Assembly: GCA_944363835.1 (NCBI GenBank)
Contig: CALVVJ010000004.1
Coordinates: forward strand, 1-40,973
DNA length: 40,973 nucleotides
From: an uncultured Bacilli bacterium
GTDB lineage: Bacteria > Bacillota_I > Bacilli_A > RF39 > UBA660
Direction of reading: 5' to 3'
Made by a program: the position numbers and the translations under genes
Shown: piece after piece, positions 1-40,973 of the stretch
Layout: every line of letters starts with the position of its first letter
How positions within the stretch are numbered: position 1 is the first letter of the stretch
Notes under the pieces: generated by a model
Told to the model about the DNA's origin: nothing
What the model saw: only the letters and a program-made list of their open reading frames with translations
The model's database searches: none

Positions 1-814
1 TAGGAATATCTATTCCTAATTCAGTACTTATATCATGCATAGTTTTTAAAAATATATATCTACTTATTATTGAAGCACAAGCAACACTTAAACATTGTTC
101 TTCAGCTTTCGGTGTAAATGTAATATTTACAACTTTATCTTTGACATCACTTAAATATCCATAGTAATTCTTAGGCGGCGTGAATTGATCAACAACGATT
201 TTTTCGTACGGCAAATTTTTATTTACCATATTTAGTAATACTTTATTGTGAAGTATTGCTTTAATTTTGTTCATATTAATATTTTGTTTATGAAATTTAT
301 TGTAATCGGGATTATTAAGAATATAACTGGAGTAGGGGATCTTTTCCATTATTTTTGGAGCTATTTTTTTTATTACATCATCTGTAATTTTTTTAGAGTC
401 AGTTACCTTTAATTCATCTAAAAATGAAATATTTTCTTTGCTTACAAATGTAGCAGTAACTACAATTGGGCCAAAATAGTCTCCAGTTCCAACTTCATCT
501 GAACCAATAGTATTGTAATTATCAAATTTACGATATTTATTTGTTTTTTCTTTTGAATCCTTCTTTTCTTTGCCAGTTTTTATATCGATAATTCGATTAT
601 TAAGCTTTCGTTCTAAATCAATCCAGATATTAGCATCAATATCAGCACTTATACCTTGAAACATTACTTTGCCAGATTCATAAAGAGTTATAATTGTATC
701 AGCTTCCGTTGCTTGAAATACAGCATAAGGAGGAGTTTTATCTCTTCTTAAATCATTATAATATTTAATCATTTTTTCTTTAACGTTATCACTAACTTTA
801 AATACAATTGTCAT
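1..814 (-). CDS. rnhC: Ribonuclease HIII (3' end cut by window edge)
   Basis: Cleaves the RNA strand of RNA-DNA hybrids in the cytoplasm. The frame reads 271 codons from an ATG at 814 and runs off the left edge; the family is usually about 300 residues, so only the C-terminal tail is missing. The N-terminal ~85 residues are the DUF3378/TBP-like substrate-binding domain of RNase HIII. The catalytic domain begins with SDEVGTGDYFGP, the DE...G pattern that separates HII/HIII enzymes from HI, followed by DSKKI and VVDQF, which carry other expected acidic residues. A GAGGT ribosome site lies about 8 bases before the ATG. It is transcribed divergently from the cvpA-type gene, with an ~87-bp shared promoter region. 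Confidence 0.9.
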   Translation of the reverse strand, partial: MTIVFKVSDNVKEKMIKYYNDLRRDKTPPYAVFQATEADTIITLYESGKVMFQGISADIDANIWIDLERKLNNRIIDIKTGKEKKDSKEKTNKYRKFDNYNTIGSDEVGTGDYFGPIVVTATFVSKENISFLDELKVTDSKKITDDVIKKIAPKIMEKIPYSSYILNNPDYNKFHKQNINMNKIKAILHNKVLLNMVNKNLPYEKIVVDQFTPPKNYYGYLSDVKDKVVNITFTPKAEEQCLSVACASIISRYIFLKTMHDISTELGIDIP

Positions 815-848
815 AATTTTTACCTCGCTTAGTTAATTTTAACATATT

Positions 849-876
849 TTGCTTTATTTTTCATCATAATTATAAT
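849..876 (+). promoter_or_regulatory. Sigma-A promoter of cvpA-trx operon
   Basis: TTGCTT at 849-854 and TATAAT at 871-876 with a 16-bp spacer, 25 bases before the start codon. TAAGGAG at 886-892 is the ribosome site. Confidence 0.6.
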
Positions 877-901
877 ATAATTAAAATAAGGAGACGTTAG
901 T

Positions 902-1597
902 ATGAATGTAATTGATATCATTAGTATTATAATAATTTTATTATTTGGGGTAATAGGGTTAAGAAAAGGGGTTATCAAAAGTTTAGTTCAATTAATAGGT
1001 ACTTGTGCTGTTATTGTTTTAGCCTTTGTTTTTAAAGATGTTTTAGCCAATTTCTTGATGGAACATTTACCTTTTTATAATTTTGGAGGAATCTTTGAAG
1101 GCATTACTGCAATAAATGTTTTAATTTATGAACTTATTTCCTTTGTAGTTATTTATATATTATTATATTGTGTTTTAAGTATCATTATTAATTTAGCAGG
1201 AATAGTTGAAAAACTTCTAGAAATTACCGTTATTTTAGCAATACCATCTAAAATAATGGGAGGAATTGTAGGCTTAATTGAAGGTGTTATCATGGCTTTT
1301 ATGTTAACATTCATCTTTTTCCATATTCCTGCAACTGAATCTATGGTAGCTGAGTCTAAATTTTCTATTGTTCTTTTAGAAAGGACTCCAATTATTGGTT
1401 CTCTTGCTTCAAGTAGTACAAAAGCCCTAGAAGAAATTGATGAAATATTAAAAGAAATGGAAGATAATGAAAATAGAGAAGATGTTAATTTCCGTGTCTT
1501 GCATGTTTTAGTTTCTTATAATATAATATCTAAAGAAGATGCCCAAAAATTAATCGATGCTGACAAGATTGCATTTACGGGTACTGTGGTAATATAG
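902..1597 (+). CDS. CvpA family membrane protein
   Basis: 231-residue membrane protein of the CvpA (colicin V production) family. Four hydrophobic segments are visible, roughly at residues 3-20, 27-47, 68-96 and 115-142. GLRKGVIKSLVQLIG between the first two is the family's usual conserved loop. The C-terminal 80 residues are soluble and acidic. RNase HIII followed by a CvpA protein is a common Firmicutes arrangement, although there the next gene is often mutS2, which is not here. The exact biochemical role of the family is unsettled. The thioredoxin gene starts 9 bp after the stop, so the two are probably cotranscribed. Confidence 0.8.
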   Translation: MNVIDIISIIIILLFGVIGLRKGVIKSLVQLIGTCAVIVLAFVFKDVLANFLMEHLPFYNFGGIFEGITAINVLIYELISFVVIYILLYCVLSIIINLAGIVEKLLEITVILAIPSKIMGGIVGLIEGVIMAFMLTFIFFHIPATESMVAESKFSIVLLERTPIIGSLASSSTKALEEIDEILKEMEDNENREDVNFRVLHVLVSYNIISKEDAQKLIDADKIAFTGTVVI

Positions 1598-1606
1598 GAG
1601 GAAAAT

Positions 1607-1897
1607 ATGGTAAAACATTTGACAAATACTGATGACTTTTCATCACTTATTTCTGAAAATAAAATTTTAGTAGACTTCTACGCCGACTGGTGTGGTCCAT
1701 GCAAAATGCTTGCACCAGTTTTGGATAGTATTACAGAAATAGATGTTTTAAAAATAAATGTTGATGAATTTCCAGATTTGGCAGCTAAATATGGCGTAAT
1801 GAGTATTCCAACTTTAATTTTATTTGAAAATGGGCAAGAAACCAAGAAAGGAATAGGTTTTAAAAACTTAGATGAAATAAAAAAAATGATCAGTTAA
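1607..1897 (+). CDS. trxA: Thioredoxin
   Basis: Small cytoplasmic disulfide reductase of 96 residues, slightly shorter than the usual 105. The active site is ADWCGPCKM, with Cys29 and Cys32. The conserved cis-proline is Pro68 in MSIPTLI. The frame starts at an ATG 7 bases after AGGAGG. It follows the cvpA-type gene by 9 bp and ends inside a bidirectional terminator shared with the convergent yigZ gene. No thioredoxin reductase is in the window. The symbol is by family; other thioredoxins may exist elsewhere in the genome. Confidence 0.85.
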   Translation: MVKHLTNTDDFSSLISENKILVDFYADWCGPCKMLAPVLDSITEIDVLKINVDEFPDLAAKYGVMSIPTLILFENGQETKKGIGFKNLDEIKKMIS

Positions 1898-1909
1898 TGG
1901 TCATTTTTT
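1881..1909. terminator. Bidirectional rho-independent terminator (trx / yigZ)
   Basis: Inverted repeat: AAAAAATGATC at 1881-1891, 7-nt loop, GGTCATTTTTT at 1899-1909, with one G-T pair. A-run and T-run on the two sides allow termination both ways. The stop codons of both convergent genes lie within or next to the hairpin. Confidence 0.8.
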
Positions 1910-2251
1910 TATTGCTGCACTACCAGCATTACCATAAGCTCTGGAAAGTGGTCCAGCCCCTAATTTAATGCCTCCAAAATATCTAACTACAACGAGCATT
2001 TTGTTGTTCAAATTATTTTTTTCTAAAATGTTGAAAAGAGGTAACCCCGCTGTTCCGCTAGGCTCTTTATCATCACTCTTACCAGCGGTATTATCAAATT
2101 TATAAGCGTAAACAATATGTTTCGCTTTTTTATGTTCTTTTCTTAAATCTTCTAATATCATTTTTACTTCATCAATATTATCAATTTGATAATAATAACT
2201 GATGAATTTAGATTTTTTAATTTCAATTTGGGAAGAATTTATTAAATTCAT
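1901..2251 (-). CDS. YigZ/IMPACT family protein, N-terminal domain only
   Basis: Belongs to the UPF0029/IMPACT N-terminal domain family (YigZ, YvyE). Expected landmarks are present: SKFISYYYQIDNIDEV, AKHIVYAYKF, and the DDKEPSGTAGLPLFNIL and VVVRYFGGIKLGAGPLSRAY signatures. I prefer the ATG at 2251 (116 residues), because GGTGAT sits about 5 bases upstream; an ATG at 2284 has no such site. Family members are usually about 200 residues with a C-terminal DUF1949 domain. Here the frame ends right after the first domain, so this is a short form. Function in bacteria is uncertain; eukaryotic relatives act in translational control. Confidence 0.8.
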   Translation of the reverse strand: MNLINSSQIEIKKSKFISYYYQIDNIDEVKMILEDLRKEHKKAKHIVYAYKFDNTAGKSDDKEPSGTAGLPLFNILEKNNLNNKMLVVVRYFGGIKLGAGPLSRAYGNAGSAAIKK

Positions 2252-2320
2252 GCAATCACCAGCAATATTATATCGTAAAAACAACTTATTTTGTAGTATA
2301 ATATTAAAAGGTGGGATATA

Positions 2321-4105
2321 ATGCTTAGAGAAAAATTAAAAACAATTCCGCATTTACCAGGATCTTACCAAATGCGAAATATAAACAATACAATTATTTA
2401 TGTTGGTAAAGCTAAAGATTTATATAAGAGAGTCAATAGCTATTTTAAAGGCACAGTAACAGGTAAAACTGCGAAGATGGTTAGTGAAGTTGTCGATTTT
2501 ACATATATTACCACAACTACTGAACAAGAAGCCTTTATTTTAGAAATCAATTTAATTAAAGAATATAACCCTAAATATAATATTTTACTTAAAGATGATA
2601 AAAGTTACCCTTATATTGAATATATTAGTAAACCTTATCCTCGTTTAAAAGTATCAAGATACTTAAATATTCGTAAAAAAGATAAAAAAATGTTATTTGG
2701 GCCATATCCTAATGCCTATGCTGCTAGAAAAATAGTGGGATTGATAAATAGACTTTATCCATTAAAAAAATGTGAGGGTATGCCAAAACACGTTTGTTTG
2801 TACTATCATATCGGTGAATGTTTAGGTTATTGTGAAAAACACGTAGATCAAGAAAAATTAACGCAAATGGAACAAGAAATTTTAGACTTCCTTAAAGGAA
2901 ATGATAAAATACTTATCGATAAAATCATGGAAAAAATCAACACTTTTAGTGAAAATCTCAATTATGAAGCCGCTTTAGATTTAAAAAAAGAACTTCAGTA
3001 CATCGAAGTTGTTTTAGATAAGCAAAAAGTCGAATTACATGACTATATCAATCGGGATGCTATTGGATTTTATTATGACGAAGGTATTATTTCTGTTCAA
3101 ATTCTTTTTATTCGTAATGGTAAAATCGTCGGTGGTAATAATGACAAATTTTATATGATTAGTGATGTATATGACGAGATAAACTCTTATATTTTAAATT
3201 TTTATACTAAGCATGAAATCCCTAAAGAAATCTTGTTAGATGAAGGCTTAAATGCTGAAGTAATAGGTAATATTTTAGAAACAAGAGCTTTAATACCTCA
3301 GAAGGGCAATAAGAAAAACCTTATTAATATGGCTAAAGAAAACGCCAAAATAAGTTTAGAACAAGAAGTAACAATTATTCGAAATGACGAAAAGAGAACT
3401 GTCGGGGCCAACGAAAGTCTAAGAACTATCCTTAATTTACCAGTTTTAGATCGAATCGATGCTTTCGATAACTCCAATCTTTTTGGTTCTTACTCGGTAA
3501 GTGGAATGATTGTTTTTAAAGCTGGTAAACCATGTCGCAAAGAATATCGTAAATATAAGGTTAGCGTTGATAAAAACGATGATTACAATACGATGAAAGA
3601 GGTGATTTATCGCCGTTATTATCGAGCAATGGTTGATAAAACAGAAATGCCTGATTTAATAATCGTCGATGGTGGTGAAAATCAAATCCGAGCTTGTAAA
3701 GACATTTTGGATGCCTTACGATTAAATATCAAAGTTTGTGGTTTAAAAAAAGATGACCATCACCGTACTAATGAACTAATCGATGGTGACACTCTCGAAG
3801 TAATAAGCATCCCTAGAGACAGTGATATTTTCCATTATTTAACTCGTATTCAAGATGAAGTGCACCGCTTTACAATCACCTATCATAAAACTTTGCGTGA
3901 CAAAGGAAGTATCTCTAGCATCCTAGATAACATCTCAGGTATTGGCAAAATCCGTAAGAAAGAACTTATAAAAAAATATGGCAGTATAAAAAAAATGGCG
4001 GAAGCATCTGTTAGTGAATTAAGCACGATAATCCCTCCAGCAGTTGCTGCTGACTTGCATAAATATTTACAAGAAAGGAATGAAAAAGATGGGGAAATTA
4101 ATTAG
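2321..4105 (+). CDS. uvrC: Excinuclease ABC subunit C
   Basis: Makes the dual incisions in nucleotide excision repair together with UvrAB. At 594 residues it is full length. Domains in order: GIY-YIG nuclease at ~12-90 (LPGSYQMRN, IIYVGKAKDLYKR), Cys-containing linker (CEGMPKHVCLYYHIGECLGYC) at ~150, UVR domain at ~195-235, RNase H-like nuclease from ~375 (IDAFDNSNLFGSYSVSGM, then IIVDGGENQI), and C-terminal helix-hairpin-helix motifs after ~535 (NISGIGKIRKKELIKKYGS). It starts with GGTGGGAT upstream. Its last 17 bases overlap the start of the RnfC-like gene. Confidence 0.97.
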   Translation: MLREKLKTIPHLPGSYQMRNINNTIIYVGKAKDLYKRVNSYFKGTVTGKTAKMVSEVVDFTYITTTTEQEAFILEINLIKEYNPKYNILLKDDKSYPYIEYISKPYPRLKVSRYLNIRKKDKKMLFGPYPNAYAARKIVGLINRLYPLKKCEGMPKHVCLYYHIGECLGYCEKHVDQEKLTQMEQEILDFLKGNDKILIDKIMEKINTFSENLNYEAALDLKKELQYIEVVLDKQKVELHDYINRDAIGFYYDEGIISVQILFIRNGKIVGGNNDKFYMISDVYDEINSYILNFYTKHEIPKEILLDEGLNAEVIGNILETRALIPQKGNKKNLINMAKENAKISLEQEVTIIRNDEKRTVGANESLRTILNLPVLDRIDAFDNSNLFGSYSVSGMIVFKAGKPCRKEYRKYKVSVDKNDDYNTMKEVIYRRYYRAMVDKTEMPDLIIVDGGENQIRACKDILDALRLNIKVCGLKKDDHHRTNELIDGDTLEVISIPRDSDIFHYLTRIQDEVHRFTITYHKTLRDKGSISSILDNISGIGKIRKKELIKKYGSIKKMAEASVSELSTIIPPAVAADLHKYLQERNEKDGEIN

Positions 4106-5213
4106 TTTAGAAAAAGATCCTAATATCAAAATATCTAACTCTTTAGAATACTTTTTAGATCCTGATTTCATTTATATCCCCGCTGAAAATATCCAAGTCC
4201 ATCAAAATGAATTTGTCTACAAAAATATGCCTGTATGTAAAAACTATTGCTCTAGTATTTCAGGTATTGCCTACGGTTTAAAAAAAAGATTATTTCATAA
4301 TGGCGTAAAAGATAGTTTAGTTATTGCTAATGATTTTCGGGAATTAGAAAATACCCCAACTAAAAAAAGAAGCAAAGTAACCATTAAAAATATATTAAGT
4401 GTTTTAAATATTAATAACAAGACCTTATTAGAAAAATTTAAAAGTCAAAATAAATTTGATAATATAGTTATTACAGCAATTAATGATGAACCTTACGTAT
4501 ACAATCATATCTTTATTCTAAAAGAAAACATCACAGACCTTCTAGAACTGCTAGATGAACTTAGTCTCATCTATAAAACTAATCATAATTATTTAATAGT
4601 TAAAAATATTGACACTACAATTATTAATGATTGTCTAAATGTTATTGGAACATACCCAAATATCGAACTTACTTTAGTAAATGATGAATACTTACTAGAA
4701 AGAGAAGAATTTATTTTTAGCAAATTACAAATAAATAACAATACTTTATACCTAACTACTCAAGAATTGCTTGAATTAAACAATTATTTACTAAACAAAG
4801 ATAATACAACGACATTATTAACTATCTCCGGTAACGCTTTAAAAGAAAATAAAACTATTCGGGTAAAAAAATATACTTTATTAAAAGATATATTGACTAA
4901 ATATTTTGAATTGTTAACCGATGAATACGTTGTAATAGTCAATGGTTTAATGCAAGGGTATTCTATCAAAGACACAACCAATCTAGTAATCGATGATCAA
5001 ATAACAGCTATAAATATAATGAAACCATTCAAAAATCCAGAAGCACAATGTATTAACTGTGGCCAGTGTTTAGAAATATGCCCCAAAGGTGTCAACCATT
5101 TAACTGGTAAAAATATTGCTAAATGTATCAACTGTGGTTTATGTACCTATATTTGTCCTGGTTTTGTCAATTTAAAAAATAAAATAAAGGAGTATAAAAA
5201 TGACCAATACTAG
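4089..5213 (+). CDS. RnfC-like ferredoxin-type protein lacking the glycine-rich flavin/NADH loop
   Basis: 374 residues from the ATG at 4089, which has AAGGA 9 bases upstream; it overlaps uvrC by 17 bp. The order matches RnfC (electron-transport complex subunit C): an N-terminal barrel-sandwich region (FIYIPAENIQVHQNEF...SSISGIA), a central part with NDEPYV where RnfC has ECEPYLTSD, an SLBB-like segment (TLLTISGNALKENKTIRV), then two complete 4Fe-4S motifs with Cys321/324/327/331 and Cys346/349/352/356. The GxGGAxFPT nucleotide/flavin loop is not found; the place reads ILSVLNINNKTLLEKF. RnfD-like follows with a 14-bp overlap, so they form one unit. Electron partners are unknown. Confidence 0.7.
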   Translation: MGKLISLEKDPNIKISNSLEYFLDPDFIYIPAENIQVHQNEFVYKNMPVCKNYCSSISGIAYGLKKRLFHNGVKDSLVIANDFRELENTPTKKRSKVTIKNILSVLNINNKTLLEKFKSQNKFDNIVITAINDEPYVYNHIFILKENITDLLELLDELSLIYKTNHNYLIVKNIDTTIINDCLNVIGTYPNIELTLVNDEYLLEREEFIFSKLQINNNTLYLTTQELLELNNYLLNKDNTTTLLTISGNALKENKTIRVKKYTLLKDILTKYFELLTDEYVVIVNGLMQGYSIKDTTNLVIDDQITAINIMKPFKNPEAQCINCGQCLEICPKGVNHLTGKNIAKCINCGLCTYICPGFVNLKNKIKEYKNDQY

Positions 5214-6069
5214 TATTGTATTCCATAATAAAGAAAGTATTAAAAAAATAGTAATTAGGTATCTCGTATGTCTTATTCCTTTAATAATCTATGGTATATA
5301 TAAAAATGGTTTTCTTTTATATACTAGAGATTTAATTTTTTTTCTTTCAATATTTAAAATCATTTATCTTTTAATTATCAGTTTAATAGTTTATATAGTT
5401 ATTGATAAGTTGCTATTTAAAAAAAGAGAATTTTGGAGCATGGACTTATTGTTTTTACTAATAATCCCTTTATTTATACCTCCGAATATTAATATTCTTC
5501 TTTATAGCATAGTTTTGTTTGTTTCTTTTTTCCTATCAAACATATTAGAAAAAAAGTTTAAATTTAACAAAATAGCTTTTTGCAAGTTAGTAATTATTGC
5601 TGCAATTGTAATATTTAGTAATTATACTTATCAAAATGTTGCTGAAGAAATGCATATATATTCTCTTAATTACTGGGATTATCTCTGGGGACGCTATAGT
5701 GGGGGAATTGCTTCAACTAATATCATCTTTGGTATATTTATTTTACTTATTTTGTCAACTTTTAAAAGTTATAAAAAGATAATTGCCATTAGTAGTTTAT
5801 TAGCTTTTATTATTTTATCTTTTCTTTTAAGTGGTTTTGATAGCATGGTTTTTATTTCTAGTAGTGCTATCCTAGGTTTTATTTTATTATCGATAGATTC
5901 ACTAAGTACTCCTCATACCAAAAGAGCTATGCTTTTATACGGTATAATTAGTGGAATTATAACTTCTTTTTTAACAATTTATGTAAATAGCAACGAAGGT
6001 GTATTTATTAGCACATTATTTTTAAGTTTTTTCAGTTCAACACTTGATAAAATCGTCGAAAGATGGTAA
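5200..6069 (+). CDS. RnfD/NqrB-like membrane protein
   Basis: 289-residue, highly hydrophobic protein with about eight to ten membrane segments. The C-terminal half aligns by eye with RnfD/NqrB: RYSGGIASTNIIFG lies where those proteins have the SGAT-type motif carrying covalent FMN, and GFILLSIDSLSTPHTKR matches the FmaTDpvTsP motif. NSNEGVFISTLFLSFFSSTLDK matches the yPEGv...N...PliD end. AAAGGAG precedes the ATG. It overlaps the RnfC-like gene by 14 bp. No RnfA, B, E or G subunit is in the window, so either they are elsewhere or this two-subunit form works alone. Family assignment is by motif reading only. Confidence 0.65.
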   Translation: MTNTSIVFHNKESIKKIVIRYLVCLIPLIIYGIYKNGFLLYTRDLIFFLSIFKIIYLLIISLIVYIVIDKLLFKKREFWSMDLLFLLIIPLFIPPNINILLYSIVLFVSFFLSNILEKKFKFNKIAFCKLVIIAAIVIFSNYTYQNVAEEMHIYSLNYWDYLWGRYSGGIASTNIIFGIFILLILSTFKSYKKIIAISSLLAFIILSFLLSGFDSMVFISSSAILGFILLSIDSLSTPHTKRAMLLYGIISGIITSFLTIYVNSNEGVFISTLFLSFFSSTLDKIVERW

Positions 6070-6144
6070 AATAATGACGATTTTTATAAAAGACACCAAA
6101 TATGTAATTGATGCTAGCATGAAAATATAGGTAGAGGGGAAGAT

Positions 6145-7890
6145 ATGGCATATATTAAAGATGAAGAGCTTAATGCTATTCGCGAGCAAGCAGATATAGT
6201 TGATATTATTTCGGATTATTTATCTTTAAAACAACGAGGCAAAAACTTTTTAGCAGTTTGTCCTTTTCATGATGACCATTCTCCTAGTTTAGTAGTATCA
6301 CGGGAACGCCAGATGTTTAATTGCTTTACTTGTAGAACCGGTGGTAATGTTTTTACTTTCATTATGAAATATGAAAATGTCAGTTTTGTTGAAGCTGTTA
6401 AAATCGTCGCTGATAAAATAGGTTATAATTTGAATATTAGTGATTATACTGATTATACTACTGCTAATAAAGAAGACTATGATATTATGGAATTTGCTAA
6501 AAAATTCTACTTAAATAATATATTTACCGAAAAAGGTATTGCAGCAAGGAAGTATTTACAAAATCGGGGAATCGATGAAAGTATTATAAGGGAATTTAAT
6601 ATTGGGTTATCTTTAGATGGGAAAGATACATTATATAAATTGTTAAATAACAAAAAGTATAATTCTGATAAAATCGCCGATTTAGGGCTTATTAATAAAG
6701 TTGGTTTAGATATCTATGATACGTTTTCCAATCGAATAATGATTCCCATTGAAGATTTAAAGGGACAAGTTGTAGGTTTCACCGGACGTATTTATAATGG
6801 TGAGAAAGATACTGCTAAATATATGAATACTAAAGAAACAGAAATATTTAAAAAAGGACATATTTTATTCAATTACCACAATGCTCGGCCTAACATTAGG
6901 GAAGAAAAATGTGTCATTGTTGTCGAAGGTAATATGGATGCCATTAAACTTAGTGCTAGTGGTATTAAAAATGTTGTTGCCTTGATGGGAGTAGCCTTAT
7001 CTAAAGAACAGATAGATGTCTTAAAGAAACTAAAAGTTCCCATTATCCTGATGCTCGATAACGATCAAGCAGGTTTAGATGCTACTGTCAAAAATGGCGA
7101 TGAACTGCAAAAATATAATCTAGATATTCGGGTGGTAAGACTAACTGATGCTAAAGACCCAGATGAATATATTCGTTTAAAAGGTGTTGATGCTCTAAAA
7201 GACAATATCAAGCATGCTATAAAATATATCGATTTTAAATTAGAATATTTAAAAAATAATAAAAATTTAAACAACATGGAAGACTTAATTTTATATGTTC
7301 GTGAAGTAATTTCTAGTTTAAATAGCACAGATGACTTGACAAAAGAGCTAGTTATATCTAAAATAAGCAAAGATTATGAAATTGATGCCGAAATACTAAA
7401 GCAAGAGTTAAATAATAGTGTACCGGAGAAAGAAACTAATATTAAGTCGCCGGAAGCTCCAAGAGCACCTAAACCAAAGCCTAGTAAATATAAAAGTGCG
7501 GCAAGTAAAATTTTGTTTTCGATGATGTGTGATCCAACTTACATAAGTATATATAAAAATCGCTTGGGATATTTTAAAGAAAAAAAAGAAAGAATGTTAG
7601 CTAGTGAAATAGTTTACTATAATACAGTCCATAATAATATAAACATTGCTGATTTTTTAACCTTTTTAATACCTCAAGAGGAATTATATAATTATGTTAA
7701 TGAAATAATTAGTGAAAATAATTATACTGTTGTTTCGCTTGAAGAGTTTAATAGTTGTGTAGATGTAGTGTTAAAAATACTAAAAAAAGATGAAATAGAA
7801 ACATTAAAAAACAAAATCAAGCAAGAGTTGGATGTCAATAAAAAAGTTGAGCTAATAGCAAAACTTACGGAATTAAAAAAGGAAGTGTGA
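6145..7890 (+). CDS. dnaG: DNA primase
   Basis: Synthesises RNA primers at the replication fork. 581 residues, near the usual ~600. The N-terminal CHC2 zinc finger has Cys39, His42, Cys60 and Cys63 (CPFHDDHSPS...FNCFTC). The catalytic core follows, with GRIMIP-like SNRIMIPIEDLKGQVVGFTGR and the TOPRIM parts VVEGNMDAIKLS and LMLDNDQAG. The C-terminal ~150 residues are a helical DnaB-interaction region with a Pro/Lys-rich linker around 430-450. GAGGGGAAG precedes the ATG. rpoD starts 3 bp after the stop, the classic dnaG-rpoD macromolecular-synthesis arrangement. Confidence 0.95.
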   Translation: MAYIKDEELNAIREQADIVDIISDYLSLKQRGKNFLAVCPFHDDHSPSLVVSRERQMFNCFTCRTGGNVFTFIMKYENVSFVEAVKIVADKIGYNLNISDYTDYTTANKEDYDIMEFAKKFYLNNIFTEKGIAARKYLQNRGIDESIIREFNIGLSLDGKDTLYKLLNNKKYNSDKIADLGLINKVGLDIYDTFSNRIMIPIEDLKGQVVGFTGRIYNGEKDTAKYMNTKETEIFKKGHILFNYHNARPNIREEKCVIVVEGNMDAIKLSASGIKNVVALMGVALSKEQIDVLKKLKVPIILMLDNDQAGLDATVKNGDELQKYNLDIRVVRLTDAKDPDEYIRLKGVDALKDNIKHAIKYIDFKLEYLKNNKNLNNMEDLILYVREVISSLNSTDDLTKELVISKISKDYEIDAEILKQELNNSVPEKETNIKSPEAPRAPKPKPSKYKSAASKILFSMMCDPTYISIYKNRLGYFKEKKERMLASEIVYYNTVHNNINIADFLTFLIPQEELYNYVNEIISENNYTVVSLEEFNSCVDVVLKILKKDEIETLKNKIKQELDVNKKVELIAKLTELKKEV

Positions 7891-7893
7891 AAT

Positions 7894-9000
7894 ATGAACG
7901 AAATTAAAACATTAGAAGAAAGAGAAAATAATTTAATTGTTAAAGGTAAAGAAAAAGGTTTTATTACTTATGAAGAATTAGCAGAAGAATTAAAGGGATT
8001 AGAAATTGATTCTGACGCTTTGGATAATTTATACAATAAATTAGTTGAAAATAAAATCGAAGTAGTTGCTGAAGCTGATGTCGATTCTAGCAATGGGGAA
8101 ACCAAACTTAAACCCAAAGAAGAAACTGATGAAATAATTTTAAATGATGAAGACATTACTAAAGACATCAATATAAATGATCCAGTTCGGATGTATTTAA
8201 AAGAAATAGGACGAATTTCTCTTCTTTCTAGTACTGAAGAAATGGAAATTTCCCAAAGAGTTGCTGAAGGGGATGAAGAAGCCAAAAGAATTCTTGCAGA
8301 ATCTAACCTTCGTTTGGTTGTAAGTATTGCCAAAAGATATGTTGGTCGTGGTTTACTATTCCTTGATTTAATTCAAGAAGGTAACATAGGTCTTATGAAA
8401 GCTGTTGAAAAATTTGACTATGACAAAGGTTATAAATTCTCAACTTATGCAACATGGTGGATTCGTCAAGCAATAACTAGAGCCTTAGCAGATCAAGCAA
8501 GAACCATTCGTGTTCCTGTTCATATGGTTGAAACAATCAATAAAATGTCTCGTGTTCAAAGACAACTTACTCTTGAACTAAATCGTGAACCTAGTGAAGA
8601 AGAAATTGCTAAAAAAATGGGTGTTGGTATTGAAAAAGTTCGAGAAGTATTAAAAATTAGTCAAGAACCAGTGTCTTTAGAAACCCCAATAGGGGAAGAA
8701 GAAGACTCACATCTAGGGGATTTCTTGAAAGATGAATCGAGTCTATCTCCAGAAGAATATACGGAAAACGAAATCTTAAAAGAAGAAATAAAAGAAGTGC
8801 TTATGTCATTGCAAGCAAGAGAACAAGAAGTATTAGAGTTGCGTTTTGGTCTTATTGATGGAACTTGTCACACTCTTGAAGAAGTAGGCAAAAAATTTAA
8901 TGTAACTCGTGAAAGAATAAGACAAATTGAAGCTAAAGCATTAAGAAAATTACGTCATCCATCAAGAGCCAAAAAACTAAGAGACTTCCTAGAAGAATAA
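7894..9000 (+). CDS. rpoD: Primary sigma factor RpoD/SigA
   Basis: Housekeeping sigma factor of 368 residues, the size of Bacillus SigA. Region 1.1 is at ~1-75, followed by an acidic linker. Region 1.2 is [11 protein letters not shown], and regions 2.1-2.4 cover [22 protein letters not shown] through [20 protein letters not shown]. Region 3 contains [15 protein letters not shown], and region 4.2 is the helix-turn-helix [30 protein letters not shown]. The promoters annotated in this window match its expected TTGACA/TATAAT preference. It sits between dnaG and trmK with almost no spacing. Confidence 0.97.
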
Positions 9001-9001
9001 T

Positions 9002-9628
9002 ATGGTAACTAAAAGATTAAAAGCTATTGCAGATTTAGTTCCTCACAATGTTAGCGTCATCGATATTGGAACAGATCATGCTTATTTGCCTATTTATTTA
9101 TATCAAAAAAATATCACTAAAAATATTGCAGCTAGTGATATTTCTCCCAAAGTTTTAGCATCAAGTCTTGAAAATTTAAAAAAATATTATCTAGATACCC
9201 AAATACCTTTGATACTATCTAATGGTTTTGATAACATTACTAAGCAATATGATGTAGCCATTATCGCTGGCATGGGTACCCATACTATAAAAAGTATTTT
9301 AAGTAATCCAAACATTCCCGATACATTAATTATTCAAAGTAATAATGACCATTATGAATTACGTTTGTTTTTAAACTCTTTAAACTACAAAATAAAAAAA
9401 GAAATAGCAATCAAAGATAAAAAACATTATTATGTAATAATAATGTATCAAAAAGGCAAAGAAACTTTAACTAAATCGGAATTACTTTTTGGCAAAAGTG
9501 CTAATTTAGAATATTACAACTATTTACTTAATAAGTATCAAAATATTTATAATAAATCGCATAATGCAAAATACTTAGAATATATCAATATTTTAAAATC
9601 TATTATTGAAAAAATACCGGACTGTTAG
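9002..9628 (+). CDS. trmK: tRNA (adenine-22 N1)-methyltransferase
   Basis: SAM-dependent methyltransferase of the TrmK (YqfN) family that modifies A22 in the tRNA D-loop region. 208 residues. RLKAIADLVPHNVSVIDIGTDHAYLPIYL is the characteristic N-terminus with the SAM-binding DIGTDHAYLP motif. ASDISPKVLASSLEN and IAGMGTHTI are the following Rossmann motifs, and LIIQSNND is the expected QPN-like segment. The start codon is one base past the rpoD stop, so translation is probably coupled. rpoD-trmK order is conserved in Bacilli; the usual next gene, yqfO, is missing here. Confidence 0.9.
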   Translation: MVTKRLKAIADLVPHNVSVIDIGTDHAYLPIYLYQKNITKNIAASDISPKVLASSLENLKKYYLDTQIPLILSNGFDNITKQYDVAIIAGMGTHTIKSILSNPNIPDTLIIQSNNDHYELRLFLNSLNYKIKKEIAIKDKKHYYVIIMYQKGKETLTKSELLFGKSANLEYYNYLLNKYQNIYNKSHNAKYLEYINILKSIIEKIPDC

Positions 9629-9872
9629 TTGACTGAATCTTCAAAGATTCAGTTTTTTCTTTTGCATTTTTCACATCGACAGTGGTTTTACTAATATTAT
9701 TTGTTTTTTTTAATTCTCCTAAAACATTCATTACTTTTCTAGCATTTTGAATCATCGGTTTAGCTTGTTGATACAAGGGTATTACTTGATTAGCGATAGA
9801 TAAGCCTTTAGATATACCACCTAATACTTTAGTAAGAGATAAACCACTACTAACCACATTGGTTCCAAACAT
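9603..9872 (-). CDS. YqfQ/VrrA-like small protein
   Basis: 89 residues, starting at an ATG with AAGGTGAT upstream. GGISKGLSIANQVIPLYQQAKPMIQNARKVMNVLGELK resembles the core of the YqfQ (VrrA) family, and yqfQ lies a few genes past rpoD-trmK in Bacillus, so position supports the call. The N-terminus is Gly/Ser-rich and the C-terminus is Lys/Thr-rich. No signal peptide or membrane segment is clear. Its last 26 bp overlap the convergent trmK gene, and the trmK terminator lies inside its coding sequence. Function is unknown; the family call is tentative. Confidence 0.55.
   Translation of the reverse strand: MFGTNVVSSGLSLTKVLGGISKGLSIANQVIPLYQQAKPMIQNARKVMNVLGELKKTNNISKTTVDVKNAKEKTESLKIQSTNSPVFFQ
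9632..9658 (+). terminator. Rho-independent terminator of the dnaG-rpoD-trmK unit
   Basis: ACTGAATCT (9632-9640), TCAA loop, AGATTCAGT (9645-9653), then TTTTT. It begins 3 bp after the trmK stop and is embedded in the opposite-strand YqfQ-like gene. Confidence 0.85.
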
Positions 9873-9946
9873 AAATTATCACCTTACTAAATTATATGTA
9901 ATATTTTATTAAAATAAACTGAATTTTTAATTTCTTTCGACTTCGT

Positions 9947-9975
9947 TTGACAAATTATTTATTTTCTTTATGGTA
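9947..9975 (+). promoter_or_regulatory. Promoter of the Rpn-type nuclease gene
   Basis: A perfect TTGACA at 9947-9952 followed after 16 bp by TATGGT (9969-9974), which is only a 4/6 match to the -10 box. TAATAT a few bases on is an alternative at longer spacing. An unusually full AAAGGAGG ribosome site is at 9989-9996. Confidence 0.5.
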
Positions 9976-10001
9976 ATATAACCGTTTGAAAGGAGGTAAT
10001 T

Positions 10002-10928
10002 ATGTCTGTATCAGCAGTAAGTGATAAGCCAAAATTTCTTATTGGTTCTAATGACCGTGTGTTTAAAACTTTAGTTAATAGTGGTGAGAAAGGAAAAATC
10101 ATTCTAGAAGCAGTATTAAAAACGGTTTTTGAAGAGCCTGTTGAAGTACTCGAGTTTTTATCGGTAGAACAGCCATTAGAAAAAGTAATCGATAAAAAGA
10201 AAGTATTAGATTGTTTAGTAAAAGTAGGCAATAGATATGTAAATGTCGAAATAAATCTAAATGATTATGATACTGCTAAAGCAGTTAGAAACTTTGCTTA
10301 TTTATGTAGTTTTTATAGTCAAAATACTAGAAAAGGAAGTTCCTATGATACCGAAACTTTATGTGTTCAAGTAAATATAAATTTTGGCTATTCACCATAT
10401 AATCGAAGCAATAAAATAATGACTAAAGCCTATATGCAAGATGAAGACGGTGTTATTATTGATAATTTTGCTATTTGGAATGTATTTGTAGAAAATATCA
10501 AGCAAGTATGTTACAATAGTTCTAAAGAAAGGGATAAATACCGTTATATATTGATGCTTGATGAAGATAAAGATAATTTAGATTTATTTTATCCAAGTGA
10601 TGATATAGTAAGTATTTATAAAGGTGAAATAATGCGACTTAATAGTGATGCTGATTTTGTCTGGGATTTAACACCAGAAGAAGATGAAAGAAAACTATTT
10701 AATACTAGAATGCATTTGGCAGAGAAAAAAGGTAGAGAACTTGGCATTAAGTTAGGTATTGAACGTGGGATTGAACAAGGAATTGAGCAAGGAATTGAGC
10801 AAGGAATTGAACAAAATAAAATAGAAATGATTAAAAATTTCTATAAAATCGGTACACCTATTGAAGATATAGCTAAAGCTAGTAACTTAAGTATAGATGA
10901 AATAAACAAAATAATTAATTCTAAATAA
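10002..10928 (+). CDS. Rpn/PD-(D/E)XK family recombination-promoting nuclease
   Basis: 308 residues of the Rpn/YhgA-like transposase-nuclease family (PDDEXK_2). The N-terminus DRVFKTLVNSGEKGKIILEAVL is typical. The nuclease core is KKVLDCLVKVGNRYVNVEINL, with Asp70 and Glu83; most relatives read ExQ where this one reads ExN. ETLCVQVNINFGYSP follows as expected. The C-terminus has the usual helical GIEQGIEQ tract, ending in a short helix-turn-helix-like segment (EDIAKASNLSIDEINKII). Rpn proteins are DNA endonucleases linked to RecA-independent recombination and, in some reports, to phage defence. It is monocistronic, with its own promoter and terminator. Confidence 0.8.
   Translation: MSVSAVSDKPKFLIGSNDRVFKTLVNSGEKGKIILEAVLKTVFEEPVEVLEFLSVEQPLEKVIDKKKVLDCLVKVGNRYVNVEINLNDYDTAKAVRNFAYLCSFYSQNTRKGSSYDTETLCVQVNINFGYSPYNRSNKIMTKAYMQDEDGVIIDNFAIWNVFVENIKQVCYNSSKERDKYRYILMLDEDKDNLDLFYPSDDIVSIYKGEIMRLNSDADFVWDLTPEEDERKLFNTRMHLAEKKGRELGIKLGIERGIEQGIEQGIEQGIEQNKIEMIKNFYKIGTPIEDIAKASNLSIDEINKIINSK
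10755..10814 (+). repeat. Five tandem 12-bp units encoding GIEx repeats
   Basis: Five copies of a GGAATTGAACAA-like 12-mer, in frame inside the nuclease gene, giving G-I-E-R/Q repeats. Units 3 and 4 are identical. Copy number could change by slippage without a frameshift. Confidence 0.85.
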
Positions 10929-10944
10929 CAGTCTATATAATTAT

Positions 10945-10970
10945 AAGAGCAAAAATTAATGCTCTTTTTC
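10945..10970 (+). terminator. Rho-independent terminator of the Rpn gene
   Basis: AAGAGCA (10945-10951) pairs with TGCTCTT (10960-10966) across an 8-nt loop and is followed by a T-rich run (TTTCTTTT). Confidence 0.75.
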
Positions 10971-10980
10971 TTTTAAGTAC

Positions 10981-11130
10981 TTATTTATTTTCCTCATTCT
11001 TTTCATATTCTTCAATATATTTTTTTAAAATATAAACTATTTGAGCATTTATACTTCTTTCTTCACTTTCACTTATTTCTTTTATTTTATCCCATAAATC
11101 TTCAGGTATTCTTATTTGACTAGTAATCAC
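10981..11130 (-). CDS. 49-aa ribbon-helix-helix (Arc-like) DNA-binding protein
   Basis: Small gene starting at GTG (11128-11130), with AAGGAG 9 bases upstream and TAA at 10981. The product begins V-I-T-S-Q-I-R-I-P-E-D-L-W-D-K-I-K-E-I-S. It shows the Arc pattern: an N-terminal beta strand with alternating residues (SQIRIP), a first helix (EDLWDKIKEISE), the turn (SEERSIN) and a second helix (AQIVYILKKYIEEYEKN). Such proteins are dimeric repressors or antitoxins. It is divergent from the surface-protein gene at 11315, and TAATACTAA repeats fill the region between them, a plausible operator set. No toxin partner is adjacent. Confidence 0.7.
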   Translation of the reverse strand: MITSQIRIPEDLWDKIKEISESEERSINAQIVYILKKYIEEYEKNEENK

Positions 11131-11161
11131 AATTGGTCGCTCCTTTTGTATCTAGTCAATA

Positions 11162-11287
11162 TAATACTAATTAAAAATTAAAATATCTAGTTTTAGAATA
11201 GTAACATATTAAATCTATCTAATTGCTTTTTATTATGCTAATATTTTCATGTAATACTAAACGAAAATCTATTAAATATTAGTATTA
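11162..11287. promoter_or_regulatory. Three TAATACTAA-type repeats between divergent genes
   Basis: TAATACTAA occurs at 11162-11170 and 11252-11260, and its exact reverse complement TTAGTATTA at 11279-11287. The last two form a 9-bp inverted repeat with an 18-nt loop ending 8 bases before the ribosome site of the surface-protein gene. The first overlaps the expected -10 area of the ribbon-helix-helix gene. They may be operators; the sequence is AT-rich, so chance must be considered. Confidence 0.4.
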
Positions 11288-11314
11288 TTTATAAAAAGGA
11301 AGGGATTGAAGTAT

Positions 11315-11812
11315 ATGGAAAAAAGTAATCAAAAGAAAGCATTAGTGTTATCAATAGTTGGTGTTATAACACTAATTGCAGTAGTAGTTGGAGCTACATT
11401 CGCATATTTTACAGCCCAAGGTGGTGGAACTGGAAATATCAATGTTAATGCAAATACTGCAACAACTGATAACTTATCATTTCAAGTAGGTGAGCCTATA
11501 AGTTTATCAGCAAATCAAGAGGATTTTGGATATGCTATAAGCCCAGAAGACTGGGATAAAGCTATGAGTACAGAATATTCTCGGGTTAATTGGTTATTCG
11601 GTGGTTATGATTGGTTTATTTCTCCAAATACTGGTGATTTTGGTGGAGCCTATAGTGTTGATGGAGGAACTGATGGTACTGTTTCACCACAGTATGTTAA
11701 TTCTGGAAATGAACTTCCTAGTAATGACATTAGACCTACCTTTTACCTAAACTCTGATGTTCAATATGTTTCAGGTGATGGTTCACAACAAAATCCATAT
11801 CGGATTGCATAA
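11315..11812 (+). CDS. Shortened membrane-anchored surface protein with C-terminal GYAxSPxDW module
   Basis: 165 residues from the ATG at 11315 (GGAAGGG 10 bases upstream; a TTG at 11306 is an alternative). The N-terminus KKALVLSIVGVITLIAVVVGATFAYF is a signal/anchor segment like those of TasA/camelysin-type proteins. From ~55 the sequence becomes GYAISPEDWDKAMS...NWLFGGYDWFISP...RPTFYLNSDVQYVSGDGSQQNPYRI, the end part of the module also at the C-terminus of the 39.2-40.5 kb protein. The first half of that module (RIIGVFDGQVKLI in the other copy) is missing, so this looks like an internally deleted or fused gene. It may still be expressed and exposed outside the cell. Confidence 0.6.
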   Translation: MEKSNQKKALVLSIVGVITLIAVVVGATFAYFTAQGGGTGNINVNANTATTDNLSFQVGEPISLSANQEDFGYAISPEDWDKAMSTEYSRVNWLFGGYDWFISPNTGDFGGAYSVDGGTDGTVSPQYVNSGNELPSNDIRPTFYLNSDVQYVSGDGSQQNPYRIA

Positions 11813-11836
11813 AAAAAGAGGTTATCCTCTTTTTTT
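11811..11836. terminator. Bidirectional rho-independent terminator
   Basis: AAAAAAAGAGG (11811-11821), TTAT loop, CCTCTTTTTTT (11826-11836), a perfect 11-bp stem. It serves both the surface-protein gene and the convergent membrane-protein gene. Confidence 0.9.
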
Positions 11837-12403
11837 CTTTTGTTCTTCTTCTAATATTTTTTGCCAATTATTAATCCAAGCCTTCTTTTCCTTTGGAACA
11901 TTATCTATCTTACGATCAAGTAAATAAACAATTATTAATAAAAATATAGGTAATATAATAAAAATAATATCAAATATATTAGAATAACCAATTTTATTAT
12001 AATATTCTACTAAATAAATAATATAAGATAATATTCCAAGTAAAAAACCTACATAATTACGCATTGCAACAAGAATGCGAGCAAGCTTACTTTTATTTTG
12101 TTTTACTAAAATATTTCTACTTTCATATTTAATATCCATAGAGGGCTCTAAAAATACAATTAAATAAGCACTTATTCTAGCAACATTTGTTTTGTAATGC
12201 GAAATTCTACCAGTAAAAGGAATAATAATACAAAATGATATTAAAAATAAAAAAGGAACTTGTAAATTAGCAGTTATTGCAAATGTAAGTATTGTTGATA
12301 CAGCAGTTACCATAAATGTAACTAAAGAATTATCTCTCTCAACACAATTTTGTATTTCATCTCTTAAAAATTTATATTCTTCTAATTTTATATCTTGTTC
12401 CAT
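11822..12403 (-). CDS. Four-segment membrane protein of unknown function
   Basis: 193 residues. The acidic N-terminus (KLEEYKFLRDEIQNCVERDNSLVTF) precedes a hydrophobic hairpin at ~28-64. A cytoplasmic-looking stretch (SRNILVKQNKSKLARILVAMRN) follows, then a second hairpin at ~115-165 and a charged tail ending KKKRG. I do not recognise a named family. The 2+2 layout with an EYxFLRxEI start is seen in some uncharacterised membrane proteins of accessory regions, so a defence or signalling role is possible but unsupported. It is a single-gene unit between a bidirectional terminator and the divergent pilC-type gene. Confidence 0.65.
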   Translation of the reverse strand: MEQDIKLEEYKFLRDEIQNCVERDNSLVTFMVTAVSTILTFAITANLQVPFLFLISFCIIIPFTGRISHYKTNVARISAYLIVFLEPSMDIKYESRNILVKQNKSKLARILVAMRNYVGFLLGILSYIIYLVEYYNKIGYSNIFDIIFIILPIFLLIIVYLLDRKIDNVPKEKKAWINNWQKILEEEQKKKRG

Positions 12404-12471
12404 TAATATAACCTCTTTTCCATAAACAAATTTATTTTACTAAATATTTTTCTTTTTTACAACATTAATAA

Positions 12472-12500
12472 TTGTAAAATTATGTATTTTTTGATATACT
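12472..12500 (+). promoter_or_regulatory. Promoter of the pilC-pilD pair
   Basis: TTGTAA (12472-12477), 17-bp spacer, TATACT (12495-12500), with AAGGAAGGT before the start codon. Confidence 0.55.
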
Positions 12501-12526
12501 AATTTATAGTAAAGGAAGGTAGCAAA

Positions 12527-14101
12527 ATGCAAGAAACATTAAACGAAGCACCTAAATCTAATAATGTTTTAGAACTTTTAAAGACGCCATTTATTATTTT
12601 ATATAATATAATTGTTTATGCTGGCGTTGGTATTAAAGCCACATTCTTTGACTTGTGGGTAAATTTATATAATGGCGCAAGCTACCAAGTTGACAAAACA
12701 TATCGTCATACTAAACAACAATTCATGGAAGAAGAAGATAAAATCTATGAAATGACGAAAAAGAAAACTAAAAAACCAAAAGTATATAAATATAGTGCTA
12801 AGTATTTAGCTAAATTAGAAGAAGAAAAAAAAGAATTACAATTAGATTTGCAAAATGCTGGAGCAACACGTAGTAAAACTCCGCACGTTTATCTATATAA
12901 AGTAAAAGAAGCCAGCGGACGTATTATAACAGGAACAATGAATGGATTAAGTAAGCTAGATATCAATTCTTACCTAATCAATGAAGGATACGAAATATAT
13001 AGTATTAAAACATCCCCATTTATCGATTTTGTTTATAAAGATTCTAGTTTCTTTGGCAAGAAAATGTCTACCAAAGATTTGATATTTTGGTTAACTCAAT
13101 TATCTACTTATATTAAAGCCGGTTTAACTTTAAATGAATCAATAAAAATATTAGCTACTCAAATGAAAGGTAATAAAGCAAGAACTACAGCATTTAAAGC
13201 TATATCATATGAACTTACTCTAGGAGAATCTTTCTCTAGCGCTCTAGAAAAACAAGGCACCATGTTTCCAGCTCTTCTTATTAATATGATAAAAGCTGCT
13301 GAAGCCAGTGGTACTCTTGTAGAAACTCTTGATGATATGTCGAGTTATTACACTGAAATTAACGAAACTCATAAACAAATGATTAGTGCTATGACGTATC
13401 CATCAATCATAACAATATTTGCTATTGGAGTAGTTATCTTTATTTTACTATATGTTGTACCACAATTTACAGATATCTATGCGCAAAATGGTACAGAAAT
13501 TACTGGTATTACTAAAATAGTCGTCGATGCAAGTAACTTTTTACAAAGAGAATATTTACTATTAATTGGTTTAATTTTAGGAGCTATTGTAACTATTGTA
13601 ATTTTATATAAGTCTGTTAAAGCATTTAAAACAACAATTCAAATATTCTTGATGCACGTTCCTATTATTAAAGATGTTATCATTTATAATGAACTTACAA
13701 TATTTTCTAAAACATTTGCATCATTACTTCGTAATAATGTATTTATTACAGATAGTATGGATATTTTAAGTAGAATAACGAATAATGAAGTATATCGAGC
13801 TATCTTATATCGAACGATTAATAACATTATTAAAGGTGAAAAAATATCGGAAGCATTTAAAGATCACTGGGCAATCCCTGATGTCGCTTATTACATGATA
13901 GTTACTGGGGAATCAACTGGAGATTTAGCTAATATGATGCAAAAAGTTAGTGAATATTATCAATTATTACACAAAAACATTATCAATAACTTAAAATCCT
14001 TTATCGAACCAATTATGATTTCTTTCCTAGCAATCATCGTTGGTATAATCATCGTAGCAGTTATTGGACCAATGTTTGGTATGTACAATCAAATTGCTTA
14101 G
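12527..14101 (+). CDS. Type II secretion / type IV pilus inner-membrane platform protein (GspF/PilC family)
   Basis: 524 residues, longer than the usual ~400. The first ~120 residues are an extension with a hydrophobic segment (FIILYNIIVYAGVGIKATFF) and a Lys/Glu-rich stretch. At ~122 the standard beginning appears: VYLYKVKEASGRIITGTMNGLS. Two GspF repeats follow: LIFWLTQLSTYIKAGLTLNESIKIL...TYPSIITIFAIGVVIFILLYVVPQF, and ELTIFSKTFASLLRNNVFITDSMDIL...FIEPIMISFLAIIVGIIIVAVIGPMF. It would anchor a pseudopilus assembly machine in the membrane. The prepilin peptidase gene follows immediately. No PilB/GspE ATPase or classical prepilin is in this window. Confidence 0.88.
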   Translation: MQETLNEAPKSNNVLELLKTPFIILYNIIVYAGVGIKATFFDLWVNLYNGASYQVDKTYRHTKQQFMEEEDKIYEMTKKKTKKPKVYKYSAKYLAKLEEEKKELQLDLQNAGATRSKTPHVYLYKVKEASGRIITGTMNGLSKLDINSYLINEGYEIYSIKTSPFIDFVYKDSSFFGKKMSTKDLIFWLTQLSTYIKAGLTLNESIKILATQMKGNKARTTAFKAISYELTLGESFSSALEKQGTMFPALLINMIKAAEASGTLVETLDDMSSYYTEINETHKQMISAMTYPSIITIFAIGVVIFILLYVVPQFTDIYAQNGTEITGITKIVVDASNFLQREYLLLIGLILGAIVTIVILYKSVKAFKTTIQIFLMHVPIIKDVIIYNELTIFSKTFASLLRNNVFITDSMDILSRITNNEVYRAILYRTINNIIKGEKISEAFKDHWAIPDVAYYMIVTGESTGDLANMMQKVSEYYQLLHKNIINNLKSFIEPIMISFLAIIVGIIIVAVIGPMFGMYNQIA

Positions 14102-14114
14102 AATAGGGGATTTT

Positions 14115-14870
14115 ATGGCAGTATTATTATTTTTCATCGGTGCAATTTTGGGTTCCTTTTACCTAGTAATTGGAACCCGATTACCCAAAGGTGAAGATGT
14201 CTTATTTTCAAGAAGCAAGTGTAACTCTTGTAATCATATTTTAAAATGGTATAATTTAATACCTATTTTTTCTTATGTTTTTCAACGGGGAAAATGTAGT
14301 TACTGTCATAAAAAAATAGCAAGTGAACATCTGTGGGTAGAAATTGCAACAGGCTTACTATTTGTTTTTACTTATTATTATCTTCCTGCTGGTTATGATT
14401 TTTATATTGGTTTAATAATCAGTTCTTTATTAATAATTATTTTTGTAAGTGACTTTAAATATATGATTATATTAGATTCACCTTTAATTATTACAGGAAT
14501 CTTAGTAAGTATATTAAAATTAATATTTTTTGGCATCAAAGCTACTTTAATCAGCCTCTGTTCTGGGGTTTCCTTATTTTGCGTTATGCTTTTATTGTTT
14601 CAATTAGGAAAACTTTTGTTTAAAAAAGAGGCTTTAGGTGGTGGAGATATCAAACTAGCCTTTATAATGGGCTTAATTCTTGACTTTAAATTAGGTCTAG
14701 TTGCTTTAGTTCTATCAACTTTTGTAGCTCTTCCTTACGCCTTAGCTTCTTTAGAAATTAAAAAAAATAATGAGTTCCCATATGGACCATTCCTAGCAGG
14801 ATCATTATTTATTGTCTTTTATCATTATGATAAATTTTTACTATTAATAGATTTTCTATTTCCCTTCTAA
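14115..14870 (+). CDS. Prepilin peptidase (A24 family, PilD/ComC-like)
   Basis: Aspartyl membrane protease that cleaves and N-methylates prepilins. 251 residues from the ATG at 14115, which has GGGGA upstream, 13 bp after the PilC-type stop. The N-terminal methylase domain shows GAILGSFYLVIGTRLP and two zinc-type pairs (Cys36/Cys39 and Cys61/Cys64). The catalytic aspartates are Asp113 in VSDFKYM and Asp178 in GGGDIK. About seven hydrophobic segments. Being paired with a GspF/PilC protein, it likely serves a competence-like or surface pseudopilus system. Confidence 0.93.
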   Translation: MAVLLFFIGAILGSFYLVIGTRLPKGEDVLFSRSKCNSCNHILKWYNLIPIFSYVFQRGKCSYCHKKIASEHLWVEIATGLLFVFTYYYLPAGYDFYIGLIISSLLIIIFVSDFKYMIILDSPLIITGILVSILKLIFFGIKATLISLCSGVSLFCVMLLLFQLGKLLFKKEALGGGDIKLAFIMGLILDFKLGLVALVLSTFVALPYALASLEIKKNNEFPYGPFLAGSLFIVFYHYDKFLLLIDFLFPF

Positions 14871-14963
14871 TTATATGATGTAAACTAGAATACCTGCAAC
14901 AACACTGCCAACCATCAATAAAAGCATAATCCATGCAGCAATCTTTTGGGCTTTTTTATTCAT
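14871..14963 (-). CDS. 30-aa single-pass membrane peptide (DUF4044-like)
   Basis: ATG at 14961-14963 with AAGGAGTGAT 6-9 bases upstream; stop at 14871, directly abutting the pilD stop on the other strand. The product starts MNKKAQKIAAWIMLLLMVG and is a short Lys-rich head plus one membrane helix, the layout of DUF4044 peptides of Bacilli. Function unknown. Confidence 0.6.
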   Translation of the reverse strand: MNKKAQKIAAWIMLLLMVGSVVAGILVYII

Positions 14964-15044
14964 AACTATATCACTCCTTAAATATATAACAATAATTTAT
15001 CATATTTTTTATTATTTTTCAATATACTTAAGTGGTGATACTAT

Positions 15045-15623
15045 ATGTGGACAAGCTTAAGTAAAAAATATTATCTATTTTTAATGATTATCTTTGCTAT
15101 CGGTATTATATTGGGTTTTATTTTTTTAATCTATTTAGATGAATCTAGTAAAGACTTAATATTTTTAAACATCAATGATTGGTTGCAAAATTTAGAAAAT
15201 ACAAATATTAACAATATTATTTCTCATATACTTATTTTATCGTCATTATTTATTTTAAGTCTATTTATTGTAGGATTGCCATTAGTCTTATTTTTTCCTT
15301 TTTATAATGGCTTTAGTCTCGGTTTTACTTTGATGACTTTGATCGATATCTTTGGTATTAAAGGTTTACTGTATGGTTTGATTTATATAATTATAACTAA
15401 AGGATTATTTTTATTTTTTTCTTTTATTTTTATTATCTCTTTACTTAAAATCAACATATTGGTCTTTAAAAGAATATTTCATAGTCAAAAGATATCAAAG
15501 GATAATCTGAGTTTACTACTAAAAAGAAGTTTAATTTGCATTGCTATCATTCTTCTTGGAGACATAATTATCTATTTTGGTGGAGCAAAATTAATTACGC
15601 TCTTTAATTTTTTACTAATTTAA
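15045..15623 (+). CDS. Stage II sporulation protein M-like membrane protein
   Basis: 192 residues with about five hydrophobic segments (~10-30, 58-85, 95-115, 118-140, 165-190). The GIILGFIFLIYLDES start, the loop FFPFYNGFSLGFTLMTLIDIFGIKGLLYGLIY and the terminal GGAKLI resemble the SpoIIM superfamily. In Bacillus, SpoIIM is part of the DMP complex that hydrolyses peptidoglycan in engulfment. No other sporulation gene is visible, and members of this superfamily occur in non-sporulating bacteria, so sporulation should not be inferred. GGTGAT precedes the ATG. mnmA follows by 24 bp. Confidence 0.6.
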   Translation: MWTSLSKKYYLFLMIIFAIGIILGFIFLIYLDESSKDLIFLNINDWLQNLENTNINNIISHILILSSLFILSLFIVGLPLVLFFPFYNGFSLGFTLMTLIDIFGIKGLLYGLIYIIITKGLFLFFSFIFIISLLKINILVFKRIFHSQKISKDNLSLLLKRSLICIAIILLGDIIIYFGGAKLITLFNFLLI

Positions 15624-15647
15624 GGTATACTTATTATGTGATGTTAT

Positions 15648-16760
15648 ATGGAAAAAGTAATAGTTGGTATAAGTGGGGGAGTAGATTCTGCTGTTGCGGC
15701 TTTACTACTTAAAAACGCCGGTTATGAAGTGGAAGGCCTATTCATGCGCAATTGGGATTCTACTATTAATAACGATATTTTAGGTAACCCTAATAGTATT
15801 ATGGATATTTGCCCTCAAGAACAAGACTACAATGATGCTTTAGAACTATGTAAAGAATTAGGAATTAAGCTTCATCGTATCGATTTTGTCAAAGAATATT
15901 GGGATTATGTGTTTACTTACTTTTTGGAAGAATTAAAAAAAGGCCGGACACCCAATCCAGATTTATTATGTAACAAATATATAAAGTTCGATTTATTTAT
16001 CAAGGAAGCTCAAAAACTAGGGGCTGACTATATTGCAACTGGTCATTATGCGCGCATTAAAGATGGCAAACTTCTACGTGCTGTTGACTTAAATAAAGAC
16101 CAAACTTATTTTTTAGCAGATGTGCCTGCCAAAAATTTTCGTAATGTCTTATTTCCCATCGGAGACTATACTAAACCAGAAATAAGAAAGATAGCAGAAG
16201 AAAATAACTTAAATGTTGCTCATAAAAAAGACTCTACTGGCATCTGTTTTATCGGTGAACGTAATTATCAAAAATTTATTGAAAATTATTTAAAACCTAA
16301 CCCTGGTAAAATAATCGATGTTGCTACTAACAAAGTAATTGGAACGCACACTGGACTTATGAATTATACTATTGGTCAAAGAAGAAATGTTGGCATCAGT
16401 GGCAATTTAGAAAGACATTACGTTTGTGGTAAGAGCGTCAAAGATAATATTTTATATGTCGCTTTTGGAAGTGATAATAAGTATCTAATGTCTGATGAAT
16501 GTGAAATTGAAAATGTTAATTTTATCTCTGGTTTACGTCCAACATTTTGTACTGCTAAATTTCGTTATCGTGACACCGACCATGCTGTCGAATTAGAATA
16601 CTTAGAAAACGACAATATTCGAGTTAAATATCCCGGCGGTGCCAAAGCTGTTACCCCTGGACAAGCATGTGTCCTATATCTTGGTGAAGAATGCTTGGGG
16701 TGCGGTTTTATCAAAAGTGTTAGTTATGAAAATACTAAATTGTGGTATTTACAAAACTAG
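15648..16760 (+). CDS. mnmA: tRNA-specific 2-thiouridylase
   Basis: Transfers sulfur to U34 of tRNA-Lys, -Glu and -Gln, using ATP activation. 370 residues, full length. The PP-loop is SGGVDS at 9-14. The catalytic cysteine pair is Cys108 (TPNPDLLCNKYIKF) and Cys200 (DSTGICFIGERN). TGHYAR, KDQTYFL and GLMNYTIGQRRNVGI are all as expected. The C-terminal beta-barrel ends with TPGQACVLYLGEECLGCGFI. It probably shares a transcript with the upstream SpoIIM-like gene; a separate promoter begins right after its stop for the next unit. Confidence 0.97.
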   Translation: MEKVIVGISGGVDSAVAALLLKNAGYEVEGLFMRNWDSTINNDILGNPNSIMDICPQEQDYNDALELCKELGIKLHRIDFVKEYWDYVFTYFLEELKKGRTPNPDLLCNKYIKFDLFIKEAQKLGADYIATGHYARIKDGKLLRAVDLNKDQTYFLADVPAKNFRNVLFPIGDYTKPEIRKIAEENNLNVAHKKDSTGICFIGERNYQKFIENYLKPNPGKIIDVATNKVIGTHTGLMNYTIGQRRNVGISGNLERHYVCGKSVKDNILYVAFGSDNKYLMSDECEIENVNFISGLRPTFCTAKFRYRDTDHAVELEYLENDNIRVKYPGGAKAVTPGQACVLYLGEECLGCGFIKSVSYENTKLWYLQN

Positions 16761-16762
16761 TA

Positions 16763-16791
16763 TTGATTTTAAGTGTTAAGTTATGTATAAT
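16763..16791 (+). promoter_or_regulatory. Promoter of the HTH / Cys-rich gene pair
   Basis: TTGATT (16763-16768), 17-bp spacer, TATAAT (16786-16791), starting 2 bp after the mnmA stop. Confidence 0.7.
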
Positions 16792-16821
16792 AGATGTGTA
16801 AATTGAAAAGGTAGTGATTAT

Positions 16822-17592
16822 ATGGATAGACTAAATGAATTGTTACAAGAACTTGGATTATCGAAAGTAAAATTAGCAAAGTATTTAGGTGTAAGTCGTC
16901 AAATGGTATATAACTATTTAGTATTAGATAGTTTAGACAAATGGCCTAAAGAAAAAAAAGTTTTATTACTCCAATTACTAGACATTAAAGATAGCAGTAA
17001 TGAATCGATTAATAAAATAGTAGTTGACACTGAATACTTGATGGGAGTAGAAAAAAGACTTAATTCTGCTATAAAGACAACTAATTCTATCGATTCTTGC
17101 ATCGACTTTAGTGGTCTTACCAAAGAAAATAAAACTTTGCTAAACGATTTTATCTTCTTACTTAAAGAAAAACTAGAAGAAGGCGACGATTCTGAAGCCA
17201 GCGCAATTAAATATATGTATTATATGTTACAATCAATGGATAACATTCCAGAAATTAAATATATTTTAGGATACATGGCCAAATCCAACGGTTTTATTAA
17301 GCCCGATGAATTTGCTTTCGATGAAGACCGCCAATTTATTTTTGAAGGAATTCTTTACTCCGCTTTAACTTTATATAATAACGGGGGAGCAAGTAAGAGC
17401 AAATTAGCTGAAAGCCACAAAAGATTTATCCAAGAAATTGAACAAAAAAATGAAGAAAAATTAAGTAGAACGCAACAATTAAACACAGTAAAAATTCAAG
17501 CATTAAGAGAATTAGGTTATAGTGATATTAATACTACTAATGCTTCAGAAGTATTTGAAAAAATAGCTGAAATACAATCTAGAAAAGTTTAG
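16822..17592 (+). CDS. XRE-like helix-turn-helix protein with helical C-terminal domain
   Basis: 256 residues. The N-terminal 50 residues hold a Cro/C1-type helix-turn-helix (LGLSKVKLAKYLGVSRQMVYNYLVLDS). The rest is mostly alpha-helical and contains no domain I can name. A segment at ~90-165 (LTKENKTLLNDFIFLLKEK..., DSEASAIKYMYYMLQSM, IKYILGYMAKSNGFIKPDEFAF) could sense a ligand or oligomerise. It is cotranscribed with the Cys-rich membrane-anchored protein 15 bp downstream, so it may regulate envelope genes. This is inference from position. Confidence 0.65.
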   Translation: MDRLNELLQELGLSKVKLAKYLGVSRQMVYNYLVLDSLDKWPKEKKVLLLQLLDIKDSSNESINKIVVDTEYLMGVEKRLNSAIKTTNSIDSCIDFSGLTKENKTLLNDFIFLLKEKLEEGDDSEASAIKYMYYMLQSMDNIPEIKYILGYMAKSNGFIKPDEFAFDEDRQFIFEGILYSALTLYNNGGASKSKLAESHKRFIQEIEQKNEEKLSRTQQLNTVKIQALRELGYSDINTTNASEVFEKIAEIQSRKV

Positions 17593-17607
17593 AAAGGGCC
17601 TAGAAGT

Positions 17608-18417
17608 ATGAAAAAAACTAGTGGAAAAACTAAAAAAAATATAATAACTAGCATCGTAATTTTAGTTATTCTAATAACCGTTTTAATAATTGTATTTGTT
17701 ATCAAATCTAAATCATTAGATCCTAACAGCGATTTAGTTACTGAAATATATTCTTACATTGGAAACAATGACTTAGAGGTTTGTAATGGTTTAGCTACCT
17801 ATGCTGAAGATGAAGTAAATTATGACAAGTTAGATAATAGCATGCGTATTTGTACTGCTTATAGTCTATTAGAACTTGATGATACAGCAATGTTAAAAAT
17901 AGATAAATCTCAAAAGAATAATACTTGTAGCGTTGGAGAATCCATTACATTTGCTACTGACAATTATGAAGATGATATTTGTACAGTTACAAAAATATCT
18001 AGTGCTGAAGTAAATGCTCAATATAAAAAAATGTATGGTAAAGAAATCGAAACTTACGACCAATTCCAATATAACGATACAACTGTTTGCCATTATGAAG
18101 ATGGATACTATTATTGTGGCTTAGCTGAAGAATATACTACCACATTTGGTGGAGAACCTCATACATTTAGATCGATAAAAAGTGCTACTAAAGAAGATGA
18201 TCAAATAATTATTTACGATTATTTTTTGAAGGTAGTCAATGATGAATGCTATACATCTTATACTGGTGAAACTAAAAATGATAAATGTAGTGAAAATTAT
18301 AGTGAAGATACAGAAATAACTTATAATTTTTTGAAAAAATATGGAACTTTATATAAACATATATATCAAAAATTGGGAGATTCATACTATTGGGTAAGTA
18401 GTTCTCCAGAAGACTAA
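17608..18417 (+). CDS. Membrane-anchored Cys-rich exoprotein of unknown function
   Basis: 269 residues. A Lys-rich head is followed by one hydrophobic helix at ~12-33 (IITSIVILVILITVLIIVFVI), giving an N-in, C-out anchor with an extracytoplasmic domain of ~235 residues. That domain has eight cysteines (contexts EVCNG, RICTA, NTCSV, DICTV, TVCHY, YYCGL, DECYT, DKCSE), enough for four disulfides, which is unusual in this cysteine-poor window. No family recognised. It is second in an operon with an HTH gene and ends in a terminator hairpin. Confidence 0.65.
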   Translation: MKKTSGKTKKNIITSIVILVILITVLIIVFVIKSKSLDPNSDLVTEIYSYIGNNDLEVCNGLATYAEDEVNYDKLDNSMRICTAYSLLELDDTAMLKIDKSQKNNTCSVGESITFATDNYEDDICTVTKISSAEVNAQYKKMYGKEIETYDQFQYNDTTVCHYEDGYYYCGLAEEYTTTFGGEPHTFRSIKSATKEDDQIIIYDYFLKVVNDECYTSYTGETKNDKCSENYSEDTEITYNFLKKYGTLYKHIYQKLGDSYYWVSSSPED

Positions 18418-18437
18418 TGAAATTCATTAGTTTTTTA
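18413..18437 (+). terminator. Rho-independent terminator
   Basis: ACTAATGA (18413-18420), AAT loop, TCATTAGT (18424-18431) and a T-run. The stem includes the stop codon of the Cys-rich protein gene. Confidence 0.8.
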
Positions 18438-18491
18438 ATGAAAAAATATCTATTTCATGATATACTTATTATAGTATTGTGAGGTAGTATT

Positions 18492-20039
18492 ATGCGAAAA
18501 GATTTATTTGGTTATGCAAAACAAGATATAGAAAGAGAAACTGATTTTGACTATGATAATAAAGAAACAGCAATAGATGAAGAATTTTATGATATTTTTG
18601 AAGATGATCATAAAAAAAGAAAAAAGCACAATATTTCCAAACCAAAGACTAAAAAGAAAACTATTCCTCTCTTGATTAGTGTATTTCTAATCTTAGTAAT
18701 TGCTATCGGAGGGTCTTTTGCTTATGTCAAATTTTTCTTTACTGCTGAAAAATTTTTAGATAATACTAGTCAAGACTTTAATACTTGGATTGCAAAAATG
18801 TTGGCATCTGATACCACAGTTCCCACTGAAATTGTTAATTATGATTTAAATAATTCTTTTCAAATTACAGGAGACTTACAATTTACTTCTAATGTTGCGG
18901 CCTATCAAGACTTTAGCAATCTGGTGTTTAATTATGATGCATACTTAGATAATAATAAAGAAAAATTATGTTATGATTTAAATGTCTTAAATGGTGAAGA
19001 AACTATGTTTGCAGCTGAACTCTACGGCGATAAAAAAACAAGTTATATAAATATACCTACAATTTATCCTAAAGCGATTAAATTTTCTTTAGAAGAATCT
19101 CCTTTTGAAGTTACTCTTGATGCTTCTTTAAAAGTCAATGATTATTCAGCATTATTAACTAAATATATTACATATATTACGGAAGCCCTAAAAGAAAGTA
19201 CAATAACCACCACCAATAAAGGGCTTACTGTAATCTATTCTTACGAAATAAATGATAAAAATAGCAAAAATGTTACAAATAAATTAATAGACCTAATATC
19301 TGCTGATGCATTACTAAAGGCTTTTATGATAGAGCAAAATAGCGAAAATTGGCAAGAATCATTGTCTAATATCCATAATATGACAATATCTATTGAAGTA
19401 AATGTTATAACCAAGGAAATAGTAACATTTAATTGGGAAACTGAAACAAATAACTATCATGGAGAATGGCAAAATGAAAATAAATTTCGAATTACTGATA
19501 CCGTCGGGGATTATATAGACATCGATATCTATGAAAATCGTCTTAGTATGGCCTCTACCGTTAATAACGAAATTTATTGGCAAATATCTTTAGAACGCAA
19601 TGGTGATAGTCTAAAATTAAATTATATTGATCCTATAACCAAATTAGAACTAGTAGACACTTGCACTGGAAAAGAAGAAACTTTAACAGGCACCTTAGAA
19701 TACGACGGCTTAAAGGCTGATTTCAAACTCAATGGTTCTATCGAAGATAAAACAATCAAATATATTGGTAATATACTTTTTGATATTGAAGGGGCAACTA
19801 TTGGTCTAGAGTTTAACACGGACATCAATCTTGATGTTGTTGTACCAATTAAAATATATGATGAGTTTGTCAATGAAGAAAATCTAACTGAAACAGATTA
19901 CAATGAAATAGCTAATAATCTAAACGAATTATTAAATACTATACCAAATAATCCTATAGATGATTTAATATTCTTATATTTCTCTGATGAAAATGAAATA
20001 TATGTCGGTGATGATACCATAATCGAAAGTACAATATAA
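18492..20039 (+). CDS. Large membrane-anchored extracellular protein of unknown function
   Basis: 515 residues. The acidic N-terminal ~50 residues are followed by a Lys-rich patch (KKRKKHN...KTKKKT) and one membrane helix at ~57-79 (IPLLISVFLILVIAIGGSFAYV). The following ~430 residues are outside and beta-rich, with repeated patterns of NN/NE and alternating hydrophobics (GTLEYDGLKADFKLNGSIED). The sequence resembles large uncharacterised anchor proteins of gut Firmicutes, but I cannot name a family. GAGGT precedes the ATG. The GT2 gene follows by 20 bp, so the three-gene run to 21740 may be one operon concerned with the cell envelope. Confidence 0.65.
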   Translation: MRKDLFGYAKQDIERETDFDYDNKETAIDEEFYDIFEDDHKKRKKHNISKPKTKKKTIPLLISVFLILVIAIGGSFAYVKFFFTAEKFLDNTSQDFNTWIAKMLASDTTVPTEIVNYDLNNSFQITGDLQFTSNVAAYQDFSNLVFNYDAYLDNNKEKLCYDLNVLNGEETMFAAELYGDKKTSYINIPTIYPKAIKFSLEESPFEVTLDASLKVNDYSALLTKYITYITEALKESTITTTNKGLTVIYSYEINDKNSKNVTNKLIDLISADALLKAFMIEQNSENWQESLSNIHNMTISIEVNVITKEIVTFNWETETNNYHGEWQNENKFRITDTVGDYIDIDIYENRLSMASTVNNEIYWQISLERNGDSLKLNYIDPITKLELVDTCTGKEETLTGTLEYDGLKADFKLNGSIEDKTIKYIGNILFDIEGATIGLEFNTDINLDVVVPIKIYDEFVNEENLTETDYNEIANNLNELLNTIPNNPIDDLIFLYFSDENEIYVGDDTIIESTI

Positions 20040-20059
20040 TAGAATAGGGTAGTGATAAA

Positions 20060-21109
20060 ATGAATAGTGATATATTAATAATCATTCCAGCATACAATCC
20101 ACCAATAAAGTTATTTGAAGAACTTTTAACTAAACTTGATGGAGCTTTTAAAAATGTTTTAATTGTCAATGATGGATCTGACGAAACATATAATAGTTTC
20201 TTTAAAAAATTAGAAAAGAAATATCATGTTTTAAAACACGAATATAATTTAGGTAAAGGTAAAGCTATTAAAACAGCATATAGTTTTGCTATTGATAATT
20301 ATCCAGATTCCAAAGCATATGTTGTAATAGATTGTGACAATCAACATGATGTCGAAGATATGATCAATTGTTGCAAAAAAGCCATAGAATATCCTGATAG
20401 TTTGGTTATTGGTGTTCGTGATTTTTCTTTAGAAAATGTTCCATTTAAAAGTAAGAACGGTAATAAAATAACTAGATTAATGTTTAAATGGCTCTTTAAT
20501 TGCAATATAAGCGATACACAAACCGGACTTAGAGCAGTAAGTCCTAATTTAGCCAAAAAACTTATAAATGTCTCTGGAGAACGTTATAATTATGAATTAA
20601 AATGTTTAATGGCCTGCTGTGAAGAAAATATTCCCATAATTGAAGTTCCAATTAAAACTATTTATATTGAAAACAACAAAGAATCTCGTTTTAATCCTAT
20701 AAAAGATTCTATAATAATATATAAAGAATTTTTAAATTACTATTTAAAGTTATTTATACCATATTTAATAAGTCTAATATCATTTCTATGTATATTTTAC
20801 TTCTTAAACTCAAATAATGACTTAAAAGCCTTAATTTTAACTAATTTCATCGCTGGTCTAATTAATATTATCACTAATATTGCCTTTAATTATAAAAATA
20901 TTTATAAACACAATAATATTGGTAATAATATAGTATATATCCTAAAAAAATTTCTTAAAATATTCATAGCTAGTTTCATTATCTATATTTGTTATAATCT
21001 TCTTGATATTAATCTTCTTTTAAGTAAAATACTAGTAGACATTATTTTAACTATAATTATTTATATAATATTTAGAAATGTAGGTTTTAAAAGTGAAAAA
21101 GAAAACTAA
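20060..21109 (+). CDS. GT2 glycosyltransferase with C-terminal GtrA-like membrane domain
   Basis: 349 residues. The N-terminal ~220 residues are a family-2 glycosyltransferase like dolichyl-phosphate mannose/glucose synthases: ILIIIPAYNPP, VLIVNDGSDETY (nucleotide-binding Asp), KHEYNLGKGKAIKTAY, VVIDCDNQHD (DxD-type metal site), SDTQTGLRAV and GERYNYELKCLMACCE. The C-terminal ~125 residues have four hydrophobic segments in the GtrA-like arrangement. It would make or flip a polyprenyl-phosphate sugar for envelope glycans. The PAP2 phosphatase gene overlaps its last 17 bp, so a joint role in lipid-linked sugar turnover is likely. Confidence 0.8.
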   Translation: MNSDILIIIPAYNPPIKLFEELLTKLDGAFKNVLIVNDGSDETYNSFFKKLEKKYHVLKHEYNLGKGKAIKTAYSFAIDNYPDSKAYVVIDCDNQHDVEDMINCCKKAIEYPDSLVIGVRDFSLENVPFKSKNGNKITRLMFKWLFNCNISDTQTGLRAVSPNLAKKLINVSGERYNYELKCLMACCEENIPIIEVPIKTIYIENNKESRFNPIKDSIIIYKEFLNYYLKLFIPYLISLISFLCIFYFLNSNNDLKALILTNFIAGLINIITNIAFNYKNIYKHNNIGNNIVYILKKFLKIFIASFIIYICYNLLDINLLLSKILVDIILTIIIYIIFRNVGFKSEKEN

Positions 21110-21740
21110 TATAACATTAATAATAATTTTAGCAATACTTTTAATAATTGAAATAATACTTGTTAAAAACGAGTATTTTTTGGCCATCGATAATTTTGTC
21201 TATCACCATATTAGCAAATTAATTAATCCTGTAAATACTGCAATTTTCAAGTTTTTTTCTTTCTTTGGTTCAGAAATTTTTATTATTTCATTATGCATTC
21301 TTATTCTGATTTTATCTAAAAAGAAGGGTAGAGGAGTAGGCTTTATCTTCATTTTGCTCCTTACCCTATTAGAAAATCAAGGATTAAAACTACTAATAGC
21401 TAGAGAAAGACCAAATATAAACCCTTTAGTAATTGAAAATAATTATAGCTTTCCAAGCGGACACACAATGATTATTACTGTTATAATCTCTCTTTTAATG
21501 TTTTATTTGTGGCAAAGCAAGAAGGGGAGTAAAGCCCAAAAAATAATTATAACATCTCTAATGATTATAATTGCCCTTTTAGTAATGCTTAGCCGAATAT
21601 ATTTAGGTGTCCACTTCTTTAGCGATATTATTGGTGGTATAACTGCTTCTTTATTACTTCTTTCTATTGTTTATTACTACTACACTTTCAAGTATAAAGC
21701 AAGTATAAAGTCCCCTACTTTTATAAAAAATAACAAATAG
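21093..21740 (+). CDS. PAP2-type lipid phosphatase
   Basis: 215 residues starting at GTG inside the GT2 gene. All three PAP2 signature parts are present: KLLIARERPNINPL, YSFPSGHTMI and SRIYLGVHFFSDIIGG, with the catalytic histidines in PSGH and the last motif. Six membrane segments are evident. Substrates of the family include phosphatidic acid, phosphatidylglycerol phosphate and undecaprenyl pyrophosphate. Next to a polyprenyl-type glycosyltransferase, recycling of undecaprenyl pyrophosphate is the most plausible role. The stop codon lies in the following hairpin. Confidence 0.88.
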   Translation: MKKKTNITLIIILAILLIIEIILVKNEYFLAIDNFVYHHISKLINPVNTAIFKFFSFFGSEIFIISLCILILILSKKKGRGVGFIFILLLTLLENQGLKLLIARERPNINPLVIENNYSFPSGHTMIITVIISLLMFYLWQSKKGSKAQKIIITSLMIIIALLVMLSRIYLGVHFFSDIIGGITASLLLLSIVYYYYTFKYKASIKSPTFIKNNK

Positions 21741-21746
21741 GGGACT
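21709..21746 (+). terminator. Hairpin at the end of the PAP2 gene (weak terminator)
   Basis: AGTCCCCTA (21709-21717) and TAGGGGACT (21738-21746), 9 bp with a 20-nt loop, GC-rich for this genome. No T-run follows (ATAACC), so intrinsic termination is uncertain; it may protect the 3' end instead. Confidence 0.5.
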
Positions 21747-21820
21747 ATAACCTTATTTATATATAAATATAATGATTACACGCGTATTATAACCTTATTA
21801 TAAATATAAATAAGGTTATA
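21746..21820. repeat. Nested inverted repeats with two left arms for one right arm
   Basis: TATAACCTTATTTATAT (21746-21762) is perfectly complementary to ATATAAATAAGGTTATA (21804-21820). A second left arm, TATAACCTTATT (21788-21799), pairs with the last 12 bases of the same right arm. The two hairpins are mutually exclusive. Confidence 0.7.
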
Positions 21821-22238
21821 TATAAAATAAGCTTAATTTATAGTAACAATTAAAATTTAAAATTTAAAAACTGTCTAAAAAATTATTATAATGCCATATT
21901 CATTCATATAAGCATCAATATTTATCTAGCATAATATAAAAAAGATAAGTTTGCAAAAGAACAAAATACTTAAATAATAAAATCTCAAAAAATATATTTT
22001 CAAAAATAATATATATTATGTTAACTTAACTGCGAAAAGTAATTTTGTTTTTACCATATTTACTTAACTTATTATTTCTAATATTTGTATAATTAAAATA
22101 TATTTTTATATTAATAATTAGAAATCTCTTTCTTAAATAAAACCGAAAAGAATTTCTAATTATTACTTTCATAAGTATTCCACCTTTTGATTTAATTATA
22201 TCAAAAAAAGAATATTATAGATACTATTATTTTTAATA
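21821..22238. other. AT-rich intergenic region with one further inverted repeat
   Basis: No open frame with a ribosome site found. The one clear structure is TAATAATTAGAAAT (22112-22125) against ATTTCTAATTATTA (22152-22165), a 14-bp perfect inverted repeat. Its loop includes a partial TTTC/GAAA pairing, so it could fold into one long hairpin. It lies between convergent genes and downstream of the ZIP transporter. The remainder is low-complexity A/T. Confidence 0.5.
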
Positions 22239-22994
22239 TCATAGTAAAAGCATATTAATAAGTACTAATACTCCCCCACTCGCTAGCCCCAAATATAATG
22301 CTTTATTTTCTTTATATTTTAATGACTCCGGTAATAGTTCTTGAATTGATAAAGTAATCATTAAACCAGCCACAATAATAAGAATTATACTAATCATCAT
22401 CTCCGATATATAATTTTTTAAAAATACCAAAGCAAGTAATGCCCCGAGTGGTTCTGCCATCCCCGAAATAAAAGCATTTCTAAAGGCCAGTTTCTTACTT
22501 CCTGTCGCATAGTAAATTGGTACAGCAATACTTATACCTTCAGGAATATTATGAAGCATTATCGCAATTGCTAATTTAATACCTAAAGATAAGTCTTGAT
22601 AGCTACTCAAAAAAGTTGCAATCCCTTCGGGCATATTATGAAATATTAAAACAATCATATTTAGAATACCTAACCTGTATAAGTCTTCTTTTTTGGTTTC
22701 TTTTTTAATAATCATACTAAGTACTGTAATAAATATATAACTAATTAAAAAAGCTACAATTAGTAATATAATTGATTTTGATATCCCATAGACACTGAAA
22801 TATTGAAAAAAAGATTCTGGAATAAGATCAAATATACTAATACCAATCATTATGGCAATAGAAAACGCTAAACAAAATGTAATAAATTTATTATATTTAT
22901 TTTTATCTACTTTAAAAAATATTAATGTTGCTCCAATTAAAGTAGAAAGACCTGCAATTGTAGATACTAAGAGCGGAATTAGTGTATTATTCAT
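22239..22994 (-). CDS. ZIP family divalent metal transporter
   Basis: 251-residue importer of the ZIP/ZupT family (zinc, iron or manganese). Eight membrane segments can be drawn. The two metal-binding signatures are HNMPEG at 119-124 in segment IV and HNIPEG at 148-153 in segment V. GMAEPLGALLALVFL and IQELLPES complete the family pattern. The cytoplasmic loop (KKETKKEDLYR) is short and lacks the His-rich stretch of eukaryotic members. GGGGAT precedes the ATG. It is a single gene after the retron operon hairpin. Confidence 0.9.
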   Translation of the reverse strand: MNNTLIPLLVSTIAGLSTLIGATLIFFKVDKNKYNKFITFCLAFSIAIMIGISIFDLIPESFFQYFSVYGISKSIILLIVAFLISYIFITVLSMIIKKETKKEDLYRLGILNMIVLIFHNMPEGIATFLSSYQDLSLGIKLAIAIMLHNIPEGISIAVPIYYATGSKKLAFRNAFISGMAEPLGALLALVFLKNYISEMMISIILIIVAGLMITLSIQELLPESLKYKENKALYLGLASGGVLVLINMLLL

Positions 22995-23046
22995 ATTTAT
23001 CCCCTACTCTAGTATATTTAATTAATTATTATTTTATAACAAAGGA

Positions 23047-23077
23047 AAACCAATTACTTAATTAGAGTAATTGGTTT
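23047..23077 (-). terminator. Hairpin ending the retron operon
   Basis: AAACCAATTAC (23047-23057) and GTAATTGGTTT (23067-23077), 11-bp perfect stem and 9-nt loop. Read on the minus strand it is followed by a T-rich stretch (TTTCCTTTG), consistent with a weak intrinsic terminator. It overlaps the stop of the 47-aa frame. Confidence 0.6.
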
Positions 23078-23197
23078 CTTACGACTTAAATTAATCGTTG
23101 GAATTATCAAACTAATAAATATAACTATAATTATAATCCCTATTAAATATATAACTGTATTTTCATTAAATAACATAAGATGAACAAATATATTCAT
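23054..23197 (-). CDS. 47-aa putative membrane peptide at the end of the retron operon
   Basis: ATG at 23195-23197, 18 bp after the stop of the metallopeptidase-like gene; TAA at 23054, inside the operon-ending hairpin. The product starts MNIFVHLMLFNENTVIYLIG and has one hydrophobic helix (residues ~15-32) and a basic tail (SRKKPITLIK). There is no recognisable ribosome site, so translation would depend on coupling; this lowers confidence. A stop codon inside a terminator stem is a pattern repeated for real genes in this window, which favours it. Function unknown. Confidence 0.35.
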   Translation of the reverse strand: MNIFVHLMLFNENTVIYLIGIIIIVIFISLIIPTINLSRKKPITLIK

Positions 23198-23215
23198 TTC
23201 ATTACTTAAGGAGTA

Positions 23216-24280
23216 TTATTTAATTTTATTTGTCTTAAAATTATTATCTAAAATGCTATGTAAAATATTATAATAAGTGTCTTCATTTAATAAAACGTAT
23301 TCCTCACCACTAATATTAACGCTAATACTAAGTAAACTTAAAAAAAGCATAAATTTATAATGTAATTCCTCTTCAGCAACATTTGAATCTATTGCTAAGG
23401 ATGCAAAATATTTAATAAAAATCTTAATTAAAAACTCAGAAATACTACTAAAAGCCTTACGTAATAAATATTTTTTAAATAATAAAAATTTATGATTAGG
23501 CAAATATTGCATAGTAAAATCTACATTAGATATAAAACTTAGTATTTCTTTTTCTGTAGCATATTTTGATAAAAAATCAACTAATCCCTTTAGATTTGCT
23601 TGCATATATAATTGTTCCATCTCATCTTTTCCAACAATTATTTCTAAAACCTGAACAATTCTTTTTTGAATAGGATAAGAACTATCAATAACACTTTCTT
23701 TTGCAAAATATCTTTCAGTTAATAATTGAGTATATCCTTCATTTAAACCTTTACCAAAAGCATCTTGAGAAAACCCACTAAAAGTTGTCTTATCTTGAAT
23801 AATTGAACTAGATAAATGAAATAATTCATGATAAATTGGATTATATAAAGAACAATCTCTAATTATAATTGCATTCTTTTTTAAATTATATGTCCCAGTA
23901 ACCTCTGGATTAAAAATATGTTTTTGATGATATGTATCTTTTAATTTTAAAGATTTTAAATTATTACATAATAATATCAAACAATCATCAGAAAAATTTG
24001 AACAAACTGTATTAATAAAATTTAATATATGTGCTTTATCTTCCTCTTTAATCTTATCATCAACTTGAAAATCTCCACTTTCTAATACTAGTTCCGGAGG
24101 CATCTTTATCTTTTTACATTTAGGAAAATGATATTCTATTTGAAGAGCTACTCCTTGAGTTACCTTCCTTGATGCATAATATATAACTGCAAATCTAAAA
24201 ATACTAGCTATTGTATCTAAATCTATATTCTGCAAAATAGTTATCGCATTATTTACTTCATTATTTTCACTCTCAAACAT
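23216..24280 (-). CDS. Retron-associated putative zinc metallopeptidase (candidate effector)
   Basis: 354 residues, cytoplasmic by composition. IYHELFHLSSS gives an HExxH motif at 151-155, and GKGLNEGYTQLLTERYF places Glu181 26 residues after the second His, the spacing expected of a gluzincin-type third zinc ligand. The preceding NAIIIRD strand is typical of the edge strand in such folds. Residues 25-110 and 200-354 are helical regions with no named domain. It starts 8 bp inside the DUF1292-like gene, with GAAGGG upstream, so it is translated with the reverse transcriptase operon. Other bacteria may carry this family without a retron. Peptidase activity is inferred from motifs only. Confidence 0.65.
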   Translation of the reverse strand: MFESENNEVNNAITILQNIDLDTIASIFRFAVIYYASRKVTQGVALQIEYHFPKCKKIKMPPELVLESGDFQVDDKIKEEDKAHILNFINTVCSNFSDDCLILLCNNLKSLKLKDTYHQKHIFNPEVTGTYNLKKNAIIIRDCSLYNPIYHELFHLSSSIIQDKTTFSGFSQDAFGKGLNEGYTQLLTERYFAKESVIDSSYPIQKRIVQVLEIIVGKDEMEQLYMQANLKGLVDFLSKYATEKEILSFISNVDFTMQYLPNHKFLLFKKYLLRKAFSSISEFLIKIFIKYFASLAIDSNVAEEELHYKFMLFLSLLSISVNISGEEYVLLNEDTYYNILHSILDNNFKTNKIK

Positions 24281-24533
24281 TAAAACACCCTTCTTCTAAA
24301 AAATTATTTATAACTTCTTTATCTAATTCATCAGTTATTTCTTCTAATACAGAATCATTTCCTATTTTATATATAGCAGCCATTACATTAAGCACCCCTT
24401 TATTAGTCATCTGTCCATCAGTAAATATAACGTAATGTTTATGAGTCTTTTTAGATTTAAAAGTAAATAATATTTCATATTTTTTAATACTACCATCTTC
24501 TAAAACAAATTCTATATATTTTTTATCTTCCAT
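24273..24533 (-). CDS. DUF1292-like 86-aa protein in the retron operon
   Basis: Acidic small protein. EFVLEDGSIKKYEILFTFKSKKTHKHYVIFTDGQ followed by GVLNVMAAIYKIGNDSVLEEITDELDKEVINNFLEE fits the DUF1292 (YrzB-like) pattern: strand-turn-strand, a tyrosine/phenylalanine-rich middle, and an acidic helix at the end. It starts 22 bp inside the reverse transcriptase gene and its end overlaps the metallopeptidase-like gene by 8 bp. Such tight overlaps suggest a fixed stoichiometry, for instance an inhibitor or adaptor of the peptidase, but this is inference. DUF1292 proteins have no established activity. Confidence 0.6.
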   Translation of the reverse strand: MEDKKYIEFVLEDGSIKKYEILFTFKSKKTHKHYVIFTDGQMTNKGVLNVMAAIYKIGNDSVLEEITDELDKEVINNFLEEGCFNV

Positions 24534-25459
24534 ACTAACATATCCCTATATATTATAAATTCTTTATTATTAGTTACTTGAATTACATAATTAATTCTTC
24601 CGAGTAAATTACTTAAATACTTAGTTTTATTATAAATATTTAACTTATTTAAATGATTATCTACTCCATATTTTTTAATATAATACATCTCTTGTCTTAT
24701 TTTCCTTTTATATTCCTTACATATATTTATTTTTTCATTAATAACTAATCCCGTAACAATTTGTCTTTTATTACGTTTTATAACATGTATTTTATCATAA
24801 TTAAGTTTAAAACCGTTTTCTTTTAATAAACTTTTAACCAAATAAATAACTTCTGTAACATTAAAATCTCCCGAAAATGTTAAGTCATCAGAATATCTCG
24901 TATAACTAATACTTTTGTAACTACAATATTTACCTATTGTTTCATCAAACTTTCGCATTACAATATTAGATATATAAGAAGACGTCGGAGCCCCTTGAGG
25001 TAGTTTATTATTATAAGTACATAATTTTGTTAAGAGTACACCTATAGATTTAGTATATATTTCTTCTCTAAAACACCTATTATATACCATACTAAATGTA
25101 ATATTATCAAAGAAATTCTTTATATCTAACTTAAGTATTATTTTAGCATTTACATGAGGTAAGGCGTTATCTTTTAAACTAACTCCCTTTTTATAGGCGG
25201 TTGCATATTTAGATATTTGTTTTTCCTCTAAAATATTATGTAATATATTTCTTTGGACCATTTTTAATAATTTACTAGGTTCATAAATAATCCTAAAACC
25301 ACCACTGTTCTTTGGTATTTCATATTCAATATAATTTCCATCTATATTATTACTAAGATAATATAAAGTTTTCTTATAACGTTTTATATCCCTAGTTTTA
25401 AGCAAATTAAAAGAAAGTAAAAACTTATTGTAAGTATCATCATCTAAATACTTCCACAT
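24512..25459 (-). CDS. Retron-type reverse transcriptase
   Basis: 315 residues, the usual size for stand-alone retron RTs. Motifs in order: GVSLKDNALPHV with the retron-specific NAxxH (98-102), catalytic LDIKNFFDNI (Asp112), LPQGAPTSSYISNIV (153-167), SYTRYSDDLTFSG with Asp191 and Asp192 (most relatives read YADD), LNYDKIHV, and QIVTGLVIN with the retron-specific VTGL (235-238). No maturase, HNH or DNA-binding domain of group II introns is present. The ATG follows AAGGAGGT by about 7 bases, and that site overlaps the a2 end of the msr-msd RNA directly upstream. It would copy the msd part into branched msDNA. Confidence 0.93.
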   Translation of the reverse strand: MWKYLDDDTYNKFLLSFNLLKTRDIKRYKKTLYYLSNNIDGNYIEYEIPKNSGGFRIIYEPSKLLKMVQRNILHNILEEKQISKYATAYKKGVSLKDNALPHVNAKIILKLDIKNFFDNITFSMVYNRCFREEIYTKSIGVLLTKLCTYNNKLPQGAPTSSYISNIVMRKFDETIGKYCSYKSISYTRYSDDLTFSGDFNVTEVIYLVKSLLKENGFKLNYDKIHVIKRNKRQIVTGLVINEKINICKEYKRKIRQEMYYIKKYGVDNHLNKLNIYNKTKYLSNLLGRINYVIQVTNNKEFIIYRDMLVWKIKNI

Positions 25460-25472
25460 ATCTTTACCTCCT

Positions 25473-25631
25473 TAAAAGCAATACAAATTATTGTAAATAG
25501 GAAATGTACGAAGCGAAGCGTGGTACAGCCTGCTGTACTATAGTACATTGAATATTTACTTCATATATCATTTAAAATTCTCTAAAGAGCGACTCGCTCA
25601 ATCGGTCTAAACCTAAACGCTATTGCTTTCA
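25473..25631 (-). ncRNA. Retron msr-msd RNA
   Basis: Closing a1/a2 stem: TGAAAGCAATA (25631-25621) pairs with TATTGCTTTTA (25483-25473), 11 bp with one G-U. The base after a1 is G (25620) in the context ATAGC, as expected for the branching guanosine. msr: a GAGCG/CGCTC hairpin at 25587-25599. msd: outer stem TATTTAC (25553-25559) with GTAAATA (25493-25499), then GTACATT (25543-25549) with AATGTAC (25503-25509), enclosing a GTACAGC/GCTGTAC hairpin (25523-25538). a2 touches the RT ribosome site. Exact msDNA ends cannot be read from sequence. Confidence 0.88.
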
Positions 25632-25637
25632 CATAAT

Positions 25638-25665
25638 ATTATAACAATTTATTTTTTATTTTCAA
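25638..25665 (-). promoter_or_regulatory. Retron promoter inside the 3' end of pyrG
   Basis: On the minus strand TTGAAA (25665-25660), 16-bp spacer, TATAAT (25643-25638). The -35 box lies in the last codons of pyrG. A start about 7 bases after the -10 box falls at 25631, the first base of a1. Confidence 0.75.
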
Positions 25666-27256
25666 TACTTGCTTTAATAAATGAATCAAATAACGGATGT
25701 GGTCTTGTTGGTCTACTCTTAAATTCCGGATGGAACTGGCACGCTATAAAATGCGGATGGTTTTCTAACTCAATTATCTCAACTAAATTAGCTTCTGGAT
25801 TGACACCAGATATAGTAAGCCCTTTATTGCTCATCAAATCTTTATAAGAATTGTTAAATTCATATCTATGTCTATGCCGTTCTAATATTTCTTCACTTTT
25901 ATAATCTTTATAAGCTAGAGTTCCTTTAGTTATTTGACATCTATAATTTCCCAGTCTAAGTGTTCCTCCCTTATTGATAATTGCTTTTTGATCTGCCATC
26001 AAATCGATTACGGGATTAGGGCATAATTCATCAAATTCCCTACTTGAGGCATCGCTAATGCCACATACATGACGAGCAAATTCAATAACAGCAATTTGCA
26101 TTCCTAAGCATATCCCTAAATATGGTATTTTATTTACTCTAGCATATTCACAGGCTTTGATCATACCTTCAATACCCCGAGAACCAAAACCTCCGGGAAC
26201 AATTATTCCCTTACTATTTTTAAACACATCTTTTAAATTACTAGTTTTACATTCAAGTTCCTCACTATTAACCCATTTAATTTTAATCTTAGTATTATAT
26301 TTGTATCCGGCAGCCTTTAATGCTTCTTTAACAGAAAGATAAGCATCTTCTAGTTCCGTATATTTTCCAACTAAAGCAATTTCTATTTCTTTATCTAAAT
26401 TTTCAACTGTCTTAATTAAATTTTCCCAAGTATCTAAATTACTTTTAGTTACTTTTAAACCAAATTGTTTTAATATAATATCTTCGATATGTTGCTTATG
26501 AAAATTAATTGGTATTTGATAAATATTTGCTACATCTTTAGCTTCAATTATATTTTCAACTGGTATACTTCCAAATAAACTAATTTTCTTCTTGACGGCC
26601 TCTCCCAAATCAAGTGGGGCTCTAGTTACAATAATATCAGGTTGAATACCAAGTCTTCTAAGTTCAATAATACTATTTTGGGTTGGTTTAGTTTTAAGTT
26701 CATTAGATCCAAATAAATAAGGTACCAAAGTAGTATGTACAAATAAAGAGTTTTCCCTTCCAACTTCCAAACGAAATTGTCTTAAAGATTCCATCATAAC
26801 AGCAGATTCTATATCTCCAACCGTACCACCAATTTCTGTAATGACAATATCTGCTCCACTACTAGTTCCAGCTTCATATATTTTATTTTTAATTTCATTA
26901 GAAATATGGGGAACTATTTGAATAGTTGCTCCTAAAAAGTCTCCGACTCTTTCTTTATCGATGACGCTAGAATAGATTTTACCATTAGTAATATTGGATG
27001 TATAATTTAGTTCTTCATCAATAAATCTTTCATAATGCCCTAAGTCTAAGTCTGTTTCACAGCCATCTGCAGTAACAAATACTTCTCCATGTTGAATCGG
27101 CGACATTGTCCCTGGATCGACATTCATGTAAGGATCAAACTTCTGCATAAATACTTTATAACCTTTAGACTTAAGTAAAAGTGCAATACTAGATGCCGTA
27201 ATTCCTTTACCTAGTCCTGAACAAACACCCCCTGTTACAAAGACATACTTTGCCAT
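25649..27256 (-). CDS. pyrG: CTP synthase
   Basis: Makes CTP from UTP, ATP and glutamine. 535 residues from the ATG at 27256, with GGAGGT upstream; the frame is open further but lacks a site there. The N-terminal synthase begins KYVFVTGGVCSGLGKGITASS, with DPYMNVDPGTMSP and EIGGTVGDIES. The C-terminal glutaminase has GICLGMQIAVIEF with the catalytic Cys and FHPEF with its His/Glu. A hairpin with a T-run sits between the promoter and the ribosome site, so expression is probably attenuated by nucleotide levels, as in Bacillus pyrG. The retron promoter uses its 3' end. Confidence 0.97.
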   Translation of the reverse strand: MAKYVFVTGGVCSGLGKGITASSIALLLKSKGYKVFMQKFDPYMNVDPGTMSPIQHGEVFVTADGCETDLDLGHYERFIDEELNYTSNITNGKIYSSVIDKERVGDFLGATIQIVPHISNEIKNKIYEAGTSSGADIVITEIGGTVGDIESAVMMESLRQFRLEVGRENSLFVHTTLVPYLFGSNELKTKPTQNSIIELRRLGIQPDIIVTRAPLDLGEAVKKKISLFGSIPVENIIEAKDVANIYQIPINFHKQHIEDIILKQFGLKVTKSNLDTWENLIKTVENLDKEIEIALVGKYTELEDAYLSVKEALKAAGYKYNTKIKIKWVNSEELECKTSNLKDVFKNSKGIIVPGGFGSRGIEGMIKACEYARVNKIPYLGICLGMQIAVIEFARHVCGISDASSREFDELCPNPVIDLMADQKAIINKGGTLRLGNYRCQITKGTLAYKDYKSEEILERHRHRYEFNNSYKDLMSNKGLTISGVNPEANLVEIIELENHPHFIACQFHPEFKSRPTRPHPLFDSFIKASIENKK

Positions 27257-27275
27257 ACTCTTACCTCCAAATAAA

Positions 27276-27306
27276 TAAAAAAAGCCTAAGGAGAACTTCC
27301 TAGGCT
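27276..27306 (-). terminator. pyrG leader attenuator hairpin
   Basis: On the minus strand AGCCTAGGA (27306-27298), short loop, TCCTTAGGCT (27292-27283), with one bulged base, then a run of seven Ts and the pyrG ribosome site. It begins only a few bases after the predicted start of transcription. Confidence 0.7.
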
Positions 27307-27313
27307 CTTTTAA

Positions 27314-27342
27314 ATTATAACACCATAATTTTGTATGTGCAA
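27314..27342 (-). promoter_or_regulatory. pyrG promoter
   Basis: TTGCAC (27342-27337), 17-bp spacer, TATAAT (27319-27314) on the minus strand. The transcript would start in the A-rich AAAAG just before the attenuator stem. Confidence 0.7.
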
Positions 27343-27362
27343 TAAATTGCAAAAAATTTTTA

Positions 27363-28085
27363 TTATTTTCTTCCTGGCGTGCTATCTACTTGCTTATACC
27401 TTTTAAGAATAGGTTCATATTCATCTCTATGCACCTTATACATAAGTTCAGCAGCAAGTAAAAGCGCTTTAACTTCTTCAATCCGAAAAGTAATATTAGG
27501 TATTTTAGGCAACAAATCTAATGATTGAACTCCATTTGCGTAAGGTCCTGAAGTCACTGTAACAAATGGCAAAATTTCCGTTTCCATAAATTTCTTATGA
27601 TGAGCATCAATTATATCTTTAGCATTATCACAAACTTTTTCAATATCATCCATATAAAAATTTGCTTGAGAAAGTGCAGTTTTTTGTTCATCCGGAAGTG
27701 CTAATAAAGTAAGCCCTGCCATCTTAGTTACATCATCTGCTTTTTCCTCATAACGCGCTAATACTTGTTCCCACATACTTAATCCTTTATTAGTAGTCAA
27801 AGCATTAACCAATAATACATTAAGCAGATTATTCATTTGAGCCATATAATGATATAGGGCTCCACCAGAAAAGCCTGCTTTCTTGACATCTTGTATCGCT
27901 TCATAGTAAACATTAGATAGTATACCAGAAATTCTTTCAATAATAATTTGAATTTTAATTTCATCCATATCTTTATTTTTTGAAAATTTCTTTTTGGCAG
28001 CATATAATAAAGCTTTTCCTAATAAAGTTTTAGCTTCATCAATTCTATCCATCATTACATCTTGTTTTGTCTTTAATTTTCCCAT
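27363..28085 (-). CDS. Helical protein of unknown function
   Basis: 240 residues, almost entirely alpha-helical by eye, soluble, with Lys-rich ends (MGKLKTKQDVMM..., YKQVDSTPGRK). Segments such as RISGILSNVYYEAIQDVKKAGFSGGALYHYMAQMNNLLNVLL and EVKALLLAAELMYKVHRDEYEPILKRYK look like long antiparallel helices. No family recognised and no catalytic signature. It has a perfect consensus promoter and a GGGGGA ribosome site, implying strong expression. It lies between pyrG and a glutamine amidotransferase but is a separate unit. Confidence 0.65.
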   Translation of the reverse strand: MGKLKTKQDVMMDRIDEAKTLLGKALLYAAKKKFSKNKDMDEIKIQIIIERISGILSNVYYEAIQDVKKAGFSGGALYHYMAQMNNLLNVLLVNALTTNKGLSMWEQVLARYEEKADDVTKMAGLTLLALPDEQKTALSQANFYMDDIEKVCDNAKDIIDAHHKKFMETEILPFVTVTSGPYANGVQSLDLLPKIPNITFRIEEVKALLLAAELMYKVHRDEYEPILKRYKQVDSTPGRK

Positions 28086-28114
28086 AATAAATCCCCCTTT
28101 TTTAAAACAATTAA

Positions 28115-28143
28115 ATTATACTACATTTTAGCAAAAATGTCAA
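28115..28143 (-). promoter_or_regulatory. Consensus sigma-A promoter
   Basis: TTGACA (28143-28138), 17-bp spacer, TATAAT (28120-28115) on the minus strand: both boxes perfect. Drives the 240-residue helical protein. Confidence 0.85.
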
Positions 28144-28157
28144 ATTTTGTAAAATCG

Positions 28158-28760
28158 CTAACATTTTTTGATAAAAATTTTAAAAATATTTTGGGAAAAT
28201 TCATCATCTAAATCTTCTGGATGCCACTGTACTCCCATTATAAATTTCTTATTTGGTAAGTGAATTGCTTCAATTAAACCATCATCACTATAAGCATCGA
28301 TAATAAAATAATCTTGTTTTTCTACCTTATATTTATGTCTACTATTAACTCTTATTTTTTTACTACCCAAAATGCCATATAAAAACTTACTAATAACATT
28401 AATATCATGTACATACTTATCTTTACTATCATGTAGACTATTACCAATAGGTATAGTTTGATCACTTAAAATATCTTTGTCAAAATTATGAATATTGGCT
28501 AGTGCTTGCATTCCAGCACAAATACCTAAGAGCGGTACATCATTTTCTATAGCATATTTAATAATTTCCTCATCAGTCTCATGCCAAGTAAAACCTCCCG
28601 GAATAATAAAACCATTACACACACTAATAAATCTTGAATTATCGATGCCAGGCACAATAACTAAGGGAATAGCCTTATATTTTTTAATTTTTTCTATTAA
28701 ACTTTCATTAACTTTATAAACACCATCAACTAATCTTGCTGTAATACCAATTATTACCAT
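28158..28760 (-). CDS. Class I glutamine amidotransferase (peptidase C26, PuuD-like)
   Basis: 200 residues from the ATG at 28760; an ATG at 28772 lies directly against the ribosome site and is less likely. Catalytic Cys81 is in LLGICAGMQAL, the His/Glu pair is in GVQWHPEDLDD, and NSRHKYKV is the conserved loop of gamma-glutamyl-GABA hydrolase-like proteins. GFIIPGGFTWHETDE precedes the nucleophile elbow as in that family. Members hydrolyse gamma-glutamyl amides or serve in cell-wall or purine steps; the substrate here cannot be told. No polyamine genes are nearby. It stands alone, ending against the promoter of the next gene. Confidence 0.8.
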   Translation of the reverse strand: MVIIGITARLVDGVYKVNESLIEKIKKYKAIPLVIVPGIDNSRFISVCNGFIIPGGFTWHETDEEIIKYAIENDVPLLGICAGMQALANIHNFDKDILSDQTIPIGNSLHDSKDKYVHDINVISKFLYGILGSKKIRVNSRHKYKVEKQDYFIIDAYSDDGLIEAIHLPNKKFIMGVQWHPEDLDDEFSQNIFKIFIKKC

Positions 28761-28852
28761 AAAACACATCATCCTTATCTAAATATTTCCAGTAAATTAT
28801 ATGATTAAATTACTAAAAACGTATCATAATAATATTGGGAGGTAACAATATA

Positions 28853-28975
28853 ATGAGTAAAGCAAGAAATCAAGCTAGAAATAATGCTAGAAATAGCTCT
28901 AAAGCATCTAGCTCAAATAGTGCAAGAAATAACTCTAAAGCACGTAGTTCTGCTCGTAACGAAAGTTGTAATTAA
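28853..28975 (+). CDS. 40-aa Ala/Arg/Asn/Ser-rich basic peptide
   Basis: ATG at 28853 with GGGAGGT 8 bases upstream, TAA at 28973-28975. The product begins MSKARNQARNNARNSSKASS and is built almost only of A, R, N, S and K, with the unit ARN repeated, and a single Cys near the end. It is a complete transcription unit: an AT-rich promoter region upstream and a strong terminator 30 bp downstream. The composition suggests nucleic-acid binding (compare small acid-soluble or ribosome-associated peptides), but I cannot name a family. Confidence 0.6.
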   Translation: MSKARNQARNNARNSSKASSSNSARNNSKARSSARNESCN

Positions 28976-28977
28976 TA

Positions 28978-29880
28978 TTAATCAATTCCTTTTTCTTTAT
29001 GAGCTCGAGGATGATGAGAATAATCTTCCTCGATTTTTTTATTGCTTAAATGCGAATATATTTCCGTAGTTACTAAATTTTCATGACCTAACAGTTCCTG
29101 AATAACCCTTAAATCTGCTCCATTATTTAGTAGATATGTTGCAAAAGAATGTCTTAAAGTATGCGGAGAAACATCCTTTTCAATTCCTGCTTCTTTAACT
29201 AATTTTTTAAGTATTTTAAAAAATCCTTGCCTACTCATCTTAGTTCCATTTTTATTGACAAAAACATATTCACTATTCTTAGTCTTTAAAATAAATGGTC
29301 TATATTCATTAATATATAGTTTTAAGTATTCAATTGCTGTATTTCCCAAAGGAATAATTCTATCTTTCTTTCCTTTCCCTAATACTCTTATAATGCACTC
29401 ATCAAAATCAATTTGGTTTAAAGTTAAATTGATAAGTTCACTAATTCTTGTTCCTGTTGCAAATAGCACTTCTAACATAGCTTTATTGCGATAATCAATA
29501 GGTTTAAGTAGCTTTATATCTAATAGTTTATCTATTTCCTCGATCGTCAAATAATTAGGTAATTTTTTCTCTAACTTAGGGGACTTTATTCCATTACAAG
29601 GATTAACCTTTATATTACCATTAAAAATCATGTAATTATAAAAAGAATTTAAAACAGATAAATAATGAGCCTTAGTTTTAGGAGTCAATTCTAAACTATT
29701 CAAAAAAGAGCGAATATCTTCATTAGTAAGAGATAAAATATTCTTGTCTATAGCTTCGGTTAACATTTTTAAGTTTTCTCCATAAGATTCTACTGTATTA
29801 TCTGATACCCTACGTTCATATTTTAAATATTCTAAATAGAATTTTATGTTTTCATCCTCGCATGTTTCTATTACTTCCAT
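28978..29880 (-). CDS. xerD: Tyrosine recombinase XerD-like
   Basis: Resolves chromosome dimers at dif with XerC. 300 residues from the ATG at 29880, which has CAGGTG 6 bases upstream; a TTG at 29895 is also in frame. The N-terminal SAM-like core-binding domain is at ~5-90. The catalytic domain shows ATGTRISELINL (Arg), GKGKKDRIIPLG (Lys), HTLRHSFATYLL (His, Arg), LGHENLVTTEIYSHL (His and nucleophile Tyr), and ends with HPRAHKEKG as XerD/XerC do. It could also be XerC or another chromosomal tyrosine recombinase; no dif site was identified. Divergent from rarA. Confidence 0.85.
   Translation of the reverse strand: MEVIETCEDENIKFYLEYLKYERRVSDNTVESYGENLKMLTEAIDKNILSLTNEDIRSFLNSLELTPKTKAHYLSVLNSFYNYMIFNGNIKVNPCNGIKSPKLEKKLPNYLTIEEIDKLLDIKLLKPIDYRNKAMLEVLFATGTRISELINLTLNQIDFDECIIRVLGKGKKDRIIPLGNTAIEYLKLYINEYRPFILKTKNSEYVFVNKNGTKMSRQGFFKILKKLVKEAGIEKDVSPHTLRHSFATYLLNNGADLRVIQELLGHENLVTTEIYSHLSNKKIEEDYSHHPRAHKEKGID
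29005..29040 (+). terminator. Rho-independent terminator inside the antisense xerD 3' end
   Basis: TCGAGGA (29005-29011) and TCCTCGA (29027-29033), extended inward by GAT/ATC after a T-T mismatch, then seven Ts. Serves the 40-aa peptide gene; the same bases encode the C-terminus of XerD on the minus strand. Confidence 0.75.
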
Positions 29881-29945
29881 TAGTTTCACCTGCAACTATT
29901 ATACCGCTTTTTGAAAAATCATGCTATAATATTTAAAGTGATGTT

Positions 29946-31145
29946 ATGGAAATATTAGCAGATAAAATAAGGCCTAAAAATTTAAGTGAAGTAATTGGTC
30001 AAAAACATTTGGTTGGACCTGGCAAAATACTTAGCAATCTTGTAGCCAATAAAAAACTTTTTTCAATGATTTTTTATGGTAAACCAGGTATTGGTAAAAC
30101 CAGTATAGCCAACGCCCTTGTAAATGAATTAAATTTACGTTATAAATTTATGAATGCCACAATTAATAATAAAAATGATTTTGATGTTGCCATTGCTGAA
30201 GCTAAAATGTATGGCGATTTAGTTTTAATCGTCGATGAAATTCACCGCATGAACAAAGATAAACAAGATCTCCTTTTACCATATATTGAAAATGGAACTA
30301 TTATTTTAATTGGCTTAACAACCAGTAATCCTTATCATAAAATAAATCCAGCAATCAGAAGTCGATGTCAAATATTTGAACTTCATGAACTCACCACCGA
30401 AGATATATTTACAGGATTAAAAAGAGCATCAACTTATTTAGAAGGAATAAAAATAACTGATGAAGTATTAAACTATATTGCTAATTTAGCTAGCGGGGAC
30501 TTACGTTATGCCCTAAATTTATTAGAAATGGCTTACTACTCAACTAGCAATAAAAAAGTTACATTAGAAGAAATAAAAAATATCAATGCTAAACCAGCCT
30601 TCTTCCATGATAAAGACGGTGATGGTCATTATGATGTCTTAAGTGCTTTACAAAAGTCCATTCGTGGCAGTGATGTCAATGCTGCCCTTCACTATTTAGC
30701 AAGACTCATCGAAGCAGAAGACCTAGATAGCATCTATCGGCGCTTATCAGTGATTGCTTATGAAGATATTGGCATGGCCAACCCTGGAATTGGTCCGCGA
30801 GTTATGGCTGCTATTCATGCTGCTGAACTTGTAGGACTTCCCGAAGCTCGCATTCCTTTAGGACAAATCGTCGTCGAAATGGCTTTATCTCCTAAAAGTA
30901 ATAGTTCTCATTTAGCACTAGATGCCGCTTTAAACGATATTCATAAAGGAAATACTGGCAATGTTCCAGACAATATCAAAACTAATAGTAAAGACTATCT
31001 TTACCCACACAATTATCCAAAATCTTGGGTTAAACAAGAATACATACCTATTAATTTACGAGGTAAAATATATTATCATCCAAAAAATAATAAAGTAGAA
31101 CAAAATTTAAATAAATTACATGATGAAATGAGGAGTGAACAATGA
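29946..31145 (+). CDS. rarA: Replication-associated recombination protein A (RarA/MgsA)
   Basis: AAA+ ATPase acting at stalled replication forks. 399 residues, slightly under the usual ~420. It starts ILADKIRPKNLSEVIGQKHLVGPGK. Walker A is GKPGIGKTS at 45-53 and Walker B is LVLIVDEIHRM with Asp97/Glu98. GLTTSNPYHKINPAIRSRC holds sensor 1 and the arginine finger. The C-terminal tetramerisation domain shows DGDGHYDVLSALQKSIRGSD and IAYEDIGMANP, with the terminal YLYPHNYPKSWVKQ. gpsA overlaps its last 4 bases. rarA near tcdA and a 6S RNA gene is also seen in Bacillus. Confidence 0.95.
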   Translation: MEILADKIRPKNLSEVIGQKHLVGPGKILSNLVANKKLFSMIFYGKPGIGKTSIANALVNELNLRYKFMNATINNKNDFDVAIAEAKMYGDLVLIVDEIHRMNKDKQDLLLPYIENGTIILIGLTTSNPYHKINPAIRSRCQIFELHELTTEDIFTGLKRASTYLEGIKITDEVLNYIANLASGDLRYALNLLEMAYYSTSNKKVTLEEIKNINAKPAFFHDKDGDGHYDVLSALQKSIRGSDVNAALHYLARLIEAEDLDSIYRRLSVIAYEDIGMANPGIGPRVMAAIHAAELVGLPEARIPLGQIVVEMALSPKSNSSHLALDAALNDIHKGNTGNVPDNIKTNSKDYLYPHNYPKSWVKQEYIPINLRGKIYYHPKNNKVEQNLNKLHDEMRSEQ

Positions 31146-32116
31146 AAATAAGTGTTATAGGAACTGGAGCTTATAGCTTAGCAATTGCTCTAGAACTAGC
31201 CAAAAAGAAAAACAAAATAATGATGTGGACAGAAAATCCCAAAATTGCAGAAGAATTTAATCAAACTCATAAATTAAATTCAATATTCGATATAGAAATT
31301 CCTAAGAATATTAGCGTTACAACTGATATGGAAAAAGTCCTAGAAGATTCTGAATTAATTTATATTATAACGGCGAGTCGATATGTCGATTCAGTTTGTG
31401 ATAAAATGGTCCCATATTATCATAAATTAGTACCAATTTGCATTGCCTCCAAAGGAATTGAAGAATCTAGTGAGGAATTACTTTCAAATATTGTTGAACA
31501 AAAATTGCGAGCTAAACATATTTCTGTAATATCTGGTCCAACATTTGCTTTTGATATCATTCATGATGAACCTGTTGCTCTAGCCATCGGTTCAACGAGC
31601 ATTAAAGCTCGCAATCTAGTTATAGAAACTTTAGCAAATGACCACTTAAAACTACGACCTACTAAAGATATAATTGGTATCCAACTATGTGGATCTGTAA
31701 AAAATGTAATTGCCATTGCTGCGGGAATTTTATCAGGATTAGGTTATAGTGAATCAACTAGAAGTTTTTTAATAAATGAATCATTACACGATATTAAAGA
31801 TATTATCTATTATCTTGGTGGTAATCCTAAGACCATTTTATCCTTTGCAGGTATTGGTGATTTAATGCTTACTTGTTCTAGTACTAAATCACGAAACTTT
31901 AGTTTTGGTTATATAATAGGTAACACAAAAAATGCTAAAGAAATAAAGGAATACTTAACCAACAATACTGTTGAAGGGTATTACACTTTAGATACTGTTT
32001 ATCGAATGCTTAAGAAAAAAAGAATAAAGATTGATTTAATCAATGTTATATACGATATTGTATATAATAATGACAATCCTGAAAAACTAGCAAAGTTTCT
32101 AGTAACAAAAAAATAG
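31142..32116 (+). CDS. gpsA: Glycerol-3-phosphate dehydrogenase [NAD(P)+]
   Basis: Reduces dihydroxyacetone phosphate to sn-glycerol-3-phosphate for phospholipid synthesis. 324 residues. The Rossmann motif is GTGAYSLAIAL, a variant of the usual GAGSWGTALA. CIASKGIEE, VISGPTFAFDI and CGSVKNVIAIAAGILSGLG with the catalytic Lys, then LSFAGIGDLMLTCSSTKSRNFSFG, are all expected. The start overlaps rarA as ATGA. The departures from consensus (TGAYSLA, KSRN context intact) are modest, so it should be active. Ends in a strong bidirectional terminator. Confidence 0.9.
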   Translation: MKISVIGTGAYSLAIALELAKKKNKIMMWTENPKIAEEFNQTHKLNSIFDIEIPKNISVTTDMEKVLEDSELIYIITASRYVDSVCDKMVPYYHKLVPICIASKGIEESSEELLSNIVEQKLRAKHISVISGPTFAFDIIHDEPVALAIGSTSIKARNLVIETLANDHLKLRPTKDIIGIQLCGSVKNVIAIAAGILSGLGYSESTRSFLINESLHDIKDIIYYLGGNPKTILSFAGIGDLMLTCSSTKSRNFSFGYIIGNTKNAKEIKEYLTNNTVEGYYTLDTVYRMLKKKRIKIDLINVIYDIVYNNDNPEKLAKFLVTKK

Positions 32117-32141
32117 TTAAGTTCACATGCTTAACTATTTT
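32110..32141. terminator. Bidirectional terminator (gpsA / tcdA)
   Basis: AAAATAGTTAAG (32110-32121), 8-nt loop, CTTAACTATTTT (32130-32141), perfect 12-bp stem with flanking A and T runs. Confidence 0.85.
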
Positions 32142-32805
32142 CTTTTATAATATCATTTATCACATAATACGCAAGATAGATACCAGCAACTGCTGGAGGA
32201 AAAATACTTGAAGATATAATTTTATCATTATTTAAAGGTGTACTTTCATGATAAACTACTGGAATATCTAGCTTTATATTTTCTTTTCTAAGTCTTTGTC
32301 TTAAACTTCTTGCTAATGCATCATTCTTAGTTTTACTTAACTTAGTTATACTTATCCCTTCGGGATTAAGTCTTTTACCTGTACCAAGTGCCTAAACTAT
32401 TTTTCTATTATTTTTCACACAATATTTAATTACCGCCACTTTAGCAGTCAAATCATCGCAAGCATCGATTACATAATCAAATCCTTGTAAATTATTAATA
32501 TTTTCCTCATTAATATAAATATTAAAACCAGTAATATTAATACTCGGATTGATATTTTTCATCCTTTTTATAGCCACTTCTATCTTTGGTTTTCCAATAT
32601 TTTCATTTAAAGCAATTATTTGTCTATTTAAATTGCTTTCATCAATTACATCACCATCGAATATAGTTATATTTTTAATACCACTTCTAACTAAAGATTC
32701 TAAAGTAAAGCCACCAACACCACCTACTCCAACCAAAGCAATATTAACTTTACATATTTTATCCAAATTATCTTTACCAATTAAACTAATTAATCTATCA
32801 AACAT
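32131..32805 (-). pseudogene. tcdA: tRNA threonylcarbamoyladenosine dehydratase with in-frame amber stop
   Basis: ThiF/E1-like protein that cyclises t6A37 in tRNA. From the ATG at 32805, ATP-binding GVGGVGGF, NLNRQIIAL and the acidic DACDD are present up to codon 137. There a TAG (32392-32394) follows KIV. Past it, in the same frame, the rest of the family continues: ALGTGKRLNPEGISITKLSKTKNDALARSLR...TPLNNDKIISSSIFPPAVAGIYLAYYV, to a TAA at 32131. Without the TAG it would be 224 residues, the normal length. So this is a single nonsense change, an error, or a readthrough; TAG is an ordinary stop in other genes here. Only one base separates it from a sense codon. Confidence 0.8.
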
Positions 32806-32813
32806 AATCGTAA

Positions 32814-33065
32814 TTACTCTTGTTTCTTTCTTTTTAACGATAAATCTTCACTTTTTTCTTCAATTTCAAACTCTTCGCATAATTTTAGTGCTTTTTGCCT
32901 TTGTATTTCAAGAGCATCATCTTGCATTTTCCTTGTTGCTACAAAATTGCCACTACCATCAACACCCACATACTTCATAAAATAGTATGAAAATGGTTTT
33001 AACTCATTCGATTTAGTAACTTGTATATCACTTTCCTCTTGAGTAGGTTCATGAATATATTTCAT
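32814..33065 (-). CDS. 83-aa charged protein of unknown function
   Basis: Starts at an ATG at 33065 with AAGGAGAT 7 bases upstream; the frame is open further upstream into the RNA gene, but has no ribosome site there. MKYIHEPTQEESDIQVTKSN is followed by ELKPFSYYFMKYVGVDGSGNF, VATRKMQDDALEIQRQKALKLCEEF and a highly charged tail. The second half looks like a single helix. No family recognised. It directly follows the 6S-like RNA terminator and precedes tcdA by 8 bp, so it may be read through from the RNA gene or use an unseen promoter. Confidence 0.55.
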   Translation of the reverse strand: MKYIHEPTQEESDIQVTKSNELKPFSYYFMKYVGVDGSGNFVATRKMQDDALEIQRQKALKLCEEFEIEEKSEDLSLKRKKQE

Positions 33066-33079
33066 AAAAATCTCCTTTT

Positions 33080-33262
33080 TTATTAAAAACCCAGAAGGAA
33101 GTCCTGCATTGATAAAAACCCGCTCTCGGCAGGTGGGCATCACATGATTTGCTTTAGGATCCTTATGCACTTAATGGATAAGTCTTCTACACCACAAACC
33201 AATTAGATTCCCGTATATCATATTTAGTCGGTTTTATATAGACATAGACTAACCTTCTAGGT
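33080..33262 (-). ncRNA. 6S-like small RNA (probable ssrS)
   Basis: An independent ~180-nt RNA. Its promoter predicts a start at 33262. The 5' end ACCTAGAAGG (33262-33253) pairs with the 3' end CCTTCTGGGT (33098-33089) as a 10-bp closing stem followed by a T-run. AGTC/GACT pairing continues inward, AAACCGA pairs with TTGGTTT, and a CCTGC/GCGGG hairpin lies at the 3' side (~33118-33132). Length, long closed rod and location beside tcdA and rarA match Bacillus 6S-1 RNA. No alignment was done; another structured RNA remains possible. Confidence 0.5.
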
Positions 33263-33268
33263 AACTTA

Positions 33269-33297
33269 ATTATATCAAAAGAAACATCTTTTAGCAA
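33269..33297 (-). promoter_or_regulatory. Promoter of the 6S-like RNA
   Basis: TTGCTA (33297-33292), 17-bp spacer, TATAAT (33274-33269) on the minus strand; the expected start is the first base of the closing stem. Confidence 0.7.
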
Positions 33298-33313
33298 TAT
33301 ATTTAATTATATT

Positions 33314-33481
33314 TTACATACTTTCCTGTCCAAATTGTTCTACTTCTTTTAAAATAATCTCTTTTTTCTTAATATCTATTTTTATTTTTTCATTATCTTC
33401 TTTTAATTCTATTAAAGCGTCTTCCAATTTATCCAACTCTTCATCAATCATTTTAAATATCTTTTCTTCCAGTTCCATCAT
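33314..33481 (-). CDS. 55-aa coiled-coil peptide
   Basis: Two adjacent ATGs at 33481 and 33478, with GGTGGT upstream inside the end of the alpha-CTD-like gene, which it overlaps by 29 bp. The product (MMELEEKIFKMIDEELDKLE...) is a single charged helix with heptad spacing of I, L and V, suggesting a coiled coil. The C-terminal 10 residues are not charged in the same way. It is the third gene of the alpha-CTD-repeat operon. No family recognised. Confidence 0.5.
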   Translation of the reverse strand: MMELEEKIFKMIDEELDKLEDALIELKEDNEKIKIDIKKKEIILKEVEQFGQESM

Positions 33482-33980
33482 TTACCACCATTTTCCTACA
33501 TCTAATTACTTCTTCACTAGGAAAAGTAAATCCTAATTCATAAATTAAATTTTCTAAAACCTTAATATATTCTTCATTAAATTTCAAAATTTTCATCAGT
33601 TGCGAATAGTTGGTAATAAGCAAATCTCCTAGATAATTTATGCCATGAGCTATTAATATATCTTTTATGTCATCTGGTATATTTAAATTACTTATTTTCA
33701 TAAAAATATACTCATCTGAAATATTATACATTGTATATATTTCTCTATAAAAATTATATACATATCCTTTATCCATTAAACCACACTTTAACTCATCAAA
33801 CTTTAAATTACCGTAGTAATTGCCCCCACCTAAAATTTCCATAACCAAGGAAGGATGCATTTCTAATAATTTAGAAATAGTAAAAATACCAGCATCTTCA
33901 AGTTGCCATATAATTTTTGAGCTTATATCAAGTTCACAAACAAAATAAGCCTTCGTACTCACAAAAATTTCCTTATTCAT
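33453..33980 (-). CDS. RNA polymerase alpha-CTD-like repeat protein (short)
   Basis: 175 residues. At least two repeats resemble the helix-hairpin-helix fold of the RNA polymerase alpha C-terminal domain: LDISSKIIWQLEDAGIFTISKLLEMHPSLVMEILG, and LNIPDDIKDILIAHGINYLGDLLITNYSQLMKILKFNEEYIKVLENLIYELGF. The latter follows alpha-CTD pattern L-x-x-x-x-x-x-L-x-x-x-G-I-x-x-x-x-D-L closely. There is no alpha N-terminal domain, so it is not rpoA. It starts 6 bp after the larger repeat protein, in the same operon. Binding to DNA or RNA polymerase is plausible but unproven. Confidence 0.65.
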   Translation of the reverse strand: MNKEIFVSTKAYFVCELDISSKIIWQLEDAGIFTISKLLEMHPSLVMEILGGGNYYGNLKFDELKCGLMDKGYVYNFYREIYTMYNISDEYIFMKISNLNIPDDIKDILIAHGINYLGDLLITNYSQLMKILKFNEEYIKVLENLIYELGFTFPSEEVIRCRKMVVNDGTGRKDI

Positions 33981-33986
33981 AAATAT

Positions 33987-34967
33987 CTATTTTCTCCTCA
34001 AAGTTGTTTTAAACATAAGTATTTTTCTTTCTATTTGCTCATCTAGTTCTTTTTCTCTAGCATGAAGTTCTGCTCTTTCTATCATTAGTTTTCTATATTC
34101 TTCCAATAACTTTTCTTTTCTTCTAATTCTTTTTTCTATTTCTTCATTTTCTTTTTTAGCGTTTATTACATCAGCATCACTAACTTCATTTTTTAGATTA
34201 TTTAAACCATCCATATTACTAGCAGAATTAGAAAACACTATTCCTTTTTCTTCCATAGTTTTTTGAAGAATAGTTATAGCCTTTTCTCCAATTCCCTTCA
34301 GCTTGAAAACATCTGACCCATAATTGATTAAATCATCTATAGTATAAATATTATTGCGATATAAACAATTACTTATACGCACATCAAGTTCTAATACATC
34401 TCCAACAAGAGGAATACCTAAATCACTATATTGTCTAAGTACTTCTTCTGCTAATTTGTCTTCGTTTTTTAATGTATATCCTAAATCATGAACAAATTTC
34501 TTTAATTGCATTAGACTAGTTACACCAATATTATTAATTTCTTCAATATCAGCATAATCAGTAGTTAATAAATCTCCTAAAAACTCTATTCCTTTCTTTC
34601 TAAGTCCCCATATTATCCTATTAGTTAAATTAAGCTTTTTAACAGGAACTAAAGCCATATTAGGATTTATTCCATAAGCTTTAAATACTACTAAATCATT
34701 TTTAAAAATTACTCCCATATTCATAAGAGCACTTCTAATTGAATGATAACCATTGAAATAGCCTTTTTTTGTTTTCTCAACTATTTCCTCTTCACCCATA
34801 CTTATTAAATCCCCAATTGATTTAATATCTCCATTTTGAGTTAACAAATTATAATATTCTTCTTCTACCCCATATTTTTTTAATTCACTAATAGGTATAA
34901 AATCAGCATTATTATTACGCTCTTCATTATATAAAGAAAATTTAAAAAGCATTCCCAAATTAGTCAT
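33987..34967 (-). CDS. RNA polymerase alpha-CTD-like repeat protein with C-terminal coiled coil
   Basis: 326 residues with about four alpha-CTD-like repeats: around residue 25-90 (ISELKKYGVEEEYYNLLTQNGDIKSIGDLISMG), 110-180 (VKKLNLTNRIIWGLRKKGIEFLGDLLTTDYADIEEINNIG), 195-245 (LELDVRISNCLYRNNIYTIDDLINYGSDVFKLKGIGEKAITIL) and one weaker. From ~262 a long Lys/Glu coiled coil runs to the end. Such multi-CTD proteins without the alpha N-terminal domain would provide several minor-groove or sigma-like contacts. GGGGGAG precedes the ATG. It leads an operon with the 175-residue and 55-residue proteins, upstream of the 6S-like RNA. Confidence 0.7.
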   Translation of the reverse strand: MTNLGMLFKFSLYNEERNNNADFIPISELKKYGVEEEYYNLLTQNGDIKSIGDLISMGEEEIVEKTKKGYFNGYHSIRSALMNMGVIFKNDLVVFKAYGINPNMALVPVKKLNLTNRIIWGLRKKGIEFLGDLLTTDYADIEEINNIGVTSLMQLKKFVHDLGYTLKNEDKLAEEVLRQYSDLGIPLVGDVLELDVRISNCLYRNNIYTIDDLINYGSDVFKLKGIGEKAITILQKTMEEKGIVFSNSASNMDGLNNLKNEVSDADVINAKKENEEIEKRIRRKEKLLEEYRKLMIERAELHAREKELDEQIERKILMFKTTLRRK

Positions 34968-35023
34968 TGTATCTCCCCCTTACTTGGTTAATATTATATA
35001 TTAAATAAAACTAAAAGTCAAAA

Positions 35024-35051
35024 AAGCAATTAACTAAATAGTCAATTGCTT
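35024..35051 (-). terminator. Rho-independent terminator of the glucosaminidase gene
   Basis: On the minus strand AAGCAATTGACTA pairs with TAGTTAATTGCTT (one G-U), loop TT, then TTTT. Confidence 0.85.
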
Positions 35052-35057
35052 AAAATA

Positions 35058-35873
35058 CTATATAGATTTAAAAGCTAAGACTTCTTCAATACTAATTTCA
35101 GTATTTACATTAACAAATTCAGTCATTGCATTATTTACTTTACTTACCCAACTAGGTTTAGCAATCTTTACCCCATTTTCGTTATAAGTCGGATTATAAA
35201 CACGACCTATATCTTCAACAGTAGTAAGTCCTTTACCAAAATACCCATCACTAAGTAACTTGACATAACTTAAAATACCATATTCGATATTTTTATATTT
35301 GATAAGTCCTCCGCCAGACATACCACCAAAAACATTGTTTTTATTTAACATGCTTTGAACTGTATATCCCGATTCAATTTGAACAATTGCAGCCGCAATA
35401 CTAAAATCAACATTATTATATAATTTACTAAAGTATTTTAATAAAGCTATAATATATTCTTTTGAATCATTACAAGGATCTATACTATTATCAAATAATT
35501 CTCTATTGCTATCCTCTAAAGCTAATAAATATTCACTTAATGTATACTCCAAATTAGTTGTATTTAATAAATTAATACTTTGATAATCTGCCTTTAATCT
35601 TTCAATTAAAGTATCCTGATTAATTTGAAATACATCAGCAAAAAAACTAACAATATCAAGATTATCATTGATATATATTTCCAATAATTCTTCTTCAGTG
35701 AGTACTCTTTTAGATTCTGGTTCATTTATTTTCGCTTCAAAAGTGCTTATTGAACTAACAAGCAACTCTTGATGCGAACTTCGGTGATATAATAGTAACA
35801 TTACTATTAATATCATCACCCCCAAAATAACTAAAATAATTCCCTTTTTATTACTTATTATATAATCTTTCAT
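35058..35873 (-). CDS. Membrane-anchored glucosaminidase (GH73-like)
   Basis: 271 residues. An N-terminal anchor at ~10-29 (KGIILVILGVMILIVMLLLY), a helical linker, and a C-terminal peptidoglycan N-acetylglucosaminidase domain from ~140: DFSIAAAIVQIESGYT with the likely catalytic Glu167, NNVFGGMSGGGLIKYKNIEYGILSYVKLLSDGYFGKGLTTVEDIGRVYNP, and PSWVSKVNNAM at the end. It would cut the glycan strands of the cell wall at the outer membrane face. The presence of a cell-wall hydrolase shows a walled cell, unlike mollicutes proper. Neighbour of the HerA-like gene, same strand. Confidence 0.85.
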   Translation of the reverse strand: MKDYIISNKKGIILVILGVMILIVMLLLYHRSSHQELLVSSISTFEAKINEPESKRVLTEEELLEIYINDNLDIVSFFADVFQINQDTLIERLKADYQSINLLNTTNLEYTLSEYLLALEDSNRELFDNSIDPCNDSKEYIIALLKYFSKLYNNVDFSIAAAIVQIESGYTVQSMLNKNNVFGGMSGGGLIKYKNIEYGILSYVKLLSDGYFGKGLTTVEDIGRVYNPTYNENGVKIAKPSWVSKVNNAMTEFVNVNTEISIEEVLAFKSI

Positions 35874-35964
35874 CTAATTTATTATACTCTCCTTGTTTCA
35901 AGTATGTTCATAATTATACCATATGATACACAAAAATGCAAATCATCACCCTAAATGGCACCTA

Positions 35965-37860
35965 TTAAGCTGCAATAATTTCAGGTGTTGTAGGCACACT
36001 ACTATCATCTGATATTTCTATATTTGGAACGTTTCTTATTTGCTCATCACCCGTACTCATTGGATCTTGAGTATTACCATTAGAACTAGAAGATGGCATA
36101 TTACCATTAACTTGCAATTTCCAGCAACTAGAAACATCACAGTTACTACTAAATGGCATTGGATTAGGCATTTCCATCTTTACAATCATTGGAATCTTAA
36201 ATGCTCCCCCAAAACATACACAATTTCCTGGTTGTAATACTTTTTGTTTATCCAAAATATCCGCTGAAATATTTGGAAGCATTTCTCCAATATACTTAAT
36301 ATCTAAAGGGTGTGTCATCTTAAATATTAAGAAATTATTACATTGAGCTATAACAGTATCAGATATTTCTACTGGTCTTTGACTAATTATATCGAGTATT
36401 ACCCCGTACTTACGACCTTCTTTAGCAATACGATCAAATATATTATATCCAAGTAAGAAAGTATCATTATCTTTTTGAATGTATCTGTGGGCTTCTTCTA
36501 AGAATAGGTGAAATGGTATCTTTGCCCTTTCTTTACTTTCTTTAGAAAAATCAAATATCAATCTTGAAATAATCTTAACAAACACCTTAGCAAAAGTATC
36601 ATCGACATCTTCTAAATTGATATTGATAATTTGTGCTTTACGATCACCTACCGCTACTAAAGAAGATATATAGTCTTTAACAGGTATATATTCGCTAGAA
36701 AAATATTCATACATTTTACTATTTATAATAGAATTAAGTCTAACCCGAAGTATTACAGCATCATCATGCAAATTTTGGTTATGTTGAAATCCTTCGCTAA
36801 TAAGAGTAAATTCCATAGCTTTAGCAAAATCTTTTAATGAATAACTAGCAGTTTCTGGAGCTTTAATCGAATCTAAATCGTCATTAATTTTACCTAAAAT
36901 ATAGTTAGTAATAAGTACTGATTCTCCAAAATTACCATTAGAATCTATTTCAAAGCATTCACTAAATGTTCTAGTATAACCAAGCCCTGGAATAACAGAA
37001 TCAAAATTAAATTCTGGTGTATTACATACTTCAATTATCGTAAATATTTCATTTTTCTTACTAGCCACCGTTTCATTACTAAATAATACTGCAAGTAGTG
37101 CTTTAGCAATCAAATGATTTTTATAAGCTCTTGATTCTTCAGAATCAGTTGAAAATATCTTGGCTAGCTTAATTGTATGTTCAATTATAGGAAGTTGCGC
37201 ATGATTTGATGCTTGTAAAAGCAAAGCCATATCATCAAGTTCTAATAAACTTACCGGAATCTTCAAAAGTATATCTGTTTCATCAGTAGGATTAGTTGTA
37301 ATAAACTTATAACTATAATTAGGATTTATTTCGTTTAATCTGCCAAAAGCATTTTTATATTCACCAAATGAATCAAAAATAAACAAATTAGCATTATATT
37401 GTACTGAAAACTTATTATTAAATATATTTTGAATAATCCTTGCTACCCCACAAGATTTACCAGAACCAGAGTTACCAAATATCGCTAAATGGTTAGAAAA
37501 TAAACTATTAATATCAGGACATATATTAAATCCTTTATAAATAGCACTTTCCCCTAAAATAAAACTTGAAGCATTATAGGTACCCACTAATTCCATTAAT
37601 TCTTCCGAATTAATCATTCTAATCTTACTAGTAAGCATTGGTTTTCTTAAAACCCCATTTACATACTTACCATTTATATATTCTCCTAAAAACCTAATTT
37701 TTATTACTTCATTACCCAGTTCAAATACTTCCCCTAATATTCTTTGGTTACTTTCTTCGAATATGACATTCATATTCATTAAATCCGCTTCACTAGCTTC
37801 CTTTTGTAAATTTTCAACATGGGCTTCACTATCCCCAATATAAACTATTTTTCCAAACAT
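35965..37860 (-). CDS. HerA-like ATPase (DUF87/FtsK-HerA superfamily)
   Basis: 631 residues from the ATG at 37860 (AGGAGAG upstream). N-terminal HAS-barrel-like domain at ~1-80, then Walker A GNSGSGKS at 129-136, with IFDSFGEYKNAF after it, as in HerA. FHLFLEEAHRYIQ is Walker B with the catalytic Glu, followed by GRKYGVILDIISQRPVEIS and the arginine-containing region. The last ~70 residues are Asn/Ser/Pro-rich and disordered. HerA works as a hexameric DNA translocase with the NurA nuclease, or in defence (HerA-DUF4297, HerA-SIR2). Neither NurA nor such a partner is next to it. Confidence 0.85.
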   Translation of the reverse strand: MFGKIVYIGDSEAHVENLQKEASEADLMNMNVIFEESNQRILGEVFELGNEVIKIRFLGEYINGKYVNGVLRKPMLTSKIRMINSEELMELVGTYNASSFILGESAIYKGFNICPDINSLFSNHLAIFGNSGSGKSCGVARIIQNIFNNKFSVQYNANLFIFDSFGEYKNAFGRLNEINPNYSYKFITTNPTDETDILLKIPVSLLELDDMALLLQASNHAQLPIIEHTIKLAKIFSTDSEESRAYKNHLIAKALLAVLFSNETVASKKNEIFTIIEVCNTPEFNFDSVIPGLGYTRTFSECFEIDSNGNFGESVLITNYILGKINDDLDSIKAPETASYSLKDFAKAMEFTLISEGFQHNQNLHDDAVILRVRLNSIINSKMYEYFSSEYIPVKDYISSLVAVGDRKAQIININLEDVDDTFAKVFVKIISRLIFDFSKESKERAKIPFHLFLEEAHRYIQKDNDTFLLGYNIFDRIAKEGRKYGVILDIISQRPVEISDTVIAQCNNFLIFKMTHPLDIKYIGEMLPNISADILDKQKVLQPGNCVCFGGAFKIPMIVKMEMPNPMPFSSNCDVSSCWKLQVNGNMPSSSSNGNTQDPMSTGDEQIRNVPNIEISDDSSVPTTPEIIAA

Positions 37861-37905
37861 TTTTATCTCTCCTATGCTATATAAATTATAACATAGCATA
37901 AAAAA

Positions 37906-37926
37906 AAGTAAAAGGTTATTTTACTT
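37906..37926 (-). terminator. Rho-independent terminator
   Basis: AAGTAAAA / TTTTACTT (37926-37906 on the minus strand), loop TAACC, followed by a run of Ts. Overlaps the stop of the preceding gene. Confidence 0.75.
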
Positions 37927-38377
37927 CAAATTCTCTTCCAGCAAATTTATAATCGATTAATGATCCTTTTTCGATTCTAATAAAATAAATTAATAATTCA
38001 TCACTTTCTTTTACTTCTTTATTAGCATCATAACCAATTATTACACCTTCATCAGTAATTTCCAAATTTATTTCATTAATCTTTAAATCATCCTCATAAT
38101 AAATATAATCGATTATATAATCATAATCATCAAAATCTCCATTAGTCAAAAACACATCTCTAGCTATTCCTAATTCATCTAGCAAATCTGTATATTCCGT
38201 ATAAGCAGTAAGCATAATTGATTCATGCTCTTTATCATCATTTTTAATAATTATCCCATCAGCAATAGTACGATACCCTTTATCTCCTAAACCAATCCAT
38301 ATTCCTAATAACGCTGCTGTAAATATGACTAATATTACTAATAAACCAACTAAATAATGATATATTGTTATTTTCAT
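37916..38377 (-). CDS. Single-pass membrane protein of unknown function
   Basis: 153 residues from the ATG at 38377, which overlaps the upstream stop as ATGA. One hydrophobic helix at ~7-30 (YHYLVGLLVILVIFTAALLGIWIGLG), then an extracytoplasmic domain with Asp/Glu/Tyr-rich patches (GDFDDYDYIIDYIYYEDD) and beta-strand-like segments. No family recognised. Translational coupling with the upstream gene suggests the two proteins act together. DUF4352 or similar secreted beta-domains are possible but not identifiable. Confidence 0.6.
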   Translation of the reverse strand: MKITIYHYLVGLLVILVIFTAALLGIWIGLGDKGYRTIADGIIIKNDDKEHESIMLTAYTEYTDLLDELGIARDVFLTNGDFDDYDYIIDYIYYEDDLKINEINLEITDEGVIIGYDANKEVKESDELLIYFIRIEKGSLIDYKFAGREFEVK

Positions 38378-39135
38378 AAAATCACTGTTCCAGTCCAATT
38401 ATATTTGTCATCATTAATGACAAAACTACTTTGATATTCTACCCTTAAGCCACTAAGATTGTCAACAATATATTCATCAAAACTTACATTTTCTTTATCA
38501 ATATCATTACTTGTAAAAGTTAATATAACTGTTTCATATAATCCGTTCGTATATACTTTATATTCAGTTATATTCTGAATTTTTTCTTCACTATAAAATA
38601 ATATATCTTCTGTTAAGTATATATTATTATCACTAATATTTATATTAATAATATCTCTATCTGCTTTATACATTATTCCGTTATAAGTATTCTTTTTACA
38701 TATATATTTATGATTATCATAACTACAATCATTTTTACCATTAACATTAAAATCTTTATTAACTATAAATAAATCACTACCATATAAATCACTTATTTTG
38801 GATCCTAATTCTCCAGAATCAAATGAATCACTACCAACATTATTAAAATATCCCTTAGTAAGTAGTATATCGTTATTTATATCTTTAATTGTTACATCTT
38901 TATCTTGATATGCTGTAACATATATAGGATTATTAACATCTACATAAGGTATTATATATTGTAATTCTTGACTTAAAGCATCTGTTCCTCCATCAAAACT
39001 AATATTAGTAGATACATTCATCGCTTCCTCTTTACTCCAATTAAGATTATAAATTACGATACACAAAGTAAATAAAAATAACAATATCGCAAAAGCTAAC
39101 AATATATTACCTTTAGCATCTTTAATATCTTTCAT
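38374..39135 (-). CDS. Single-pass membrane protein of unknown function
   Basis: 253 residues from the ATG at 39135, with GAGGT 7 bases upstream (an ATG at 39141 touches the site). After a short head, one hydrophobic helix at ~10-28 (NILLAFAILLFLFTLCIVIYNL), then ~220 extracellular residues with one Cys pair (NDCSYDNHKYICKK). The region is rich in Asp, Asn and Tyr with alternating strands. No family recognised. It leads a two-gene operon with the 153-residue protein and lies between the surface protein and the HerA-like gene. Confidence 0.6.
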   Translation of the reverse strand: MKDIKDAKGNILLAFAILLFLFTLCIVIYNLNWSKEEAMNVSTNISFDGGTDALSQELQYIIPYVDVNNPIYVTAYQDKDVTIKDINNDILLTKGYFNNVGSDSFDSGELGSKISDLYGSDLFIVNKDFNVNGKNDCSYDNHKYICKKNTYNGIMYKADRDIININISDNNIYLTEDILFYSEEKIQNITEYKVYTNGLYETVILTFTSNDIDKENVSFDEYIVDNLSGLRVEYQSSFVINDDKYNWTGTVIL

Positions 39136-39208
39136 AGTCATACCTCATTTTCTAAAATAAGTATAACATTTTATTAAACTTATGTCATTATTTTTTATTA
39201 TAAAGCAA

Positions 39209-40465
39209 TTAAACACTACCTATATCAATTATATAAGGATCAGTTTTAGTACCAGTTCCTCCAGCTAAATTAACACTCGAATCTAAATAAAAGCAAGCTC
39301 TTACCCCTCTATATCCATCGTTAGAATAATATGCATAATATCTATCTATAAAACCTGTAGCGCCAACAAAAAATACTGTAGAATCATCATCTGTTAACCT
39401 AGTTATTGTCCAATCCCAACCACCTAAAAACAACCAATTATTTTCTTGATTACTTGAATTATCATAATAATACAATGTAGTTAACCAATTATCTGGACTA
39501 GCAGCATAACCGTAATCTGATACATACATTAAACCTATTTTAGAATTATAAGTAGTCTCTACATTGTTTTCTAAAAGTTCATATTGGTATACCGTTTTTA
39601 TAGTAGAATGACTAATGTTATTATATAATCCACCACCAATTTGCCAATCAAAATTAACTATAAAATTACTCCAATCACTATTAATGTTTGACAAGAAATA
39701 ATTATTTAATTGAGTATTAAGACTACTTGTAGACCATGAATTATTGTTAGTTTTATTCCAAAAAAATGTTTCTATAATAGATTGTGAGCCTTTATAAAAT
39801 CCAAAAAAATCAACATTAGGATCAGCATTAAAAGCAGACGAAATTCCCAATTCTAGAGAAGTCATATAATCACTTTTTATTAATTTGACTTGTCCATCAA
39901 ATACCCCTATAATACGGTACAGGTTATCTGCTGGACATGTTTCTGCATCTGACCCAAAACATATATAATTATCAGGATCTGCACCAGCATATCTATACGA
40001 ATTGTCTCCCGCTTCTTGTGAAGCATTCGTGTATGTTCCTTGGCCATCATGATAATATAATCCATTTTCTCCATCCATACCAGTATATACTTTATTAGTA
40101 ATATAATATGTCAAAGTCTTAGGCTCCATATCAAAATATACATAACATTTATCATTGTTTATAGCCTCAACCATAACTCTACTTGTAGCATCATCCCAAT
40201 ATATTTCACTATTATTTTCACAACTAGATAAAGTCTCATTAAAAATAAAGCCGTCTTGAGGCCACACATTATCACTAGTTACTTGATATTCACCGCTATC
40301 CACTCCAGTTTCATACATCATAGTTAATGTATTACTTGCTAACACCGAATTATTTCTACTATTTTCAAATACTACCTTGGAACTGTCGTCATAATATAAG
40401 AAAAATAATGAAATAACTAAAGAAAAGACAGCCAAACTAGCCACCACTAGAACACCTTTTTTCAT
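39209..40465 (-). CDS. Large surface protein with C-terminal GYAxSPxDW module
   Basis: 418 residues from the ATG at 40465 (GAGGTG upstream); a GTG at 40474 lies in that site. N-terminal anchor or signal at ~3-25 (KGVLVVASLAVFSLVISLFFLYY). Then a short Cys-bearing region (VWPQDGFIFNETLSSCENNSEIYWDD...ESNDKCYVYFD-like). From ~115 to the end a module with YRYAGADPDNYICFGSDAETCP, NLYRIIGVFDGQVKLIKSDYM, DYGYAASPDNWL and RACFYLDSSVNLAGGTGTKTDPYII. The same C-terminal end is found at 11.3 kb. The module recurs in surface proteins of gut Firmicutes; its function is unknown. Confidence 0.7.
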   Translation of the reverse strand: MKKGVLVVASLAVFSLVISLFFLYYDDSSKVVFENSRNNSVLASNTLTMMYETGVDSGEYQVTSDNVWPQDGFIFNETLSSCENNSEIYWDDATSRVMVEAINNDKCYVYFDMEPKTLTYYITNKVYTGMDGENGLYYHDGQGTYTNASQEAGDNSYRYAGADPDNYICFGSDAETCPADNLYRIIGVFDGQVKLIKSDYMTSLELGISSAFNADPNVDFFGFYKGSQSIIETFFWNKTNNNSWSTSSLNTQLNNYFLSNINSDWSNFIVNFDWQIGGGLYNNISHSTIKTVYQYELLENNVETTYNSKIGLMYVSDYGYAASPDNWLTTLYYYDNSSNQENNWLFLGGWDWTITRLTDDDSTVFFVGATGFIDRYYAYYSNDGYRGVRACFYLDSSVNLAGGTGTKTDPYIIDIGSV

Positions 40466-40609
40466 CAAAAACACCTCTTAGAATCAATAATATCAAACAA
40501 AGCCTAAGAATTATGTCGAACCATGTATAATTAATAATTTTTTGTAAATAATAACTACTAGGCTATATAAATATATTATAAAATTTCCCAGTTTTATTTT
40601 GTAGTAATC

Positions 40610-40663
40610 AAAATGATATCAGACTGACCACTAGCAAAATTATTATCATATTGATATCATTTT
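40610..40663. promoter_or_regulatory. Paired TGATATCA palindromes upstream of the ribbon-helix-helix gene
   Basis: AAAATGATATCA (40610-40621) and TGATATCATTTT (40652-40663) form a 12-bp inverted repeat; each contains the 8-bp palindrome TGATATCA. The palindrome centres are 38 bp apart and end 24 bases before the start codon, a plausible operator pair for an Arc-type repressor. Confidence 0.5.
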
Positions 40664-40686
40664 TAAGAGAAGTTGGTAGGTGTAGT

Positions 40687-40887
40687 ATGAAAACGTTTAA
40701 TCCTTATCCATTAAGAATAGATGAAGAATTAATGGATGAATTAAAAGAAATGGCTGAGGCCCATTCGAGAAGTGTAAATAAAGAAATTGAATTTTTAATC
40801 AAGGAAGCCACTAAAAAATTTAGGCTCGAAAATTCTGATGAAATCAAACCAAAGAAAAAGATACCGCGGAGTCCATGGCGGCGCTGA
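40687..40887 (+). CDS. Arc-type ribbon-helix-helix DNA-binding protein, 3' end replaced by foreign sequence
   Basis: From the ATG at 40687 the product reads MKTFNPYPLRIDEELMDELK, with the rest of the Arc pattern: strand (NPYPLRI), first helix (DEELMDELKEMAEAH), turn (SRSVN), second helix (KEIEFLIKEATKKF). It matches plasmid- and phage-type small repressors, and the 49-aa protein at 11.1 kb belongs to the same fold. After the Lys-rich KPKKK at ~40860 the sequence turns GC-rich, so the last nine codons (to the TGA at 40885-40887) are probably not native. The true C-terminus is unknown. Confidence 0.65.
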   Translation: MKTFNPYPLRIDEELMDELKEMAEAHSRSVNKEIEFLIKEATKKFRLENSDEIKPKKKIPRSPWRR

Positions 40888-40973
40888 CGGCGCTGATCGC
40901 CCGCGCCCGCAAGGAGGGGACCATTTCGGCCTCCGAGCTGGTCTCCGAACTGGAAAAGCTGGACCTGTCGGTG
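40863..40973 (+). CDS. GC-rich contig end, RpoD region 1.1-like fragment (probable chimera)
   Basis: About 110 bases at roughly 67% GC attached to a ~29% GC contig. In the frame beginning at 40866 they read AESMAALTALIARARKEGTI, then SASELVSELEKLDLSV, which resembles the start of region 1.1 of a sigma-70 factor from a high-GC Clostridia-like bacterium. The frame is open to the window edge. It is not in frame with the ribbon-helix-helix gene. Most likely an assembly artefact. Confidence 0.45.

Follow-up and report, generated by a model that had tools for sequence, protein, structure and literature searches.

Genes and features of the locus

The window, by which we mean the whole stretch of 40,973 nucleotides analysed here (contig CALVVJ010000004.1 of an uncultured Bacilli bacterium from the gut), encodes three adjacent minus-strand ORFs of 326, 175 and 55 amino acids, here called P1, P2 and P3. 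Their coordinates and description are as the initial annotation of this DNA gave them. The features of the operon and its immediate surroundings are as follows.

35051-35024, terminator-like hairpin of the preceding gene; the promoter-like site of the operon comes after it
34993..35021, minus strand, promoter-like site of the operon, TTGACT-17-TATAAT (11/12; consensus match only)
33987..34967, minus strand, P1 (326 aa), with three alphaCTD-like domains ahead of a coiled coil at the C terminus
34692..34898, minus strand, P1 repeat R1 (aa ~24-92), a diverged alphaCTD-like domain, from hhalign and the five-helix pattern in the model
34464..34667, minus strand, P1 repeat R2 (aa ~101-168), from PF03118 and structural superposition
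34224..34412, minus strand, P1 repeat R3 (aa ~186-248), from PF03118 and DNA-contact residues
33993..34178, minus strand, P1 C-terminal coil (aa 264-325), from the predicted helix and a motif common to homologues
33453..33980, minus strand, P2 (175 aa), with a pair of alphaCTD-like domains akin to P1 R1-R2 and no coil
33314..33481, minus strand, P3, a coiled-coil peptide of 55 aa; 29-nt overlap with the P2 end, +1 frame
33297-33269, promoter-like site of the 6S RNA itself, extended -10
33084..33266, minus strand, 6S RNA (RF00013), a neighbour that we judge to lie outside the module

In the window, P2 sits between P1 and P3. It shares homology with R1-R2 of P1 (P2 32-158 aligned to P1 48-171, phmmer 1.5e-11) and would be a local duplicate of the first two P1 domains.

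Identity and fold of the repeats

P1 matches the Pfam model of the RNA polymerase alpha C-terminal domain (alphaCTD, PF03118; cut-off 23.8 bits) in two stretches, at E 2.5e-20 and 72.4 bits, and P2 matches it at E 2.3e-5 and 24.4 bits, just above the cut-off. Counted by position, the repeats number five, at a pitch of about 80 aa, three in P1 (R1 to R3) and two in P2 (R4, aa ~8-77, and R5, aa ~87-155). The initial annotation was right to describe multiple repeats of this kind, but its count of about six was too high. Taken alone, R2 and R3 pass PF03118 (7.7e-10 and 7.8e-8), R5 matches weakly under the cut-off (8e-3), and R1 and R4 are each undetected by Pfam. Profile-profile comparison with rpoA CTDs gave hhalign probabilities of 94% for the R1/R4 type (E 1.2e-7) and 97% for the R2/R5 type (E 3e-11). 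In the PDB, the top match is 1doq, a Thermus alphaCTD (6e-6). All NCBIfam matches of P1 are to rpoA models and are confined to the CTD positions of those models; thus, there is no alpha N-terminal assembly domain, as had been proposed.

An AlphaFold2 model of P1, built from a two-sequence alignment and with a mean pLDDT of 72, contains three compact helical domains followed by a single helix (264-325). R1 shows the five-helix pattern in this model. The predicted R2 superposes on the Bacillus subtilis alphaCTD (1z3e_B) with a Z score of 11.3 and 1.3 A over 67 residues. Structural neighbours of the P1 model (Foldseek, VIA-align) were found mainly through R2; the first 47 listed are all alphaCTDs, and the first chain of another kind, at rank 48 with Z 8.2, is the HhH domain of yeast Dmc1.

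Derivation of the repeats from a different HhH family was considered and ruled out by the profiles and the fold. Matches to HHH_5 (14.1 bits vs. a cut-off of 27) and RAD51D_N (19.6 vs. 27.3) are both below threshold, and no HhH model of UvrC, RuvA or DisA is among the Pfam and NCBIfam matches of P1, P2 or the single repeats. As no HhH family reached its cut-off, the alphaCTD assignment stands: these repeats are of the alphaCTD type.

We compared the repeats with the rpoA CTDs of relatives at seven DNA-contact residues (R265, N268, C269, G296, K298, S299 and E302 in E. coli numbering). R3 retains the equivalents of five of the seven (R265, N268, C269, G296 and K298), and DNA binding by this one P1 repeat is plausible from its residue set. 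R2 retains R265, G296 and S299, with Trp and Gly at 268 and 269. R1, R4 and R5 keep few or none of the residues, and the R265 arginine is missing or its position unaligned; DNA binding is hence not expected of every repeat. Across the repeat matches of array proteins that cover the position, R265 is kept in 52%, N268 in 57% and G296 in 65%.

The coil and its small partner

The coil of P1 is 62 residues long and is predicted to be a single helix, with a pLDDT of 78-89 for most of its length. It carries the motif KRIxxKExLLxEYxxLxxERxxLxxREqeLDeeI, which is common to homologues. An array+coil gene and a small coil gene form a conserved two-gene cassette. Seven array+coil genes were fetched from genomes other than that of the window, and each has a same-strand coiled-coil ORF of 50-65 aa downstream, which overlaps the array+coil gene by about 10-55 nt or, at locus L089, follows it by about 20 nt. 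As a control, we inspected 236 genes of at least 150 aa at 26 loci and found a partner ORF after seven, all of them array+coil genes, and after 0 of the 229 others. P3 is a real coiled-coil gene, and both the C-terminal coiled coil of P1 and the third, coiled-coil gene had been correctly recognized.

The two genes are not always found together. A lone P3 homologue (48% identical) lies upstream of the 6S RNA in the same-genus genome G007, without P1. The coil-bearing proteins of L043 and L088 have no small partner peptide; thus, the coil can do without the peptide in some proteins.

Distribution, exchange and divergence

The operon is absent from 29 other genomes of the same genus at a threshold of E 1e-7, and the weaker same-genus matches that were read are rpoA genes. 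A PF03118 survey of 145 genomes of the family identified matches other than rpoA in 17. By alignment search, the array+coil form is present in 7 of 386 family genomes (the window genome, G119, G154, G225, G257, G319 and G347), nearly all of the genomes compared being draft assemblies of uncultured bacteria. Allowing for relatedness, these represent about five independent lineages, including that of the window.

G257, which belongs to another genus, encodes a full-length, co-linear P1 of 334 aa (35% over 311 aa, phmmer 1e-54), and a second, near-identical P1 of the G257 type occurs in another rabbit-gut MAG. Full-length matches were found in this family only, with none outside it among 395 genomes of the class; two weak matches in other families among those 395 genomes are rpoA-sized frames in which only positions 13-90 are covered. 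Searching genome contigs with a two-sequence alignment returned two homologues and one weak Moraxella match.

Two further readings of the arrays were rejected. A phage or plasmid origin was dismissed on finding no arrays in the phages, plasmids or viral contigs searched, where two weak matches are phage rpoA. Replacement of a lost alphaCTD was dismissed on the ordinary rpoA CTD of array-bearing relatives (e.g., G119 and G154); this check rests on relatives, the rpoA of the window genome being cut by a contig end and incomplete.

The cassette evolves fast and is exchanged horizontally as a pair. The two rabbit-gut MAGs share a block of 2,264 bp that is 96.3% identical, with flanks of 75-82%, and that contains P1, P3, a DUF402 protein and a GNAT acetyltransferase. 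At the ligA-gatC locus of two genomes of one genus, ligA is 95% identical and the array 31%. Between one of these two arrays and an array from another genus, identity is 54% and dS is 0.68, vs. 1.50 for ligA, a contrast that rests on few genes and in which ligA is near saturation. In each of these two comparisons, the partner peptide (58 and 74%) has diverged less than the array. The pattern fits a joint replacement of array and peptide there.

Relatives with sigma-region-4-like domains and defence-like genes

Some relatives carry a domain resembling region 4 of sigma-70 ahead of the same repeats (at L043, L088, L036, L037 and L089). The N-terminal domain of the L043 protein matches Pfam Sigma70_r4 at 27.1 bits (cut-off 24.1), and that of L088 falls just under the cut-off. 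Run against a small test database, a profile of eight such N-terminal domains matched region 4 of the RpoD encoded in the window at 1.2e-8. At L089, a sigma4-like domain that Pfam alone misses is joined to two alphaCTD repeats and the coil, and the small partner ORF is present as well. These proteins differ from sigma factors in that the other sigma regions are missing, and P1 and P2 differ from them in lacking the sigma4-like domain itself. The same-genus genes L088:5199-6833 and L037:369-1616 both encode the sigma4-like domain, with five or more alphaCTD repeats in the former vs. four in the latter; a further repeat lies out of frame at the end of the L037 gene.

Two long proteins of 737 and 829 aa (L038:5103-7316 and L040:3988-6477) begin with alphaCTD repeats and contain a sigma4-like motif. 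They have weak PADLOC matches to MzaA and PglW, and the L038 gene adjoins a DNA-methylase-like gene. Use of alphaCTD domains in defence islands is possible at these two loci. The alphaCTD repeats of L089 also match part of the defence protein PglW in PADLOC (3e-6). The likeness between these array relatives (L038, L040 and L089) and PglW or MzaA is limited to short alphaCTD- or sigma4-like stretches, the remainder of PglW and MzaA being missing. PADLOC models gave no match to P1, P2 or P3, and no known anti-phage defence system was recognized in the operon.

Other genes in the window were noted. A retron reverse transcriptase is encoded at 24512-25459 (minus strand; best PADLOC match RT_Ec107-like, 3.8e-121), and the gene next to it (23216-24280) has no PADLOC match. 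A HerA-type ATPase (DUF87) lies near the array genes of the window (35965-37899, minus strand), as it does at L084/L123 and L124, and one is also found near an alphaCTD-domain gene in L045.

Function of the operon

Among the known proteins closest in kind is the alpha subunit of RNA polymerase, whose CTD (PF03118) is like the repeats in sequence profile, five-helix HhH fold and, for R3, five of the seven DNA-contact residues. P1 and P2 differ from it in the lack of an alphaNTD, the tandem copies, the coiled coil (in P1) and genes that are separate from rpoA. The C-terminal acidic repeats of NusA are tandem HhH domains that contact the alphaCTD. They resemble the arrays in being tandem HhH domains tied to transcription, but NCBIfam matches up to E 1 include no NusA repeat model, and the NusA core domains are missing.

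We tentatively read the operon as an accessory, horizontally exchanged DNA-binding regulator cassette that places a detached set of alphaCTDs on promoter-upstream DNA, and give this a probability of roughly 0.4. P1 would be a string of alphaCTD-type HhH domains carried by a long C-terminal helix, and P3 its dedicated small coiled-coil partner. The coil of P1 and P3 may form a mixed coiled coil that gathers several of the domains. The gathered domains would sit on A+T-rich DNA upstream of promoters, much as the alphaCTDs of the polymerase do at UP elements, and the complex bound there could assist RNA polymerase, block it or compete with it at some group of promoters. This reading draws on the alphaCTD identity of the repeats, the R3 residue set, the pairing of array and small coil gene, their joint exchange, the sigma4-like relatives and the promoter-like site of the operon; the arginine missing from R1, R4 and R5 and the coils without a peptide at L043 and L088 count against it. 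The initial annotation had proposed a transcription-modulating module and pointed to the 6S RNA next to it. The domain family behind that proposal is upheld and the link to the 6S RNA is not; modulation itself we still infer, helped by the DNA-contact set kept in R3 and by sigma4-like relatives that share the repeats, the coil and the peptide. A broader form of this reading, in which sigma region 4 and tandem alphaCTDs, the two holoenzyme parts that read promoters, make up a mobile regulator family that has no catalytic or core-assembly part, carries a coil acting together with a 50-65 aa partner, and redirects or blocks the host RNA polymerase at selected promoters, seems to us somewhat unlikely.

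Several other functions can be envisaged. The array might be a toxin-antitoxin-like or defence-type decoy, harmful through competition with the alphaCTD (for UP elements, for sigma region 4 or for proteins that partner the alphaCTD) and neutralized by the small peptide by way of the coil. The cassette does have an adjacent, co-inherited small partner gene, as toxin-antitoxin pairs do. Two overlapping genes transferred together, rapid divergence (95% for ligA vs. 31% for the array in a same-genus pair), patchy presence (0 of 29 other same-genus genomes) and the L089 match to part of PglW at 3e-6 all suit such a decoy. Yet PADLOC recognizes none of P1, P2 and P3, the cassette is in no phage or plasmid searched, and the solitary P3 homologue of G007 fits a leftover antitoxin but other readings too. 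We regard a decoy as unlikely.

The minor-groove-binding repeats and an oligomerizing coil could instead bridge or silence bulk A+T-rich DNA in the manner of nucleoid proteins, with no involvement of RNA polymerase. DNA-binding-type domains joined to a coil and a small coil partner, in a window of 28% G+C, are in keeping with this. We hold it to be just as unlikely as the decoy, since proteins of that type are usually conserved within a genus, which this operon is not (it is missing from the 29 other genomes), and since the sigma4-like relatives point to promoters. It is more improbable still that the HhH domains serve solely as a protein-binding scaffold and do not bind DNA: three of the five window repeats do lack the DNA-contact arginine, but R3 keeps most of the residues compared, and equivalents of R265 and N268 persist in roughly half of the wider repeat set.

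The neighbouring 6S RNA

The 6S-like RNA that had been reported directly downstream of the operon is a real member of RF00013 (62.2 bits vs. a cut-off of 46.4) and begins 47 nt past the P3 stop. Separate promoter-like sites lie ahead of the operon and of the 6S RNA. We found no terminator-like site between P3 and the 6S RNA, so read-through into the latter is possible. Same-genus genomes without the operon have the 6S RNA at the same locus, after a gene for a 271-aa glucosaminidase-like protein and mostly before tcdA. Thus, either the window species would carry an insert of ~1.7 kb at the 6S locus, or other members of the genus would have lost the operon. No unusual base composition of the insert was seen. 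The array loci searched elsewhere (all except L037, L041, L042, L046 and L048) have no 6S RNA nearby.

The link between operon and 6S RNA drawn in the initial annotation is accordingly not supported: the two are not conserved together, and a conserved association is largely refuted. Joint control of RNA polymerase by the operon and the 6S RNA, which the 47-nt spacing and the possible read-through might suggest, is very improbable given that the genus keeps its 6S RNA where the operon is lacking, that the other array loci searched have none nearby and that this RNA has an extended -10 site of its own. The position of the operon beside it is best treated as an accident of this one species, with the 6S RNA outside the mechanism.

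Mobile-element-like sequence is present immediately upstream of the 6S RNA in two same-genus genomes, G007 and G012 (window positions 33314-33324; L095 and L100). G012 matches the window at 99% identity as far as 33324, where the end of an element follows that is repeated at the end of another G012 contig, and G007 has a zinc-ribbon transposase-like gene (assigned by eye) upstream of the 6S RNA. Insertions may thus be frequent at this site.

On the other side of the 6S RNA is a ThiF/TcdA-like gene (32128-32805, minus strand) with an in-frame TAG near 32390. At the near-identical G012 locus (L131), the frame is open and encodes 224 aa; the TAG is either a mutation, a polymorphism or an assembly error. 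A small ORF between the 6S RNA and tcdA (32814-33170, minus strand; 83 aa from an inner ATG) is common only to G007 and G012 among the loci seen and has no family match.

Significance

Many bacterial activators, and UP elements too, make use of the alphaCTD of RNA polymerase. We found no description of such alphaCTD arrays in the literature searched, a search with most subscription journals outside its scope. From its sequence, the cassette looks like an undescribed mobile DNA-binding, and probably transcription-modulating, module. If the reading as a DNA-binding regulator cassette is true, free-standing, exchanged alphaCTD arrays with a coil partner would give these bacteria a ready-made means to interfere with promoter choice or to redirect it.

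Follow-up and report, generated by a model that had tools for sequence, protein, structure and literature searches.

The right end of the window (the whole stretch of DNA analyzed, 40,973 nucleotides of the forward strand) turns abruptly from AT-rich to GC-rich sequence, which raises the question of whether these last bases belong to this uncultured Bacilli bacterium at all. The window is the entire contig C4, one of 99 contigs in a draft assembly that totals 1,175,403 bases and is 90.1% complete.

Composition break and border of homology

The GC content is 27.7% (0.277) over positions 1-40861 and 67.9% (0.679) over positions 40862-40973, a tail of 112 bases which reaches the contig end. A likelihood analysis places the GC change point at 40864, with the eight best points between 40859 and 40866, all within 2.5 log units, and GC is at most 51% in every 111-base stretch of the native part. 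These values bear out the earlier note on this DNA, which had reported a jump from about 29% to about 67% GC near 40863.

Homology places the border more sharply than GC content, at 40861/40862. A search with window positions 40640-40973 against 30 genomes of the genus, own included (E ≤ 0.001), gave matches in 20 of them, and among the matches listed none but the window itself passes query base 222, which corresponds to window position 40861. The matches in G007 (85%), G417 (88%), and G019 (79%) all stop at this position, in agreement with a repeat by blastn, and the gapped local alignment with a fourth relative, G014 (L006), also ends there, its blastn match ending earlier, at 40792. In three more relatives (L011-L013), similarity is limited to earlier parts, up to 40802-40806. 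Beyond 40861, the first three border relatives stay AT-rich (26, 26, and 32% GC over 100 bases), and all four aligned relatives carry AT-rich DNA at the position of the tail. On the basis of this border in relatives, the junction (40861-40862) is precise to about 2 bases. A single contig shows an abrupt difference in both composition (change point at 40864) and homology (border at 40861), the pattern by which a chimera is recognized.

The last native gene (40687-40861, + strand) encodes an Arc-like ribbon-helix-helix protein, according to its match with Pfam Arc (PF03869, E 5.3e-7, in a scan that included the read-through end) and its alignment with four relatives. Its homologues in the four closest relatives (L068, L069, L070, and L006) are 60-61 residues long, and the window retains 58 codons. 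The gene had been described as truncated, which is correct, but the loss is small: the last two to three codons and the stop. More distant homologues (L012 and L013) have a ribbon-helix-helix protein of 66 residues. The window also shows a ribbon-helix-helix frame of 66 residues ending in IPRSPWRR; it is a read-through of the border, and such a gene call would be wrong.

Native continuation of the contig

In all four aligned relatives, the native sequence goes on as agacaag, which is the first arm of a terminator-like hairpin. In L068, L069, L070, and L006 the gene stops within a few codons and is followed by this hairpin, with arms AAGACAAG.../...CTTGTCTT, after which comes the 3' end of a convergent gene. 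RNA folding gave z-scores of -2.3, -5.4, and -3.9 for the hairpins of three relatives, vs -0.1 for the junction region of the window. The hairpin of L069 has no match in the window, and the hairpin pattern has none in the bacterium's own assembly, where a diverged hairpin would escape the patterns used; this absence fits a loss of the hairpin in the gap between C4 and contig C83. According to Rfam, no family lies close to the right end of the window.

The convergent gene is gatB. In the bacterium's own copy, Pfam recognizes GatB_N (E 7.7e-104) and GatB_Yqey (E 6.5e-36), the latter over profile positions 1-132 of 148, and the reading frame has not closed when the contig stops. This copy is located on contig C83 (3823 bp) and runs off its end, which has no foreign bases. 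A visual comparison of coordinates with one relative (L005) puts the stretch missing between the native part of C4 and contig C83 at about 63 bp, and the true continuation of the window is found elsewhere in the assembly, at this end of C83. The synteny of the relatives, together with a gatB which runs off C83, indicates that C83 is the true neighbor of C4 and that the GC-rich tail is no part of it.

Coding potential and affinity of the tail

The tail (40862-40973, + strand) stands out by its GC content, its third-position GC, a Pfam match under the cut-off, and its score with an RpoD profile. Starting at 40863, it has an open frame of 37 codons, which reads TAESMAALTALIARARKEGTISASELVSELEKLDLSV. 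GC is 65, 49, and 92% at the first, second, and third codon positions, respectively, the third corresponding to 34 of the 37 codons; a third-position excess this large arose in 8 of 20000 permutations of the bases. The tail resembles coding sequence, with the bias expected in a GC-rich organism.

Pfam identifies a single family in the tail, Sigma70_r1_1 (PF03979), with 15.4 bits and E 0.018 at profile positions 3-33 of 81; this score, on a 37-residue fragment, is under the curated cut-off of 22.5 bits. With a profile of the RpoD N-terminus made from 12 sequences (the window's own and 11 from other loci), the tail peptide obtained 10.1 bits, which none of 5000 shuffles reached; 4326 of these shuffles gave a reported score, the best being 5.6. 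Furthermore, in the set of 39 genomes of relatives, own included, three relatives match the tail at E 0.35-0.91, and these weak matches sit on about residues 13-38 of their own native RpoD. BLASTP of the tail against the native RpoD gave nothing at E ≤ 100, and no match was found in NCBIfam or PHROGs. When the own genome was searched with the sigma family, the tail obtained 14.4 bits, just behind a match on C8 (14.8 bits) that is likewise under the threshold. The peptide is probably region 1.1, the N-terminal part of a sigma factor of RpoD type that belongs to another organism. The earlier note had already seen a likeness to sigma-70 region 1.1, which we consider likely and not certain, with the PF03979 match (15.4 bits, under the cut-off of 22.5), the 10.1-bit profile score, and the weak matches on the RpoD of relatives in its favor, and the empty BLASTP, NCBIfam, and PHROGs searches and the slightly better match on C8 on the other side.

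The window holds an intact native rpoD (7894-9000), whose product shows 398 bits with TIGR02393, over the curated cut-off of 354, and 566 bits with NF006666, just under the cut-off of 572, along residues 3-367. Besides this gene, the tail leaves the contig as the apparent start of a second RpoD-type gene, and a partial rpoD called from it would be wrong.

Searches for a donor or a second copy

No second copy of the GC-rich tail was found in the bacterium's own assembly, in which the queried contig end has one other match, located on C17 and confined to native positions 40824-40859. No match listed for the relatives extends into the tail. An exact 33-mer of the tail had no match in genome_contigs, two exact tail patterns had none in viral_contigs, and a degenerate pattern for the 11 residues ARARKEGTISA had none in either. 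The tail (37 residues) gave no tblastn match in plasmid and phage records. The records with partial matches in a distant blastn search (E ≤ 10) numbered 397 for plasmids and 369 for phages; no match spans 80% of the query, and the best E values among the matches listed were 0.09 (plasmid) and 0.1 (phage).

A search at E ≤ 0.1 of a sample of 392 genomes from the window's own phylum, own included, gave two weak matches besides the window itself, in G302 (E 0.042) and G049 (E 0.096). Both were rejected as donor or as rpoD, since their loci are AT-rich (21 and 36% GC) and tblastn finds no likeness to RpoD in them at 1e-3. Judging by its composition, the tail most likely originates from a different bacterium, and it therefore says nothing about this organism.

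Contig ends and assembly type

We compared 162 of the 198 contig ends, taking C1-C80 and C83 on both sides. The right end of the window has the greatest terminal GC shift, with a log-likelihood gain of 28.7, followed by the left end of C1, which is poly-G (25.3), and the left end of C68 (11.4). Across the other 161 ends, the last 100 bases have a mean GC of 0.28 and a maximum of 0.50.

Contig C1 begins with 20 consecutive G (G000:C1:1-20, the same as L027:1-20), an artefact of sequencer type which should be trimmed. Poly-G is a familiar artefact of two-color sequencers, and its presence at the left end of C1 indicates that raw-read junk survives at contig ends in this assembly. Twelve end pairs show an exact suffix-prefix overlap of 77 bases, and the only other exact overlaps of at least 20 bases have 64 and 31. 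The metaSPAdes default is k=77, and the twelve overlaps are as expected for a de Bruijn short-read assembly with this k. Inexact overlaps at several other end pairs suggest strain variation. Altogether, this looks like a short-read assembly that kept unsupported end sequence.

At the opposite side of the window, positions 1-93 overlap the right end of C30 over 93 bases with 96.8% identity, which makes C30 the likely left neighbor.

Other features of the window

The window contains a gene for a retron-type reverse transcriptase at 24512-25459 (- strand), which matches the PADLOC models RT_Ec107-like (E 3.8e-121) and RT_III-A (E 5.3e-105) and Pfam RVT_1; the region upstream of it, at about 25480-25600, could hold its candidate non-coding RNA. 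A 6S RNA is located at 33084-33266 (- strand; Rfam RF00013, 62.2 bits, above the gathering score). At 33987-34967 (- strand), a 326-residue protein is encoded with two stretches matching the C-terminal domain of the RNA polymerase alpha subunit, PF03118 (E 2.5e-20) being the sole Pfam family found in it. In addition, positions 40126-40334 (- strand), within a putative surface protein gene (39209-40474), belong to a multicopy family: the region recurs with 68-73% identity at at least eight other places in the genome and at many in relatives, and the only family match is a weak one with DUF6273 (E 0.26).

Origin of the contig end

The contig end is almost certainly chimeric: in this short-read draft assembly, the tail would come from a GC-rich rpoD-like gene joined to the native sequence by mistake. 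A chimeric end had been suspected in the earlier note, and it is supported by the synteny of the relatives and by the location of gatB on C83 without a foreign tail. According to this synteny, the native contig ends at 40861, at the first hairpin arm between the ribbon-helix-helix gene and gatB, and an assembly gap of roughly 63 bp separates this native end from C83. Most likely, a chimeric fragment from the library, or a spurious link in the assembly graph, added the 112 bases where the hairpin begins with its A-rich stretch, and they would stem from an rpoD-like gene of a GC-rich bacterium sequenced together with this one. At k=77, one 150-base read (assumed length) that covers the 112-base tail leaves only about 38 native bases; since the tail is longer than k, the join may go back to more than one read, or to a link formed at a smaller k. 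The tail is without function in this organism.

A real insertion, by which a GC-rich mobile or transferred segment with a sigma-factor gene would, in this strain, separate the ribbon-helix-helix gene from gatB, is very improbable. The junction does fall on an intergenic terminator-like hairpin, a place that tolerates insertions, but C83, on the gatB side, ends within gatB without foreign bases, the matches listed for relatives all stop short of the tail, and no mobile-element signature was found in it, the PHROG search and tblastn against phage and plasmid records being empty with 37 residues as query. We also regard as highly unlikely that a foreign GC-rich segment with a second RpoD-like sigma gene is truly integrated there in part of the population. 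That the tail could be native to this genome, as a region of unusually high GC content, is extremely improbable: beyond its presence on the contig nothing speaks for it, and against it stand the 51% GC ceiling of the 111-base native stretches in the window, the AT-rich DNA here in all four aligned relatives, and the third-position GC of 92% in the tail.

With the chimeric end as the preferred explanation, the result is a matter of quality control only: bases 40862-40973 should be trimmed as an ordinary artefact and not read as a biological feature. As this case shows, the synteny of relatives and a survey of contig ends can do much to decide whether a suspected chimera is real, even when no reads are at hand.

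Comparison with known systems

With respect to sigma-70 region 1.1 (PF03979), the tail differs in scoring below the curated cut-off, in having 37 residues, and in showing no BLASTP likeness to the native RpoD; it resembles this region in fitting profile positions 3-33 of 81, in its score with the RpoD N-terminus profile, and in its weak matches in relatives. Chimeric contigs which join sequences of different organisms are treated, in passages of PMC10978663, as a well-known problem of draft and metagenome assemblies. The tail analyzed here looks bacterial, unlike a vector, and no donor match was found in our searches; its likeness to the chimeric contamination described in those passages lies in the join, as the contig of the window appears to unite sequences of different organisms.
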